Part shown: one piece after another, positions 1 through 48,049 of the stretch
How positions within the stretch are numbered: the first letter of the stretch is position 1
Layout: every line of letters starts with the position of its first letter
Source of the DNA: a virus
Length of the DNA: 48,049 nucleotides
IMG/VR virus record: IMGVR_UViG_3300044492_000048
Coordinates: 1 to 48,049 of that record
Reading direction: 5' to 3' (one strand)
Made by a program: the position numbers and the translations under genes
The notes under the pieces: model-generated
Told to the model about the DNA's origin: nothing
The model's input: only the letters and a program-made list of their open reading frames with translations
The model's database searches: none

Positions 1-2
1 CC

Positions 3-31
3 CGCCCGGGCGCCGGCGCCCAGGGCGTTTT
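3..31 (+). terminator. Terminator-like nested hairpin at the left edge
   Basis: CGCCC (3-7) pairs with GGGCG (23-27). Between them lies the perfect palindrome GGGCGCCGGCGCCC (8-21), and TTTT follows at 28-31. This fits a rho-independent terminator for a rightward gene lying left of the window, or, if the molecule is circular, for the right end. It could equally be part of a packaging site, because the terminase small subunit gene follows directly. The structure is visible; the function is inferred. Confidence 0.45.
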
Positions 32-125
32 CTGCTATGGAACAAAAGTTCCCACGCGGCGGCGCTGCCGGAACCCTACCATTTCATGCTAGGAACCCAT
101 CAAAAAAGAGAAGGATATTCTAAAA

Positions 126-590
126 GTGCAGTCAGGTCGAAAAGGTTCCAAAGGAGTACAACTTACGCGAGCACGGTATCCCAATGTTCCAGGGATACAA
201 CCTGAGCCTCCAGGGGAACTCGCGCCGGATGAAGCGGCCGAATGGAAGCGGATCTGGGCGGTTTCGCCGCCGGATTGGTTTCCCAGGGAGACGTGGCCAT
301 TGCTGACGCAGTTGTGCCGGCACACGATGAATGCGAGGTTCTTCGCAGAGACTTTGCAGGAGGTGAGGCAGGGGATGCTCGACCCCAAGAACGCCAAACA
401 CCTTCAGCATCTCAACAGCCTATGCATCATGCATGAGCGCGAAACGCGAGCGATGGTGGCTCTGATGGAGAAGCTCCGGCTGACGACCCAGCAACGGCTG
501 AACCGGAACGTGGCCGCCGGCCAGCAGGAGGTCGTGGCATCCGCGCAGCTTCCTGAGCCTGACATGGCGCCCTGGGCGACGCACCAATGA
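126..590 (+). CDS. terS: Terminase small subunit (P27-like)
   Basis: This 154-residue protein is the probable DNA-recognition subunit of the packaging motor. The N-terminus is basic (GRKGSKG) and is followed by a Pro-rich PEPPGELAPDEAAEW stretch, typical of P27-family small terminases, then a helical middle and C-terminus. The start is a GTG, with AGAAGGA about 10 nt upstream; no ATG gives a comparable N-terminus. It overlaps the large subunit gene by an ATGA stop/start, so the two are translationally coupled. Assignment rests on this N-terminal signature plus position; small terminases diverge strongly, so the family is likely rather than certain. Confidence 0.75.
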   Translation: MQSGRKGSKGVQLTRARYPNVPGIQPEPPGELAPDEAAEWKRIWAVSPPDWFPRETWPLLTQLCRHTMNARFFAETLQEVRQGMLDPKNAKHLQHLNSLCIMHERETRAMVALMEKLRLTTQQRLNRNVAAGQQEVVASAQLPEPDMAPWATHQ

Positions 591-2146
591 GCTCGGCGAG
601 TACAGCCACGGCCAGGCAACGCCGGCAGATTCCGCGCACCAGGGCAGAGCGCAACATCGCCTGGTGCGAGGATTACCTCTTCCTGCCTGAAGGGCGCCAC
701 GTCGGCAAACCGCTGAAGATGGCCGAGTTCATGAAGGAGGATTTCCGGCTCATCTATGACAATCCGCACGGCACCAGGCGCGCGATCGTCTCCAGAGGCC
801 GGAAGAACGCCAAGACCACCGAGTGCGCCGCGATCGTCCTGCTGCATCTGTGCGGCCCTGAATACGTCGCCAATGGCTCGCTCTACTCCGCAGCTCAATC
901 CAGGGACCAGGCCTCGATCATCTTCAATCTGGCCCGAAAGATGGTCCTGCTTTCGCCGGTGCTGCGCAAGGTGATCAAGATCAAGGACACCGTCCGCGAG
1001 CTGCACTGCACAGGCACGGGATGCGTCTACAAGGCGCTGAGCGCGGAGACCGCGACCGCCTTCGGCTTGTCCCCGGTGCTGACGATTCACGATGAGCTCG
1101 GCCAGGTGAGGGGCCCCCGCTTCCCGCTCTATGAGGCGCTCGAGACCGCGACCGCCGCGCAAGACAAGCCGCTGACGTTGATCATCTCGACCCAGGCGCC
1201 GGCGGATGCGGATCTGCTTTCGATGCTGATCGATGACGCCAGGTCCGGCGCCGACCCCAGGGTCGTGCTGCGGATGGATTCCGCCGACATGGACGACGAC
1301 CCCTTCAGCGAGAAGGCGATCCGCGCCGCCAATCCGGCGCTCGAGCTGTTCATGAACAAGCAGGAAGTCCTGGCGATGGCCGAGGACGCCCGTCGGCTTC
1401 CAGCTCGAGAAGCCGAATTCCGCAACCTGGTGCTCAATCAGCGGGTCGAGGCATCGAACCCCTTCGTCACCGCCAGCCTCTGGAAAGCCTGTGGCGACCC
1501 CGTACAGCCGTTCTCCGCGTCGACGCCCCTCTATGGCGGCCTCGACCTTTCAAGCGTTGCTGATCTCACTGCGCTCGTCCTGATAGGGCAACAGCCCGAC
1601 AGCAAGTGGCACGTCCATCCGACGTTCTGGCTGCCGGCGGAAGGCCTGGCGGAAAAGTCGAGGCTCGATCGGGTGCCTTACGACATGTGGGCCCAGAAAG
1701 GCTTCCTGCTCACGACCGAAGGCAAGACGATCCAGTACGAGTTTGTTGCAAAGCACCTTCACGCATTATTTCAGAAGTACAACATCAGAAAATTGGCGTT
1801 CGACCGCTGGAATATGGGGCACCTCAAGCCCTGGCTTCAGAAGGCCGGCTTCTCCGAGATGTTCATCGAGGACCGCTTCGTTGAATTCGGCCAGGGCACG
1901 CAGTCCATGTCGCCGGCGCTGCGGACGCTCGAGGAGTGGATCAGGGACAAGAAGATCGCCCACGGCATGCATCCGGTCTTGCAGATGTGCGCCGCCTGCG
2001 CAGTGGTCGAAGGCAAGGACGATGCGAATCGTAAACTAAGCAAGAACAAATCGAGTGGCCGCATCGACGGCATGGTCGCGCTGGCGATGGCGACCGGCGT
2101 TGCGCAACAGATGAAGCCGATCGATATCAGTACCCTCATAGCTTAA
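587..2146 (+). CDS. terL: Terminase large subunit
   Basis: This 519-residue protein is the ATPase-nuclease motor that packages DNA into the prohead. The Walker A-like segment SRGRKNAKT lies at about residues 68-76 and the Walker B-like TIHDELG at about 166-172. The C-terminal RNase H-like nuclease shows GGLDLSSVADLTA at about 316-328 and the late acidic residue in GRIDGMVAL near 493. Length and motif spacing fit the P27/HK97-type large terminases. The ATG overlaps the small-subunit stop. An AAAAGGA ribosome site for the next gene lies just after its own stop. This is one of the firmest calls in the window. Confidence 0.97.
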   Translation: MSSASTATARQRRQIPRTRAERNIAWCEDYLFLPEGRHVGKPLKMAEFMKEDFRLIYDNPHGTRRAIVSRGRKNAKTTECAAIVLLHLCGPEYVANGSLYSAAQSRDQASIIFNLARKMVLLSPVLRKVIKIKDTVRELHCTGTGCVYKALSAETATAFGLSPVLTIHDELGQVRGPRFPLYEALETATAAQDKPLTLIISTQAPADADLLSMLIDDARSGADPRVVLRMDSADMDDDPFSEKAIRAANPALELFMNKQEVLAMAEDARRLPAREAEFRNLVLNQRVEASNPFVTASLWKACGDPVQPFSASTPLYGGLDLSSVADLTALVLIGQQPDSKWHVHPTFWLPAEGLAEKSRLDRVPYDMWAQKGFLLTTEGKTIQYEFVAKHLHALFQKYNIRKLAFDRWNMGHLKPWLQKAGFSEMFIEDRFVEFGQGTQSMSPALRTLEEWIRDKKIAHGMHPVLQMCAACAVVEGKDDANRKLSKNKSSGRIDGMVALAMATGVAQQMKPIDISTLIA

Positions 2147-2157
2147 AAGGAATCACC

Positions 2158-2514
2158 ATGCCGCTGACAATCGTTGATGGGCCGACCATCCCCGCCGGCG
2201 AAAGCCTCTCCGACGGCGCCGACTGCACCGGCGGCAGCATCGTGCGGATCACGATCCCGCAGGAGTTCACGCCGGCGAACCTGACCTTCCAGGCAAGTAG
2301 CGACGGCAACTTCTACAACGACCTTTACGACAACGAAGGCGACGAAGTGACGCTCGCGGTGAAGCCCAACACGACGGTGGTCGTGTCGGCGCACTGGACG
2401 CGCTCGATCGGCTTCGTCAAGTTTCGTTCAGGCACGGCGAAGTCGCCGGTCGAGCAGAACGTCGATTGCAGGTTCGCGATCGCCGTTGAAACGGAAACGA
2501 CGGCGGCCGTCTGA
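2158..2514 (+). CDS. Probable capsid decoration or accessory head protein
   Basis: This 118-residue protein is rich in beta-forming residues, with no signal peptide or membrane segment and almost no Lys-rich tail. It starts MPLTIVDGPTIPAGESLSDG and ends in an acidic/Thr-rich tail. Proteins of this type sit after terL in several alphaproteobacterial phages; I recognise the family but no established function. The start is supported by AAAAGGA 7 nt upstream. It overlaps the next ATG at its stop (TGATG). A beta-sandwich decoration protein is the most natural guess from composition and location, but this is inference. Confidence 0.7.
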   Translation: MPLTIVDGPTIPAGESLSDGADCTGGSIVRITIPQEFTPANLTFQASSDGNFYNDLYDNEGDEVTLAVKPNTTVVVSAHWTRSIGFVKFRSGTAKSPVEQNVDCRFAIAVETETTAAV

Positions 2515-4013
2515 TGAGCCTGGCGCAATACGAAACGCATCTCTCGGTCGAGCAGCGTTTTCGTATTGCGAAGGCGCGCAGCAAGAGGTTGCTGACGGCG
2601 AAGCTGTTCAACGAAGCGGACCATCCTCGCGACGAGCAGGGCCGGTGGACCGACGCCGGCGGCAGTGAGGACCGCGTCTCGACAACGGTGCCGTCGGCGA
2701 AAAAGCAGGGCTTCGATCCGCATACGCGGCAAGACCTGGCGCCGACTTACGACACGTTCAAGCAGGCGATGGAAAATCCAAAGTACGCCGCCGGCGTCGA
2801 GAAATTGATGGACCGCTACGGCAAGTCGTTCGCCCGCATCCCGAAGGGCACGGCCGCCGAGAAGGCCGAGGCCTTCGTTTCGCATGCAACGTCGAACCTG
2901 ACGGCGCTCTACAACGCGCAAGATCCTGAGCTGCGCGGCCGATCGGCGACCTGGTATCGAGGCGCCCGCAAGATCGCGGACGATTTTTCCAAGCAGTACG
3001 GCGTCTCGCCGAGGGCCGTTGCCGGCGTCCTGGCGTCACTGTCACCGCAGCGCGACTGGGACCAGAACGTCGAGATGGCGACGCGCGTGCTCGACATCGC
3101 AGTGGCAAAAGGTGCCATCCCGATTGAAGGTGAGAAGGCCGCCAAGACAAAGCAATCGATGCTCGACTACGCCAAGACGCAGCTCAAAGATGCCGATAAG
3201 ATCGAGGCCAAGATCCCCGAAGGCGCCGATCCGAAAGATCCGGCGGTCAGGGGCCAGCTCCTCAAGGTCAAGAACCGTCGGGCGATGGCCGCCAAGATCA
3301 CCAAGATGGCCGGCACGTTCGAAGGCAAGAAGCTGTCGGAGCTGCCAAGCCTGGCTGAGCAGGCGATCGTGCTGCGTTTCTACGATGAGGGCAACGCCGA
3401 ACCAGGCCGCGCCTATGCGATCTGGAATCCTGAAGGCACCAAGTCCGGCGAGGTCGCGATGGCCGGTGAGGGAGACAAGCGGAAGGCGCGGCTATCTGGT
3501 TGGGGCGGCTTCGGCATGACGGAGGGCGCGCTCAGCATCCTGGCCAATGACAGCCGCGAGAACATTTCGGCGCAGCTCGGCGACAACCACAAGGTCCGTA
3601 ATTTCTACAACAACATCATCTCGCCTGAGTACGGCCAGGACACGACGATCGATACCCATGCGATCGCAGCCGCCCTGCTACGGCCGCTCGGCGGCGGCGC
3701 CGTCGAGGTCAAGGAAGGCCTGGGGATGTCCGGCCCCAAAAATGCCGAGACTGGTTTAAAGGCCCTCTACGCCTTATATTCCGAGGCCTACAGGCGGGCC
3801 GCCAAGGATGCCGGCATTCTCCCCCGCGAGATGCAGAGCACGACCTGGGAAGCTCTGAGGGGCTTGTTCAGCCCTGAGGAAAAGCGTGACGCCGCGATCG
3901 AGAAAAGCGTCAGCGATACCTGGAAGCGGTACAAAGAAGGGAAGATCGATCTTGCCGACGCCCAACGAGAAATCCTTGCTCGAGGAATCCGGCCCCCGCG
4001 TTGGGCAAAGTGA
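2514..4013 (+). CDS. DUF7178-like protein with phage cargo motif; HhH-GPD-like features
   Basis: This protein has 499 residues. Near residue 36 it carries DHPRDEQGRWTDAGG, a motif seen at the junction of head-associated phage proteins and variable effector-like domains. The rest resembles DUF7178: GVLASLSPQRDWDQN (about 170-184), KVRNFYNNI, then TIDTHAIAAAL (about 380-390) and a late STTWEALRG. The order 'helix-hairpin-like GVLASLSP … IDTHA' recalls HhH-GPD DNA glycosylases, where an Asp in a V/IDTH motif is catalytic. That comparison is mine and unproven. It is encoded among head genes between the decoration gene and a Cys/Trp-motif gene. It may be a virion-packaged protein delivered with the DNA, a head assembly factor, or a DNA-processing enzyme. 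Confidence 0.8.
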   Translation: MSLAQYETHLSVEQRFRIAKARSKRLLTAKLFNEADHPRDEQGRWTDAGGSEDRVSTTVPSAKKQGFDPHTRQDLAPTYDTFKQAMENPKYAAGVEKLMDRYGKSFARIPKGTAAEKAEAFVSHATSNLTALYNAQDPELRGRSATWYRGARKIADDFSKQYGVSPRAVAGVLASLSPQRDWDQNVEMATRVLDIAVAKGAIPIEGEKAAKTKQSMLDYAKTQLKDADKIEAKIPEGADPKDPAVRGQLLKVKNRRAMAAKITKMAGTFEGKKLSELPSLAEQAIVLRFYDEGNAEPGRAYAIWNPEGTKSGEVAMAGEGDKRKARLSGWGGFGMTEGALSILANDSRENISAQLGDNHKVRNFYNNIISPEYGQDTTIDTHAIAAALLRPLGGGAVEVKEGLGMSGPKNAETGLKALYALYSEAYRRAAKDAGILPREMQSTTWEALRGLFSPEEKRDAAIEKSVSDTWKRYKEGKIDLADAQREILARGIRPPRWAK

Positions 4014-4449
4014 TATCCTCAAGCTGATTGACGAGCTCGGCCTCGAGCCGACTGCGGAGACGTTTGCCTATGTTTCCTTCGGCCGCGACATCGAGGATCT
4101 CGAGGCGGAAGAGCTCGGCACGATCCCGGATGATCTGCTCGAGGCCTGGCAGAAAGAGAACGAGCCTGAGGAGAAATCAGCGAAGGTCGAGCGCACCGTT
4201 CAGAACGACTGGATGGATGAATGCGTTCCCAGGCTGATGGACATGGGCAAGGATCAGACGGTCGCAGTCGCTGCCTGCATGAACATGTGGCGCGAGGACT
4301 GGGAAGAGGCGCACCCCGACGGCGCGGATGACCCAGGGCCAAGCCCGAAGCCGGCGGAAGATGACGACGAGCGCAAGGAGCTCGCGCGGGCCCGCCTGCG
4401 CAAGATGCAGTGGGCCCACACGAAGGCCGTGTCGACTAAGCTGATTTGA
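3976..4449 (+). CDS. Cys-x17-Cys-x3-Trp motif protein of the head region
   Basis: This is an acidic protein of about 157 residues. I take the TTG at 3976 as start (GAGA just upstream), giving a 38-nt overlap with the previous gene; the open frame itself extends to 3886. The core contains WMDECVPRLMD followed by ACMNMW, i.e. Cys-x17-Cys-x3-Trp. The same arrangement (FMDRC … CSVAW) occurs at the N-terminus of the protease-capsid protein at 6384, so the two probably share an interaction. A Pro/acid-rich linker and a basic C-terminus follow. Its end overlaps, tail to tail, the leftward HTH gene. Function is unknown; a head-assembly role is inferred. Confidence 0.65.
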   Translation: MLEESGPRVGQSDILKLIDELGLEPTAETFAYVSFGRDIEDLEAEELGTIPDDLLEAWQKENEPEEKSAKVERTVQNDWMDECVPRLMDMGKDQTVAVAACMNMWREDWEEAHPDGADDPGPSPKPAEDDDERKELARARLRKMQWAHTKAVSTKLI

Positions 4450-4678
4450 TCCGCTTAGCCCGAAGCTGCCAGAGCTGACTGCAATCTGGCAGCTCGATCT
4501 CGAGCTCGAGTTTTTTGTCGAGCATCAGCTCCAGGAGTGTCGCGGTCGACCAGGGCACCGGGGTCGCCCCCGCTGCCCAACGGTTAGATGTCTTTCGAGT
4601 AACGTCGAACAATTTCGCGGCCGAGGTCAGGTTTAGACCCAGGGCCTCGATCGCGTATCTATATTCATCACCTGTCAT
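4436..4678 (-). CDS. HTH transcriptional regulator of the leftward island
   Basis: This 80-residue protein begins MTGDEYRYAIEALGLN, followed by SAAKLFDVTRKTSNRWAAG (about 19-37). That is a typical XRE/Cro-type helix-turn-helix in which DVTRKTSNRW is the recognition helix. Small phage and alphaproteobacterial proteins with the MTGDEYR start belong to this class. It is the last gene of the five-gene leftward island. A 15-bp sequence 12-26 nt upstream of its ATG matches 13 of 15 bases of the inverted repeat in the island promoter (6321-6335), so it is the obvious candidate to bind both sites and repress its own operon. The DNA-binding fold is well supported; the target is inferred. Confidence 0.85.
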   Translation of the reverse strand: MTGDEYRYAIEALGLNLTSAAKLFDVTRKTSNRWAAGATPVPWSTATLLELMLDKKLELEIELPDCSQLWQLRAKRIKSA

Positions 4679-4689
4679 GGCTGCACCTT

Positions 4690-4705
4690 AAGACATTCTG
4701 TCCCT
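4690..4705. promoter_or_regulatory. Candidate operator upstream of the HTH gene
   Basis: AAGACATTCTGTCCCT. Its first 15 bases match GGGACATTCTGTCCC, the reverse complement of the repeat at 6321-6335, at 13 positions, with one half-site (TGTCCC) perfect. It lies 12-26 nt upstream of the HTH start codon, where a bound repressor would block an internal promoter or elongation. On the minus strand TTGAGT and a weak TTAAGG flank the site at 17-bp spacing. Confidence 0.6.
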
Positions 4706-4706
4706 A

Positions 4707-4925
4707 TCACTCAAGCTCGCTTTCGTGACAGGCAATGTAGGCCTCAGGGTGCGGCACGATCGGCTCCAGGCCGCCGGCAATGCGCCTGGGGTTGGCGAGC
4801 TCGATGCAGTTCATGCAGACAGGTTCTCGGACGCCGTTGATGCGGATCGACGGCACCCGCACCGGATTGTAGGAAAAGATCCGGTGACAGCCGATGCAGG
4901 CGGAAGTCGCTAAAGCGTAGCTCAT
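4707..4925 (-). CDS. Small zinc-ribbon protein
   Basis: This 72-residue protein has CIGC (about 10-13) and CMNC (about 37-40) pairs separated by a short basic strand-rich segment (VRVPSIRINGVREP), and an acidic C-terminus. Two CxxC knuckles at this spacing indicate one structural zinc ribbon. Proteins of this shape (CxxC … VCMNC … ANP) recur in alphaproteobacterial phages with no known role; DNA or nucleoprotein contact is possible. The ATG overlaps the stop of the preceding gene as TAATG, so it belongs to the island operon. Confidence 0.75.
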   Translation of the reverse strand: MSYALATSACIGCHRIFSYNPVRVPSIRINGVREPVCMNCIELANPRRIAGGLEPIVPHPEAYIACHESELE

Positions 4926-5116
4926 TAATTTGGCCTCATGCGTTGGACGGTTTCGGCGATCAAGTTGAGTATTTGCTGCCCGCTCATGCCTGGCTGCAAC
5001 TGATTGGAAACGGACTGGTAGATTCGGACCAGTTCGCTGATGCTGACGATCTCGCCGCTCGAGAGCTCGAGGAAGTCCTCGCCGTCGACGGTGAACGGTC
5101 TAGGCTTCTTGGCCAT
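4925..5116 (-). CDS. Hypothetical protein of the DpdA island
   Basis: This 63-residue protein starts MAKKPRPFTVDGEDFLEL. I use the ATG at 5116, preceded by GAGG at 6-nt spacing, rather than the longer open frame to 5239. The upstream part of that frame is out of phase with the zinc-ribbon gene and has shadow-like composition. The protein has a short strand-rich N-terminus and an amphipathic helical C-terminus (MSGQQILNLIAETVQRM). It overlaps the preceding gene by 17 nt and its stop overlaps the next start (TAATG). No function is recognisable. Confidence 0.65.
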   Translation of the reverse strand: MAKKPRPFTVDGEDFLELSSGEIVSISELVRIYQSVSNQLQPGMSGQQILNLIAETVQRMRPN

Positions 5117-5279
5117 TGGACACCTCGACGCTGATGATCTTGAGCTCGACAATCTCGACATTGCTCCAGAGGCAGTTGCCGCAATTGACGTGCGGCACTT
5201 CCTGGTCTTTGCCGGTGCAGATGAGCTGCTCGGATGCATCGCAGCGCGGACACCGCAGCTCGAAAATGTAGGTGCTCAT
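5100..5279 (-). CDS. Small zinc-ribbon protein, 59 residues
   Basis: A short reading frame begins at an ATG that overlaps the dpdA stop codon (ATGA) and ends at TAG at 5102-5100. The translation starts MSTYIFELRCPRCDASEQL and contains CPRC and CGNC pairs, giving a compact CxxC…CxxC zinc ribbon, followed by a strand-rich tail. The coupled start and the four cysteines make it a convincing gene despite its length. It may be an accessory subunit of the neighbouring transglycosylase, but nothing in the sequence proves that. Confidence 0.75.
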   Translation of the reverse strand: MSTYIFELRCPRCDASEQLICTGKDQEVPHVNCGNCLWSNVEIVELKIISVEVSNGQEA

Positions 5280-5449
5280 GATGCGATTTCCTGGCAGTCT
5301 AGCTGCCCGATCTCTTTGATGAAGCCGATGCGATCGGCCTCTGCCTCCTCGCGGGTGGCGAGCACCGGCCAGTCGAGCTGCTTGCCGTGCTCGAGGACGA
5401 TCCAGCCCTCGCCGTCGACGCAGTATTCGATCGTGAAGCGTTGTTGCAT
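5276..5449 (-). other. Possible internal translation start inside dpdA (57-residue C-terminal product)
   Basis: The ATG at 5449 is in frame with dpdA and is preceded by CGAAAGGAAAGCAAG, a good Shine-Dalgarno sequence. The peptide from here, beginning MQQRFTIEYCVDGEGWIVLE, reads as a self-contained small phage protein. The dpdA part just before it (AAQPRKESK) is linker-like. Either two genes have fused, or a second short product is made from within dpdA. The ribosome site and codons are visible; use in vivo is unknown. Confidence 0.4.
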
Positions 5450-6307
5450 CTTGCTTTCCTTTCGGGGTTGAGCTGCCGGCTCAACAACGTAACCGGCAGC
5501 GGTTAACAAATTCACCAGCTCATGATGGCTGGCCTCGAGGTGGTCGAGCAGCGGGCGCTTCGCCTGGTGCTCGGCTTCAGGACCGGCACTCGCCTGGATC
5601 TTGCCGTCGACGCGAGCTGCGAAGGCGGTCAGATCTTCGCCGGCCTTCTTGAGCTGGCGGTTATGGTTCACCGCGACGTTGGTCGAGTCGCTGGAATCGA
5701 AAGCGTAGAGATGAGCCTGCGACTGCGAGCGCATCATGTGGATGCGCGGACGGATGTAAGCGCCTTCGCTCTCGAGCTCCCAGGCGTCGATCGCGGCGAA
5801 CACTTCACCCATCCGCTTGCGCCAGGCGGCGCCCTGGCCGGTGGCGTATTCGCCGCTCGAGCCGATGCCGACGTAGTCGAAGCCTTCGCACAGATAGAGC
5901 AGATACGAGATCGGCTCATGCATGTGCCAGATCGGCATCGAGCGATCGGCCGGCAGCATCGTCATCGTCTCGCAAACGAGCTGAGCGTTCTGCTCATGCG
6001 TGCCGTCGATCACGTCGGGGATCACGGCGATCGCCTGCGGGCAACGCTCAAGGATGTCGTTCGCCCAGTCGGCGAAGCCCTCGAGATAAGTTTCGTCGTT
6101 CATGGTGTCGACGCCTGAGCGCCAGGCCGAGAAGGCGCCGTTGTCGACCAGGAGGATCTGGTCCTCGCCGACGAGCTCGATCGCCTGGTTGAGCTGCTTG
6201 CCCAGCTTGTCGCGGGTTGCGTAGCTGACGCAGAACGAGGCGCCGCGAAGCTTCTCGAGCAGCGGCATCGGGTTCAAGGGCAGGCCGTAGACGGTGAGCT
6301 TTTTCAT
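5276..6307 (-). CDS. dpdA: DpdA-like 7-deazaguanine DNA transglycosylase (TGT superfamily)
   Basis: This 343-residue protein resembles the phage DpdA branch of the tRNA-guanine transglycosylase superfamily, which exchanges guanine in DNA for a 7-deazaguanine base. Matching segments in order are LLVDNGAFSAW (about 52-62, candidate catalytic Asp55), IPDVIDGTHEQN (about 95-106), WHMHEPISYL (about 127), YVGIGSSGEYA (about 145) and SSDSTNVAVNHNR (about 204-216, second candidate Asp). These fit a TIM barrel with two active-site aspartates. The last about 57 residues look like a separate small protein (see internal start at 5449). No queC/D/E or folE genes are in the window, so the base precursor would come from the host or from unseen genes. 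The promoter lies at 6344-6372. Confidence 0.82.
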   Translation of the reverse strand: MKKLTVYGLPLNPMPLLEKLRGASFCVSYATRDKLGKQLNQAIELVGEDQILLVDNGAFSAWRSGVDTMNDETYLEGFADWANDILERCPQAIAVIPDVIDGTHEQNAQLVCETMTMLPADRSMPIWHMHEPISYLLYLCEGFDYVGIGSSGEYATGQGAAWRKRMGEVFAAIDAWELESEGAYIRPRIHMMRSQSQAHLYAFDSSDSTNVAVNHNRQLKKAGEDLTAFAARVDGKIQASAGPEAEHQAKRPLLDHLEASHHELVNLLTAAGYVVEPAAQPRKESKMQQRFTIEYCVDGEGWIVLEHGKQLDWPVLATREEAEADRIGFIKEIGQLDCQEIAS

Positions 6308-6320
6308 GACTGGCTTTCTC

Positions 6321-6335
6321 GGGACAGAATGTCCC
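6321..6335. promoter_or_regulatory. Inverted-repeat operator O1, GGGACA-GAA-TGTCCC
   Basis: A perfect 15-bp inverted repeat centred in the divergent region between dpdA (-) and the protease-capsid gene (+). It sits at the predicted transcription start of the leftward promoter. Its half-sites recur in O2 (6349-6365) and upstream of the HTH gene (4690-4704), which points to one regulator binding all three. Confidence 0.75.
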
Positions 6336-6343
6336 GTCCAGAG

Positions 6344-6372
6344 AAGATAGGGACTTTTTGTCCCTCTTGCAA
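6344..6372 (-). promoter_or_regulatory. Leftward sigma70-type promoter with operator O2 in the spacer
   Basis: On the minus strand TTGCAA (6372-6367) and TATCTT (6349-6344) are separated by exactly 17 bp. The spacer is filled by the inverted repeat AGGGAC-TTTTT-GTCCCT (plus strand 6349-6365), which shares the GGGAC half-site with O1. A protein bound there would exclude RNA polymerase, so the promoter of the dpdA island looks repressible. A palindrome CCTCTTGCAAGAGG (6363-6376) overlaps the -35 and also contains the AGAGG ribosome site of the rightward capsid gene. Confidence 0.7.
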
Positions 6373-6383
6373 GAGGTGCATAA

Positions 6384-8504
6384 ATGTCTAAAAACGCTCA
6401 GAAAATCAGGGAGATAGACATCTCCCCGGATGAGGATGAGGACCGCGCGAGCTTCATGGACCGCTGCCTTCAGGAGACTGACGGCGACGAATTCTCCTGC
6501 TCGGTCGCCTGGGATGAGCGCAGCGCCAAGCAGATTGTGCGCAAGGTTCACGTCACCGAAGGCGCCGGCATGACGTTCGTTCTGTCGGATGCGACGCCTG
6601 ATCGGATGGGCGACATCATCGACGCCGGCGGATGGGATCTGAAAAACTTCAGCCGCAACCCTGTCGCGCTGTTCAATCACAACGCCAATTTCCCGATCGG
6701 CAAGTGGATCAATCTCCGCGTCGAGAAGGGCGAGCTTCGCGGTGAGCTGAAGTTGGCGCCGGCCGGCACTTCCGATCGCATCGATGAGATCCGGCGCCTG
6801 GTCGACGCCGATATTCTGCGCGCGGTCTCGGTGGGCTTCCTGCCCAGGAGATCCGAACCGATTTCAAAAAACGGAGACGGCTATCGTTTCCTCGAGACGG
6901 AGCTGATCGAGACCTCCCTGGTTTCGATCCCCGCGAACCCGAACGCATTGGCGATTGCAAAATCGCTGAACATCTCCCGCGACACCGTCGCACTGGTCTT
7001 TGCCGGGAAAGGCAACGAGAAAGACCAGCGCATCGAGCGTCGCGGTTTATCCGGCGGGCATGCCGATCTGAAAACCGAATCCAAGAGGAAAACCACCATG
7101 AGTGGCCCCCTAACTAAACGTATCGAAGCAACTCAACAGCGCATCGTTGAGCTGAAGGATAAGCTGAGCGCACATCTCGAGGCGGTCGATGATGAGAACG
7201 TCACCGAAGCCGATCTCGCGACAACTCAAGAGTTGAATTCGCGCATCAAGGCTCAGACCGATATGCTCAAGAGCCTGGAAGAGTCCGAGACTGGACTCGC
7301 CAAAACATCATCGGAAGATGGCACTGGCACCGTCGCCCGTTCGTCGTCGGTCGCGCGTTCTAGCGCACGTCCGTTCAATATGCCGGCAAAGAAGATCGAG
7401 CCGCTCGAGTTTCTGGTTCGTGCCGGTACGCTGAAGGTTCTGACCAAGCATCCGGATTTCGCGGGCCAGACGATCGATCAGATCCGCGAGAAGATCTACG
7501 GCACCGACGAGGCTACCAAGGTTGTCACCGATCTCACGGTGAAGGCCGCAACGGCGCCGGCGATGACTGGCGTTGCCGGCTGGGCCGCTGAGTTGGTTCA
7601 ACAGATCAATGCCGATCTGATGCCGTCTCTCCTGCCGTCGTCGGTTTATCCGTCGCTGTCCGCGATGGGCCTCAAGCTCAGCTTCGGGCGCAACGGCAAG
7701 ATCAACGTGCCGACCCGCGCGGCGACGCCGACGGTTGCCGGCTCGTTCGTCGGTGAAGGCGCTCCGATCCCGGTTCGTCAGGCCGCATTCACGTCGACCT
7801 CTATGGTCCCGAAGAAAATGGCCGTCATCACGACCTGGACCCGTGAGATGGATGAGCACAGCGTGCCCGCGATCGAAGGCTTGCTGCGCAATGCGATCCA
7901 GGAAGATACCCAGATCGCGATCGATACCATCTTGCTCGATGCCAACCCGCCGACGAACATTCGTCCGGCTGGTTTGCGCAACGGCGTTGTCGGTGAGACC
8001 CCGACCGCAGGCGGCGGCTTCAATGCCCTCGTCGGCGATCTCAAGAACCTGAGCGGCAAGATCCTGACGGCAACCAACGGCAACGTGCGCTCGATGGTTT
8101 TCATCATGAACCCGCAGCAGGCGCTGTCGATCGGCTTCATCCAGCCGCCGGTCCCTGGTGGTCTCTTCCCGTTCGCGACGGACATCAACAACAACCGTCT
8201 GATGGGCTATCCGGTCATCAAGTCGGGGACGGTGCCGCTCGGCACGGTGCTCTGCCTCGATGCAGCGGATTACGTCTCGATCACGGGTGACACCCCGCGC
8301 TTTGAGATCAGCGACCAGGCGACCCTGCACATGGAAGATACTTCGCCGCAGCACATCGGCACCGCCGGCACTCCTGGCGTTGTCGCAGCTCCTGCGGTCT
8401 CGATGTTCCAGACCGACAGCCTCGCGCTGCGTCTCATCTTGCCGATGAACTGGACGATGCGCCGCAGTGGCGTCGTTTCGTTCGTTGCGGGCGTTACTTG
8501 GTAA
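6384..8504 (+). CDS. Prohead protease fused to HK97-fold major capsid protein
   Basis: This 706-residue fusion has four parts. (1) An N-terminal segment with FMDRC … CSVAWDE (Cys28, Cys39, Trp43). (2) An HK97 prohead protease (S78) domain, about 55-215, with catalytic His99 in ALFNHN and Ser near 150 in RAVSVGF. (3) A coiled-coil scaffold/delta region from about 239 (KRIEATQQRIVELKDKL). (4) The HK97 capsid fold from about 330, including VPKKMAVITTWTREM and the FIMNPQQAL strand. Protease and capsid are often separate genes; here they share one frame. An internal ATG with a good ribosome site at 7098 could supply capsid without protease. AGAGG precedes the first ATG. Confidence 0.95.
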   Translation: MSKNAQKIREIDISPDEDEDRASFMDRCLQETDGDEFSCSVAWDERSAKQIVRKVHVTEGAGMTFVLSDATPDRMGDIIDAGGWDLKNFSRNPVALFNHNANFPIGKWINLRVEKGELRGELKLAPAGTSDRIDEIRRLVDADILRAVSVGFLPRRSEPISKNGDGYRFLETELIETSLVSIPANPNALAIAKSLNISRDTVALVFAGKGNEKDQRIERRGLSGGHADLKTESKRKTTMSGPLTKRIEATQQRIVELKDKLSAHLEAVDDENVTEADLATTQELNSRIKAQTDMLKSLEESETGLAKTSSEDGTGTVARSSSVARSSARPFNMPAKKIEPLEFLVRAGTLKVLTKHPDFAGQTIDQIREKIYGTDEATKVVTDLTVKAATAPAMTGVAGWAAELVQQINADLMPSLLPSSVYPSLSAMGLKLSFGRNGKINVPTRAATPTVAGSFVGEGAPIPVRQAAFTSTSMVPKKMAVITTWTREMDEHSVPAIEGLLRNAIQEDTQIAIDTILLDANPPTNIRPAGLRNGVVGETPTAGGGFNALVGDLKNLSGKILTATNGNVRSMVFIMNPQQALSIGFIQPPVPGGLFPFATDINNNRLMGYPVIKSGTVPLGTVLCLDAADYVSITGDTPRFEISDQATLHMEDTSPQHIGTAGTPGVVAAPAVSMFQTDSLALRLILPMNWTMRRSGVVSFVAGVTW
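7083..7100 (+). promoter_or_regulatory. Internal Shine-Dalgarno and ATG for a capsid-only product
   Basis: AAGAGGA at 7083-7089 lies 8 nt before an in-frame ATG at 7098-7100, exactly at the boundary between the protease domain and the scaffold/capsid part (residue 239). Initiation here would give a 468-residue delta-capsid polypeptide and allow the capsid to be made in excess over the protease. The site is seen; its use is inferred. Confidence 0.55.
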
Positions 8505-8539
8505 GCTACGCTACTGGACCAGACTGGTGAAAGATGGCA

Positions 8540-8570
8540 GGATGCTCTCCCCTCAACAAGGAGAGCGTCC
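8540..8570 (+). promoter_or_regulatory. Hairpin hiding the ribosome site of the homing endonuclease
   Basis: GGATGCTCTCC (8540-8550) pairs with GGAGAGCGTCC (8560-8570) over 11 bp with one G-T wobble and a 9-nt loop. The right arm and loop end contain AAGGAG (8558-8563), the Shine-Dalgarno for the ATG at 8571. The hairpin should repress translation of the endonuclease on the long late transcript, as is known for several T4 homing endonuclease genes. Confidence 0.65.
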
Positions 8571-9245
8571 ATGCCATCTGCAATATCGGTCGAGCCCGGT
8601 CAGCGTTTCGGAAGATTAACGGTTCTGGGTTTTGCTTCGCATATCGACGGTCGCCGTGCCGTCAAACTGAAATGCGACTGCGGCACGGTCTGCGTCAAGA
8701 AGCTGATAGTCCTGACAAAGAGCAACGCGACGCGGTCCTGTGGGTGTCTAAAAATCGAGGAGCTTGTTGCTCGCTCGCGAACGCACGGAATGTCCAAAAC
8801 GCCGACCTATGGCGTCTGGACTGACATGCGGAAGCGCTGCGAGAACCCAGCGTCGAAGTCATATCCTGACTACGGCGAGCGGGGCATCAAGGTCTGCAAG
8901 CGCTGGCTCAAGTTTGAAAACTTTCTTTCTGACATGGGCAAGCGTCCAAGTCCGAGGCATGAGATTACTCGCAAAGATAACGACGGTGGCTATGAACCGT
9001 CCAACTGTCGTTGGAGCGCCAGTGCCAGACAGCAAAACATCAACCGGCGTGGAATGGGCACAGCTAGCCAGTTTCGCGGCGTCGATCTGAATCGAGGAAG
9101 GTGGCGAGCCCGTTTCAATGTCAGGAACAAGGGGGCTCGCCATCTAGGTTTATTTGACACCGAGGAGGACGCCGCCCGTGCTTATGATGCGGTCGCGCGT
9201 TTACATCGGGGGTTCATCCTGAACTTCCCAGACAAGGAGACTTGA
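8571..9245 (+). CDS. HNH homing endonuclease with C-terminal AP2 DNA-binding domain
   Basis: This 224-residue protein starts with EPGQRFGRLTVLGFASH and has paired cysteines (CDCG, CGCL). It continues with YGVWTDMRKRCENP and YPDYGERGIKVCKRW, then the HNH-like core ITRKDNDGGYEPSNCRWS (about 133-150). The C-terminus (about 165-224) is an AP2-type domain: QFRGVDLNRGRWRARF … HLGLFDTEEDAARAYD. This composition is typical of free-standing phage homing endonucleases. It is wedged between the capsid gene and the next head-operon gene with only 66 nt upstream. The ribosome site of the following gene (AAGGAG, 9233-9238) lies inside its 3' end. It is probably a selfish insertion that has settled into the late operon. 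Confidence 0.92.
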   Translation: MPSAISVEPGQRFGRLTVLGFASHIDGRRAVKLKCDCGTVCVKKLIVLTKSNATRSCGCLKIEELVARSRTHGMSKTPTYGVWTDMRKRCENPASKSYPDYGERGIKVCKRWLKFENFLSDMGKRPSPRHEITRKDNDGGYEPSNCRWSASARQQNINRRGMGTASQFRGVDLNRGRWRARFNVRNKGARHLGLFDTEEDAARAYDAVARLHRGFILNFPDKET

Positions 9246-9246
9246 A

Positions 9247-9555
9247 ATGGCAGACCCGAAAGACCAGCCCCGGCATGGTCATGATACTCACGGCAAGGAC
9301 GATCCTGCGCGCACACGGCCCTTTACGTTTAACGAGCCGCGCCCGCAGGCTGAGATCGTAGCGGAAGCTTACGATCACGAAGATCCTACGCCGACGCAGG
9401 AAGAGAACGACAAGGCCAAGCTCGATGCGATTCACATCCCGGATGGCGCCGGCGATCCGCAGTCGGCCGAGGCCAAGCGCAAGAAAGAGCTCGAGGCCAA
9501 CAAGCAACCTGGCCAGGGCTATCAGACCCGTGCAGCAACGCCGAAAGCGGAATAG
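9247..9555 (+). CDS. Hypothetical charged head-region protein
   Basis: This 102-residue, highly charged, low-complexity protein (HGHDTHGKDDP, EENDKAKLDA, EAKRKKELEANKQ) has no hydrophobic core, so it is probably disordered or helical when bound. It lies between capsid and portal, a position where scaffold-like or minor head proteins occur. The start is supported by AAGGAG 7 nt upstream. No family is recognised. Confidence 0.65.
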   Translation: MADPKDQPRHGHDTHGKDDPARTRPFTFNEPRPQAEIVAEAYDHEDPTPTQEENDKAKLDAIHIPDGAGDPQSAEAKRKKELEANKQPGQGYQTRAATPKAE

Positions 9556-9558
9556 TTC

Positions 9559-11004
9559 GTGGCCAATATCCTCTCGAGGATAGCTTCAGCCCTCGTCAGT
9601 AAAACTGGCGAGGGTGAAGTTCGTCCAGGTCCGTACGAGTTGCCAGTCACAGGCGGCTGGCTACCGGCCGGTTCACCGTGGAATTTCTGGCAGTCCGGCA
9701 TCGATCCGTCGGGCGGCTTCGAAAGCTCCGCAGTCGTTGAAGCGTGCCTGTCGGCTTACAGCCAGACGGTCGCGATGTGCCCAGGGGATCACTGGAAGAG
9801 CAACAGCAAGGACGGCCGCGATCGCGTCAAGACTAGTGCGCTCTCGCGCATCCTGCGTTACCCGAACGCCTATCAGTCGCCGTCGGACTTCATGCTGAAC
9901 CTGACGCGGTCCCTCTACTCCGACGGCAATGCTTACGCGCTGGCGCTGCGCAACGATCGATATGAGATCGATGAGCTGCATCTGATGGACCCGAACCAGT
10001 CCTACCCGCAGATCGCGGCGACGGGTGATGTGTTCTATGCGCTCGGTGGCAACAGCGTTATCGACAAGCAAGTGAAAGAGCAGTTGATCGTGCCGCAGCG
10101 CGACGTGCTGCACGTCCGTCTGCACTCTACGCGACGGCGTTATCCGTTTCCGCTTGTTGGTGACACGCCGCTCGGCTCTGCGATGCAGGACATCATGCTC
10201 TCGAGCGCGATCACGCAACAGCAAATCCAATTTTATATGAACCAGGCGCGGCCGTCGGCCGTGCTGACGACCGATCTGATCCTCGATAAGGACCAGGTGC
10301 AGTTCATCCGCGATCGTTGGGATGAGCAATCGAAAGGCTTGAAGCAGGGCGGCACCCCAATCCTGACCGGCGGTCTCAAGCCCTACATGCTGGGGGCGCC
10401 GTCGAAAGACAGTGAGCTCGCCAACATGATGAAGGTGCCGGAAGAGCACATCGCGCTGGCGTTCCGGATTCCGATGGCGGTGCTCGGCATCGGCGGCGCC
10501 ACTGCCGGCTCGACCGAGGCACTGATGATGCAGTGGGTCTCGAGCGGTCTTGGCTTTGCGCTCAATCACATCGAGGACGCTTACGGCTTGCTTTTCAATC
10601 TGAAGGGCCAGCCGGATGAGTACCTCGAATTCGATACCAAGGCGCTGCTCAGATCCGCGTTCAAGGAAAGGATCGCCGGTTTGGCGCAGGCAGTCCAAGG
10701 CGGCATTTTTTCGCCGAATGAAGCTCGCGCCGAGGAGAGCCTCGACAGCGTCGAATTCGGCGACGAGCCGCGCGTTCAGCAGCAAGTCGTGCCATTGTCG
10801 GCAGCCGCAGCCATTCCGGCGGCGCCGGCGTCACCAGGCCCAGGCGGTGGCGGCCCGCCGCCGGCGGCCAGCATCGAGGTGAAACCCTCAGGCACGGTGG
10901 AGACGCCGCCGAAACCAACGGCAAAGGAATTCGAAGATGTCGTTGCCAGCCATGTCAGAGCGATCAATTTCAACGCCGATGCACATGACCGAAGCTACAC
11001 TTGA
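9559..11004 (+). CDS. Portal protein (HK97 family)
   Basis: This 481-residue protein is the dodecameric DNA gate at the head vertex. The start is a GTG three nt after the previous stop. Recognisable HK97-portal features are PGDHWKSNSKDGRDR near 75, PSDFMLNLTRSLYSDGNAYAL about 107-127, DVLHVRLHS about 175-185, FRIPMAVLGI about 302-311 and STEALMMQWVS about 318-328. A long Pro/Ala/Gly-rich disordered C-terminal extension follows (about 410-470). Length and order fit the family. Its 3' end overlaps the next gene by 68 nt. Confidence 0.95.
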   Translation: MANILSRIASALVSKTGEGEVRPGPYELPVTGGWLPAGSPWNFWQSGIDPSGGFESSAVVEACLSAYSQTVAMCPGDHWKSNSKDGRDRVKTSALSRILRYPNAYQSPSDFMLNLTRSLYSDGNAYALALRNDRYEIDELHLMDPNQSYPQIAATGDVFYALGGNSVIDKQVKEQLIVPQRDVLHVRLHSTRRRYPFPLVGDTPLGSAMQDIMLSSAITQQQIQFYMNQARPSAVLTTDLILDKDQVQFIRDRWDEQSKGLKQGGTPILTGGLKPYMLGAPSKDSELANMMKVPEEHIALAFRIPMAVLGIGGATAGSTEALMMQWVSSGLGFALNHIEDAYGLLFNLKGQPDEYLEFDTKALLRSAFKERIAGLAQAVQGGIFSPNEARAEESLDSVEFGDEPRVQQQVVPLSAAAAIPAAPASPGPGGGGPPPAASIEVKPSGTVETPPKPTAKEFEDVVASHVRAINFNADAHDRSYT

Positions 11005-12046
11005 GGCGTTGCACGTCGCGCTAGGCCAGGTCGTCGCTCAGCAGCGCAAGAACTGGGACCGCGAGCGCGAAGTCTATGAGGCGAATTGTCGGGCCACGAT
11101 CGCGGAGCTCAAGAGCGTTGTGGTTGACCTCCAGGCGAAGGTCGATCGGGCGCTGATGGCGGTCAAGAATGGCGATCGGGGTTTGCCTGGTCTCCAGGGG
11201 CCGCAAGGCGAGCAAGGCGAGCGTGGATTGCAGGGGCCTGCGGGCCCCGCCGGCGAGCGTGGCGAGCGAGGGCAGGATGGGAGCCCCGGTCTCATTGGGC
11301 CGCCTGGCGAACGCGGGCTGCAAGGCCTCGAGGGCAGAATGGGCGAACGAGGCCCCCAAGGTGACCGAGGGGACATCGGCCAATCGATCAAGGGCGATCG
11401 CGGCGAGAAGGGCGAGAAAGGCGAGAGGGGCCTTCCTGGCGAGATCGGCAAGATGGGCTTGCGGGGCGAGCCAGGGTTACCTGGCGCACGCGGGGAAGCC
11501 GGCGCTCCCGGTGAGCGAGGCGAGCGTGGCCCGATGGGCATGCTGCCCGTCGTCAAGGTCTGGGAGACCGGCGTTCATTATGCGGGCGAGGTGGTGACAC
11601 GCGCCGGCGGGACGTACCAGGCGGCCAAGGATACGGCCGACGAGCCTGGCAGCTCGAGAGACTGGGTTTGCCTGGCGCGCGCCGGCGCCGACGGACGTTC
11701 GCCGATTGTGCGCGGTCTGTTCAAGGAAAATGAAACCTACGTTAATCTCGATATGGTGGCGCTCGGTGGCGGCACCTTCATCGCCAAGAAGGACAACCCC
11801 GGCCCATGTCCTGGGCCAGGTTGGCAGCTCCTGGTCAGCCAGGGCAAGGCCGGCCCGAAGGGCGAGCGCGGCCAGGCCGGCGAGCGCGGTGAGCGCGGAC
11901 TTCCAGGTGTATCAGCAGCGACGATTGTCGACTGGGAAATCGATCGCGAGACCTTCACGGCGGTGCCGATCATGTCGGATGGCCGCGAAGGCAAGGCGTT
12001 GCCGTTGCGGCCGTTGTTCGAACAGTTTCAGCTTGAGGCCCGCTGA
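10937..12046 (+). CDS. Collagen-like protein with a carbohydrate-binding-like insert
   Basis: This protein has 369 residues. A coiled-coil N-terminus (about 15-75) leads into Gly-X-Y repeats ([19 protein letters not shown]…, about 78-200). Next comes a small domain VKVWETGVHYAGEVVTRAGG (about 202-240) resembling the chitin/carbohydrate-binding modules found in phage fibres. A second such segment (FKENETYVNLDMVALGGG) and a second Gly-X-Y run (about 302-325) follow. Lying between portal and connector genes, it is likelier a head fibre or neck whisker than a distal tail fibre. AAGGA precedes the ATG at 10937; in-frame ATGs at 10979 and 10985 are alternatives. Its stop overlaps the next start. 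Confidence 0.85.
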   Translation: MSLPAMSERSISTPMHMTEATLEALHVALGQVVAQQRKNWDREREVYEANCRATIAELKSVVVDLQAKVDRALMAVKNGDRGLPGLQGPQGEQGERGLQGPAGPAGERGERGQDGSPGLIGPPGERGLQGLEGRMGERGPQGDRGDIGQSIKGDRGEKGEKGERGLPGEIGKMGLRGEPGLPGARGEAGAPGERGERGPMGMLPVVKVWETGVHYAGEVVTRAGGTYQAAKDTADEPGSSRDWVCLARAGADGRSPIVRGLFKENETYVNLDMVALGGGTFIAKKDNPGPCPGPGWQLLVSQGKAGPKGERGQAGERGERGLPGVSAATIVDWEIDRETFTAVPIMSDGREGKALPLRPLFEQFQLEAR

Positions 12047-12681
12047 TGGCTGATGTCACGCAAATCATACTGGAGCCGGCGGAAAGCCACGCTCTGATCA
12101 CGCTGGACCAGTTCAAGATTGCCACTGGCATGCCTGCCGGCCCCAGCTCGACCGACGAACAGATGCAGTGGTTGATCGATACCCAGTCGCACGTCGTTGC
12201 GCGGCTGTGCAATCGCATCTTCGCCAGAGAAACCTTGATTGAGAGGTGGCGTGATCTCGGCGACAACGTTCGTCGTCTGTACTTGACGCACTGGCCGGTC
12301 AAGCAATCCGATATCGTGCGCGTCTCGACTAACGGCGCCGATCGGCTCAATGATTGGGAGCTGGATGAGAGGGAAGGCAAGCTTTCGGTTTTCACTAACC
12401 GCGCCGAACCCATCGAAGTCGAATACACGGGCGGTTATTTGCTGCCAGACGAAGCCCCATTGCCGTTGCAACAGGCGGTGGCGTTGCTGGTGAATACGTC
12501 GAAGAGTGAGCAGGCGGCGGCAGCTCTGACCGGCGTCCGCATGATCAGCCACAAAGAAAGCCGCGTGATGTTTCACTCGCCAAGCAGCGGCGGCAGTAGC
12601 AGCTCCAGCGGCCCGTCGACATCGCAGACCCAGAGCACCGTGCAGGCGTTACTGGGCCACTACATCAAGCACTGGATCTGA
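12046..12681 (+). CDS. Head-tail connector protein (HK97 gp6-like)
   Basis: This 211-residue protein shows the gp6-like adaptor layout. It has an N-terminal helix with LITLDQFKIATGM, an acidic/helical middle (WLIDTQSHVVARLCNRIFARE), a beta-hairpin (LYLTHWPV … VEYTGGYLLP) and C-terminal helices, here followed by a Ser/Gly-rich tail. The TGG-Y-LP segment after a strand is characteristic of this adaptor family. It would sit below the portal and close the head. The ATG overlaps the previous TGA by one base. Confidence 0.85.
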   Translation: MADVTQIILEPAESHALITLDQFKIATGMPAGPSSTDEQMQWLIDTQSHVVARLCNRIFARETLIERWRDLGDNVRRLYLTHWPVKQSDIVRVSTNGADRLNDWELDEREGKLSVFTNRAEPIEVEYTGGYLLPDEAPLPLQQAVALLVNTSKSEQAAAALTGVRMISHKESRVMFHSPSSGGSSSSSGPSTSQTQSTVQALLGHYIKHWI

Positions 12682-12684
12682 GCC

Positions 12685-13038
12685 ATGCCATTCGAGGTCA
12701 AGGTCGATTCCGAAAATCTGCTGAAGCAATTCGAGGACATGCAGAAGCGTGTCTCGGAGCTCGATCAAAAATTGCCGCAAGTTTTTCTCGACTGGCAGAC
12801 TGAGGACATGCATCGGCAATTTCCCAAGGTCGATGAGCAGAGCGGCCTGTCGGTGACGACGCTGGTGTATCCGCGATCGCGCAAGAGCCGGCCGTATATA
12901 CCTGGACGGAAAGGCCCCAGGCGGAATGCGCCGAGGCGCGTTGCCGGCGGCAAGCGGCCGATCCTGCGGCCTGAGCTGGTCGAGCAGTTGTTCGATCGAA
13001 TGAAAGAGATGTGCCGCGAGGCGATCGAATGGCACTAG
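12685..13038 (+). CDS. Probable neck / head-closure protein
   Basis: This 117-residue basic protein starts MPFEVKVDSENLLKQFEDMQKRV and has a positively charged middle (RSRKSRPYIPGRKGPRRNAP). Position between adaptor and tail terminator suggests a head-closure or tail-completion role (gp10-like), but similarity is too weak to name a family. Its end overlaps the next gene by 10 nt. Confidence 0.65.
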   Translation: MPFEVKVDSENLLKQFEDMQKRVSELDQKLPQVFLDWQTEDMHRQFPKVDEQSGLSVTTLVYPRSRKSRPYIPGRKGPRRNAPRRVAGGKRPILRPELVEQLFDRMKEMCREAIEWH

Positions 13039-13403
13039 ATTTCTCGACGCTAGTTTATCTGCCAAACTACGACACCTTCGCGCGGCCGATCACGATCACG
13101 CCGTTGGCGTCGCAGCCTGGCGCACCGGCTTATGGTGCTCGCGGGATCTTTGGCACCAGGGCGCTTGATGTCGGGGCAATGGATGGGTCGATTATTTCGG
13201 ACCAGCAAACCATCATGGATATCCGCGAAGCTGAGTTTACGGTTCTGCCAGAACAGCTCGATCGGATCTTCATCGAGGCTGATCCTGCCGCCGGCGCCAC
13301 TGGGGATGAGCTCGGCGAGTATGAGATAATCGATACTCAGACCAACGGTGGCGGCGAGACGACGCTTGTGATCCGCAAGGTCAGAACGGCGCAGCCATCA
13401 TGA
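13029..13403 (+). CDS. Head-tail joining protein, probable
   Basis: This 124-residue, strand-rich protein begins MALDFSTLVYLPNYDTFARP. I choose the ATG at 13029 (GAGG at 7-nt spacing) over the upstream GTG at 13011. Segments such as FGTRALDVGAMDGSIISDQ and LPEQLDRIFI resemble the small beta-barrel head-closure/stopper proteins of siphoviruses and myoviruses. It overlaps the terminator gene by an ATGA. Confidence 0.7.
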   Translation: MALDFSTLVYLPNYDTFARPITITPLASQPGAPAYGARGIFGTRALDVGAMDGSIISDQQTIMDIREAEFTVLPEQLDRIFIEADPAAGATGDELGEYEIIDTQTNGGGETTLVIRKVRTAQPS

Positions 13404-14077
13404 ACGCTGTCGACACGGCGACCTTTAGCTACAGCCTTGTGATCCGAGACATGCTGCTTGAGAAGCTGAAGGCTGCACCGTTCTTCCAGAGCTTTACGTT
13501 TCGCAAGACCAGGCAATTGCCGGTGCAAGCAAATCAGCTTCCGTCATTGGGCGTCTACATCATCGGCGAGGACATGGAATCGGATGGCGATCCGAACCAT
13601 GGCGACATTGAATTCATCAATCATCTCAAGATCGGGTTCTCGGCAGCGGTCGTGAACAACGACCCCGAAGCTTGCGAACAGAAAATCAACGAGGCGTACT
13701 GGGTAATCTGCAACACGTTGTGGCGTGACCAGTACCTCATGAACATGATCGACACCCGCGCCTATCCTGGCGCGATCGGCAATCCTGACAACACCAGGAT
13801 CGAAGGGATCGAGCGGGGCTCGTACCGCCATAACTTCAGCTCGATAGGAGAGACGCCGATCGGCGAGTTGCGGTACGAAGCGACGCTGAAGTATCGAACC
13901 GATTTCACGCCGATCATCACCGATGATTTCCTTGTGCTGCATGAGGAGGTCGTACCGCTGACGACAGACGGAGAAATTCCGAATGAGGAAGAAGTGCAGC
14001 GCGTCTACGTCGAATACGACATCAACCAGAATGCAGTTGAACCCCACTCAACGGAGAAGGAAGCCGACCATGGCTGA
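13400..14077 (+). CDS. Tail terminator-like protein
   Basis: This 225-residue protein contains FQSFTFRKTRQLPVQANQLP, then a strand LGVYIIGEDM, a repeated strand pattern and RYEATLKYRTDFTPII. Together with its position just before the sheath gene this matches tail-terminator/minor tail proteins that cap the tail tube below the head. The C-terminus is acidic (VEPHSTEKEADHG). Its start overlaps the previous stop (ATGA), and its end overlaps the next gene by 8 nt. Confidence 0.7.
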   Translation: MNAVDTATFSYSLVIRDMLLEKLKAAPFFQSFTFRKTRQLPVQANQLPSLGVYIIGEDMESDGDPNHGDIEFINHLKIGFSAAVVNNDPEACEQKINEAYWVICNTLWRDQYLMNMIDTRAYPGAIGNPDNTRIEGIERGSYRHNFSSIGETPIGELRYEATLKYRTDFTPIITDDFLVLHEEVVPLTTDGEIPNEEEVQRVYVEYDINQNAVEPHSTEKEADHG

Positions 14078-14726
14078 AGTAAAGATTGGTACGCAGAACC
14101 CCGGAAACGTGAAGGTTAGCGAGACGAGGGTCACCCCTCAGACCGGCGAATATCAGACGGCCCCAGGCGGCCTGATGCGGCAGGACACTCAGCAGAGCCG
14201 GTTCACTTCCGGCGCTTCGGCCAGGGAAGGGGAGAACCCGCGCAAGGCAATTCGCGAAGCGCGGCTCGCAAAGCTGAAGGTGATTGACGGCCCGCCCAAG
14301 ACCATCAAGGTTTTCGCGGCAAGCGAAAGGCTGCGCTCCAGCTTGAGGCACGCGACGGGTGCAGGCTTCGCCAGCAAGCTTGATCAGGCAGTCGAGTGGC
14401 CGAATGACAGCTTCACGCATCGTCGTCTGAAGGATGGTTCGATCAGCCTCGAGCGATCCTCTGGTGGCGCAGATGATAGCGAACCCGATGAGACTACAAA
14501 TGCGCGCGAGCAGGCAGCGGTGAGCAAGCCGAAGAAGGCTGATGTCGACAAGGCTAGACTTACGCAGAGGCAGACGCAGGGGCAGCGGCCGGCGGCGCAG
14601 TCGCAACAGCCGCCCCGCCCGCCTGCGCAGCCGCCGCAGCAACAGCCGCCTGCGCAACAGCCGCCTTCGCAACAGCCGCCGCAGCCGCAGCCGCAGCCGC
14701 CGTCCACTCCACCGAACGCAGCTTAA
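14070..14726 (+). CDS. Hypothetical protein with Pro/Gln repeat tail
   Basis: This protein has 218 residues. The ATG at 14070 is preceded by GGAGAAGGA; the longer open frame to 13983 lies inside the terminator gene. The N-terminal two thirds are basic and mixed (RKAIREARLAKLKVIDG). The last about 45 residues are an imperfect repeat of PPQQ, QQPPAQ and QPQPQPP, encoded by CAGCCGCC-type triplets that are prone to slippage. It lies directly before the sheath gene. A Mu-like neck or tail accessory role is possible; no family is recognised. Confidence 0.7.
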   Translation: MAEVKIGTQNPGNVKVSETRVTPQTGEYQTAPGGLMRQDTQQSRFTSGASAREGENPRKAIREARLAKLKVIDGPPKTIKVFAASERLRSSLRHATGAGFASKLDQAVEWPNDSFTHRRLKDGSISLERSSGGADDSEPDETTNAREQAAVSKPKKADVDKARLTQRQTQGQRPAAQSQQPPRPPAQPPQQQPPAQQPPSQQPPQPQPQPPSTPPNAA

Positions 14727-14768
14727 AATTTTCCTGGAAACCTCGTCCCTTAAAAAGGAGACACGACT

Positions 14769-16334
14769 ATGCCTGTGAGTTTTGCCAATATTCCCGCCAA
14801 CTGGCGGCTCCCGCTTTATTGGGTCGAGGTTGATCCCTCCAAGGCGGGCCTCTGGACTATTCGCCAGCCGGCGCTTCTCGTCGGCATCATGACTGATGAC
14901 GGCATTGGCGTTCCTGATGTTGCGATCCCGATCGGGACGCAGGCTCAGGCCGACAAGCAATTCGGCCAGGGCTCGCATCTTGCAAACATGTTCGCGGCGT
15001 TCTTCGCCAATAACTTCGCGCATGAGGTTTGGGGCCTTCCGCTCGCAGAGCCCACCGGCGGCACCGCAGCGACCGGCAAGATCACGGTGACGGTCGACGC
15101 CGGCGGTCACGAGGCCGGCACCATCCATCTCTACATTGCCGGCCAGCATGTGCCGGTGAACATTGGCGCTGACGATACGCTCAATGAGATCAATGTCGCG
15201 ATCTCGGCGGCGATCAACGAGAATTTCGATCTGCCGGTGACATCAGTTGGCGGTCCCGCTGACGTGACGCTGACGTGCAACTGGGCCGGCACCAGCGGTA
15301 ACGACATTGACGTTCGCGATAGCTACTACGGCCGCGTTGGCTCCGAGGAGCTGCCGAAGGGCATCACTATCGCTTATGACACGATGGGGATGCTGTCGGG
15401 TGGTGCCGGCGTTCCTGAGATGGATGACGCAATCGCCAATCTTGGCGAGCGCAACTTCGAATACGTTGCAATGCCATTCACCGATTCCACTTCGTTGATG
15501 GCATGGAACCTAGAATACGGCTTCACCGACACCGGACGATGGGGCTGGATGCGTCAACTCTACGGCCATGTGTTCTCGGCCAAGCGTGGCGACTACGCCA
15601 GCATGATCCTGTTTGGCGAGACGCAGAACTCAGGCACGATGTCGATTATGGGCGTCGAGCTGGCAAGTCCGTCTCCGGTCTACGAGTGGACGGCGGCTTA
15701 TGCGGCGAAGGCCGCTCGAGGTCTCACCAACGATCCGGCTCGTCCGCTCCAGACGTTGACGTTGACCGGCATTCTTTCGGCGCCTCTGCACGAGCGCTTT
15801 AATCGGGGGGAGCTCAATACGCTCGCCGGCTACGGCATCGCAACGCAGGAAGTCGGCGGCGAAGGCGTGATGATCCTTCGGGAAACGACGACGTACCAGT
15901 TGAACCTCTACGCTCAGAGCGACGACGCTTATGAGTTGGTGACGACGCTGGCGACGCTCGCTCGGTTGCTGCGTAATCAGCGCCAGGCGATCACGTCGAA
16001 ATTCCCGCGTCACAAGCTGGCGAATGACGGCACCCGCTTCGGCCCTGGCCAGGCGATCGTCACTCCCGGCATCCTCAAGGCTGAGTTGGTCGCGGAGTAT
16101 CGCCAGGACGAGTACAACGGCCTGGTCGAGGACACTCGCTCGTTCAAGAACAACCTCCTGGTCGAGCGCGATCCGAACAACCCGAACCGCGTCAACGTTC
16201 TGTACCCGCCGGATCTGATCAATCAGCTCCGCGTGTTCGCGGTGCTCGCACAATTCAGACTCCAGTACGATAGAGGTGTCGATCGCGATATCGGCGACGC
16301 CGGCGTTCGTCTCGCAGCGGGTGGCGCCGGCTAA
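14769..16334 (+). CDS. Contractile tail sheath protein (Mu gpL-like)
   Basis: This 521-residue protein shows the Mu gpL-type sheath pattern. It starts MPVSFANIPANWRLPLYWVEVD, has PALLVGIMT near 36-44, TQAQADKQFGQGSHLANM about 58-75, an Ig-like insert, and a C-terminal half containing QTLTLTGILSAP, TYQLN and FRLQYDRGVDRDIGDAGVRL. Mu gpL is about 495 residues, so length agrees. Sheath identity implies a myovirus with a contractile tail. AAAAAGGAG precedes the ATG. Confidence 0.95.
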   Translation: MPVSFANIPANWRLPLYWVEVDPSKAGLWTIRQPALLVGIMTDDGIGVPDVAIPIGTQAQADKQFGQGSHLANMFAAFFANNFAHEVWGLPLAEPTGGTAATGKITVTVDAGGHEAGTIHLYIAGQHVPVNIGADDTLNEINVAISAAINENFDLPVTSVGGPADVTLTCNWAGTSGNDIDVRDSYYGRVGSEELPKGITIAYDTMGMLSGGAGVPEMDDAIANLGERNFEYVAMPFTDSTSLMAWNLEYGFTDTGRWGWMRQLYGHVFSAKRGDYASMILFGETQNSGTMSIMGVELASPSPVYEWTAAYAAKAARGLTNDPARPLQTLTLTGILSAPLHERFNRGELNTLAGYGIATQEVGGEGVMILRETTTYQLNLYAQSDDAYELVTTLATLARLLRNQRQAITSKFPRHKLANDGTRFGPGQAIVTPGILKAELVAEYRQDEYNGLVEDTRSFKNNLLVERDPNNPNRVNVLYPPDLINQLRVFAVLAQFRLQYDRGVDRDIGDAGVRLAAGGAG

Positions 16335-16384
16335 CGCCGGCACTTCCTTCTCTTCACCCATTTCAAATTCAAGGAGACTGAACA

Positions 16385-16786
16385 ATGGCACAACGGTTTG
16401 CAGGCATCGCGTACCTCTATGTAGGTTCGCAGATGATGGCGCTGCGGGGCAACTTCACGGTGAGCCCGTCGCCAGTCGAGCGCACGATGATCGCCGGCCA
16501 GGACGGCGTTCATGGTTATCAGGAGCTGCCGCGCGTCCCCTTTATCGAGGGCGACATCTCGACAACGCGCGGCCTCGCTCTCGAGGATCTCGACGGCGCC
16601 ACCGACGTGAATGTCGTGGCCCAGCTCGCCAATGGTTGGCAATACTCATTGATTGGTGCAACGTGCAAGGCTGCACTGGAAGCCAACGCGCGCGACGGTC
16701 AGGTTCGCGTGCGGTGGGAAGGTCTCTGGTGCGAGGAAATGCCGATCGACAATCCGGTCTCGCCGATCCGGCAGGCCGCCAGATAA
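16385..16786 (+). CDS. Tail tube protein (Mu gpM-like)
   Basis: This 133-residue protein follows the sheath gene. It contains YVGSQMMALRGNFTVSPSPV and DGVHGYQELPRVPFIEGDIS, the standard pattern of Mu-like tube proteins that form the inner tube hexamers. AAGGAG lies 8-13 nt upstream of the ATG. It is encoded directly before the tail assembly chaperone pair, the usual order. Confidence 0.93.
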   Translation: MAQRFAGIAYLYVGSQMMALRGNFTVSPSPVERTMIAGQDGVHGYQELPRVPFIEGDISTTRGLALEDLDGATDVNVVAQLANGWQYSLIGATCKAALEANARDGQVRVRWEGLWCEEMPIDNPVSPIRQAAR

Positions 16787-16798
16787 AACGGAGAGACA

Positions 16799-17209
16799 AT
16801 GAACAAGCCAAGCAAGCGGGAAGGGTTCGTCGGCAACGCCGAACCGCTCCCCGAAACACCGTCGGCGTCGTATATCGACAACGAGCCCGCCGACGTTGTA
16901 GATGAGCCGGTCAAGGAGCAGTGGCCGGTCAAGGTGCGGCTACTGCATCGAGGCGTTCGCCAGGGCGCTGAGACGGTGCATGAGTTGACGTTCAGGGAGC
17001 CGACCGGCGGCGACATCAATCGCTGCGGCAATCCATGCCACGTCAATCAGGACGGCGACGTTGTTATCCTCGAGCGCAAGATGACGACCATGATGTCCCA
17101 ACTCTCGGGCATCTTGCCGCCGTTCATCGAAGCGATGGACCCCCGCGATTGGAATAGCTGCGCCTATAGGCTGCGCGGTTTTTTTATTCCGGACCCGACG
17201 GCCTGGTAG
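16799..17209 (+). CDS. Tail assembly chaperone, zero-frame product (Mu gp41 / P2 gpE type)
   Basis: This 136-residue protein has a disordered acidic N-terminus and a domain beginning PVKVRLLHRGVRQGAETVHE and ending in PPFIEAMDPRDW near 117-118, the form of Mu-type tail assembly proteins. It ends shortly after a 7-T run at 17179-17185. A -1 shift there continues into a 61-codon extension (see fusion product). The protein binds the tape measure protein before tube assembly and is absent from virions in the known systems. Confidence 0.92.
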   Translation: MNKPSKREGFVGNAEPLPETPSASYIDNEPADVVDEPVKEQWPVKVRLLHRGVRQGAETVHELTFREPTGGDINRCGNPCHVNQDGDVVILERKMTTMMSQLSGILPPFIEAMDPRDWNSCAYRLRGFFIPDPTAW

Positions 17210-17370
17210 CTGAAGGCGTTCTGGATTGTTATCGGCTGGCTAATTTCTACAAGATCTCGCCGACAACTTTTCTAGACATGCCGTTGTCAGAGGTACGCAC
17301 TCACTTGGTGCGGACCATTGAGCTGTCGCATCAGTTGAAGCGCGAGAGGGCATCGCAAGACGATGGCTGA
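16799..17370 (+). CDS. Tail assembly chaperone, -1 frameshift fusion product
   Basis: Reading 129 codons in frame 0 to the end of T TTT TTT, slipping back one base and continuing gives 190 residues. The extension starts YSGPDGLVAEGVLDCYRLAN and ends at TGA 17368-17370, overlapping the tape measure ATG (17363). It has no start codon of its own in a useful position, so it would be missed by ordinary gene calling. The arrangement matches the known chaperone pairs of lambda (G/GT), P2 (E/E') and Mu. Confidence 0.88.
17179..17185 (+). promoter_or_regulatory. Programmed -1 ribosomal frameshift site, T TTT TTT
   Basis: The zero-frame codons are GGT TTT TTT ATT, so the heptamer T TTT TTT obeys the X XXY YYZ rule exactly. 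Upstream, CTGCGCGG offers local GC-rich context. Downstream the -1 frame remains open for 61 codons up to the tape measure start, while the zero frame stops 21 nt after the site. Confidence 0.9.
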
Positions 17371-20300
17371 GTTTGAGGAACTCCGGCTTACGGTGTCCCT
17401 CGTAGATAATGCATCTACGGGGTTGCAACGGCTACGCGCGGAAATCGGTCAGCTCACAACAGTCACAAATTCGTTAATCACCGGCGTCAAAGACGGCACG
17501 ACGGCGCTAACGAATTTCGGGAACGCATCGCAGACGGCGGCGCCTCAGATCCGGTCTGTGAATGCCAGGTTGCGCGAGCTGGAACGTGCGGCATCCGATA
17601 CGACCCGCGCGCTCGCCAACATGGCCACGACGGCGCAGCAAGGCCTGGCCGGCATGCCGCAGATGGCGCTGTCGTTCTGGGATGCCTCGCGCGGTGTCAG
17701 TACGTTGGCGGCCGGCATGTCGTCCGTTGGGCCGGCTGCGAGTACGGCGGTCCTGGCGCTCGGCGGCATAGCAGTAGGCGTCCTGGCCATTGGCGCCGCC
17801 GTCATAGCTTACGGCGTCTCGGCGTTTCGCATGGCCAAGGAGATGGACGAGCTCAACCGCGTATCGAAAACGCTGGGCATGAGCTTCGGCGAGCTGAAGA
17901 GCGCGCAAGACCAGGCGGCGTCAGTTGGCGTAGCTTCTGAAGCGGTGGTCCGAAATTTCCAAGGCATCCAACAAGCGCAGCTCGATCTCTTCAAGGCCAA
18001 CTCGCAGCTAAAGCAGAAGCTGTTGGCCGAAGGCGTCAGCGAGCAATGGATCATCGAGTTCGCGAAGGCCGACCCGACTGCCGCTTCCAACATGATCGGG
18101 GAGTTCGCCAAGCGGCTAGAGAAGTCGATGATCGACGCCGGCGCCATGCCGTCCCTGGCGCATTCGATGGCGAAGGAATTTGGCGCGAATTTCAAAGTCG
18201 ACATCGATAATCTGCCGAAGCTCACGCCGATCACGCCTGAAGCCGCCGCCGACATGGAGCGGATCAAGGTTCTCAGTGCGGAGGTTATGGACATCTGGAA
18301 TCCGCTCAGCGTGAAGCTCGAGCGGATTACGTTGGAGGGCTTGAAGGTTGGGTTGCCGCTGCTCGTCAAGGTGCTCGAGCATTCAGACGGCATCATCAGG
18401 CAGATCAAGCTCGAGATGGATACGGTCGCGGCGGTTTTCAAAGCGATCAAGTTCACCTTCAACATGATCATGCATCCGATCGATACGTTCACGAAGTTGA
18501 ACAACGATCAGGATACCAAAGACAAAATAGTCGATGCGCTCGATCCGGCAATCAGGCGCCATCTGGGCCAGTTGCGGCCAGGCGAGAAGGGGTACGTTCC
18601 GCCGACGGCGCCTGCAACGGCGCCAGCGCCAGCGGCGCCGGCAACGGCGGCGCCCCTTGGTTTTATGGGCGGCGGTTCAAGTCGCAGCCGCCAGAATGAT
18701 CTTCCGTCATCAGGCGATCGGAGAGAGGAAAGCGAGGCGCATCGCGAGGCCTGGGCTAGCTTCCGTCGATCGGAAAATATCGAGGACCGCAGGGATCAGG
18801 TCTACGACGAAAGCGCCACCAAGACCGGCGCACTGACGGCGCAGCTCGCACGGCTGAACGCATTTTTCGATCGTAGGGAAGCCGAAGCGATCGGCGGCGC
18901 CGGTGGTCCTGGTGGCGGCGGCATGGGCCTGTTTAGTGGCGGCACTGGCGGCGGCGGCGGTCTTGGCGGTTACGGCGGCATCACTGGCGGCGGTGGGTAT
19001 AGCGGCGGCGGTGGAAATTACGGCGGCAGTAGCCGAAGCGGCAGCGGTGGCGGCAATAGCAGCGGCAGCGGTCGTGACGACTCGACGCCGCCCAGCGGCG
19101 GTAACAACGCAAAAGATTCCAGCGGCAAGTTCGTTGACCCCGGAGAGCTGAAAGGCTCAGGCCCGCACGGCAAGCTGAACAGTGATGCGCTCTACAAGAA
19201 TTTGTATAACAACGTCCCTGATGAGCTGATCGGGAAAGTCCCGAAGGATGGTGCGCGCTTCGGTATCACGACTGGCTCGCGCGAGGAGTGGGCGAAGCTG
19301 CAATATAAGCTGGCCCAACAGGAGAGCAGCGGCTCGACTACGCCAGGTTCTGAAGCTGGTCATACCGGGACCGCCGGCCTCTACCAGATGGAAGCGAAAG
19401 ACTTGGAGAACTGGGGCGGCAACGGCGCCGTCACCGATCCGCACGCTCAGATCAGGGCGATGAACAACGTCTTTCGGAAGAACATCATTCGAGACGACGC
19501 GATTGGTGGCCAGGATAGTTGGCCGGGGCGATCGAACTACGGAGCAGGCGCATACTTCGGCCCGCTTCGCGATGCCGGCGTCAATCGCGGCGTCATTGCA
19601 AAGCATGAAAGAGAAGGCGCGGCCGTAGCCGCGCGAAATCAGGCGCCGGCGGCGACAGATACGCAGACCGCAGGAGCTGGCGCTATCACCGGCACGTCGA
19701 CAACGGCCGGCAAGAACCCCGATGGTTCTGAGTTTCCGGCGAGGGTGCAGGCTGTCGGTGGTGGCGATCCAAGTGCCTTCATTACGCATCACACCGGCGG
19801 CGGTGGCGGCGTCGCAGGCGTGCAGAATACACTAAGGCAGCGCGGTCTCGGCGTTCAGTATGTGATGGATCAAAACGGCAACGTCGTTGCGACGGGCGGT
19901 CCTGGCGCATCGCACATGAGGAATGCCGGCATCTACGGTAGAGGCGGCGTTAAGGTTGCGGACTTTCCGGAGGGAGATCCCAGGCGTGGTCTCTCGAATG
20001 CGAACGTCGTCGGCATGGAGATCATCGCCAGTGACGATCCGCACGTCAGACAAGTTCAGGCGGAATCGTATGCGAAGTTCATGGCCGCTCGATACCCGAC
20101 AACTCGTATTTTTGGGCACGGCGAAGTCAACGTAGGTCACAAAGAAAAAGATGAGGGGATAACGGCGAAGTTAGCGGCGCTGAAGCTTCGCGAGCTGAAT
20201 GCGCAGGCGGCGGCGAGGGCAGCAACAAATCCGGTTGCGACTAATTCCAACATTCCGGAGCTGAAGCAGGATAACGAAAAGAATAAAGGCCGGGGGCCGA

Positions 20301-20505
20301 CGATCGAGCGGGCGGAGATTGATCGTGCGGCAACGTCAACGGCCAACAAGCCGACGGTCAAGGGCGGGCTCAAGGCGGATGTCGAGGCGCCATCCGGCAC
20401 CAAAGTCGAAGTCGAAGGCAAGGGCGCCTTCAAGAATACCGAGACAACGAGGTCAACGTCTGTGATGTCGAAAGACACTGCTGAAAAATTGCTGGCGACA
20501 AACTG

Positions 20506-20506
<1 letters not shown>
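17363..20506 (+). CDS. Tape measure protein 1 with lytic transglycosylase-like and amidase domains
   Basis: This protein has 1047 residues. The N-terminal third is helical with a hydrophobic segment (AVLALGGIAVGVLAIGAAVI, about 130-150) typical of tape measures. A Gly/Ser-rich low-complexity linker runs from about 515 to 590. An SLT-like domain lies at about 610-745, with AQQESSG (catalytic Glu near 653) and GTAGLYQMEAKDL. An N-acetylmuramoyl-L-alanine amidase (amidase_2/PGRP type) lies at about 800-945, with FITHHTGG (about 808, zinc His) and RIFGHGEVNVGHKEKDEG (zinc His, acid). The tail tip thus carries two wall-cutting activities for entry. It is paralogous to the next gene over its first about 330 residues. 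The ATG overlaps the chaperone extension. Confidence 0.93.
18895..19075 (+). repeat. Gly-rich low-complexity tract in tape measure 1
   Basis: About 60 codons dominated by GGC/GGT, encoding GGxGG, YGG and SGSGGG units. It forms a flexible linker between the tape measure body and the hydrolase domains. It is simple-sequence DNA prone to length change. Confidence 0.8.
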
Positions 20507-23265
<2,759 letters not shown>

Positions 23266-23267
23266 AA

Positions 23268-24056
23268 ATGCCACCAGTAATCCCGATCGGGCCGCCGGCC
23301 CCGCCGCAAAACTCACAGCCGGTCGCTTCAGGCAAAGGCCTGAAGCCGTCGCGCGCGACCAAGATCCTCGAGCTCGAGTCCGGCATCGCCTGGCGCGGCC
23401 GGTGGATGCCGGCCAGGTTTCGTGATGCCCGTTTTCATGTCGACAGCGGCGTTCGCGAATCCGGCCGGCGGATCGTGCCGCATGAGTATCCCAAGAAGGA
23501 TGTGCCTTACGCCGAGGACATGGGCCGGCGTGCCCGTGAGTTCACGGTGCGCGGTTATATCGTGGCCTACCCCCGTGACGGCCAGGGCGATCTGCAAAAG
23601 AAGAACTACATTCCGGCGCGCGATAAGCTGATCGAGGCGCTCGAATCCGACGGGCCGGCAACGCTTCAATTGCCGCTGCTCGGCATCATGAACGTCGCTT
23701 GCACGCGATACCGCGTCACCGAGGAAAATCGCGCCGGCGGCTACTGCGTTTTCGACATGAGCTTTGTCGAGTACGGCAAGCCGCCGCTGAGCGGTGCCAG
23801 GAATAGCAAGGCCGGTGTCGAGTACGCAGAGACCCAGCTCAACGCGGCCGGGATTGCTAACGACGAGGCTAAGCTGAAGGAAGCTCATAACGTACCGACG
23901 CCTGAGACCCCGCCAGAGACTTTTCTCAATGACACTTACGCCGCCATGGCCGCCGGCGCCGCAAGGGCGCAAGCTGCCCTTGGCCGTACAAACACCGGAG
24001 CGTCGATCCCTGCTTCGCTATTAGCTGCACTGGCGGCCAGCCGGGGGCCCCAATGA
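23268..24056 (+). CDS. Mu gpN-like baseplate protein, N-terminal part (DNA_circ_N domain)
   Basis: This 262-residue protein begins with a Pro-rich tail, then SGIAWRGRWMPARFRDARFHVD and GRRIVPHEYPKKDVPYAEDM, the signature of the 'DNA circularization' N-terminal domain of Mu gpN (gp43), a baseplate/tail protein. The middle (RAREFTVRGYIVAYPRDGQG … LIEALESDGPATLQLPLLG) continues the match. It stops at 24056, where a new frame (24053) carries the C-terminal half. The two together sum to 487 residues, close to the 491 of Mu gp43, so the gene is split. Confidence 0.9.
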   Translation: MPPVIPIGPPAPPQNSQPVASGKGLKPSRATKILELESGIAWRGRWMPARFRDARFHVDSGVRESGRRIVPHEYPKKDVPYAEDMGRRAREFTVRGYIVAYPRDGQGDLQKKNYIPARDKLIEALESDGPATLQLPLLGIMNVACTRYRVTEENRAGGYCVFDMSFVEYGKPPLSGARNSKAGVEYAETQLNAAGIANDEAKLKEAHNVPTPETPPETFLNDTYAAMAAGAARAQAALGRTNTGASIPASLLAALAASRGPQ

Positions 24057-24730
24057 TACCGATCGGCGAAGTTCGCGAAGCAAAGAGAATCGTTATTCTT
24101 GCGGCCGACTTGCTGCTGGCTACGTCGAATGACCAGAAGATGGGGCAAGGGGCTTCGCAACTCCGTCGTGCCTGCGGTGATCTAAAGGCTCACGCCGAAC
24201 AGTTCATCACTGCGAACCTGGCCTCGAGGGCGTTGGTCACCTGTTTCATGCTGGCGCGGGTGACCGGCGGCACGTTAAGCGAGTTCAATCACATTCGTGA
24301 AAAGATCCTCGCGGAAAGCGCCGTCTCGCTGGTGGCGGTGTTGCTAAAGAACAGATGCATTAGTTGCAGCCTGCAACAGATGTCCTTGATAATTTCCACG
24401 GCGACATTTGCCAGCCGCGAAGATGTCGACAAAGTCCGTAGCGAGATCAATGGTGCATTCGACCAGGCCGAGGAAGTTGCGGCCGACGAAATGGCGCAAG
24501 AGGTCTACTTCGCCATGATCTCACTGCATGCGGCGATCACCTTTCATTTGTACGAGACGGCTCGTCCGTTGCCGCAGATGCTAAGCTACAAGTTTTTCTC
24601 GGGGATGCCGACGCTGCTCATCTCGCAGCGTTTGTATGACACCGGCGCCAGGGCGGATGAACTGCGCGAAGAGAATAAGGTTGTCCATCCGGCCTTCGCG
24701 GCTCGTGAGGGCAAGGCGCTGGCGTTCTAA
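24053..24730 (+). CDS. Mu gpN-like baseplate protein, C-terminal part
   Basis: This 225-residue, mostly helical protein ends LISQRLYDTGARADELREEN and then VVHPAFAAREGKALAF, the same ending pattern (SLYGDASRADEL…N…HP.F) as the C-terminus of full-length Mu gpN homologues. The ATG overlaps the stop of the N-terminal half (ATGA), so the halves are translationally coupled and could reassociate in the baseplate. It contains unusual cysteines (CISC). A split by frameshift followed by new start/stop evolution is the simplest explanation. Confidence 0.8.
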   Translation: MIPIGEVREAKRIVILAADLLLATSNDQKMGQGASQLRRACGDLKAHAEQFITANLASRALVTCFMLARVTGGTLSEFNHIREKILAESAVSLVAVLLKNRCISCSLQQMSLIISTATFASREDVDKVRSEINGAFDQAEEVAADEMAQEVYFAMISLHAAITFHLYETARPLPQMLSYKFFSGMPTLLISQRLYDTGARADELREENKVVHPAFAAREGKALAF

Positions 24731-25902
24731 TGCCAAATCCGCAAGAGATCGCAGAGCTAAACGTCAGCGGCGTGGCCTACCAGGACTGGGAATCGGTCTA
24801 CGTTCAGCATCGGTGGCAACAAGGCTGGCCGACGTTTCGCTTCACGGCGACCGAGAAGGAAGTGCCGCAGTTATACACCGATCTCAAGTTCAAGCCTGGC
24901 GATCCCTGCACGATCAATCTTGGCGGCCAGCTCGCAGTCACCGGGATCATCACCAATCGCCAGGTCGCTTACACCGCGACTGAACACGGTATTCAGTTGT
25001 CCGGCGTCGGCAAGCAGTGGGCCGCCGTCAAGTCGAGTGTCCCGCTCGACAAGGGCATGAGTAATTTCGACAACATGACGCCTGAAGAGGCGATCAAGAA
25101 AGCGGTTTTTCAGGTCCAAGGTTCTCTGAAAGTTATCGGTACGGTCGACGCCACCAAGCTAGAACGGCTGCAAGCAAACCCAGGTGAGCTGACGTGGGAC
25201 TTCTCCGATCGTGTTGCGCGGATGGGCCTGGCCTCGATGGGATCGGATCATCTCGGCAATGTCTTGCTGATTGGCGATCACTCGTACCCGACCACCCAGG
25301 AGCTGATCGAGGGCGAGAACATTTTGAAAATGCAATGCGTGTTTTCCAACGAGCAGATGTCGAGCGAGTACGCGGTGAACGGGCAGTTCGCCGTCACCGA
25401 TGAAAAGACAATGGCGCAGGCAGCCGAAGTGAGGGCCAAGGCGACCGGCGTCATGACAGGCGTTTACAAGTATCTCGGCATTCCACTCGAACAGCCGGCG
25501 AAGGACCAGGCACAGGCGCAGAAGCGGGCGAATTACGAGGCGCTGCAAGCCGACGGCACGCAAGTCGTCGCCAACGTCACGGTGCAGGGCTGGCTTCGGG
25601 ACGGCGTCAACCTCTGGCGCTGTGGCGATATCGTCCTGATCAATTCGCCGATGTGCCCGCTGAACCTGGCGATGAAGATCCAGACCGCGACGTTCGCCCA
25701 GGACAGCCGTGCCGGCACGACGACGCAGCTCGAGTGCGTTCTGCCGTGGAAATTGGGGCAGCGGAATTATGCCGGCGGCAATCCGAAGGCCGGCGAGACG
25801 ACAGACTTTCCGAAACCGGATGCGGCAACAATGCCACCGTTGCAGCCTGGCACATCGGCGCCGGTGTTGCCGCCTGAGTTAACTCCAAAGGGGCGAAGAT
25901 AA
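24730..25902 (+). CDS. Baseplate hub protein (Mu gp44 / P2 gpD-like)
   Basis: This 390-residue protein matches Mu gp44 (about 379 residues), the T4 gp27-like hub. It has an N-terminal strand-rich domain ([16 protein letters not shown]), LQLSGVGKQ-like segments, [16 protein letters not shown] near 138-153 and a C-terminal part with [26 protein letters not shown] overlap connects it to the previous gene and another to the spike gene. Its hub trimer would hold the spike at the baseplate centre. Confidence 0.92.
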
Positions 25903-28214
25903 TGCATCGGCAGTCACCGTTGACCGCAGGATATGTCGGCTACTCCAGTGGCGGCGCCCGTGCGCTGGTCGAGGAGATCAACGACAATCCGATGATGCAG
26001 GAAATGAAGGGCTCCTTCATGCACGGCGAAGCCCGTGAGAAGATCGAGAGCCCGCAGAACTATGGTTTCACGTCGGTCGTCAACAAGGCGACCAAAGGTA
26101 AGGACGGCACGATCGAGGAGTGCGCCGAAGCGTATATCAATTTCTTAGGTGGCAACCGCAGCTTTCCGGTCGCGGCGATAATGGACGATCGTCGATACCG
26201 TCTGAAGGAGTTGAAGCCTGGTGACGTTGCGATGTTCGATCACCATCAGCATCAACTGCATTTCAACAAGGACGGCGTTTTCCTCACCGGCCGCACCGAC
26301 AAGAAGGTGAAATTCCAGTTGGCCGATCCGCCGCAGGATTCGCAGAGCGGCGGCGGCAAGAGCGCCGAGGCGTTAGCGGCTGACGGCGACAGCTCGAGCT
26401 CGTCCGGCGGTGGCAACAAGAAGAAGGGCCAGAAGCAACGCTACGAGACCAAGGGCAAGCAGTATTACGAGATGACGAAGGATGCCACGACCCTGCATCA
26501 CGACCAGGCGATTGGCTACAAGACCGGGACGCACACATTTTCGCCGCCTGACGGCGCGGCTCTGAACGACGACGGCACGCCCAAGGCCGGCGGGCCGCTG
26601 GTCAAGATCATGGGCGACAAGTTCACCCAGGGCTTTGGCGAGTTCACCAAACAGGTCAGCGCGGCAACGCCGCAGCTCCCGCAACACCTCACGACCAAGG
26701 CCTACGTCGATGCTCTGTTTGCACTGGGAGGAGGTGGCGGCGGTGGACAGCCGGGGCCGCCAGGTCCGCAAGGTCCGCAAGGTGAGCCTGGCGAAGATGG
26801 CAACACCATCCTGTATGCCGCTCGCAACCCGACAGGGGAAGATGGCGTCGACGGCGATTCCTTCATCAACACCTCGACGGATTACTTTTTCGGCCCGAAG
26901 GCCGGCGGCTTGTGGCCGGTGGGCGTCTCGTTGATAGGGCCGAGAGGCGGGCAAGGTGCGCCAGGTGCAGTAGGCCCGATGGGCCCGCAGGGTATCCAGG
27001 GCGTCAAGGGCGATACCGGCGCGACCGGCGCTCAGGGTCCGAAGGGCGACACCGGCGCGCAGGGCCCTGTCGGTGCTGCGAGCACCGTGCCAGGGCCGCA
27101 AGGTGTGCAAGGTCCGCAGGGCGTCAAGGGCGATACAGGCGACGTGGGTCCGCAAGGCCCTGTTGGCGCCGCCGGCGCTGACAGCACGGTGCCGGGGCCG
27201 CAAGGACCGAAGGGCGACACCGGCGCGACTGGCGACACGGGCGCTCAAGGTGTCCAAGGCACGCAGGGGCCGAAGGGCGATCCAGGCCTTCAGGGCCCGC
27301 AAGGCATACAGGGGCCTCAGGGCATCCAGGGAGCCACCGGCAGCGGCGTTACGATGCAGGGCTCAGTTGCTACGGCCGCCGATCTGCCGCCCACAGGCAA
27401 CGCCCAGGGCGACGCCTACATCGTTCAGGAGGACGACAGTCTCTGGCTGTGGGATGGCGCCGCCTGGGTCAGCGGCGGCTCGATCCAAGGTCCGCAAGGT
27501 GCTCAGGGTCCGCAAGGCGTCAAGGGCGATACGGGTGCGGCCGGCGCGACAGGCGACCAGGGCATTCAAGGCGTGCAGGGGCCAGTCGGCGCGACGGGTG
27601 CCCAAGGCGCCAAAGGCGACACCGGAGCTGTGGGACCGCAAGGACCAGTTGGCGCGACTGGAGCTGATAGCACGGTGCCAGGTCCGGCGGGGCCGACAGG
27701 CGCTCAAGGACCGCAAGGCATTCAAGGCGTGAAGGGCGATAGCGGCGCCGTTGGTCCGCAAGGTCCGCAAGGCAATGACAGCACGGTGCCTGGGCCGGTG
27801 GGGCCTGCCGGCGCGCAGGGGCCGCAAGGCATCCCAGGAACGCCAGGCGCAACGGGTGCGCAAGGTCCGAAGGGTGATACCGGCTTGCAGGGGCCGCAGG
27901 GGCTACCTGGATCGACAGGCCCGCAGGGGCCGACCGGCCCGCAAGGACCGTCGGGCGTCGTCTTTGCGTCGGACGCGCCGCCGCTCACGCCGACTGACGG
28001 ATCGCTTTGGTTTGAATCAGATTCGGGCTCGCTTTTTTTCCGGTACTTCGATGGTAACAGTTCTCAGTGGGTCCAGGCGACGGCGATAACCAACACTGCG
28101 ACCACACGCGGCGCGCAAGATGAAATGATGGAGCTGCGCGCGATGGTGCGGCAACTTTCGATGCAGACCGCAGAGCTGCGCTCTGAGCTGGAAATACTGA
28201 AAGCGGGAAGATAA
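25902..28214 (+). CDS. Baseplate spike (Mu gp45-like) fused to a long collagen-like fibre
   Basis: This protein has 770 residues, while Mu gp45 has about 200. Residues 1-about 145 match the spike base ([35 protein letters not shown]). A Ser/Gly/Lys-rich linker follows, then a strand-rich spike segment to about 280. Residues about 283-685 are two long Gly-X-Y runs ([13 protein letters not shown] …) interrupted by two fibre modules ([10 protein letters not shown]…[10 protein letters not shown] and [20 protein letters not shown]). The end is an ESDSG…[10 protein letters not shown] module and a coiled coil ([19 protein letters not shown]). It is a spike that has swallowed a fibre gene, or a fibre that replaced the spike tip. 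Confidence 0.9.
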
Positions 28215-28218
28215 GAAA

Positions 28219-28725
28219 ATGCCTGACATCCGTCTGGTTCAGAACCCTGAAGCATTCCCGAAATACTCGATCCCGATCGACTGGCTGTTGCTCGATGACG
28301 GCACGCTGGACGATACGCAGGCGCTGGCGACAGCGGTGATCGTCGCGCTCGGCACCGACCGCCTGGCTAGTCCCGACGACGTTTTGCCAGATCCGGATTC
28401 GACCGATCGCGCCGGCTGGTGGGGCGACATGGATGCCGAGGAGCTGTTCAACGGCTGGCCGATCGGCACCAAGCTCTGGTTACTGAAGCGAGCAAAGATT
28501 GTTGGCGCCGAAGATCCTGAAGGCGCCACTCTCACCAGGGTCGAGCAGTATATTAGCGAGGCGATCCAACCTTTTGTCGACAACAGGATCGCGACCAGCT
28601 TTGATGTCGAAGCCTGGCGAAGCGGAATCGAGCAGATCGATGCCGTTGTGGTGATCTATCGAGGCCCAAAGCGGCCAGTCGAGTTGCGCTTCCAAGTCCT
28701 CTGGAACGACATCGAAAGGGCCTGA
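28219..28725 (+). CDS. Baseplate wedge protein (Mu gp46-like)
   Basis: This 168-residue protein shows the Mu gp46 pattern: LLLDDGTLDDTQALATAVIVALGTDRLA, then DRAGWWGDM (Trp-Trp-Gly-Asp) and ISEAIQPFVDNRIATSF. In Mu-like phages gp46 joins sheath and wedge as a T4 gp25-like component. It lies between spike and gp47 genes, the conserved order. Confidence 0.93.
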   Translation: MPDIRLVQNPEAFPKYSIPIDWLLLDDGTLDDTQALATAVIVALGTDRLASPDDVLPDPDSTDRAGWWGDMDAEELFNGWPIGTKLWLLKRAKIVGAEDPEGATLTRVEQYISEAIQPFVDNRIATSFDVEAWRSGIEQIDAVVVIYRGPKRPVELRFQVLWNDIERA

Positions 28726-28728
28726 CGA

Positions 28729-29844
28729 ATGCCTTGGTCTACGCCCACGCTCAGAGAGGTCCGCAGTCTCGTCAGGGACAACGTCAGGGCGTCTCTGCCT
28801 GGTGCCGACGCTTCGGTGCCCAATTCCGTTTTGCGCGTCCTGTCGGACGCCCAAGGCGGCCTGTGTCATCTCACGCTTCAGTATATCGACTGGCTGTCGC
28901 TCCAGCTCCTGCCGGACACCGCAGAAACGGAATGGCTCGATCGGCATGGCGCGATCTGGCTCAAGAACGCCGACGGCACGATCGGCCGCAAGCAGGCAAC
29001 GTTCGCGGAGGGATGGGTTCAGTTCACGGGCGTAAGCGGCACCGTCGTTCCGATCGGCACGCAGATGAGTGGTGGCGGCACCGGTTTCGAAACTACGGCA
29101 CAGGTCACTATCGCCACGGGACCGACTGATGCTCCAGTACGGGCGCTCAGCGCCGGCGCAGCGGGCAACATCGAAGAAGGCGAAATCATCACGCTGGCCG
29201 ATCTCATTCCTGGCCTCGATGGCGCCGTTACGGTGATCGAGATCACGGGCGGCGTCGAGGTCGAGAACGACGACGATCTGCGGATGCGCGTTCTTCAGCG
29301 CATCCAGAACCCGCCGATGGGCGGCGCCCAGGCTGATTACGTCACATGGGCGCTCGCGGTCCCCGGCGTCACGCGCGCCTGGGCGGCGATGGAGCAGGGA
29401 CCAGGAACGATCACGGTGCGCTTTCTGATGGACGAGCTGCGCGCCGACGACGATGGCTGGCCACAGCCGCAGGACATCGAGGCGGTCGCCACTTACATCG
29501 ACAAGATGCGGCCGGTGACGGTGAAGGATTGCTACGTCGTGGCTCCGATCAAGGAGTTCATCGACGTTACTATCAAGAACCTGATGCCAGACACCGCCGC
29601 CGTCGAGGCCGCCGTCGAGGCCAGCCTGCGTGAAATGCTGTTCAGAGTGGCGGCACCGAGTCAGACGATCTATGAGGCTTGGATATCTTTCGCGATCATG
29701 AATGCGCCAGGCGTGCAATCCTTCAACCTGGTCAACGGCCGGGATTGGGTGATGCCGTCGTTAGGTCATATGGCGGTGATGGGGACGCTGCTATTTGCAG
29801 AGCCGGATCAGGTATTCCTTCTAGAGCCCGCCCCTCATGGCTGA
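28729..29844 (+). CDS. Baseplate protein J-like (Mu gp47)
   Basis: This 371-residue protein contains the J-family signatures: SVPNSVLRVLSD-type start, ETEWLDRHGAIWL (about 66-78), GTVVPIGTQMSGGGTGFETT (about 105-124), AGAAGNIEEGEIITL and NDDDLRMRVLQRIQNPPMGG. The length agrees with Mu gp47. It forms the baseplate wedge with gp46 and gp48. AAAGGG precedes the ATG, and it overlaps the gp48 gene by 8 nt. Confidence 0.95.
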   Translation: MPWSTPTLREVRSLVRDNVRASLPGADASVPNSVLRVLSDAQGGLCHLTLQYIDWLSLQLLPDTAETEWLDRHGAIWLKNADGTIGRKQATFAEGWVQFTGVSGTVVPIGTQMSGGGTGFETTAQVTIATGPTDAPVRALSAGAAGNIEEGEIITLADLIPGLDGAVTVIEITGGVEVENDDDLRMRVLQRIQNPPMGGAQADYVTWALAVPGVTRAWAAMEQGPGTITVRFLMDELRADDDGWPQPQDIEAVATYIDKMRPVTVKDCYVVAPIKEFIDVTIKNLMPDTAAVEAAVEASLREMLFRVAAPSQTIYEAWISFAIMNAPGVQSFNLVNGRDWVMPSLGHMAVMGTLLFAEPDQVFLLEPAPHG

Positions 29845-30934
29845 CAGACACATTCGCCGTCTCGGCCAGGATTACGGTTCTGCCTTTCTGACGTTGCTGC
29901 CGCAAGGACAAGCGTGGCCGAAGTATCCCGGCACGACGCTCGATCTCGCCTGTCGCGGCCTTGCTGAGTACTGGGGCTTTGTCGACAGTCGCGCCGCCGA
30001 CTTGTTAGAGCAGGAGAGCGATCCGCGCAGGACGATGGAGCTTCTGCCGGACTGGGAGCGCAACTGGGGCCTGCCTGATCCTTGCTACGAAGAGCCGCAG
30101 ACGATCGGCGAACGTCAGCAAGCTCTGGTAATGCGGATGACGATGCTCGGCGCTCAGTCGCGAGAGTTCTTCATCGATATCGCGGCGCAGCTTGGCTATA
30201 CAATTACGATCAGCGAATACCGCGTGTTTGTCGTCGGCATCGATGGCTGCGGCGACTGTCGCGTTTTCGGTGACGGCACCAACCCGATGATGGACGCCTG
30301 GAATAAGCCGATCGTCAATGATCGCGGCAAGCCGATCTCGAAGGGGGAGCTTTCGGAGTGGCCGAACTACGGCATCGGGCCGCCGACTAATCGTTTTTAC
30401 TGGACTGTGCATGTCTCCGCGTCGAAGCTGGTCTGGTTCAGGGTTGGCGGCGGCGGCGGTCAAACAGGCGTAGATCCTCACCTTCGCATCGGCCTGGCGG
30501 AAGAGATCGAGTGTCTGCTCAATCGCTGGAAGCCAGCTCACACCATCATCATTTTCGACTACTCCGAACCGGAGCCGCCGACAGACACGCTGGTCTGGTT
30601 CAGGGTGTCGTCCAGCTTCTGCGGCGTCGATCCTCATCTGTTCATCAAGATCGCGGGCACCGCGCCTTACGAGATCCGGCTTAGCTGGAGCAGCGTCAAC
30701 AGGAACGCTCTCATCGGGACTGTCGTCGGAAGATTGACGGTGCCGAACAGCCACGGCACGGTGTTCTATCTGGCCGATAATGCCGGCGGAAGGTTTGCCA
30801 TTTCCGGCGACAAGCTGGTGACGGCGAAATCGCTCGCCGGAGACACCGAGGCCTCCTACGATGTCAGGATCGGCGCCACCAGCCCGATGATCCCGCCATA
30901 CTTCCTGTTCACCATCAACGTAATCGAACCCTAA
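29837..30934 (+). CDS. Mu gp48-like baseplate/tail protein with C-terminal extension
   Basis: This protein has 365 residues; Mu gp48 has about 193. The N-terminal about 195 follow the gp48 (DUF2313) pattern: LLPQGQAWPKYPG, DLLEQESDPRRTMELLPDWERNWGLPD and RQALVMRM. A duplicated WFRVGG/WFRVSSSFCGVDPHL segment follows (about 197 and about 254). The end (about 285-365) is a cadherin/Ig-like strand-rich domain (VGRLTVPNSHGTVFYL). The repeated WFRV…GVDPHL units suggest an internal duplication. It links fibres to the baseplate. Confidence 0.9.
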   Translation: MADRHIRRLGQDYGSAFLTLLPQGQAWPKYPGTTLDLACRGLAEYWGFVDSRAADLLEQESDPRRTMELLPDWERNWGLPDPCYEEPQTIGERQQALVMRMTMLGAQSREFFIDIAAQLGYTITISEYRVFVVGIDGCGDCRVFGDGTNPMMDAWNKPIVNDRGKPISKGELSEWPNYGIGPPTNRFYWTVHVSASKLVWFRVGGGGGQTGVDPHLRIGLAEEIECLLNRWKPAHTIIIFDYSEPEPPTDTLVWFRVSSSFCGVDPHLFIKIAGTAPYEIRLSWSSVNRNALIGTVVGRLTVPNSHGTVFYLADNAGGRFAISGDKLVTAKSLAGDTEASYDVRIGATSPMIPPYFLFTINVIEP

Positions 30935-30950
30935 GAGGGAGGGCGTCACC

Positions 30951-31982
30951 TTGCTTTACAATCAGCCTTACGGCATCTCCGATCCGAACGCGCCGTACAT
31001 CAACGGCAACCCCAGCACAGGCACGATGGGATCGATCCCGCCGGCGTTGTCCATCGAGCATCCGCAGCGCGAGATCGTGAAGGTGATCCAGTGGGCCTAC
31101 GATCACGGTTACGCCGACATGCTCGGCAATCCATGCGAGCAACCGACATCGAACCTGACCGATCAATTGCTGAAGGCGCTCTTCGGCATCATGAACTCGC
31201 GACTGTTGCGCGCACCGCAAAATTATTTCGTCAACGGCGCGACCGGCAACGACTTCGGTAACGACGGCCTGACAGCGAACACGCCGTTCGCCACCATTCA
31301 GAAGGCGCTTGATGTTGCGACTGGTTGGAACCAGAACGGCTTCATGGTCACGATCAACGTAGCTGATGGTATCTATGAAGGAATTATTCTTCGCGAGCTG
31401 AATGGCAGCGGTGGCTGCCTTCTTCAGGGGTCCGGCACATCGAGATGCACCATATCCGGCGTCAACAAGTCCGCGATTCAGAGTGGTGGCATTTCATCAA
31501 CTTACTACATCCAGGGCTTTGCGTTGACCTGTCAGGGCGTCTATCCGCCAGGTGACCACGGCTGCGGGATCATGCTCTACGGCGGCACGGTTCAGGTTCA
31601 GAATCTTAAGTTTTTGAATTGCGGCGAAGCCCACATGATGACAATCGCCGATGGCTGGCTCATTCCGAACCTCGACATCGAGATTGCGGGCAGCGCCCAA
31701 TCGCACATCAGCGCTGTTTGGAATAGCCACTACACGCATTCATCGCCTCCGGTGGAGCCGACCCTGACAATCTCTCAGCAAGTCGCTTTCAATTACTTCG
31801 CAATTTCATCTTCTGGGTCTCTGGTGGTCAATTACTACGTCGACATCATCGGAGCTTCGAACATGACTTCCGGTGCGAAGTTTCTCGTCAACCTGAACAG
31901 CACCATGGCAAACGGCGGCGGCCTTAATTATCTCCCCGGCCCCTCGCCGGGGGTCATCACCACTGGAGGACAATACTCATGA
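30951..31982 (+). CDS. Tail fibre with pectate-lyase-like beta-helix
   Basis: This 343-residue protein starts at TTG (GAGGGAGG at 6-9 nt), beginning MLYNQPYGISDPNAPYING, a common fibre N-terminus that anchors to the baseplate. Residues about 90-320 resemble a right-handed beta-helix (NYFVNGATGNDFGNDGLTAN, then PFATIQKAL and IYEGIILRELNGSGG), as in DUF1565/pectate-lyase fibres. Cysteines (CLLQGSGTSRC) are unusual for a fibre. It may bind or degrade a surface polysaccharide; no catalytic residues can be assigned. Its stop overlaps the accessory gene. Confidence 0.85.
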   Translation: MLYNQPYGISDPNAPYINGNPSTGTMGSIPPALSIEHPQREIVKVIQWAYDHGYADMLGNPCEQPTSNLTDQLLKALFGIMNSRLLRAPQNYFVNGATGNDFGNDGLTANTPFATIQKALDVATGWNQNGFMVTINVADGIYEGIILRELNGSGGCLLQGSGTSRCTISGVNKSAIQSGGISSTYYIQGFALTCQGVYPPGDHGCGIMLYGGTVQVQNLKFLNCGEAHMMTIADGWLIPNLDIEIAGSAQSHISAVWNSHYTHSSPPVEPTLTISQQVAFNYFAISSSGSLVVNYYVDIIGASNMTSGAKFLVNLNSTMANGGGLNYLPGPSPGVITTGGQYS

Positions 31983-32566
31983 GTTTTTTTGCGGGAAGCC
32001 CAGGCAATTGGTACTGGCTGGCTGATGACGGCCGTCTGTTCTCAAGCAAATCGCAGACGCTGGTTGCGGCTGATGATCCGGATTACGTCACATGGGATGT
32101 CACCTACGATGCGACACGATGGCCGGTCGATGACGCGGGTGAGCAAACCGACGCCGCATTGCAGGCCGTGCTTGAGCCGCACAATATGTTCGTCAACCTG
32201 AACTACTACACCGTGAATAAGCGGTGGAGGACAGAGCAGGGCGGCCTCACCGCGACGGCAGGCTTTCCGATCAGGACCGACGATCGATCGCAAGCCAAGC
32301 TGACCGGTCTCTACACAGCGTCGCAGGAAAATCCGGCTGTTATTACGCAGTACCAGGCGGCCGATTATACCGTACAGCAGATCGATGCCGCAGGGATGCT
32401 CCAGCTCCACATCGATCTGCTCACGCATATCAATTTCTGCTTCGATACGTCAGCGACCATGTTGGCCGGCATCGCCGCCGGCACGATCACGACGCGGGAG
32501 CAGATCGATGCGGCGTTTGATACGGGCTCCATGACGCAGGCGCAGAAGAACTGGCTCAAGAAGTAA
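31979..32566 (+). CDS. Tail fibre accessory protein (DUF4376-like)
   Basis: This 195-residue protein has a C-terminal half typical of DUF4376: RTDDRSQAKLTGLYTASQ, an aromatic/acidic strand segment, QQIDAAGMLQLHIDLLTHIN and AGTITTREQIDAAF. Such proteins lie beside fibre genes and are thought to help fibre folding or attachment. The N-terminus (NWYWLADDGRLFSSKSQ) is a small strand-rich domain. The ATG overlaps the fibre stop (ATGA). Confidence 0.8.
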   Translation: MSFFAGSPGNWYWLADDGRLFSSKSQTLVAADDPDYVTWDVTYDATRWPVDDAGEQTDAALQAVLEPHNMFVNLNYYTVNKRWRTEQGGLTATAGFPIRTDDRSQAKLTGLYTASQENPAVITQYQAADYTVQQIDAAGMLQLHIDLLTHINFCFDTSATMLAGIAAGTITTREQIDAAFDTGSMTQAQKNWLKK

Positions 32567-32579
32567 AGAGGGCGCTTCA

Positions 32580-32924
32580 ATGTCCATCGTCAACATCAAT
32601 GTGGAGAACGACGCGGATTTTTACCGCGCGTTTTCCTGGCAGACGATTGATGGTGCCCCCATCGACATGACGGGCGGGACGATGGAAATGATGCTGCGCC
32701 GTCGTGCGTCGGACCAGGTGGCGCTGCTTCGCCTTGCTACCGACACCGGAGAGATCGTGATGACCAATCCGGTGAACGGTGCCTTCACGGTGCGGCTCTC
32801 GCAGTACGCGCTGGAGCGGCTTGGGCTTGGCAGTTTCGAGCATTCGAACATCTTCTCGCGCGGCGGCTACAAGGTCCGCATCTGGACTGGCACGCTCACT
32901 AACAACGCTGGGCCAACGCGATGA
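32580..32924 (+). CDS. Small fibre-region hypothetical protein
   Basis: This 114-residue, strand-rich protein contains VENDADFYRAFSWQTIDGAP and GTMEMMLRRRASDQV, a pattern found in small proteins preceding collagen-like fibre genes in alphaproteobacterial phages. A short N-terminal attachment module for the next product is possible. It overlaps the next ATG (ATGA). Function is unknown. Confidence 0.7.
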   Translation: MSIVNINVENDADFYRAFSWQTIDGAPIDMTGGTMEMMLRRRASDQVALLRLATDTGEIVMTNPVNGAFTVRLSQYALERLGLGSFEHSNIFSRGGYKVRIWTGTLTNNAGPTR

Positions 32925-33652
32925 CGAACACCGTTGACGTTAGCGGCATTGCTAACCTCGAGATTGCGCCAAGCGAAGGCACCATCGTCGTTACGACGGA
33001 TAGCGACGTTGAAGTCCTTCAGGTGCTTTCGCCGGGACCGCCTGGACCGCCTGGCCCAGAAGGCCCGCCGTCAACGGTGGTTGGTCCTCCAGGCCCTCCT
33101 GGTCCTCAGGGACCGAGAGGAAATACAGTCGGCTACGGCCCCGCCGATCCGGTCAATACCTACGGCGCGAACGGCGACTTCTACATCAACACGACAACCA
33201 ATTTTATCTTCGGCCCGAAGCTGGGGAATATCTGGCCTGCCGGCACTTCGATAGTAGGACCGCAAGGTCAGAAGGGCGACAAAGGCGACAAAGGCGATCA
33301 AGGCATCAAGGGCGACGTTGGTGTCCAAGGCCCGATCGGCCTGACCGGAGCTGACGGCAATACCGTGCTCTACGGCGCGGCCAATCCAGCCGCAGCCGTC
33401 GGCGTCAACGGCAACTTCTACATCAATACGACGACGAATTTTTTGTTTGGCCCGAAGATGGGCGGCGCATGGCCCGCAGGCACGTCGCTGGTAGGACCGC
33501 AAGGTCCGGCCGGCACCGCGCAAATGATCATCGCGGATAATCCGCCAGCAGGCGCGAGTGACGGATCGGTCTGGTACGAGTCAGATTCCGGACTGACCTT
33601 TCTGCGCGTGAATGACGGCACATCGACCCAATGGGTTCAGATAAAGCTCTGA
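32921..33652 (+). CDS. Collagen-like tail fibre protein
   Basis: This 243-residue protein has an N-terminal strand-rich domain, then Gly-X-Y runs ([42 protein letters not shown]). Two copies of an about 45-residue module follow (NT-YG-A-P … GDFYINTTTNFIFGPK / GNFYINTTTNFLFGPK … WPAGTSIVGPQG). It ends in ESDSGLTFLRVNDGTSTQWV. The same modules occur in the spike-fibre at 25902, so the phage builds several fibres from a common parts list. Confidence 0.88.
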   Translation: MTNTVDVSGIANLEIAPSEGTIVVTTDSDVEVLQVLSPGPPGPPGPEGPPSTVVGPPGPPGPQGPRGNTVGYGPADPVNTYGANGDFYINTTTNFIFGPKLGNIWPAGTSIVGPQGQKGDKGDKGDQGIKGDVGVQGPIGLTGADGNTVLYGAANPAAAVGVNGNFYINTTTNFLFGPKMGGAWPAGTSLVGPQGPAGTAQMIIADNPPAGASDGSVWYESDSGLTFLRVNDGTSTQWVQIKL

Positions 33653-33669
33653 CATAATAGGAGGCTACC

Positions 33670-35445
33670 ACGGCATACGATTTCCCAAACGCCCCGACCG
33701 TCGGTCAGACCTACCAAGGCTATTACTGGGACGGTGAGAAGTGGCGGCTGAAGGCTGGCAGCATCGGCGTGCTGGTGTCGGACACGCCGCCCGTAGGCGC
33801 GGCTGACGGCGCCCTTTGGTTTGAGAGCGATACGGGTCTGCTGTTTTTGCGATTCAACGATGGCACATCAACCCAGTGGGTGATCGCAGCTCCGCAGCCT
33901 GATGCATCGTCGTTCGTTGCGAAGTCTGGCGATACGATGACCGGCAATTTGACGATTGCCAATCCGGTGGGGCCGGACATCGGGCTCAACCTGAGCAAGC
34001 CAGCTTCGTCAGGATTTAGCGCAACGATCTACGGACGAATGAACGGCTTGTCGCGTTGGGCCTTCAATATGTCCGACGCCTCTCCTGAGAGCGGTAGCAA
34101 CGCCGGATCAAACTTCTCGCTCAGCCGCTACAACGATCTTGGGAATTACATCGACAGTCCGCTCGCGCTTAGCCGTGCTACCGGATTAATGACAGCAACT
34201 AATCTGACGATCAAGAAAGCAGCATCTTCTTCAGTTTTAACATTGGACAAAGCGGCTGGCGGCATCAACACCAGCTATGTAACAGGGTTGGCCAATGGCC
34301 TATCCCGCTGGACTGTTGAGCTTGGAAATAACAATCCAGAAGGCAGCGGCAATATCGGTAGCGATTTCGCAATCAGCCGCTTTGACAATACTGGCAACTA
34401 CCTCAACAGTCCGATGAACATCGAGCGCTCTAATGGGCGGGTGAACATATCTGGTTCCGGCGGGCTCAGGCTTCTCGGCGGGTCTCCAGGTATCGTGCTG
34501 GACAAATCAGGAGGAACCTACAACGCCTCAATTCAGGGGTGGTCAAATGGTGTGCCGCGCTGGGTAGTGGAGCTTGGGAACGGTGGCGCGGGCGAGACGG
34601 GCGGCAATGCTGGATCAATCTTCGGGATCAGCCGGTATGCTGACAACGGGGCCAATCTGGGAACGCCATTTCAGATTGATCGCGCGAGCGGACAGGTGTC
34701 GTTTTCCCCGTATGTCGTAGTCAACGGGAGCGCCTTAATCAATCAGGCCGTCAACCAACCATTTTTGACTTTTTACAGCGGCGGCTACCAAAAAATCCTT
34801 CGCATGGGTGGCACCTACGAACTTGAATTTATCAACAGCGCCAACTCCGCTATGATCTGCTCCATGCGGGACGATGGTGAGGTAACCGCAGGGAGGGGCT
34901 TCACCTCCTACTACGGTTACCGTTGCAGATACGGCACCCCCGGCGGCCTTGGTGATAACTACTTCAATCTTTTTTACTCGTCGGGCGTCACCTACCTGTT
35001 TGTTGACCAAACCAACTTCGGCTACATCAACACAACGTCTGACTATCGGACGAAAAAGGATGTCGGGCCGCTTCCGAGTATGTGGGAGACGGTGAAGGCG
35101 CTGCGTCCAATCCAGTACACGCAAGCGGAGTTCAGCCCGCCCAGCCACATCAAGCATATCGCGGAAGAGACCGCGAAGGCGAAGCAGGAAGCCGAAGCCA
35201 ATCCAGAAGTGAAGCCGCGCGAGGTGAACGCGGGGCCGCTATTTCCGGCTGACAATATCCAGCGCTGGGGCTTCATCGCGCATGAGCTGCAAGAGACGTT
35301 GGTGCCGTCAGCGGCGACCGGCGTCAAGGACAGTCCAGATCACATTCAGGCACCCAATCCATTCACCCTCATCGCGGCACTGACCAAGGCGCTGCAAGAA
35401 GCGATGACGCGCATCGAGACGCTGGAGGCCAAGGTCAATGCTTGA
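33670..35445 (+). CDS. Tail fibre with S74 intramolecular chaperone; apparent ACG start
   Basis: The product has about 591 residues. The frame is open back to TAG at 33658, and the first residues read (T)AYDFPNAPTVGQTYQG, the usual M-AYDFP start of this fibre family. The codon in the start position is ACG (33670), with TAGGAGG 5 nt upstream. The first standard start, GTG at 33769, would remove the conserved N-terminus. The body is a repeated strand-rich domain (three near copies of GL-RW-…-NNPE…SD or SNAGS motifs). The C-terminus (about 455-591) is a peptidase S74 chaperone: SDYRTKKD (Ser-Lys dyad near 457-462) and RWGFIAHELQE, then a coiled coil. Confidence 0.88.
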   Translation, partial: TAYDFPNAPTVGQTYQGYYWDGEKWRLKAGSIGVLVSDTPPVGAADGALWFESDTGLLFLRFNDGTSTQWVIAAPQPDASSFVAKSGDTMTGNLTIANPVGPDIGLNLSKPASSGFSATIYGRMNGLSRWAFNMSDASPESGSNAGSNFSLSRYNDLGNYIDSPLALSRATGLMTATNLTIKKAASSSVLTLDKAAGGINTSYVTGLANGLSRWTVELGNNNPEGSGNIGSDFAISRFDNTGNYLNSPMNIERSNGRVNISGSGGLRLLGGSPGIVLDKSGGTYNASIQGWSNGVPRWVVELGNGGAGETGGNAGSIFGISRYADNGANLGTPFQIDRASGQVSFSPYVVVNGSALINQAVNQPFLTFYSGGYQKILRMGGTYELEFINSANSAMICSMRDDGEVTAGRGFTSYYGYRCRYGTPGGLGDNYFNLFYSSGVTYLFVDQTNFGYINTTSDYRTKKDVGPLPSMWETVKALRPIQYTQAEFSPPSHIKHIAEETAKAKQEAEANPEVKPREVNAGPLFPADNIQRWGFIAHELQETLVPSAATGVKDSPDHIQAPNPFTLIAALTKALQEAMTRIETLEAKVNA

Positions 35446-36721
35446 TTTCCCATCCTCACCAACCAACGGCCAGAAGTATCCGGCGACGCCGCAGGCCGGC
35501 ATCCCGACCTACACATGGGACGGCGAGAAGTGGATCACCGCTCCAGGTGCCATCGGCGGCGCGAAGGCGGTTCTGAGCGACGGCTCCATTCCGATGACGG
35601 CGCAATTGAAGGTAGTCAATCCGCCTGCTGTAGCGACCGACGCAGCGGCGAAGGGCTACGTCGATGCATTTGCTGCGCCTATGGACGCGCTCGCCTACAG
35701 CGGCATGCAGATCAATGGATCATGCGACGTCAGTCAGGAGTTTGGTTTTAACGGTAACGGCGTCCTCGTCACTCAAAGCGTGAACAGATATGTCTGCGAT
35801 GGATGGATTGGGGTCAACTCTTGCGCGACGGGCGTGGCGCAATTCACCGTGTCGGCTATGGGCTCTACGCCTAACATGGGCAACCACATCAACACTCTTC
35901 AGATGTGGCCAACCACGGTGCAGGCAACGATGGGCGCAAGCGATCACGTCCGGTTCAACAATATTATCGAGGGCTACAGGTTCTCGCGAGTGGGATGGGG
36001 TACGAGTAATGCCGTACCTGTCACCATTGGCTTCTGGTTTCGGGCGTCGAAAGCCGGAGATTATCGTGTCGTCATGATGAGCCAAGGTGGGGACGTCACG
36101 CCGTGGATGCCGTTCACGCTTGCGGTGGCTGGTACGACCTTTCAGTGGGTGACGATTACATTCCAGCCAATGACGACCGGGACATGGCTCAAGGACAACA
36201 GGGCGGGCGCGCACGTTATATTTGAACTAACGTCGAACGCGACGCCGAACCTGATGGCGTCATTATCGGACTACGTCTCGATCACTGGTCTCATTGTGCT
36301 TCCCGGCCTCTACGCGCCGTCCGCCGCACGCGCTCCGTTCATCATGCGACCGTTCAATGATGAGATAGTCCTGTGCCAACGATACTATGAGAAAACCTAC
36401 CCGATGATTGATCTGCCGGGGGCTGTTTACGGCAACTACAACGGCAGCGGAACATCATTGATGGAAGAGGTTCAGGCTCCAGGCGCGGCCTACAAGGCGA
36501 TCCACTGGCCGTTCACCGTGCTGAAACGTGTCGCTCCAACGAGCAAAAGCTATTCGCCGCAAACTGGAGCGGTTGGGACAATCGCGGTTGCAGGAATAGG
36601 AGATGTTCCCGCAGCGGTTCAGCAAAACAGTGAGTCGTCGGTGGTATTTGTTGTCAACAACACCACGATCAATTCCTTCACCAACATCGCTTGCCATGCC
36701 ATAGCGGACGCGAGGATATGA
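35438..36721 (+). CDS. Tail fibre / receptor-binding protein
   Basis: This 427-residue protein shares the N-terminal MLDFPSSPTNGQKYP … TYTWDGEKWI with the preceding fibre (AYDFP … YYWDGEKWR), so both probably attach by the same module. A QINGSCDVSQEFGFNG segment follows, then a jelly-roll-like distal domain ending RAPFIMRPFNDEIVLCQRYYEKTY, common in phage fibre tips. The next genes are assembly and lysis genes, so this is likely the outermost receptor-binding fibre. It overlaps the previous gene by 8 nt. Confidence 0.85.
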   Translation: MLDFPSSPTNGQKYPATPQAGIPTYTWDGEKWITAPGAIGGAKAVLSDGSIPMTAQLKVVNPPAVATDAAAKGYVDAFAAPMDALAYSGMQINGSCDVSQEFGFNGNGVLVTQSVNRYVCDGWIGVNSCATGVAQFTVSAMGSTPNMGNHINTLQMWPTTVQATMGASDHVRFNNIIEGYRFSRVGWGTSNAVPVTIGFWFRASKAGDYRVVMMSQGGDVTPWMPFTLAVAGTTFQWVTITFQPMTTGTWLKDNRAGAHVIFELTSNATPNLMASLSDYVSITGLIVLPGLYAPSAARAPFIMRPFNDEIVLCQRYYEKTYPMIDLPGAVYGNYNGSGTSLMEEVQAPGAAYKAIHWPFTVLKRVAPTSKSYSPQTGAVGTIAVAGIGDVPAAVQQNSESSVVFVVNNTTINSFTNIACHAIADARI

Positions 36722-37003
36722 ATGGCTGAATATCAACTGACCGATCCCTCGACAGGCGGCATCATCGTTCGCACCGCAGATAGTGCGAACATCCCACCCG
36801 ATCCGGCGAACCGCGATTATGCGGAATATCTCAAATGGGCCGAGGACGGCGGCGTCGCCGATCCTTATGTGCCGCCTGAGCCGGCGCCGCCGGCGCCGAC
36901 GATCGAGCAGGAGATCGCCTTCGACCATGAGAACCGCATCCTGGCGCTGGAAGGCCAGCCGCCGCTGACGATGGCCGACTTCATCGCCAAGAAAACGAAA
37001 TGA
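36722..37003 (+). CDS. Probable tail fibre assembly protein
   Basis: This 93-residue protein begins MAEYQLTDPSTGGIIVRTAD and contains IPPDPANRDYAEYLKWAEDGG, the pattern of small tail-fibre assembly/phage XkdW-like proteins in which an acid-rich YLKWAE segment is conserved. The C-terminus is helical (TIEQEIAFDHENRILALEG). It lies immediately downstream of the fibre gene. The chaperone role is inferred from position and composition. Confidence 0.7.
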   Translation: MAEYQLTDPSTGGIIVRTADSANIPPDPANRDYAEYLKWAEDGGVADPYVPPEPAPPAPTIEQEIAFDHENRILALEGQPPLTMADFIAKKTK

Positions 37004-37257
37004 TCTGCCGGCCCTGCGAAGAGCGCCGGCGCAGAATGCTGGCGGCGTTTGCGATGATCGCTGCGCGCATCAGGGCAGGAGGACGATGTGGTCGAGATCG
37101 CCAGGACGTGGATTCGCGAAAACAGTACGCTGATGTATTTCCTGATCGCGCAGGCGATCTTTCTCGGCGGCCTGGCCTTCAGCGGCTGGGGCTACATGGT
37201 CCGTCTCGAGACGCGCGTCCACACGCTGGAGACGCGAGGCAGTCCGCACCTCGCTGA
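37000..37257 (+). CDS. Small basic CxxC protein overlapping the membrane protein gene
   Basis: An 85-codon frame starting with an ATGA overlap. The first about 30 residues (MICRPCEERRRRMLAAFAMI) look like a real short phage protein with a CxxC pair and a basic/hydrophobic helix. The remainder lies in frame with, and mostly antiphase to, the gene starting at 37088. Because it cannot end before 37257 the C-terminus may be a read-on through the next gene. Low confidence that the whole frame is used. Confidence 0.4.
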   Translation: MICRPCEERRRRMLAAFAMIAARIRAGGRCGRDRQDVDSRKQYADVFPDRAGDLSRRPGLQRLGLHGPSRDARPHAGDARQSAPR

Positions 37258-37375
37258 GATTAATACCAGGCTGACCGTGCTGGAGGGCGCGACCAAGAAG
37301 AACGAAAGCAGCATCGAGCGCATTGTCGATGTTATGACCAAGGAGCTGCACGTCTCACCAACGAGGGATCGATGA
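37088..37375 (+). CDS. Single-pass membrane protein, candidate holin or spanin-like
   Basis: This 95-residue protein starts at GTG with AGGAGG 5-6 nt upstream. One hydrophobic segment (about 15-37: LMYFLIAQAIFLGGLAFSGW) is followed by a charged coiled coil (TRLTVLEGATKKNESSIERI) and a short basic tail. Position just before the endolysin gene suggests a lysis role, either a holin of the single-span class or a membrane anchor. Its stop overlaps the endolysin ATG (ATGATC). Confidence 0.65.
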   Translation: MVEIARTWIRENSTLMYFLIAQAIFLGGLAFSGWGYMVRLETRVHTLETRGSPHLAEINTRLTVLEGATKKNESSIERIVDVMTKELHVSPTRDR

Positions 37376-38418
37376 TCACGCTTCGCGGAAAGTGTAGTTG
37401 GTTTGGCGGCCCCGACGATACCGGGGTCTCTCCTGATGAAGGGCTTGCCTTCTACTATTCGGTAGATGACGCGCCTGAACTATTCCTCGATCAGCAACCG
37501 CCAGGCACGACTGGCCTGGCGCGTCGGCTCGATCCATCAAAATTATACGTCGCCTGTCGCTGGGATTACGACATTACGCCGAAGGACGTTCTGCCTTTGA
37601 TGCTGGTGACGGTGGTCAACGCCAGGACCGGCGAGAGTGCGCTCGCGGTGCCGGCAGATTGGGGACCGCATATCGACACCGACAGATGCGCCGACATAAG
37701 TCCTGGTCTCATGACCATGCTGGGACTAACGACAGACGACGAGGTCATCATCGAGTACGAACCGATCGGAGGCTCCGTCATGCCGTACAATAAAATCTGC
37801 ATCTCTTCAGGTCACGGGCTCAAAGTCCCTGGCGCCTGCGGAATCCTGATCGAGGTCGATGAGGCGATCCGCGTCATGGATCATCTCGCGGACGAGCTGC
37901 GGGCGCGCGGCGTCGATGTCGAGACGTTTACAGATTCAGTGAGCACCAGCCAGTCGGAGAATTTGAACCGCATCACCGACTGGCATAATTCGCGCGTGCA
38001 GGATCTGGCGGTTTCGATCCACTTCAACGCCTACGAACAGGTCGAGCATGCGATGGGCACTGAGGTGCTTTACGTCACGCAAGGCACGCTCGCAGGCAAG
38101 CTGTCGGCCGCCATCGCGTCGTGCGGCTTCATCGACCGGGGTCCGAAGAAGAGGACCGATCTGCATTTTCTGAATGAGACTGAGGCCAAGGCCGTGCTCA
38201 TCGAGGTCTGCTTTGTGGACAGCGAGGAGGATGCGGAGCTGTACGGCGAGACCTTCCATGAGATCTGCGAGGCGCTGGCGGATGAGCTGGGCGGCGTCAT
38301 GACCGGCGAGACGGAGCCGCCGGAAGTCACTGAGCCACCGCCTTACGTCGTGCCCCGCATCGACATCGAGGTCGAGGGCGAAGTGATCATCACCGTGAAC
38401 GGCCAACAACTCACATAG
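37372..38418 (+). CDS. Endolysin: double-psi beta-barrel domain fused to N-acetylmuramoyl-L-alanine amidase
   Basis: This protein has 348 residues. The N-terminal about 125 resemble a RlpA/expansin-like double-psi barrel (KCSWFGGPDDTGVSPDEGLAF … DWGPHIDTDRCADISPG). Residues about 140-300 are an amidase_3 domain with the zinc ligands in order: SSGHG (His), LIEVDEAI (Glu), SIHFNA (His) and catalytic LIEVCFVDSEED (Glu). It cuts the amide bond between N-acetylmuramic acid and L-alanine, releasing progeny. No signal peptide is visible, so it needs the holin candidates beside it. The C-terminus (IDIEVEGEVIITVNGQQLT) is a short beta tail. Confidence 0.92.
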   Translation: MITLRGKCSWFGGPDDTGVSPDEGLAFYYSVDDAPELFLDQQPPGTTGLARRLDPSKLYVACRWDYDITPKDVLPLMLVTVVNARTGESALAVPADWGPHIDTDRCADISPGLMTMLGLTTDDEVIIEYEPIGGSVMPYNKICISSGHGLKVPGACGILIEVDEAIRVMDHLADELRARGVDVETFTDSVSTSQSENLNRITDWHNSRVQDLAVSIHFNAYEQVEHAMGTEVLYVTQGTLAGKLSAAIASCGFIDRGPKKRTDLHFLNETEAKAVLIEVCFVDSEEDAELYGETFHEICEALADELGGVMTGETEPPEVTEPPPYVVPRIDIEVEGEVIITVNGQQLT

Positions 38419-38427
38419 GAGGCGACC

Positions 38428-38604
38428 ATGGGTGCGAATGTCTGGTTCTGGCTACTCTGGGTCATCACGCTGATCTTTGGGGTCTGGGGAATGAACCCCT
38501 GGCGGCCGTCGGGTCAGCCGTGGGCGCCCTTCGGCGGCTGGCTGGTGCTGTTCATCCTTGTCGGCATTCTCGGCATAGGAGTATTTGGCTCGCCAATACG
38601 ATAG
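38428..38604 (+). CDS. 58-residue two-span membrane protein, candidate holin
   Basis: ATG at 38428 with TAGGAGG upstream; stop TAG 38602-38604. Two hydrophobic segments (WFWLLWVITLIFGVWG and WLVLFILVGILGIGVF) are separated by a short polar loop (NPWRPSGQPWAP). Its size and two spans fit class II holins. Next to the endolysin it is the best holin candidate, but this is inference from topology and position. Confidence 0.75.
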   Translation: MGANVWFWLLWVITLIFGVWGMNPWRPSGQPWAPFGGWLVLFILVGILGIGVFGSPIR

Positions 38605-38698
38605 GCACGGCGGCCGGTCGCGGATTCAAACCGACTTGCCGCCAATCCCGCCGGCGCCATCGATCTGCCGGGGGTGCTGATACACAGAGGAGACCATC

Positions 38699-38818
38699 AT
38701 GTTCTGGATTGGGCTCGCGACAGGCGTTTTACTCGGCAGCACCATGGGCGCGGTTCTCATGGGCGTCGTCGCTATCGGGAAAATTCCTGACAACTACACC
38801 GAGAGGCCGCCCCGTTAA
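38699..38818 (+). CDS. 39-residue membrane protein (DUF3789-like)
   Basis: ATG at 38699 after AGAGGAG; the TAA stop sits in the loop of the following terminator. The sequence starts MFWIGLATGVLLGSTMGAVL and has a single strongly hydrophobic N-terminal segment with a polar C-terminus, a pattern found in many phages (DUF3789). Lysis-cassette position suggests a membrane accessory role, not proven. Confidence 0.7.
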   Translation: MFWIGLATGVLLGSTMGAVLMGVVAIGKIPDNYTERPPR

Positions 38819-38832
38819 GGGGCGGCCTTTTT
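38804..38832 (+). terminator. Strong rho-independent terminator after the lysis genes
   Basis: AGGCCGCCCC (38804-38813) and GGGGCGGCCT (38819-38828) form a perfect 10-bp GC stem with loop GTTAA and a T tract (38828-38832). It lies between the rightward lysis genes and the leftward accessory arm. The TAA of the upstream gene is in the loop, so termination and translation stop coincide. Confidence 0.9.
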
Positions 38833-38836
38833 AGTT

Positions 38837-39193
38837 TCACCCTTTCGCGAAGGGCTCTGACGGCTCTGGCCGTGCCGGCGGCGCCTTCGCCGTCTCTATT
38901 CGCTGAACAACGTCCTCGATCGCGCTGGCGTAGCTCAGGAGCTTGGCCGCGAACTGATCGCCCTCCTTGTCGGGGAAGGCCTTGGCGATCGCGCGGGCGT
39001 AGGCGACGAGCTCGTACAGGGCGCGGAGCTCATGCGGCCGGATCTCATGGGCTTCAAGCTCCGCGACGCGCGCCTCGAGCCTGCGTATGTGGGCAATTTC
39101 GTTTTCTCTTTCTTCGCGCTGCTGCGTCTCGCTAAATTCCCGTATTGATTCCTGCATCCGCATCTCTTCGCCGCCAAAGCCATGACCGACCAT
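38837..39193 (-). CDS. Coiled-coil protein of the accessory arm
   Basis: This is a 118-residue protein. I start at the ATG at 39193 (GAGAAG upstream, TGATG overlap with the previous stop), not at the longer frame to 39235. The middle is a charged coiled coil (HIRRLEARVAELEAHEIRP) followed by helices and a Pro/Ala-rich end. It is the last gene of the leftward arm, facing the lysis terminator. No function is recognised. Confidence 0.65.
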   Translation of the reverse strand: MVGHGFGGEEMRMQESIREFSETQQREERENEIAHIRRLEARVAELEAHEIRPHELRALYELVAYARAIAKAFPDKEGDQFAAKLLSYASAIEDVVQRIETAKAPPARPEPSEPFAKG

Positions 39194-39450
39194 CACTTGC
39201 ACTTCTCTAAAACGAGCTGAGCGTACCCCACGCAATCTTCCCAGTGCTCCCGCGACATCGACTTGCCGGATGCAATGCGGGAAAATTTCAGGGCGATCTG
39301 ATCCATCGCTTCCCGCTCGATCATCTCGAGCTGCTTCCAGCCCGTCGCATGGCGAAGGATATCCTTGATGCCTTGCGAGATGCTGGCGTTGTGGCTGAAT
39401 TCACCATGCGTCGACTGCCTGGCGACGAGCAACGGGTCGCGGTCTGTCAT
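39193..39450 (-). CDS. DUF6378-like phage protein
   Basis: This 85-residue protein starts MTDRDPLLVARQSTHGEFSH and has QGIKDILRHATGWKQLEMIE and EHWEDCVGYAQLVLEKC, the DUF6378 pattern (HGDF..NA…LK..L……EAL..I..K..RI..G….HW.DI.GYA.L). The family is common in phage accessory regions and uncharacterised. ATG at 39450 has GGAG upstream; the frame continues to 39600 but that part is antisense-like. It overlaps the small membrane gene by an ATGA. Confidence 0.8.
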   Translation of the reverse strand: MTDRDPLLVARQSTHGEFSHNASISQGIKDILRHATGWKQLEMIEREAMDQIALKFSRIASGKSMSREHWEDCVGYAQLVLEKCK

Positions 39451-39578
39451 ATTTTCATTCTCCATTTTAGCCAGGCGAGCTTCACCAGGCGAACGATCAG
39501 GAAGCTCAGCAGGGCGATCAAGTTCAGCGCGAATATGATCGCGTAGCCGATCCACCTGGTGAGCGTGAAGGCGATCAC
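39447..39578 (-). CDS. 43-residue membrane protein
   Basis: A GTG at 39578 overlaps the stop of the upstream gene (GTGA). The frame ends at TGA overlapping the next ATG (ATGA). The product begins MIAFTLTRWIGYAIIFALNL, is strongly hydrophobic to LSFLIVRLVK, and ends basic (KWRMKI). Coupled overlaps on both sides and clear membrane composition support it despite its size. Confidence 0.65.
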   Translation of the reverse strand: MIAFTLTRWIGYAIIFALNLIALLSFLIVRLVKLAWLKWRMKI

Positions 39579-39904
39579 CGGCCACGGCCAGGCCCGCCAT
39601 TGGGCACAGCTCGGCCGGTCACACGGCCGCCGGCATCATAAAACGTCGTCGTGCCCTGGCTGTCGACCGCAGCTCGGCCCATGACACGGCCGTCATTGCC
39701 GTAGATCGTCGTGGCGCCGTCGCTGTGAGTGTACGATCGGCCGGCAATACTGCCGTCCGCCCCGTACACCGTGCCTTGCGTTGCCGGCCCGATGTGAGGC
39801 TCGCCGCCGTAATAGTATCGCGCTCGAGCTGGTGAAGATTCCTGAGCTGCGCCGGCGCCGGTGAGCGCCAGCAAGATGCCGAAGGTTAGAAGATGGGCTC
39901 GCAT
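39575..39904 (-). CDS. Exported Gly-rich repeat protein
   Basis: This 109-residue protein has an N-terminal signal peptide (MRAHLLTFGILLALTGAGAA, cleavage likely after AQE). The mature part has about four imperfect about 19-residue repeats built on VxGR…G.TT.YG..GRV.GRA. These repeats with alternating Tyr/Gly resemble surface beta-structures (DUF-type YGADG repeats). Export from the infected cell or lysogen is likely. It overlaps the HNH gene by 19 nt and the small membrane gene by 4. Confidence 0.75.
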   Translation of the reverse strand: MRAHLLTFGILLALTGAGAAQESSPARARYYYGGEPHIGPATQGTVYGADGSIAGRSYTHSDGATTIYGNDGRVMGRAAVDSQGTTTFYDAGGRVTGRAVPNGGPGRGR

Positions 39905-40239
39905 TTTGGTTTCCAGTTCTTGAGGATCTCAAAGGGTGACGGAGACGAAGGATCGCCGATTGTCATGACGGTGGCGCCTGGCTTGATCCGGTTGGTCTCT
40001 TCGTTGTGGCGTCCGCTATTGCACTGATAGCAGGCGGCGACGATGTTGCCGGCGATCGTCAGGCCGCCGGCGTAGACCGGCACCAGGTGATCAGCGGTCA
40101 TCAGGCGCGGCTCGTCGGCCGGCGTCGTCTTGACCAGGATCATCGGCGTCTGGCACCAGTAGCAGAGGCCGCCCTGGGCACGGCTGGCCCTTTGCGCCAG
40201 GCGCCGTCCGATGTGATGGTCGCGCCGGCGCAGGCTCAT
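39886..40239 (-). CDS. HNH endonuclease (McrA-type small nuclease)
   Basis: This 117-residue protein contains GGLCYWCQTPM (first CxxC), TADHLVPVYAGGLTIAGNIVAACYQCNSGRHNEE (DH…N…H core and second CxxC), the ββα-metal HNH fold with a zinc knuckle. Such small HNH proteins in phages are linked to packaging or to mobile activity. Here it is well away from terminase and in the accessory arm, so its substrate is unclear. Its start codon is provided by one of the junction elements (see repeat entry). Confidence 0.9.
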   Translation of the reverse strand: MSLRRRDHHIGRRLAQRASRAQGGLCYWCQTPMILVKTTPADEPRLMTADHLVPVYAGGLTIAGNIVAACYQCNSGRHNEETNRIKPGATVMTIGDPSSPSPFEILKNWKPKCEPIF

Positions 40240-40454
40240 CGGTCCTGCTCCGGTGCGAGGGCGGCGCTGGCGCGAAACAGATCACCCAATGTTATCCTGT
40301 GTCGCGCCGAACTAGAATAAAGCGTGCTGTACTCTGGTTCATCGTCCTCCGCGCATTCCGCAGCTTTGGCGAAGGGACGCAGCGCCGCTTCCAGTTGTTC
40401 GACGCGGGCAGTGAGACGGACTATCTCTGCGTTATGCTGTTCAAAATCGCTCAT
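40236..40454 (-). CDS. Small coiled-coil protein ending in ALAPEQD
   Basis: This 72-residue protein begins MSDFEQHNAEIVRLTARVEQLEAALR, a short coiled coil like the LEALREI helix of its neighbours, and ends RASAALAPEQDR. The last codons are part of the junction element that also gives the HNH gene its ribosome site. It overlaps both neighbours by four bases. It is probably a paralogue of the genes at 40451, 42520 and 42720. Function is unknown. Confidence 0.65.
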   Translation of the reverse strand: MSDFEQHNAEIVRLTARVEQLEAALRPFAKAAECAEDDEPEYSTLYSSSARHRITLGDLFRASAALAPEQDR

Positions 40455-40756
40455 TTGTCCTGCTCCGGTGCGAGGGCTGCGCGGGCGATGTCAGATGGGA
40501 CTAGCTGTCGATGACTGTCAGCCCATTTCTCAATCTCCCGCAGCGCCGCCTCCAGCGCCTCGATGCGATCGGCTTGGTCAAGAATACGGTCAGCCTGACT
40601 GTCGATGATGTCTTGCAGCTTACGCAGTTCAGCAGTAGCGACCAAAGCTCGCATTTCCCGCTCATAGAATTGCTCTCGCGTAATTCCAAGGTCTTGGATT
40701 TCCTTCGGATGAATACGCCAGAAACGCTTGGCAAGCGCCGCAATCGTGTCGCTCAT
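40451..40756 (-). CDS. Coiled-coil protein with RIEALEAALREI and ALAPEQDK
   Basis: This is a 101-residue protein. A helical N-terminus (KEIQDLGITREQFYEREM) leads to the shared core DRIEALEAALREIEKW and then SDIARAALAPEQDK. The core and end are nearly identical to those of the proteins at 42520 and 42720, so they are paralogues or share a recombined cassette end. GAGG precedes the ATG; a 106-nt non-coding stretch lies upstream. Confidence 0.7.
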   Translation of the reverse strand: MSDTIAALAKRFWRIHPKEIQDLGITREQFYEREMRALVATAELRKLQDIIDSQADRILDQADRIEALEAALREIEKWADSHRQLVPSDIARAALAPEQDK

Positions 40757-40818
40757 CTGTAACCTCAGTTTGTAAGTGGGTGCCCTAGCTGCTCAGTTGG
40801 GTGCACACCAAAGGTTGG

Positions 40819-40854
40819 CTATGCGGCTAGGGCGAGGCGTGCCAACGTCGCCAT
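40819..40854 (-). other. Possible 11-codon leader ORF in the 40757-40862 gap
   Basis: Between the stop at 40863 and the start at 40756 lies a 106-nt gap. Its only open feature is ATG GCG ACG … GCA TAG, encoding MATLARLALAA, 14 nt after a GGAG on the minus strand. The gap also contains the 8-bp palindromes GTGTGCAC-like and GGGTGCCC. The gap is probably an intergenic leader or a degraded gene end; nothing else is seen in it. Confidence 0.2.
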
Positions 40855-40862
40855 CTCTAGTT

Positions 40863-41165
40863 TCACTCCTCCAGTAATTTGTCGACAACGGCGCCGACGA
40901 TCGATGACGGCTCGCCGCGTTGGTCGCGCGTCACCGCCGTTTTCAGGTTCTCCAACGGCACGCCGTATTGCAGCGCCAACGACATCAGTATGGCGCCGTC
41001 GCGAGCGATCGCTTCGGCGGTCGTGCCGGATTTTTCGAAGTTGATAAACACTTCGCCGATCGCGCCGCTCGGATACCGGCCGATCGTGACGACGTAGAGC
41101 ATGCCGTTATAGTCGACGGTGAACGTCTCGGCATGCCGGCGCATCGGCAGAGGATTGCGGTTCAT
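40863..41165 (-). CDS. TSCPD-domain protein
   Basis: This 100-residue protein starts MNRNPLPMRRHAETFTVDYN and contains YVVTIGRYPSGAIGEVFINF, then AEAIARDGAILMSLALQYGVPLENLK and SSIVGAVVDKLL. This is the TSCPD domain known from the C-terminus of vitamin B12-type ribonucleotide reductases and from stand-alone phage proteins. The stand-alone copies have no established role. I start at the ATG 41165, which overlaps the upstream stop (ATGA); the frame extends to 41228. Confidence 0.85.
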   Translation of the reverse strand: MNRNPLPMRRHAETFTVDYNGMLYVVTIGRYPSGAIGEVFINFEKSGTTAEAIARDGAILMSLALQYGVPLENLKTAVTRDQRGEPSSIVGAVVDKLLEE

Positions 41166-41365
41166 CGGATTGCTTCCCATTCTCCACACCAGTAGGTTTC
41201 TTCCGGCCACACCGTTGGCCATTCCCATTGCGTCGCGGCATTGTCGTCATCGGTGATACTCACCGATCGCGGCGCATGTCGCCGACACTGTAACGGGTCG
41301 TCATCATCGATAGGAGTATCGTATTGCGGTCGACTGAACCGGCAGTTCTTGCAGCTCTCTTGCAC
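41162..41365 (-). CDS. Small Cys4 zinc-binding protein
   Basis: This 67-residue protein starts at GTG after CAGGAG. It reads M-QESCKNCRFSRPQYD … LQCRRHAPRSV … WPTVWPEETYWCGEWE, with two CxxC-like groups (CKNC and C…C) forming one zinc site and a Trp-rich C-terminus. This Cys/Trp pattern is widespread among small phage proteins without function. It overlaps the next gene (ATGA). Confidence 0.75.
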   Translation of the reverse strand: MQESCKNCRFSRPQYDTPIDDDDPLQCRRHAPRSVSITDDDNAATQWEWPTVWPEETYWCGEWEAIR

Positions 41366-41385
41366 GGCTTACTCCTGCAAAATCA

Positions 41386-41411
41386 GGGGGCGCACCCTGA
41401 GATGCGCCCCC
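41386..41411 (-). terminator. Terminator downstream of the PEP-CTERM gene
   Basis: GGGGGCGCA and TGCGCCCCC form a perfect 9-bp stem with an 8-nt loop. On the minus strand TGATTTTG follows, giving a short T tract. It isolates the PEP-CTERM gene from the rest of the arm, consistent with an independently expressed moron. Confidence 0.8.
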
Positions 41412-41467
41412 GTCATTTCATCCAGCCAGCGCGACCACTAAGCTAGACGAAACTCCGCGTTCACTTT

Positions 41468-42184
41468 TCAGGCCAGACGGAACGACAGACCCTCACGACG
41501 GCGCTTACGCATCGCCAGACCGCCAACACCAAGGAAGCCCGCGATCATCATCACCCACGTCGAGGCTTCCGGCACCGCCGCTACTTGCGGGATCGGAGCA
41601 GCGTCGATGCGGAAATGCTCGAAATCATTGATCATGCCAGTGGCACCGAGGAACAGATCGATGTCGGTGATGACTTCGCCGTTCGCGACGGAGAAATCGA
41701 ACCCGTTCTGCTGGTTGCCGTTGCCGAGATCGTAGCCGCCGCCGCCAAGGCCTGCGATGCCGCCGGCGAGGTTGGTGAAGTTGAACGTCTCGGTATTGCC
41801 GTTCGCATCCACAGCCGACACCCTGAAGAACACGTCGCCGGTGCCCTTCAGAGAAAAGATGTCGCGCGTGGTGCCGAGCTGGACCGTGTTGGTGGCGTCG
41901 AACACGGTGATGTCCAGATCGCGGGTGTTGACGATCTTGATATCCTGGCCGTTGGCGGCGCCGGTGAAGCCGGTGGTCGCGGACACGTCGAAGAACCGCA
42001 CCACTTCGTTGTTCTGGCCGTTGAGATGGCCGAGGATCAAGCGGGAGTTGGTTGGATCAATGCCGGTGAACACGACGTTGTTGCCGGTGCCGGGAATGCC
42101 GGTGGTGTTGAGGAACACGTCGGCCTTGACCGGGGCCGCCGCTAACACAATTAGAGCCGTAGTCGCCAATAAAATTTTTCTCAT
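41468..42184 (-). CDS. Secreted PEP-CTERM protein (phage moron)
   Basis: This 238-residue protein has an N-terminal signal peptide (MRKILLATTALIVLAAAP, cleavage near VKADV). The Gly/Thr-rich beta-structured middle includes GGGGYDLGNGNQQNGFDFSV. The C-terminus reads VPEASTWVMMIAGFLGVGGL with a following RKRRR. PEP-motif (here PEA), hydrophobic segment and Arg cluster are the PEP-CTERM sorting signal read by exosortases of the host. This is the first such signal I see in a phage head-to-tail context of this kind. It is encoded on its own with a terminator behind it. Confidence 0.88.
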   Translation of the reverse strand: MRKILLATTALIVLAAAPVKADVFLNTTGIPGTGNNVVFTGIDPTNSRLILGHLNGQNNEVVRFFDVSATTGFTGAANGQDIKIVNTRDLDITVFDATNTVQLGTTRDIFSLKGTGDVFFRVSAVDANGNTETFNFTNLAGGIAGLGGGGYDLGNGNQQNGFDFSVANGEVITDIDLFLGATGMINDFEHFRIDAAPIPQVAAVPEASTWVMMIAGFLGVGGLAMRKRRREGLSFRLA

Positions 42185-42243
42185 ATTAGTAGTCCTCTTC
42201 TTCTGATCAGGAAGTTGGTGCGGAATGCACCGCGAAGCGTCAC
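42181..42243 (-). other. Possible 20-codon leader between small genes
   Basis: GTG 42243 to TGA 42181 on the minus strand encodes MTLRGAFRTNFLIRRRGLLI. Its start overlaps the stop of a 9-codon frame (42269-42240) and its stop overlaps the PEP-CTERM ATG (ATGA). Basic/hydrophobic and very short, it may simply carry ribosomes to the PEP-CTERM start. Confidence 0.25.
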
Positions 42244-42265
42244 GATGTGGCGCTTGGCGGTGAAC

Positions 42266-42523
42266 TCATTTCTCCTCATGCCTGCGTTTCATCAACGGAT
42301 GGTTCATTTTGTCCTGCTCCGGTGGTGGGGGTGGCAATGGCTGCCAATGAGTTGGGTTTGCGAAGCTCCCACTGCTGTCACAGCGCCAAGCGTATTCGTC
42401 CTGCTGGGGTTCTCCTGGATTGCCGTAACGCTGCCGGCCGCAGTAGATCGGAACGACTGTTCCAGCGACGGCCAGCAATACAGAAACAGCCTTCGGCGCG
42501 GTCGCAATCGGCTGCCAACTCAT
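42266..42523 (-). CDS. DUF551-like small phage protein
   Basis: This 85-residue protein begins MSWQPIATAPKAVSVLLAVA and contains YGNPGEPQQDEYAWRCDSS and PTHWQPLPPPPPEQDK, the standard 'W.PI.TAP…THWQPLPPPP' pattern of small phage proteins. It does not stop at PEQDK as its neighbours do. One extra A in the junction element moves ATG into frame, and 13 residues more are added (MNHPLMKRRHEEK). It may be a normal variant or a recombination scar. Confidence 0.75.
   Translation of the reverse strand: MSWQPIATAPKAVSVLLAVAGTVVPIYCGRQRYGNPGEPQQDEYAWRCDSSGSFANPTHWQPLPPPPPEQDKMNHPLMKRRHEEK
42305..42324. repeat. Junction element copy with one inserted A (copy C)
   Basis: Plus strand CATTTTGTCCTGCTCCGGTG, one T longer than the other copies. 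On the minus strand the AAATG becomes AAAATG, so the upstream frame reads through the ATG instead of stopping. Confidence 0.7.
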
Positions 42524-42723
42524 TTGTCCTGCTCCGGTGCGAGAGCGTTGCGGGCGATGTCGCCAGCTATCTGGTCGCCGTTGTCATCCCATTCCGCGAT
42601 TTCCCGCAGCGCATTCTCCAGCGTCTCGATGCGGGCGGCGGCATCAAGGTAAAGCTGCACATCTCCGGTGATAGTTTCATTCGGCGTGTGCCAAGCGCGC
42701 AGCCGCTTCACAAGCTCGCTCAT
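42520..42723 (-). CDS. Small coiled-coil protein with ALAPEQDK end
   Basis: This is a 67-residue protein. The N-terminus MSELVKRLRAWHTPNETITG is its own; the middle AARIETLENALREIAEWDDN and end IARNALAPEQDK are shared with the proteins at 40451 and 42720. ATGA overlaps on both sides. The shared module suggests a family of small multimerising adaptors with variable N-termini. Function is unknown. Confidence 0.7.
   Translation of the reverse strand: MSELVKRLRAWHTPNETITGDVQLYLDAAARIETLENALREIAEWDDNGDQIAGDIARNALAPEQDK
42521..42543. repeat. Gene-junction repeat, copies A-F
   Basis: Consensus on the plus strand CATTTGTCCTGCTCCGGTG followed by CGAGGGC. Copies begin at 40237 (A, CATCGGTCC variant), 40452 (B), 42305 (C, one base longer), 42521 (D), 42721 (E, CATTTCTCTTG variant) and 42900 (F, CCGCTGCCC at the end). 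On the minus strand each gives G(C)(A/C)CCGGAGCAGGACAAATGA. The GGAGCAGGAC is the Shine-Dalgarno of the next gene, ATGA is stop plus start, and the same bases encode APEQDK. Only exact or near-exact repeats outside coding frames would be non-functional; here function in three ways is built into the same bases. Confidence 0.85.
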
Positions 42724-42902
42724 TTCTCTTGCTCCGGTGCGAGGGCGTGTTGAGCAATCAGCTTGTAAACTTGCGCCCGATGCCCGCCGTAGTCGGGGTC
42801 ATTGGCAATCTCCCGCAGCGCCGCCTCCAGCGCCTCAATGCGGGCATTGGCGATATCTCTGTCCTTGTTCGCAGCGGCTATAATTTCAGTAAGCACATTC
42901 AT
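42720..42902 (-). CDS. Small coiled-coil protein ending in ALAPEQEK
   Basis: This 60-residue protein starts MNVLTEIIAAANKDRDIANA, followed by RIEALEAALREIAND and IAQHALAPEQEK. I start at ATG 42902, which is provided by junction copy F with its GGAG site. The frame also extends to an ATG at 42962 that overlaps the upstream stop, so a 20-residue longer form is possible. Copy F itself is left over from an earlier cassette whose start is gone (the frame reads …SSFRAAEQDK but has no start codon). Same family as 40451 and 42520. Confidence 0.65.
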   Translation of the reverse strand: MNVLTEIIAAANKDRDIANARIEALEAALREIANDPDYGGHRAQVYKLIAQHALAPEQEK

Positions 42903-42958
42903 TTGTCCTGCTCCGCTGCCCTGAAGCTGCTGCATCGCCATTGTCTGCGGATAGTCTC

Positions 42959-43207
42959 TCATGCCCTGCCCTTCATTTCAGGCTGGCCTTCGAACCGCGC
43001 GATCACTTCCTTCATCATCACGACGATGTCTTTTCGGGCGGCGTTGGAGATGTAGTTCGTCCGCGCACCTTCCGGCCCGTCGAACGGCGCGATCAGCAAT
43101 ACGAACGCAGTCTGCTTGGGGCGGTCTGGATCGTTGAAGGCTTCATCCAACACTTCGGCAATGGCCTTCATCTGGCCCCAGAATTTCGGGTCGATTGGTT
43201 CGCTCAT
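42959..43207 (-). CDS. Small phage protein (ARTNYISN … ARFEGQPE type)
   Basis: This 82-residue protein starts MSEPIDPKFWGQMKAIAEVL and has a strand TAFVLLIAPFDGPEGARTNY followed by SNAARKDIVVMMKEVIARFEGQPE. I recognise this pattern from small proteins of alphaproteobacterial phages; no function is known. I use the ATG at 43207, which overlaps the upstream stop (ATGA). Confidence 0.75.
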   Translation of the reverse strand: MSEPIDPKFWGQMKAIAEVLDEAFNDPDRPKQTAFVLLIAPFDGPEGARTNYISNAARKDIVVMMKEVIARFEGQPEMKGRA

Positions 43208-43641
43208 CGCCGGCACCTCCAGCTCCTGCCGCCGCGCGTCACGACCTTGCGCATGTGATGCCTGGTGCAGACGTTGTGCTCAGCGCTGGCGATGCGTTGT
43301 CGCTTCGTCCGCTTGCTGTACTTCGGCTCGGTGCCGGTCTCATCCAGGGCGTCGTCGGGCAGAGCGACGAGCTTCGGCACGGCCGGCGTAGGGTCGATAC
43401 GGATCACTTCCGTTGTCACCGGCACCGGCTCAGCCGGCACGGCCTCGCGGTTGATCCCGATAACCCTGATGCGGTCCTGCTTTTTCAGAACCGCAGCCTG
43501 GAAGTTATCGGCCCAGGCGGCGTCGAATTTGGATTCCATCGCGATCGGCTTGGCCGGCGCCGGAATGCGTTGAACGGCATAAGTCAGCACCAGCACCGAA
43601 ATGCCGGCGAAGCCGATAACTATTTTTGTGGGGGTGAGCAT
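43204..43641 (-). CDS. Membrane-anchored protein with basic Cys-containing tail
   Basis: This is a 145-residue protein. From the ATG at 43641 the product reads MLTPTKIVIGFAGISVLVLT, an N-terminal membrane anchor, then a charged domain ESKFDAAWADNFQAAVLKKQ and a basic, Cys/His-containing tail (AEHNVCTRHHMRKVVTRGG, ending RSWRCRR). The longer frame to 43764 is antisense to the regulator gene, so I reject it. First gene of the leftward arm, so its promoter should lie within 43641-43700. Confidence 0.6.
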   Translation of the reverse strand: MLTPTKIVIGFAGISVLVLTYAVQRIPAPAKPIAMESKFDAAWADNFQAAVLKKQDRIRVIGINREAVPAEPVPVTTEVIRIDPTPAVPKLVALPDDALDETGTEPKYSKRTKRQRIASAEHNVCTRHHMRKVVTRGGRSWRCRR

Positions 43642-43652
43642 CCCCCGATGCT
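43637..43652. promoter_or_regulatory. Palindrome at the start of the leftward arm
   Basis: AGCATC-CCCC-GATGCT, a perfect 6-bp-arm inverted repeat that overlaps the ATG of the leftward membrane protein gene (43641). It can act as an operator or fold in the mRNA to occlude translation. Confidence 0.55.
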
Positions 43653-43662
43653 GGCAGAAAAG

Positions 43663-43690
43663 CTTGCCAATAACAAGAAACTTGTTCAAG
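43663..43690. promoter_or_regulatory. Array of CTTG/CAAG half-sites upstream of the regulator gene
   Basis: The order is CTTG-ccaataa-CAAG-aaa-CTTG-tt-CAAG. It contains the perfect inverted repeat AACAAG-AAA-CTTGTT (43672-43686) and the palindrome CTTGTTCAAG (43681-43690). It ends 10 nt before the regulator ATG at 43700. TTGCCA (43665-43670) followed by AAGAAT (43689-43694) could form a weak rightward promoter. This is a good candidate operator set for the Cro-like protein encoded next to it. Confidence 0.65.
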
Positions 43691-43699
43691 AATGGCCGG

Positions 43700-43933
43700 A
43701 TGCATTTGTTAATCACTGTGGACGAGGTCATCGAGGAGCTGGGCGGCAACGCTGCGGCAGCCAAATTGCTCGGGGTTGGCTACAGTTCCATCACCAACTG
43801 GCGGATGTTCGACCGCTTCCCGGCGTCGACCTACGTGCAGATCCAGACCGAATTAAATCGGCGCGACAAGGTCGCTTCTGATTACCTCTGGCGAATGAGA
43901 ACCGCCAGGAAGCCGAGATCTCGAGCTAGTTAA
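43700..43933 (+). CDS. Cro-like HTH regulator
   Basis: This is a 77-residue protein from the ATG at 43700 (the frame extends to 43601). EELGGNAAAAKLLGVGYSSITNWRMFDRFPASTYVQIQ matches the Cro/CI helix-turn-helix found in small alphaproteobacterial phage regulators, with GYSSITNWR as recognition helix, followed by a basic C-terminus (ARKPRSRAS). It is transcribed away from the accessory arm, with the half-site array immediately upstream, so auto- and divergent regulation is likely. The ribosome site is weak (AAGAATGGCC); a GTG at 43718 is a possible alternative start. Confidence 0.75.
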   Translation: MHLLITVDEVIEELGGNAAAAKLLGVGYSSITNWRMFDRFPASTYVQIQTELNRRDKVASDYLWRMRTARKPRSRAS

Positions 43934-43964
43934 TGCCCCCAGCGAGAACTAGCGCGAGCTAGAT

Positions 43965-43989
43965 CGCCGCCGGCATCCAGCCGGCGGCG
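43965..43989 (+). promoter_or_regulatory. GC-rich hairpin in the 43934-44030 gap
   Basis: CGCCGCCGGC and GCCGGCGGCG form a perfect 10-bp stem with loop ATCCA but no T tract follows (GTCGACC). It may be an attenuator or RNA processing signal for the following operon. The gap also contains two GAGCTAG copies and a TATAAG at 43998; no convincing promoter is seen. Confidence 0.4.
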
Positions 43990-44030
43990 GTCGACCATAT
44001 AAGCAAACCAAATAGAGGAACGATCGCCAA

Positions 44031-44429
44031 ATGACTGAACAAGCTCACGACGAGATCTCGCATGATATCCGGCGCCTGGTTGCCGTCTCGAAATTGCCGG
44101 CGCCGCCGACGGATTACATCGCAAAGGAGACCGCCAGGATCGAGGCCCTGCGGCCGGACATCGCGCCATTCGGGGACCAGGTTCACGGCCTGCTCAACGA
44201 TTCGATCGAGAAGATCACCCAGGGCTGGGTCGACCAGCTCAAGGCGGTGAAGGACAATTGCGATGCGCTCGAGCGCCAGGTGATGACGGCCATGGCCCAG
44301 ACCAAGGACAGCATCGCGAAGCTGCATGAGCTCGGCAACAAGGTCGCCGACGAAGCCAAGCGCGGCCGTGAGCTCTGCGAGAAGTTGAGCGCCGGCGTTG
44401 CCGAGGTTACCAATGAGGAGCAGCAATGA
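44031..44429 (+). CDS. Hypothetical helical protein
   Basis: This 132-residue protein is predominantly helical and charged (TDYIAKETARIEALRPDIAP, ALERQVMTAMAQTKDSIAKL), suggesting a coiled-coil oligomer. First gene of the short rightward operon of five overlapping genes (44031-45727). No family is recognised. The ATG has TAGAGGA upstream (44014-44020). Confidence 0.65.
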   Translation: MTEQAHDEISHDIRRLVAVSKLPAPPTDYIAKETARIEALRPDIAPFGDQVHGLLNDSIEKITQGWVDQLKAVKDNCDALERQVMTAMAQTKDSIAKLHELGNKVADEAKRGRELCEKLSAGVAEVTNEEQQ

Positions 44430-44674
44430 GCTGGGCCCCTCAAGTCATCGCTGATGCCAGCGGAAAGTTTTTCGGCAATGCGCTCCGCTTTGCTACTCAC
44501 GCAGAGGCGACGGCCAATGTGCTCGCGCTTCAGGACAAGTGGTTCCTGGTCCGCGAGGTCCGCGTGATTGAGACCGATGATCCGGTTAACGTGCGTTGGG
44601 TCAACGGCAAGACGGAAATGCTCGAGACGGAAGCGCCGTACACCACAGACGAGATCGGAAAGGTTGCGCCATGA
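44426..44674 (+). CDS. Small phage protein (FATHAEA … VREVRV type)
   Basis: This 82-residue protein begins MSWAPQVIADASGKFFGNAL and has FATHAEATANVLALQDKWFLVREVRVIETDDPVN and ends in a short acidic/strand segment. The pattern is common in small alphaproteobacterial phage proteins, unknown function. ATGA overlaps on both sides. Confidence 0.7.
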   Translation: MSWAPQVIADASGKFFGNALRFATHAEATANVLALQDKWFLVREVRVIETDDPVNVRWVNGKTEMLETEAPYTTDEIGKVAP

Positions 44675-44940
44675 TGAACGTGATCATGCTGACGATCGAC
44701 ACCAGCAAGACGCTCACCGAGAGCTGGGAAAAGATCTCGCTCGAGATGCTTAGGCAAGGCGCCGGCAAAGCTCAAGTTGATGCGATGCAGTCGGCGTTCT
44801 TCCTGGGCGTCGTCCACGTCTACGCGCGCCTGGACACCAAGGTCAACGACAGTGACACTTTTTACGACGTGATGGATGAGCTGATGGATGAGATCTCATG
44901 CGTTCGCGCTGAAGATCTGCCGGTGGCGGGGAATGCATGA
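44671..44940 (+). CDS. Hypothetical small protein
   Basis: This 89-residue protein starts MMNVIMLTIDTSKTLTESWE at an ATG overlapping the previous stop (ATGATG). The frame extends to 44596 but lies inside the previous gene. Helical and moderately acidic, with a possible short phage motif (SAFFLGVVHVYARLDTKVND). Ends by overlapping the methyltransferase ATG. Function is unknown. Confidence 0.7.
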   Translation: MMNVIMLTIDTSKTLTESWEKISLEMLRQGAGKAQVDAMQSAFFLGVVHVYARLDTKVNDSDTFYDVMDELMDEISCVRAEDLPVAGNA

Positions 44941-45524
44941 GGAACGGCGTCTGGACGCATTCATCGGAGAAGGCCAAGGCTTACCCGCGCGAGGATGAAC
45001 ACTTCGTTGAGCCGATCTGGGTCAGCCAGCGGCTGTTCGAGGAAGAGAAGTTCGCCGGTGAGATCTACGATCCCGCCTGCGGCTTCGGCCGCATCGTTGA
45101 GAGTGCCCTGGCGGTTGGTATCGAGGCTTATGGGTCCGACTTGGTCGATCGTGGGTTTACCGGCATCCGCCGGGATTTTCTCCGCCAGATCGCACCAGGC
45201 CGGCACGATAACATCGTGACGAACCCGCCCTTTGATCAGCTCGAGCAGTTCACCAGGCACGCCGTCGAGCGATCGCGGCGCAAGACGGCGGTGATCTCGC
45301 CGACGGCCAGGCTCAACGCCGCCAGGTGGCTGAAGGATCTACCGCTGCGCCGGATCTGGTTGCTGACGCCTCGTCCGTCGATGCCGCCTGGCCACGTTGT
45401 GAAGAGCGGGGGAAAGGTCACCGGCGGCAAGCAGGACTATTGCTGGCTGATATTCGAGCGTGGATATGTCGGCCAGCCAGAGCTAGACTGGCTGCACCGA
45501 GATGGAGACAAGACATGTTCGTAG
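44937..45524 (+). CDS. DNA adenine methyltransferase-like protein
   Basis: This is a 195-residue protein. Motif I is YDPACGFGRIVE (about 43-54) and motif IV is TNPPFDQLEQF (about 94-104), both close to the N6-adenine or N4-cytosine enzyme patterns. The N-terminus (YPREDEHFVEPIW) and the C-terminal half (LTPRPSMPPGHVV, GGKQDYCWLIFERG) match small phage-type enzymes with a short target-recognition part. Substrate and sequence are unknown. It is probably a solitary methyltransferase that masks phage DNA from restriction; no cognate nuclease is visible here. Confidence 0.85.
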   Translation: MRNGVWTHSSEKAKAYPREDEHFVEPIWVSQRLFEEEKFAGEIYDPACGFGRIVESALAVGIEAYGSDLVDRGFTGIRRDFLRQIAPGRHDNIVTNPPFDQLEQFTRHAVERSRRKTAVISPTARLNAARWLKDLPLRRIWLLTPRPSMPPGHVVKSGGKVTGGKQDYCWLIFERGYVGQPELDWLHRDGDKTCS

Positions 45525-45727
45525 TCCCTCATGCCGGCAAGCTCTACGGGCCTTTCGAGACCGCCGACAAGGCGGCCATCTTCGCCGAGGCGCTCATTGG
45601 CCCCTGGCATATTGCCCCATTGCACGACCCCGATGAAGAAACGCCGGCTGATGAAGATCAGCCGGCGTTTCCGTTTTATAATGCGCCGCCGACTGTGCGA
45701 CTGCCGCCGATGTCGAGGAAGATCTAA
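45515..45727 (+). CDS. Small hypothetical protein
   Basis: This 70-residue protein has its ATG at 45515 with GGAG upstream. It reads MFVVPHAGKLYGPFETADKA, then EALIGPWHIAPLHDPDEETP, and a Pro-rich C-terminus (PTVRLPPMSRKI). The frame continues upstream into the methyltransferase and is rejected there. The GPFETADKA..F pattern recalls small SPOR/DUF-like phage proteins but no name is secure. Its end overlaps the leftward gene tail to tail. Confidence 0.65.
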   Translation: MFVVPHAGKLYGPFETADKAAIFAEALIGPWHIAPLHDPDEETPADEDQPAFPFYNAPPTVRLPPMSRKI

Positions 45728-46317
45728 GCAGCTTCCGCCGGCATCGCCCCAACCTTCATCACGGCGTAACGGAGCTTGGCGCCCTTCGCCGGGATACGAT
45801 CGCGGGTGCCAACCTTGGCACGGCCGGCGCCGGCACGGCCGATCTCGGAGCGGGTGCGGTACGGCCGCAGCTCGAGCGTGATCGGACCATCGCGCTCGAT
45901 CATCGCAAGCAACTTCTTCTGGCCGCCAGGCGTATCATTGAGAAACGCGATATCTTTGCGGCTGTGCTCGTAGGCGTAACACTCCGACGGCAGGCCGATC
46001 TTGTCGAGCTTCGACACCACAAATGCCCTGGTGTAGTTGAAGTCGACATGGCCCTCGACCGGATGGCTGAAGGCGTTGGCGGTACGGGCCATGCAGATCG
46101 CCGCGACGCATGCCGACGTAGAGCCGGCGCCCTTCGCCTTGATCGACTGCCGCACATGCGCAGCCGTGATCTGGATGGTGACCGGCTTCTTGGCCGGCCT
46201 GACCTTCGCCATCGCCTTCTTGACGAGACGCTTGCCGCTGCCTTCAAACATCAGCTCGTAATTGAACGGATGCTTGACGCCAGCGTAGACCTTCGATTTC
46301 TTCTTTGCTTTCTTCAT
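45724..46317 (-). CDS. Phage protein of unknown function
   Basis: This is a 197-residue protein. A basic start (MKKAKKKSKVYAGVKHPFNY) leads into VTIQITAAHVRQSIKAKGAG, STSACVAAICMARTANAFSH and RAFVVSKLDKIGLPSECYAY, a pattern seen in small phage and bacterial proteins with a Ser/Cys-rich helix (VR.S….GS.S.CV.AIC). The C-terminus is basic. It shares an ATGA overlap with an RHH regulator, so the two are co-expressed and co-regulated. It could be a toxin-like partner, but nothing in it identifies one. Confidence 0.7.
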   Translation of the reverse strand: MKKAKKKSKVYAGVKHPFNYELMFEGSGKRLVKKAMAKVRPAKKPVTIQITAAHVRQSIKAKGAGSTSACVAAICMARTANAFSHPVEGHVDFNYTRAFVVSKLDKIGLPSECYAYEHSRKDIAFLNDTPGGQKKLLAMIERDGPITLELRPYRTRSEIGRAGAGRAKVGTRDRIPAKGAKLRYAVMKVGAMPAEAA

Positions 46318-46490
46318 TTTACACTCCTCTGTTTTGGTTTTTGTTGCTCGAGCGCCTGCTCGATCAGCCTGCGGATCGCTTCCGACATGTTTGGCAAATC
46401 AGATTGACGCCGGCGCCAATCCTCGACTTTCCTGGCCAGAGTATTAGCCACCGCCAGGTTAATCCGCCGAATGTCCTGTTCTACTTTCAT
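46314..46490 (-). CDS. 58-residue ribbon-helix-helix (Arc/CopG-like) protein
   Basis: ATG 46490, AGAGGAG upstream; the stop overlaps the next ATG (ATGA). The sequence starts MKVEQDIRRINLAVANTLAR and continues KVEDWRRRQSDLPNMSEAIRRLIEQAL. The INLAV strand, a helix, a turn (DLPNMS) and a second helix match the RHH fold in full. Such a small RHH followed by another gene in one operon resembles antitoxin-toxin or self-repressing pairs. The divergent region 46491-46589 would be its operator. Confidence 0.8.
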   Translation of the reverse strand: MKVEQDIRRINLAVANTLARKVEDWRRRQSDLPNMSEAIRRLIEQALEQQKPKQRSVK

Positions 46491-46589
46491 TGTTCTCCTC
46501 TTGCGTGTTTGTTTATAGTGTGCATATTACCGCTGGGCGCAAGACGCCCATCAGAAAGTTTTACACTCAAGCACGAGGATTGCAAGGCT
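46491..46589. promoter_or_regulatory. Divergent regulatory region between RHH gene and rightward pair
   Basis: On the minus strand TTGCGC and TATAAA lie 19 bp apart, and on the plus strand TTGCGT followed by ATATTA 17 bp on could be -35/-10 elements. A hairpin TGGGCG-CAAGA-CGCCCA spans 46534-46550. AGTGT and ACACT blocks flank the centre. This is probably the operator/promoter of the RHH pair and of the 252-residue gene; exact boxes are uncertain. Confidence 0.45.
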
Positions 46590-47348
46590 ATGGCCAAGAA
46601 GGAAGTAGAATCCACTTTGAACATCCCGCCACTTCAGCAGGGTGCCATCAATGTTCGCATCATCGGTACGGAGCCGCTGTACCAGAACCGCATGGCCGCG
46701 AAGGCCAAGCAGCAGCTCCTGGTGGGCGGTCAGAAGAAGGGCAAGGCGGATCGTGCCAACATCAAGCACAATCCGGTGCAGGAATTTCTCGACAGCGCCG
46801 AGATCCTGCCGGAAGGCCCGACGGCTCTCGGTCTCAACGTTATCGCCGTTAAGGCGGCAATGGCGACGGCGGCGCTCGAGACCAGGGACACCGGCCTGAC
46901 CAAGACCGGCGCACAGCGTTTGCTGTTCATGCCGGGGTCGTTCGCGCCGCTCTACGGCGTGCCGCAGCTCAAGATGGATGTCGTCCGCTCGGCCGATATC
47001 AATCGGACGCCTGACGTGCGGACGCGGTGCTTCCTGCCGCAGTGGGGCGCCGAGATCCAGATCAAGTACATCACGCCGCAACTGTCGGTGCAGTCGGTCG
47101 CGGCACTTCTGTGCAACGCCGGCATCCTGGTTGGCGTCGGTGATTTCCGCCAGGAAAAGGGCAAAGGCGCCTTCGGTTCTTTCCGCGTGTTGCTGCCTGG
47201 CGAGAAGGACCAAGAGTGGGATGATCTGGTCAAGAATCACGGTCGCAAGGCGCAGTTGGCTGCGCTCGATAATCCTGAATTCGCTGATCGTGACACCGCT
47301 GATCTGATGGAATTTTTCCACGATGAAGTGAACAGGAGGGCTGCATGA
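46590..47348 (+). CDS. Phage protein of the right-end pair; possibly replication or RAMP-like
   Basis: This is a 252-residue protein starting at ATG 46590 (the frame extends to 46305; that part is antisense to the RHH gene). Segments include INVRIIGTEPLYQNRMAAKA, KADRANIKHNPVQEFLDSAE, RCFLPQWGAEIQIKYITPQL and AGILVGVGDFRQEKGKGAFG. The same order occurs in phage proteins of unknown role (IRG..PL..NR … VGIG.FR…GG.FGRF.V). The Gly-rich GVGDFRQEKGKGAFGSF loop resembles the glycine-rich loop of RAMP/Cas7 proteins, but that is only a resemblance. It overlaps the next gene by an ATGA. Confidence 0.75.
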   Translation: MAKKEVESTLNIPPLQQGAINVRIIGTEPLYQNRMAAKAKQQLLVGGQKKGKADRANIKHNPVQEFLDSAEILPEGPTALGLNVIAVKAAMATAALETRDTGLTKTGAQRLLFMPGSFAPLYGVPQLKMDVVRSADINRTPDVRTRCFLPQWGAEIQIKYITPQLSVQSVAALLCNAGILVGVGDFRQEKGKGAFGSFRVLLPGEKDQEWDDLVKNHGRKAQLAALDNPEFADRDTADLMEFFHDEVNRRAA

Positions 47349-47848
47349 TCAGCTCGGAGCTGCGTCAGCGGCTCGTTGAGGCGTATGCCAGGGAGCACGA
47401 CGGCGTCTATGACGCCGTCGGGTTTTTCGAGGAGGTGAGGAAGGCCGGCAAGAAGCATCCGGCTTACGAGTGGTTCGAATGGGATGTGGCGAAGGCGGCT
47501 TTTTCTCACAACGTGCAGCTCGCTCACAAATTTGCGCAAGGTCTCAAAATTCGATTTGAGGTCGAGGTGATCACGTCGAAGGGTCCGCGAACCTACACCA
47601 GGGAAGCGCCTTCGGTGTTCTCGCCGGATCGCGATCGTCGTGACGGCGCATATGGTTACGTTGTGGCGCACGCGGAAAATTATCCGATGCGCGATCTCTG
47701 CGGCAACGCATCGAACGCCTTGAGTTCTTGGTTGCGTCGTTACCAGGCTTGCTTGCCCTTCGTCGGCGAGCCGGCCACGGCGATCGAACGGTTAATCGAA
47801 AAATTGCGGATTGCCGGCGAAGCGGAAACATCGGAAGCCGCAGAGTAG
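47345..47848 (+). CDS. Phage protein (HPAYEWFEWD type)
   Basis: This is a 167-residue protein. Early it has YDAVGFFEEVRKAGKKHPAY and then EWFEWDVAKAAFSHNVQLAHKF, a pattern repeated in many phage proteins next to homologues of the preceding gene (HP.Y.WF.WD…AA…HR..QA). The middle is strand-rich with RTYTREAPSVF, and the C-terminus is a helix (EPATAIERLIEKLRIAG). The pairing with the 252-residue gene is conserved in my recollection of related phages; function is unknown. Confidence 0.75.
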   Translation: MISSELRQRLVEAYAREHDGVYDAVGFFEEVRKAGKKHPAYEWFEWDVAKAAFSHNVQLAHKFAQGLKIRFEVEVITSKGPRTYTREAPSVFSPDRDRRDGAYGYVVAHAENYPMRDLCGNASNALSSWLRRYQACLPFVGEPATAIERLIEKLRIAGEAETSEAAE

Positions 47849-47851
47849 AAC

Positions 47852-47887
47852 ACGCGCGTCGGGATACGTCCCGGCGCGTAAATTTTT
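47852..47887 (+). terminator. Terminator after the right-end gene pair
   Basis: ACGCGC-gt-CGGGA pairs with TCCCG-GCGCGT through a 2-nt bulge, loop TACG, followed by AAATTTTT. It ends the rightward transcript just before the repeat tract. The bulged stem is weaker than the lysis terminator but the T tract is longer. Confidence 0.75.
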
Positions 47888-48049
47888 GGCATGGCAGGCT
47901 TGGAGTGACGGGGCTCGGGTGGCATGGCTGGGTGCGGTCAGGTCAGGCGGGGCAGGCGCGGTTTGTCAAGACTGGGTCAGGCATGGTACGGCGCGGTCTG
48001 GCGGGGCACGGCAGGCGCGGTTTGGCGTGGCGCGGTCAGGACTGGTCCG
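47888..48049. repeat. Degenerate pentanucleotide (GGYNN) repeat tract at the right edge
   Basis: 162 bp of non-coding sequence built on a 5-bp period, e.g. GGTCA GGCAT GGTAC GGCGC GGTCT GGCGG GGCAC GGCAG, in which GG and the following pyrimidine are largely fixed and the last two bases vary. Phase shifts occur every few units (e.g. after 47960). No useful ORF, promoter or palindrome is seen. Tracts like this occur in other phages with unknown function; they could be packaging, replication or recombination sites. If the genome is circular it directly precedes the terminase. Confidence 0.75.

Follow-up and report, generated by a model that had tools for sequence, protein, structure and literature searches.

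A short repeat at the joints of small phage genes as a probable boundary sequence for gene exchange

Why does the same short DNA lie at one small-gene joint after another within a single phage? The window analysed here (the whole stretch of 48,049 nucleotides, IMG/VR record IMGVR_UViG_3300044492_000048) is a 48 kb tailed-phage contig in which terminase and endolysin genes were recognised. Copies of CCGGAGCAGGACAAATGA, hereafter the joint, were found at 40236, 40451, 42305, 42520, 42720 and 42899, on the minus strand throughout; 0.07 copies were expected with up to three mismatches allowed, and none of the shuffled sequences attained six. We consider that the joint quite probably serves as a boundary sequence at which small phage genes can be exchanged for one another, and that a second element within the genes, the hinge, does the same for half-genes.

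The array of joint-ended genes in the window

The first-pass annotation had described six near-identical copies at the joints of small genes, each serving at once as the APEQDK end of one gene, as a ribosome site and as an ATGA overlap. All six copies are present, and the combined role holds for four of them: the joints at 40236 (encoding EQDR), 40451 (EQDK), 42520 (EQDK) and 42720 (EQEK) each form a gene end with an ATGA overlap to the next start, ahead of which a GGAG/AGGA ribosome-site sequence lies within the tail. The joint at 42305 is decayed, in that an additional A (GACAAAATGA) abolishes the stop/start overlap, and the DUF551-type gene continues past it to a stop further on. The EQDK frame at 42899, which follows an upstream stop, is a mere 19 codons long and has no start codon, and therefore no gene ends at this joint; it looks like a truncation scar before the next gene.

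Read along the minus strand, scar-like joint copy 1 (GCAGCGGAGCAGGACAAATGA; 42899..42919) supplies the ribosome site and ATG for small gene 1 (42720..42902; 60 aa, MNVLTEII...RIEALEAALREI...HALAPEQEK), which contains a hinge (RIEALEAALRE; 42811..42842; repeat families D2/D5) and ends in joint copy 2 (GCACCGGAGCAAGAGAAATGA; 42720..42740). Small gene 2 (42520..42723; 67 aa, MSELVKRLRAWH...RIETLENALREI...ARNALAPEQDK) has its hinge at 42602..42633 and ends in joint copy 3, an exact consensus copy (42520..42540). Small gene 3 (42266..42523; 85 aa), the DUF551-type gene (PF04448), is without a hinge and reads through decayed joint copy 4 (42305..42325). The right border of the array is a second conserved element (GCGGTGCATTCCGCACCA; 42216..42233) before the gene for a PEP-CTERM secreted protein (41468..42184), which flanks the array and was found at the same locus in 15 further joint contigs. 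Small gene 4 (40451..40756; 101 aa, MSDTIAALAKRFW...RIEALEAALREI...ARAALAPEQDK), with a hinge at 40536..40567, ends in joint copy 5, again an exact consensus (40451..40471); small gene 5 (40236..40454; 72 aa, MSDFEQHN...RVEQLEAALRPF...AALAPEQDR), with a diverged hinge at 40375..40406 (repeat family D5), ends in joint copy 6 (GCACCGGAGCAGGACCGATGA; 40236..40256), at which the HNH endonuclease gene starts (39886..40239). The LEALREI coiled coil attributed earlier to four genes is present in those ending at 40236, 40451, 42520 and 42720; its role as a second exchange hinge had been overlooked. Elsewhere in the window, the protein encoded at 46596-47348 was considered as a recombinase and rejected, its model resembling Cas7/Csm3 RAMP proteins, unlike an annealase.

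Among the joint contigs a typical joint-ended gene has about 40-110 codons, and the hinge RIEALEAALRE occurs in many of these genes and is absent from about one third of 72. Successive joints are spaced at 2 mod 3 in 36 of 40 intervals, as is required when an interval holds a single ORF overlapping its neighbours by 4 nt, and therefore swaps preserve the frame and the translation signals; the earlier claim to this effect stands as to frame, and the ribosome site of the joint would be functional. Since dN was below dS among homologous joint-gene pairs, the joint-ended ORFs are probably translated.

Conservation and distribution of the joint

The joint is conserved as DNA, beyond the conservation of its peptide. 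A count in related genomes, as suggested in the first-pass annotation, gave 79 copies in 38 non-redundant contigs, window included (one duplicate contig was removed); the relatives were exclusively IMG/VR contigs, nearly all of them metagenome assemblies. An exact 18-mer scan of IMG/VR found 28 contigs, and a scan with every synonymous spelling of A-P-E-Q-D-K-stop found only 34. Just 9 of the 256 possible spellings of APEQDK-stop were present, and 36 of the 56 copies (a set that includes L042, a chance purH match) shared one spelling, which was predicted at 0.45% from the backbone codon usage (long ORFs of joint contigs). Synonymous sites were frozen in the joint tail, unlike those of homologous bodies. 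When the joints were aligned, between-contig identity was about 0.25-0.29 outside the joint and 0.8-1.0 in the core, whose columns are high by the selection of copies, a bias that affects neither the 20 nt upstream nor the flanks at chance level. The 5' edge was graded over about 20 nt, with identity at chance up to about -22 and then climbing through (ATC)GCCCGCGCCGCCCTCGCA; the 3' edge was sharp, identity returning to chance directly after ATGA.

Joints were confined to one strand per record in the 40 fully searched records, among which the reversed-pattern control gave zero matches. A relative of the window terminase was found in only 1 of 40 other records, at 35% identity (many of these records are fragments). 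The carriers, judged by terminase, are unrelated soil phages, so that the joint crosses phage lineages; its spread between lineages presumably occurs within shared hosts. In the collection of named phages the array region had no DNA match, the joint had chance matches only, and the hinge-plus-tail peptide had no match; phages of Rhizobium and Aminobacter gave matches of about 40% to the N-terminal half of one small gene. The gene lying upstream of the array has relatives at 61 loci, which were without joints or hinges. The sole joint match in a bacterial genome, inside a purH-like gene (named from its sequence) of a Phycisphaerae MAG, was judged to be chance.

Exchange at the joint and at the hinge

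The first-pass annotation had proposed comparing sister genomes for gene gain and loss mapping to the joints, and this was found in five sister loci (L011, L013, L018, L024 and L036). These have in common a left anchor (68-91% identical), whose gene ends ..CTRKGLRKVxTRGGRSWRCRK, and a right anchor (84-95%), the 67-aa gene M[TS][DE]REPVSHAIAS.., which is followed by the PEP-CTERM gene. Between the anchors the five loci hold different cassettes of one or two genes (MIQHRC+MMWG; MSDLVERLRHW+MISFGKG; MNFHPDK/PTSDPSW+MSQPKRK; MSERHPLC/PTSDPSW; MTEQDD/PTSDPSW), with similarity of the cassette blocks mostly at control level, and every set ends at the joint before the right anchor. L018 and L024 differ by a clean joint-to-joint insertion of one 60-aa gene. 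The PTSDPSW module (L018, L024, L036) was 97-99% identical in comparisons with L024, against 69-86% for the anchors, and therefore moved separately from the backbone. Further modules found at joints were MTPISPEY (L012/L022), MTPDREPL (L015/L021), MNEAELGF (L006/L009/L021/L029) and LYEGSK (L008/L031). The N-terminal module of window gene 4 (MSDTIAALAKRFW) stands behind a joint in L022 and not in the window, and the similarity starts exactly at the ATG.

One and the same gene may have the joint or lack it. L011 and L009 differ in whether their MMWG gene has a joint. The GcrA homolog has the joint tail in L049 (C-terminus ..DRSGRASEQDK) and none in L045 (..DRSGRGG) or L040, and in the last of these a small additional segment separates gcrA from the same following gene. 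L022 has a gene that is interrupted within its body and fused at the 5' edge of the joint. The scars in L022, in L049 and at 42899 of the window look like illegitimate or microhomology-mediated joins.

Exchange at joints was compared with that at other ORF ends and at random points, with joints and hinges masked in the flank comparisons; an unmasked all-pairs version was dropped because matches of hinge and joint inflated it. Among the compared pairs, which are not independent (five sister contigs dominate, and about six unrelated downstream/upstream modules contribute), one-sided homology was seen at 41 of 59 joints (69%), at 278 of 543 other ORF ends (51%) and at 101 of 409 random points. 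By a stricter test the odds ratio was 3.5-3.8 for joints versus random points and 1.2-1.4, not significant, for joints versus other ORF ends. The proposal of exchange at joints is upheld in that joints exceeded random points, and not as a clear excess over other gene ends: in the joint-carrying phages, mosaic borders fall at gene ends generally. What makes joints distinct from other gene ends is that the junction DNA outlasts the exchange. At sharp one-sided exchanges, the identity of a 42-nt zone stayed at 70% or above in 21 of 39 joint events versus 16 of 152 events at other ORF ends (odds ratio 9.9), with the adjoining 40 nt at chance; the corresponding 56 of 195 at random points arises because most of these fall inside genes, where similarity fades gradually. 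In about one third of the sharp events the partner was without a joint.

The hinge is a 32-bp DNA sequence (CGCATCGAGGCGCTGGAGGCGGCGCTGCGGGA) present in 87 copies, likewise an island with chance-level flanks; the encoded RIEALEAALRE is predicted to form a coiled coil. One N-terminal module was found with differing C-terminal modules in L007/L013, in L009/L021/L029 and in L026/L033, and one C-terminal module with differing N-terminal modules in L006/L009, in L031/L040/L045/L049, in L015/L025 and in L010/L019/L047 (low-scoring hinge pairs, which were partly unmasked tail variants, were disregarded). From these combinations the hinge appears to be a second, intragenic exchange point at which N- and C-terminal halves are shuffled.

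An unlikely explanation, and the rival that survives best, is that the joint is a coupling or regulatory element kept in place by selection on its RNA or on a binding factor, around which general mosaicism moves the genes. The ribosome site and ATGA within the joint fit this explanation, as does the frequency with which joint-less gene ends are exchange edges, and the SAS repeats provide a precedent (PMC3203893). However, conservation extends upstream from the core over up to about 20 nt of ordinary coding DNA, with a graded edge, most genes in the same phages do without a joint, and the joint RNA folds no better than shuffles (z-scores of +1.0 to +1.1, i.e., worse; no stem-loop, palindrome or stable fold was found). 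The hinge, moreover, shows the same island behaviour without a start site.

It is still less probable that the genes arose by tandem duplication within one family, with the joint as their conserved C-terminus, the paralogy of adjacent genes that the first-pass annotation had named as the result that would count against it. Hinge and tail are common to four of the five window genes, and one cluster of 11 genes has a MSDLVERLR-type start in common. However, 68 joint-ended bodies, with tail and hinge removed, fell into 47 clusters; the bodies being mostly unrelated, paralogy does not explain the joint. The tail also occurs on unrelated small proteins, on a GcrA homolog (PF07750, E 1e-22) and on the DUF551 protein of the window; the same gene was found with and without it, and the freezing of synonymous sites is limited to the tail. 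Paralogy is largely refuted by identical tails on unrelated bodies.

A proposed mechanism and its relation to known systems

In the exchange that we propose, the joint encodes a C-terminal (R)AALAPEQDK tail, houses the ribosome site of the next gene and ends in ATGA, and each gene spans the distance from one joint to the next. Because all joints are the same DNA, exchange between any two of them would add, remove or replace one whole gene, leaving a junction that is coupled and in frame; exchange at the hinge would recombine N- and C-terminal modules. Most joins would arise when co-infecting phages or prophages recombine by homology, through phage-encoded recombination of the single-strand-annealing or RecA type, and the encoded proteins may be useful accessory genes of fast turnover. 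The simplest account would be annealing recombinases or RecA acting on identical stretches of 20-40 bp. An annealing recombinase was recognised in 8 of 41 records (ERF in 4, RecT in 4); ERF and RecT were recognised neither in the contig analysed here nor in the majority of records, many of which are fragments. Rad52-like recombinases of phages are known drivers of mosaicism among diverged phages (PMC3945230). The main route is probably homologous exchange, and the non-homologous scars in L022 and at 42899 of the window suggest that illegitimate joins are captured by the joint too.

The array had been interpreted as a cassette-exchange system built on homology rather than on an integrase. There is no sign of a dedicated integrase: of 41 joint-bearing records, only 7 had a recognised tyrosine integrase, and the window had none. 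In place of a dedicated 'system' there may be only a boundary that recombination puts to repeated use. It is very improbable that the joint is the target of a phage integrase, or of an enzyme like it, in the manner of attC, which the single orientation and the one ORF per cassette, both integron-like, would suggest: the search (for the tyrosine type) gave few integrases, the joint is without a palindrome or stable fold, many joint variants are tolerated, and the unrelated hinge exchanges too. That assemblers joined different phages at the repeat can hardly be maintained, for although the repeat is short and the relatives come almost wholly from metagenomes, the contigs are from many separate metagenomes, the same junctions recur across these (L009 and L023 are identical over 6.4 kb; L006, L009 and L021 have one joint with both flanks in common), joint variants follow the downstream gene (L012/L022) and entire arrays remain in frame.

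Beyond the boundary-sequence reading, we suggest tentatively, as a possibility more doubtful than not, that joint and hinge have been kept as 'standard part' ends for the trading of genes and half-genes among unrelated phages that share hosts; if so, these phages would have a combinatorial repertoire of small proteins without a dedicated recombinase. It is a long-standing question whether mosaicism stems from homologous recombination at short boundaries or from illegitimate recombination with selection acting afterwards, and the joints provide a natural set of dozens of junctions at which the boundary can be seen, recurs, can be traced through its variants and is testably short. Among recent mosaics between temperate and/or defective phages, about 30% were reported to show traces of homology (PMC3945230).

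The closest known counterparts are the short conserved boundary sequences of lambdoid/P22-type phages (Susskind & Botstein 1978; Clark et al. 2001, as cited in PMC3029335), where short homology at module borders permits general recombination of unrelated modules. The joint likewise is the same short DNA between non-homologous modules, with flanks at chance level, and in five sister loci the module differences end at it. Unlike the lambdoid boundaries, it lies inside coding DNA and combines tail, ribosome site and stop/start, is repeated up to five times per genome, bounds single tiny genes, is common to phages with unrelated terminases, and is accompanied by a second, intragenic boundary. At most mosaic borders boundary sequences are not findable (PMC3029335). 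The adjacent genes 67 and 68 of mycobacteriophage Island3 have their last 18 residues and about 50 bp in common, with one gene gained or lost between them, and recombination at the shared homology was proposed (PMC3029335); this is a single isolated event, whereas the joint is a recurring format in dozens of phages.

The PeSL of T4-type phages (Arbiol 2010, Comeau 2014), as described in PMC4503421, consist of a promoter and stem-loop between genes and resemble the joint in being small repeated elements at gene borders that mediate the shuffling of accessory genes. Unlike PeSL in that description, the joint is coding and without a stem-loop, and no sigma-70-like promoter, the one type scanned for, was detected at any joint (40150-43000). 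The SAS of cluster K mycobacteriophages are 13 bp repeats, mostly upstream of starts, which include the ribosome site, sometimes hold the stop of the upstream gene and occur on genes from different families (PMC3203893). The joint is likewise a ribosome-site-bearing repeat just before the starts of different gene families, but it differs in sequence (in the window the SAS consensus GGGATAGGAGCCC had 2 weak matches where 1.3 would be expected, and zero at joints), and cassette exchange was not shown for SAS (PMC3203893). Integron cassettes, too, are one-ORF units in one orientation between repeated sites; the joint, in contrast, has no evident partner among tyrosine integrases and no attC-like foldable site. 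The joint arrays are thus not an integron, not T4 PeSL and not mycobacteriophage SAS. The joint adds a new, unusually rich form to the 'short conserved boundary sequence' view of phage mosaicism, a form in which one stretch of DNA would do four jobs, as protein tail, ribosome site, stop/start and recombination homology, and which with the hinge would provide a simple route to assemble new small proteins from modules.

Secreted-protein genes and the element that precedes them

A second conserved element, GCGGTGCATTCCGCACCA, was found in 14 copies on 13 contigs (window copy at 42216-42233, minus strand); it precedes genes for secreted proteins whose signal peptides are conserved and the majority of which end in a PEP-CTERM tail. 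The ectodomains differ from one sister locus to another (related loci with common anchor genes and differing cassettes between them), and it looks as though they, too, had been swapped. PEP-CTERM secreted protein genes lie alongside the cassette arrays in 16 of the 38 joint contigs; the window gene is at 41468-42184 (minus strand), and a strong, terminator-like hairpin is located directly 3' of it (41386-41411, minus strand). Loci listed for PEP-CTERM/second element are the window and contigs L008, L009, L011, L013, L015, L022, L024, L025, L033, L037, L041 and L050.

Gene tails at and beside the joints

Another repeated gene tail, ..DQSSPPKAS (DNA AGTTCACCGCC..), was seen in contigs L009 (4499), L033 (3063) and L041 (12850 and 13447) and near 42262 of the window. 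It occupies the position where EQDK is expected on the last cassette of the array, and may be an array border sequence. The phage-encoded cell-cycle regulator GcrA adjoins the joint tail or is fused to it in contigs L049 (at 2190), L040 and L045.

Collagen-like and RAMP-like proteins of the window

The structural genes include several encoding collagen-like proteins with G-X-Y repeats (10937-12046, 25902-28214 and 32921-33652). The gene at 46596-47348 (plus strand) encodes a phrog_4652 protein, a widespread phage protein present on at least 94 IMG/VR contigs. Among PDB structures, its AlphaFold model (pLDDT 84.5) matched RAMP proteins of the Cas7/Csm3 type; the lowest E was 7e-5, TM was 0.3-0.5 and identity about 10-13%.

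Follow-up and report, generated by a model that had tools for sequence, protein, structure and literature searches.

Results

The PEP-CTERM gene of the window

The window, by which we mean the whole stretch of 48,049 nucleotides analyzed here, represents a 48-kb contractile-tailed phage with terminase, portal, capsid/protease, sheath, tape measure, baseplate, and endolysin genes, in which neither a tyrosine integrase nor an exosortase was found. Its late genes end with an endolysin gene on the plus strand (37372 to 38418; PHROG 435), which is convergent with a minus-strand CDS (41468 to 42184, ATG start) for an exported, PEP-CTERM-tailed protein of 238 amino acids, as judged from the open reading frame, its PF07589 match, and the family to which it belongs. 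The protein begins with MRKILLATTALIVLAAAPVKA and ends with VPEASTWVMMIAGFLGVGGLAMRKRRR, the longer C-terminal stretch being VPEASTWVMMIAGFLGVGGLAMRKRRREGLSFRLA. An earlier note on this DNA had proposed a phage-encoded PEP-CTERM protein between 41386 and 42184, which is exactly the span from the terminator through the start codon, and the phage gene context, the structural model, and the Pfam score given below all bear this out.

Residues 1 to 21 (42122 to 42184, minus strand; MRKILLATTALIVLAAAPVKA) form a signal peptide, as the note had said, and are taken as a Sec signal by eye and from an N-terminal helix at residues 2 to 14 in an AlphaFold2 model. The body, residues 22 to 195 (41600 to 42121, minus strand; family A2), had been called beta-rich, and the model (pLDDT 85.9) indeed contains 12 strands flanked by N- and C-terminal helices. 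The sorting tail, residues 204 to 231 (41492 to 41575, minus strand), consists of VPEASTW, a transmembrane helix, and RKRRR. The proposal that this is an exosortase signal agrees with a helix at residues 207 to 231, with the exchanges of tail class on the body tree described below, and with the Pfam PEP-CTERM model PF07589, which scores residues 203 to 229 at 21.2 bits (gathering threshold, 20.7); NF035944, the NCBIfam model for PEPxxWA-CTERM, gives 28.8 bits (E 8e-7), below its cutoff of 35, and no family outside PEP-CTERM matched the tail better. Downstream lies the gene's own intrinsic terminator (41411 to 41386, minus strand), also foreseen in the note, with a stem of 11 pairs followed by TGATTTTG in a region whose 101 nt fold at -49.3 kcal/mol (z -5.8). 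A search for a sigma-70 promoter consensus for the window gene found none.

The body model is a jelly-roll beta sandwich between the signal helix and the tail helix, and in a PDB comparison its nearest solved folds were carbohydrate-binding modules, with Z scores up to 7.8. CBM29, CBM22, and CBM61 resemble it in fold over about 120 residues (Z of 7.8 or less), whereas sequence identity is about 10% and the shared arrangement is a common one. The best score, 7.8 for CBM29, is at a level that models lacking a clear match typically reach, and CBM-like Z scores under 8 may reflect merely a common fold. On this structural prediction, the displayed domain is probably a jelly-roll and perhaps binds glycans.

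Several other features of the neighborhood were observed. Five small minus-strand ORFs flank the gene within 40236 to 42962 (40236 to 40454, 40451 to 40756, 42266 to 42523, 42520 to 42723, and 42720 to 42962); they share repeats, most having a core like IEALEAALREIA and ending in ALAPEQDK or a close form, and six copies of a 26-nt repeat, each lying over a small-ORF stop codon and the next overlapping start, resemble a repeated translational-coupling unit. A DNA methyltransferase gene (44937 to 45524, plus strand) lies beside the PEP-CTERM region, and 14 loci have methyltransferase homologs close to the family gene, almost all encoded on the other strand.

A conserved structured leader

Immediately upstream of the gene, and missed by the earlier note, is a structured leader (42193 to 42283, minus strand), which our covariance model R1 matches with 83.1 bits. 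This stretch of about 90 nt is conserved among otherwise unrelated phages and has a fixed order, a hairpin of variable sequence being followed by the invariant GGTGCATTCCGCACC and then by a palindrome of the CTGATCAG type with the Shine-Dalgarno sequence attached. In the window, the invariant 17-mer hairpin GCGGTGCATTCCGCACC occupies 42217 to 42233, and the Shine-Dalgarno region AGAAGAGGA lies after the CTGATCAG palindrome at 42192 to 42202 (both minus strand). A 12-pair helix in the alignment of 22 leaders has 95.1% of its cells paired and compensatory changes at 8 pairs; its covariation score of 0.489 compares with 0.172 in shuffled alignments, none of 500 of which scored as high, and with 0.093 or less when the helix was slid. 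Since the 3' side of this helix overlaps the invariant hairpin, helix and hairpin are alternatives. Rfam 15 gave no family match in 41300 to 42600 up to an E value of 1.

The leader is tied to tailed genes rather than to any one body. An exact motif scan of IMG/VR found 25 stretches, 24 of which directly precede the start of such a gene (two of these genes end at a contig edge before the tail; L141 is the lone exception), and the bodies behind them fall into at least six unrelated groups. With the covariance model, the leader is also located ahead of the second cassette in L006 and in L012, of L011, L086, L020, L017, and L018, and of the PEPxxW copy of L027, and all of the model's same-strand matches with E below 0.001 lie immediately 5' of a tailed gene. 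When genes with different bodies are compared, mean identity is 81% for leaders, 69% for signal sequences, and 67% for tails, and the bodies are at background (61% versus 60% when shuffled). The leader associates with PEPxxW tails, L128 being the single exception, and inspection by eye found no counterpart of it in the VPGP class described below; searched against plasmids, it gave matches at chance level only, and against phages none.

From its conservation and covariation, we regard the leader as a candidate new regulatory RNA, and it could also act as DNA instead. An attC-like recombination site is disfavored as the meaning of the hairpin because the distance from the hairpin to the start codon is 20 to 35 nt and no further copy was seen downstream of the gene. 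The sigma-54 spacing described for bacterial PEP-CTERM genes (PMC1569441) does not fit the motif either, which by eye reads GG-N8-GC, not N10.

Distribution, mobility, and selection

The earlier note had suggested a search for such genes in other phages, and successively broader IMG/VR profiles confirmed 10, 88, and then 133 loci, so that at least 133 contigs of IMG/VR bear the window-body family; tblastn found no relatives in 50,697 records of isolated phages. The contigs that bear it are phages, three terminase families together covering 33 of the 50 tested. Frequent neighbors are DNA polymerase, helicase, exonuclease, RecT, or endolysin genes, and in 20 of 23 loci the family gene and the endolysin cluster are on opposite strands. 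A tyrosine integrase occurs in 6 of 51 family contigs and is lacking in 45, the window among them; an exosortase was found in none of the 51. Two scans of 84,980 bacterial and archaeal species genomes yielded 54 and 48 peptide-pattern matches, respectively, and zero relatives of the body; because such scans detect only copies that keep the most conserved peptides of the profile, a diverged bacterial source is possible. The note's description of a host-type surface protein thus stands for the tail, whereas the body is absent from these pattern scans.

The family gene moves alone between phages. Between the window and 20.7 kb fetched around L002, the sole DNA match is the family gene (91.4% over 41534 to 42234), and this match stops within the tail; L003 and L004 likewise align to the window solely at the family gene. 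The reverse is seen in L086, the most similar phage overall, which is 72 to 86% identical to the window on both sides of the gene and whose own copy of it gives merely a partial match of 67%. With its own terminator and a presence that is independent of its neighbors (L002 and L003), the window gene has the properties of a moron.

The body is under purifying selection. Window and L002 differ in it by 1 nonsynonymous and 25 synonymous changes (dN/dS of 0.011), the ratio is 0.065 between the window and L003 and 0.04 to 0.2 for other pairs, and long invariant stretches are kept across phages in the alignment. Rather than a stray host gene, the window gene is a member of a family that had escaped notice and that travels by itself among unrelated phages of soil and water.

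Exchange of sorting tails

One and the same body carries three tail classes, with the patterns PEPxxW...GF...RKR, VPGPxxGAGLPGL...RRRR, and VPLPA-like. In 108 loci, about 63 tails are VPGP (with L108), 41 are PEPxxW, and 4 are VPLPA-like, the class of VPLPA-CTERM (TIGR03370), from which the window protein's tail differs. On a tree of 72 rows built from the body only, tail class changes at least 12 times, and well-supported branches force 6 changes for PEPxxW and 6 for VPGP. NCBIfam and Pfam recognize PEPxxW tails in about 20 of 60 members scanned, and TIGR03370 matches 1 of these 60 (E 5.4e-5); neither library has a model of the VPGP tail, and the libraries searched hold no described enzyme for it. 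The VPGPxxGAGLPGL-TM-RRRR tail (A3; for example, L024, L051, and L084) is common in these phages and may be an undescribed sorting signal.

Near-identical tails occur on diverged bodies. DNA identity between L003 and L107 is 87% in the tail and 67% in the body, and between the window and L027 it is 81% and 69%, respectively; the reverse holds for the window and L002, with 95% in the body and 75% in the tail. Composite AVPGPVAG-VPEPxTW tails in L018, L021, and L088 look like a PEPxxW tail that was apparently joined into a VPGP tail. Exchange extends to cassette relatives with other bodies, some of which pass NF035944 (L121, 42.1 bits; L136, 39.5; L123, 35.2; cutoff, 35) and TIGR02595. The FxDxF PEP-CTERM family (NF038126; cutoff, 50), whose body differs from that of the window, recognizes the second-cassette bodies of L006 (78.4 bits) and L136 (61.1 bits), both with PEPxxW tails, and matches L070 over the body, where the tail is VPGP. 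Body D has the same leader in L126 and L128, and its tail is PEPxxW in the former and VPGP in the latter.

Within a single contig, tails agree. After removal of near-copies, there were 16 contigs in which the family gene is accompanied by another tailed ORF whose body is unrelated, and the two tails are of one class in every case: PEPxxW in L006, L012, L015, and L056; VPLPA in L059; and VPGP in L037, L039, L040, L055, L057, L061, L070, L075, L081, L084, and L109. Random pairing with the same class counts gives such agreement with a permutation probability of 4.6e-5, a value that kinship between contigs makes less extreme in truth. The exception is an 80.6-kb contig (L027/G013) with two copies of the family body itself, about 10 kb apart (L111 at 7657 to 8487, minus strand, and 17469 to 18551, plus strand), whose tails are VPGP and PEPxxW and of which only the PEPxxW copy has the leader; it breaks a simple matching of one tail class to one host, unless the phage hedges or its host has both systems. 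One of the 16, the 94,958-base L040 contig (IMGVR_UViG_3300021082_000020), contains a pair of similar terminase genes (at 3943 and 52292, a separation of about 48 kb) and is possibly a composite of two phages or a duplicated genome.

As to hosts, the closest tails in named records, with E near 0.1, are those of PEPxxWA proteins on plasmids of Polymorphobacter, Sphingomonas, and Novosphingobium (Sphingomonadales). The Novosphingobium plasmid, on which the tagged gene adjoins a glucuronosyltransferase annotated as WelK, also encodes an exosortase (E 8.5e-58). These matches are compatible with an alphaproteobacterial host and are no proof of one, and the terminase, sheath, and polymerase neighbors point to mixed, distant hosts. 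VPGP-type tails may be common in Bradyrhizobium and its kin; neither the VPGP tail nor an FxDxF body with a VPGP tail matched plasmids. Tails searched against isolated phages gave no match, queries of 34 to 37 residues being weak ones.

Discussion

Our results lead us to propose, with a probability of roughly 0.6, that the window carries one allele of a modular cassette for surface display, and that the tail of this cassette fits the sorting enzyme which the host itself supplies. Such a cassette would consist of a structured 5' leader with a Sec signal, an exchangeable body, a C-terminal sorting tail of the host's class, and its own terminator, and during infection the phage would produce the protein from its own short transcript. 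Because Sec export, membrane retention by the tail, exosortase processing, and delivery to the surface or to exopolysaccharide are established PEP-CTERM biology (PMC1569441, PMC12188702), we infer that Sec would export the protein, that the tail would hold it in the inner membrane, and that the host exosortase would cut the tail and hand the body to the surface or to exopolysaccharide. The fold and the context lead us to suppose that the jelly-roll body would there bind something on the surface, a glycan being the likeliest partner, and that the bound body would mask or alter the receptor layer or the matrix, to the benefit of the phage, blocking rivals and also the phage's own progeny at cells already infected. 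A specific role in superinfection or adsorption is a more tentative proposal, for which we would put the odds somewhat below even.

Other readings of the same gene weigh the body, the tail, and the transcript differently. That the protein is expressed mainly from a prophage and changes biofilm or surface to the advantage of the lysogen would suit its short transcript with its own leader and terminator on the strand opposite the late genes, as well as the tyrosine integrases in 6 of 51 contigs, but the other 45, including the window, are without one, many relatives sit beside DNA polymerase and helicase genes, and no copy appeared in the 84,980 host genomes, where prophages would show; we consider such lysogenic conversion unlikely, if the least so of the alternatives. 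The tail might instead be a plain membrane anchor for a protein that acts in the periplasm, on entry of superinfecting DNA or on lysis, with no exosortase processing. For this, one transmembrane helix of any kind followed by basic residues would be enough, and the gene lies near endolysin in many loci, yet the conserved PEP and VPGP motifs, the parallel exchange of tails, and their agreement within contigs are then left unexplained, which makes an anchor rather improbable.

Were the tail everything and the body of little matter, the protein could serve as an exosortase decoy, a flood of substrate that keeps the host's own PEP-CTERM proteins for matrix and adhesion undisplayed. Agreement of tail class within contigs and the sharing of the same tails by several unrelated bodies would both be expected of a decoy; strong purifying selection on the body (dN/dS of 0.011 to 0.2) and its long invariant stretches across phages are unexpected of filler, so that we find this idea quite improbable. 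Chance acquisition of a single host gene, or a viral contig into which host DNA was wrongly assembled, would be in keeping with PEP-CTERM genes being typical of bacteria (PMC1569441) and with FxDxF being a bacterial family. The 133 viral contigs, the three terminase families in 33 of 50, and the failure of the pattern scans to find the body in 84,980 bacterial species genomes speak against such an origin, which is already refuted for the body and which we regard as highly improbable overall.

The display cassette resembles known systems in part. Like the substrates of PEP-CTERM/exosortase systems (PF07589, TIGR02595, and NF035944), the family has a signal peptide, a short motif, a transmembrane helix, and a basic end in terminal position; unlike them, it is phage encoded, its body was not found in bacterial genomes, and the same body bears other tail classes. 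By analogy, phage morons and envelope superinfection-exclusion proteins may be seen as alike in their independent short transcript, movement as a single gene, and export, and a host exosortase tag with exchangeable classes is not described for them in the papers searched. Full-text searches, in which co-mentions were judged mostly by title and abstract, returned no paper on phage-encoded PEP-CTERM proteins or on phage use of an exosortase; a paper that mentions both PEP-CTERM and phage deals with host genes, and in the literature so covered exosortase tags appear solely as a bacterial trait. Sorting tag, accessory phage gene, and structured leader are each of a known kind; their combination into exchangeable cassettes appears to be new.

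More broadly, there is about an even chance that a common pool of display cassettes serves the phages of environmental bacteria, each cassette having a host-class RNA leader, a signal, a body out of many, and a tail of one of several host classes, and that the cassettes are kept and re-tailored when a phage takes a new host. If so, tail class would read out the sorting system of the host, and the two classes in L027 would be a hedge across two hosts or sorting systems. Our findings suggest that phages give infected cells a new surface decoration. If this is true, exosortase sorting would be a new battleground between phage and host, tail class would give a sequence clue to the hosts of uncultivated phages, and these natural tag swaps would help to find pairs of enzyme and tag, that of the VPGPxxGAGLPG tail included.
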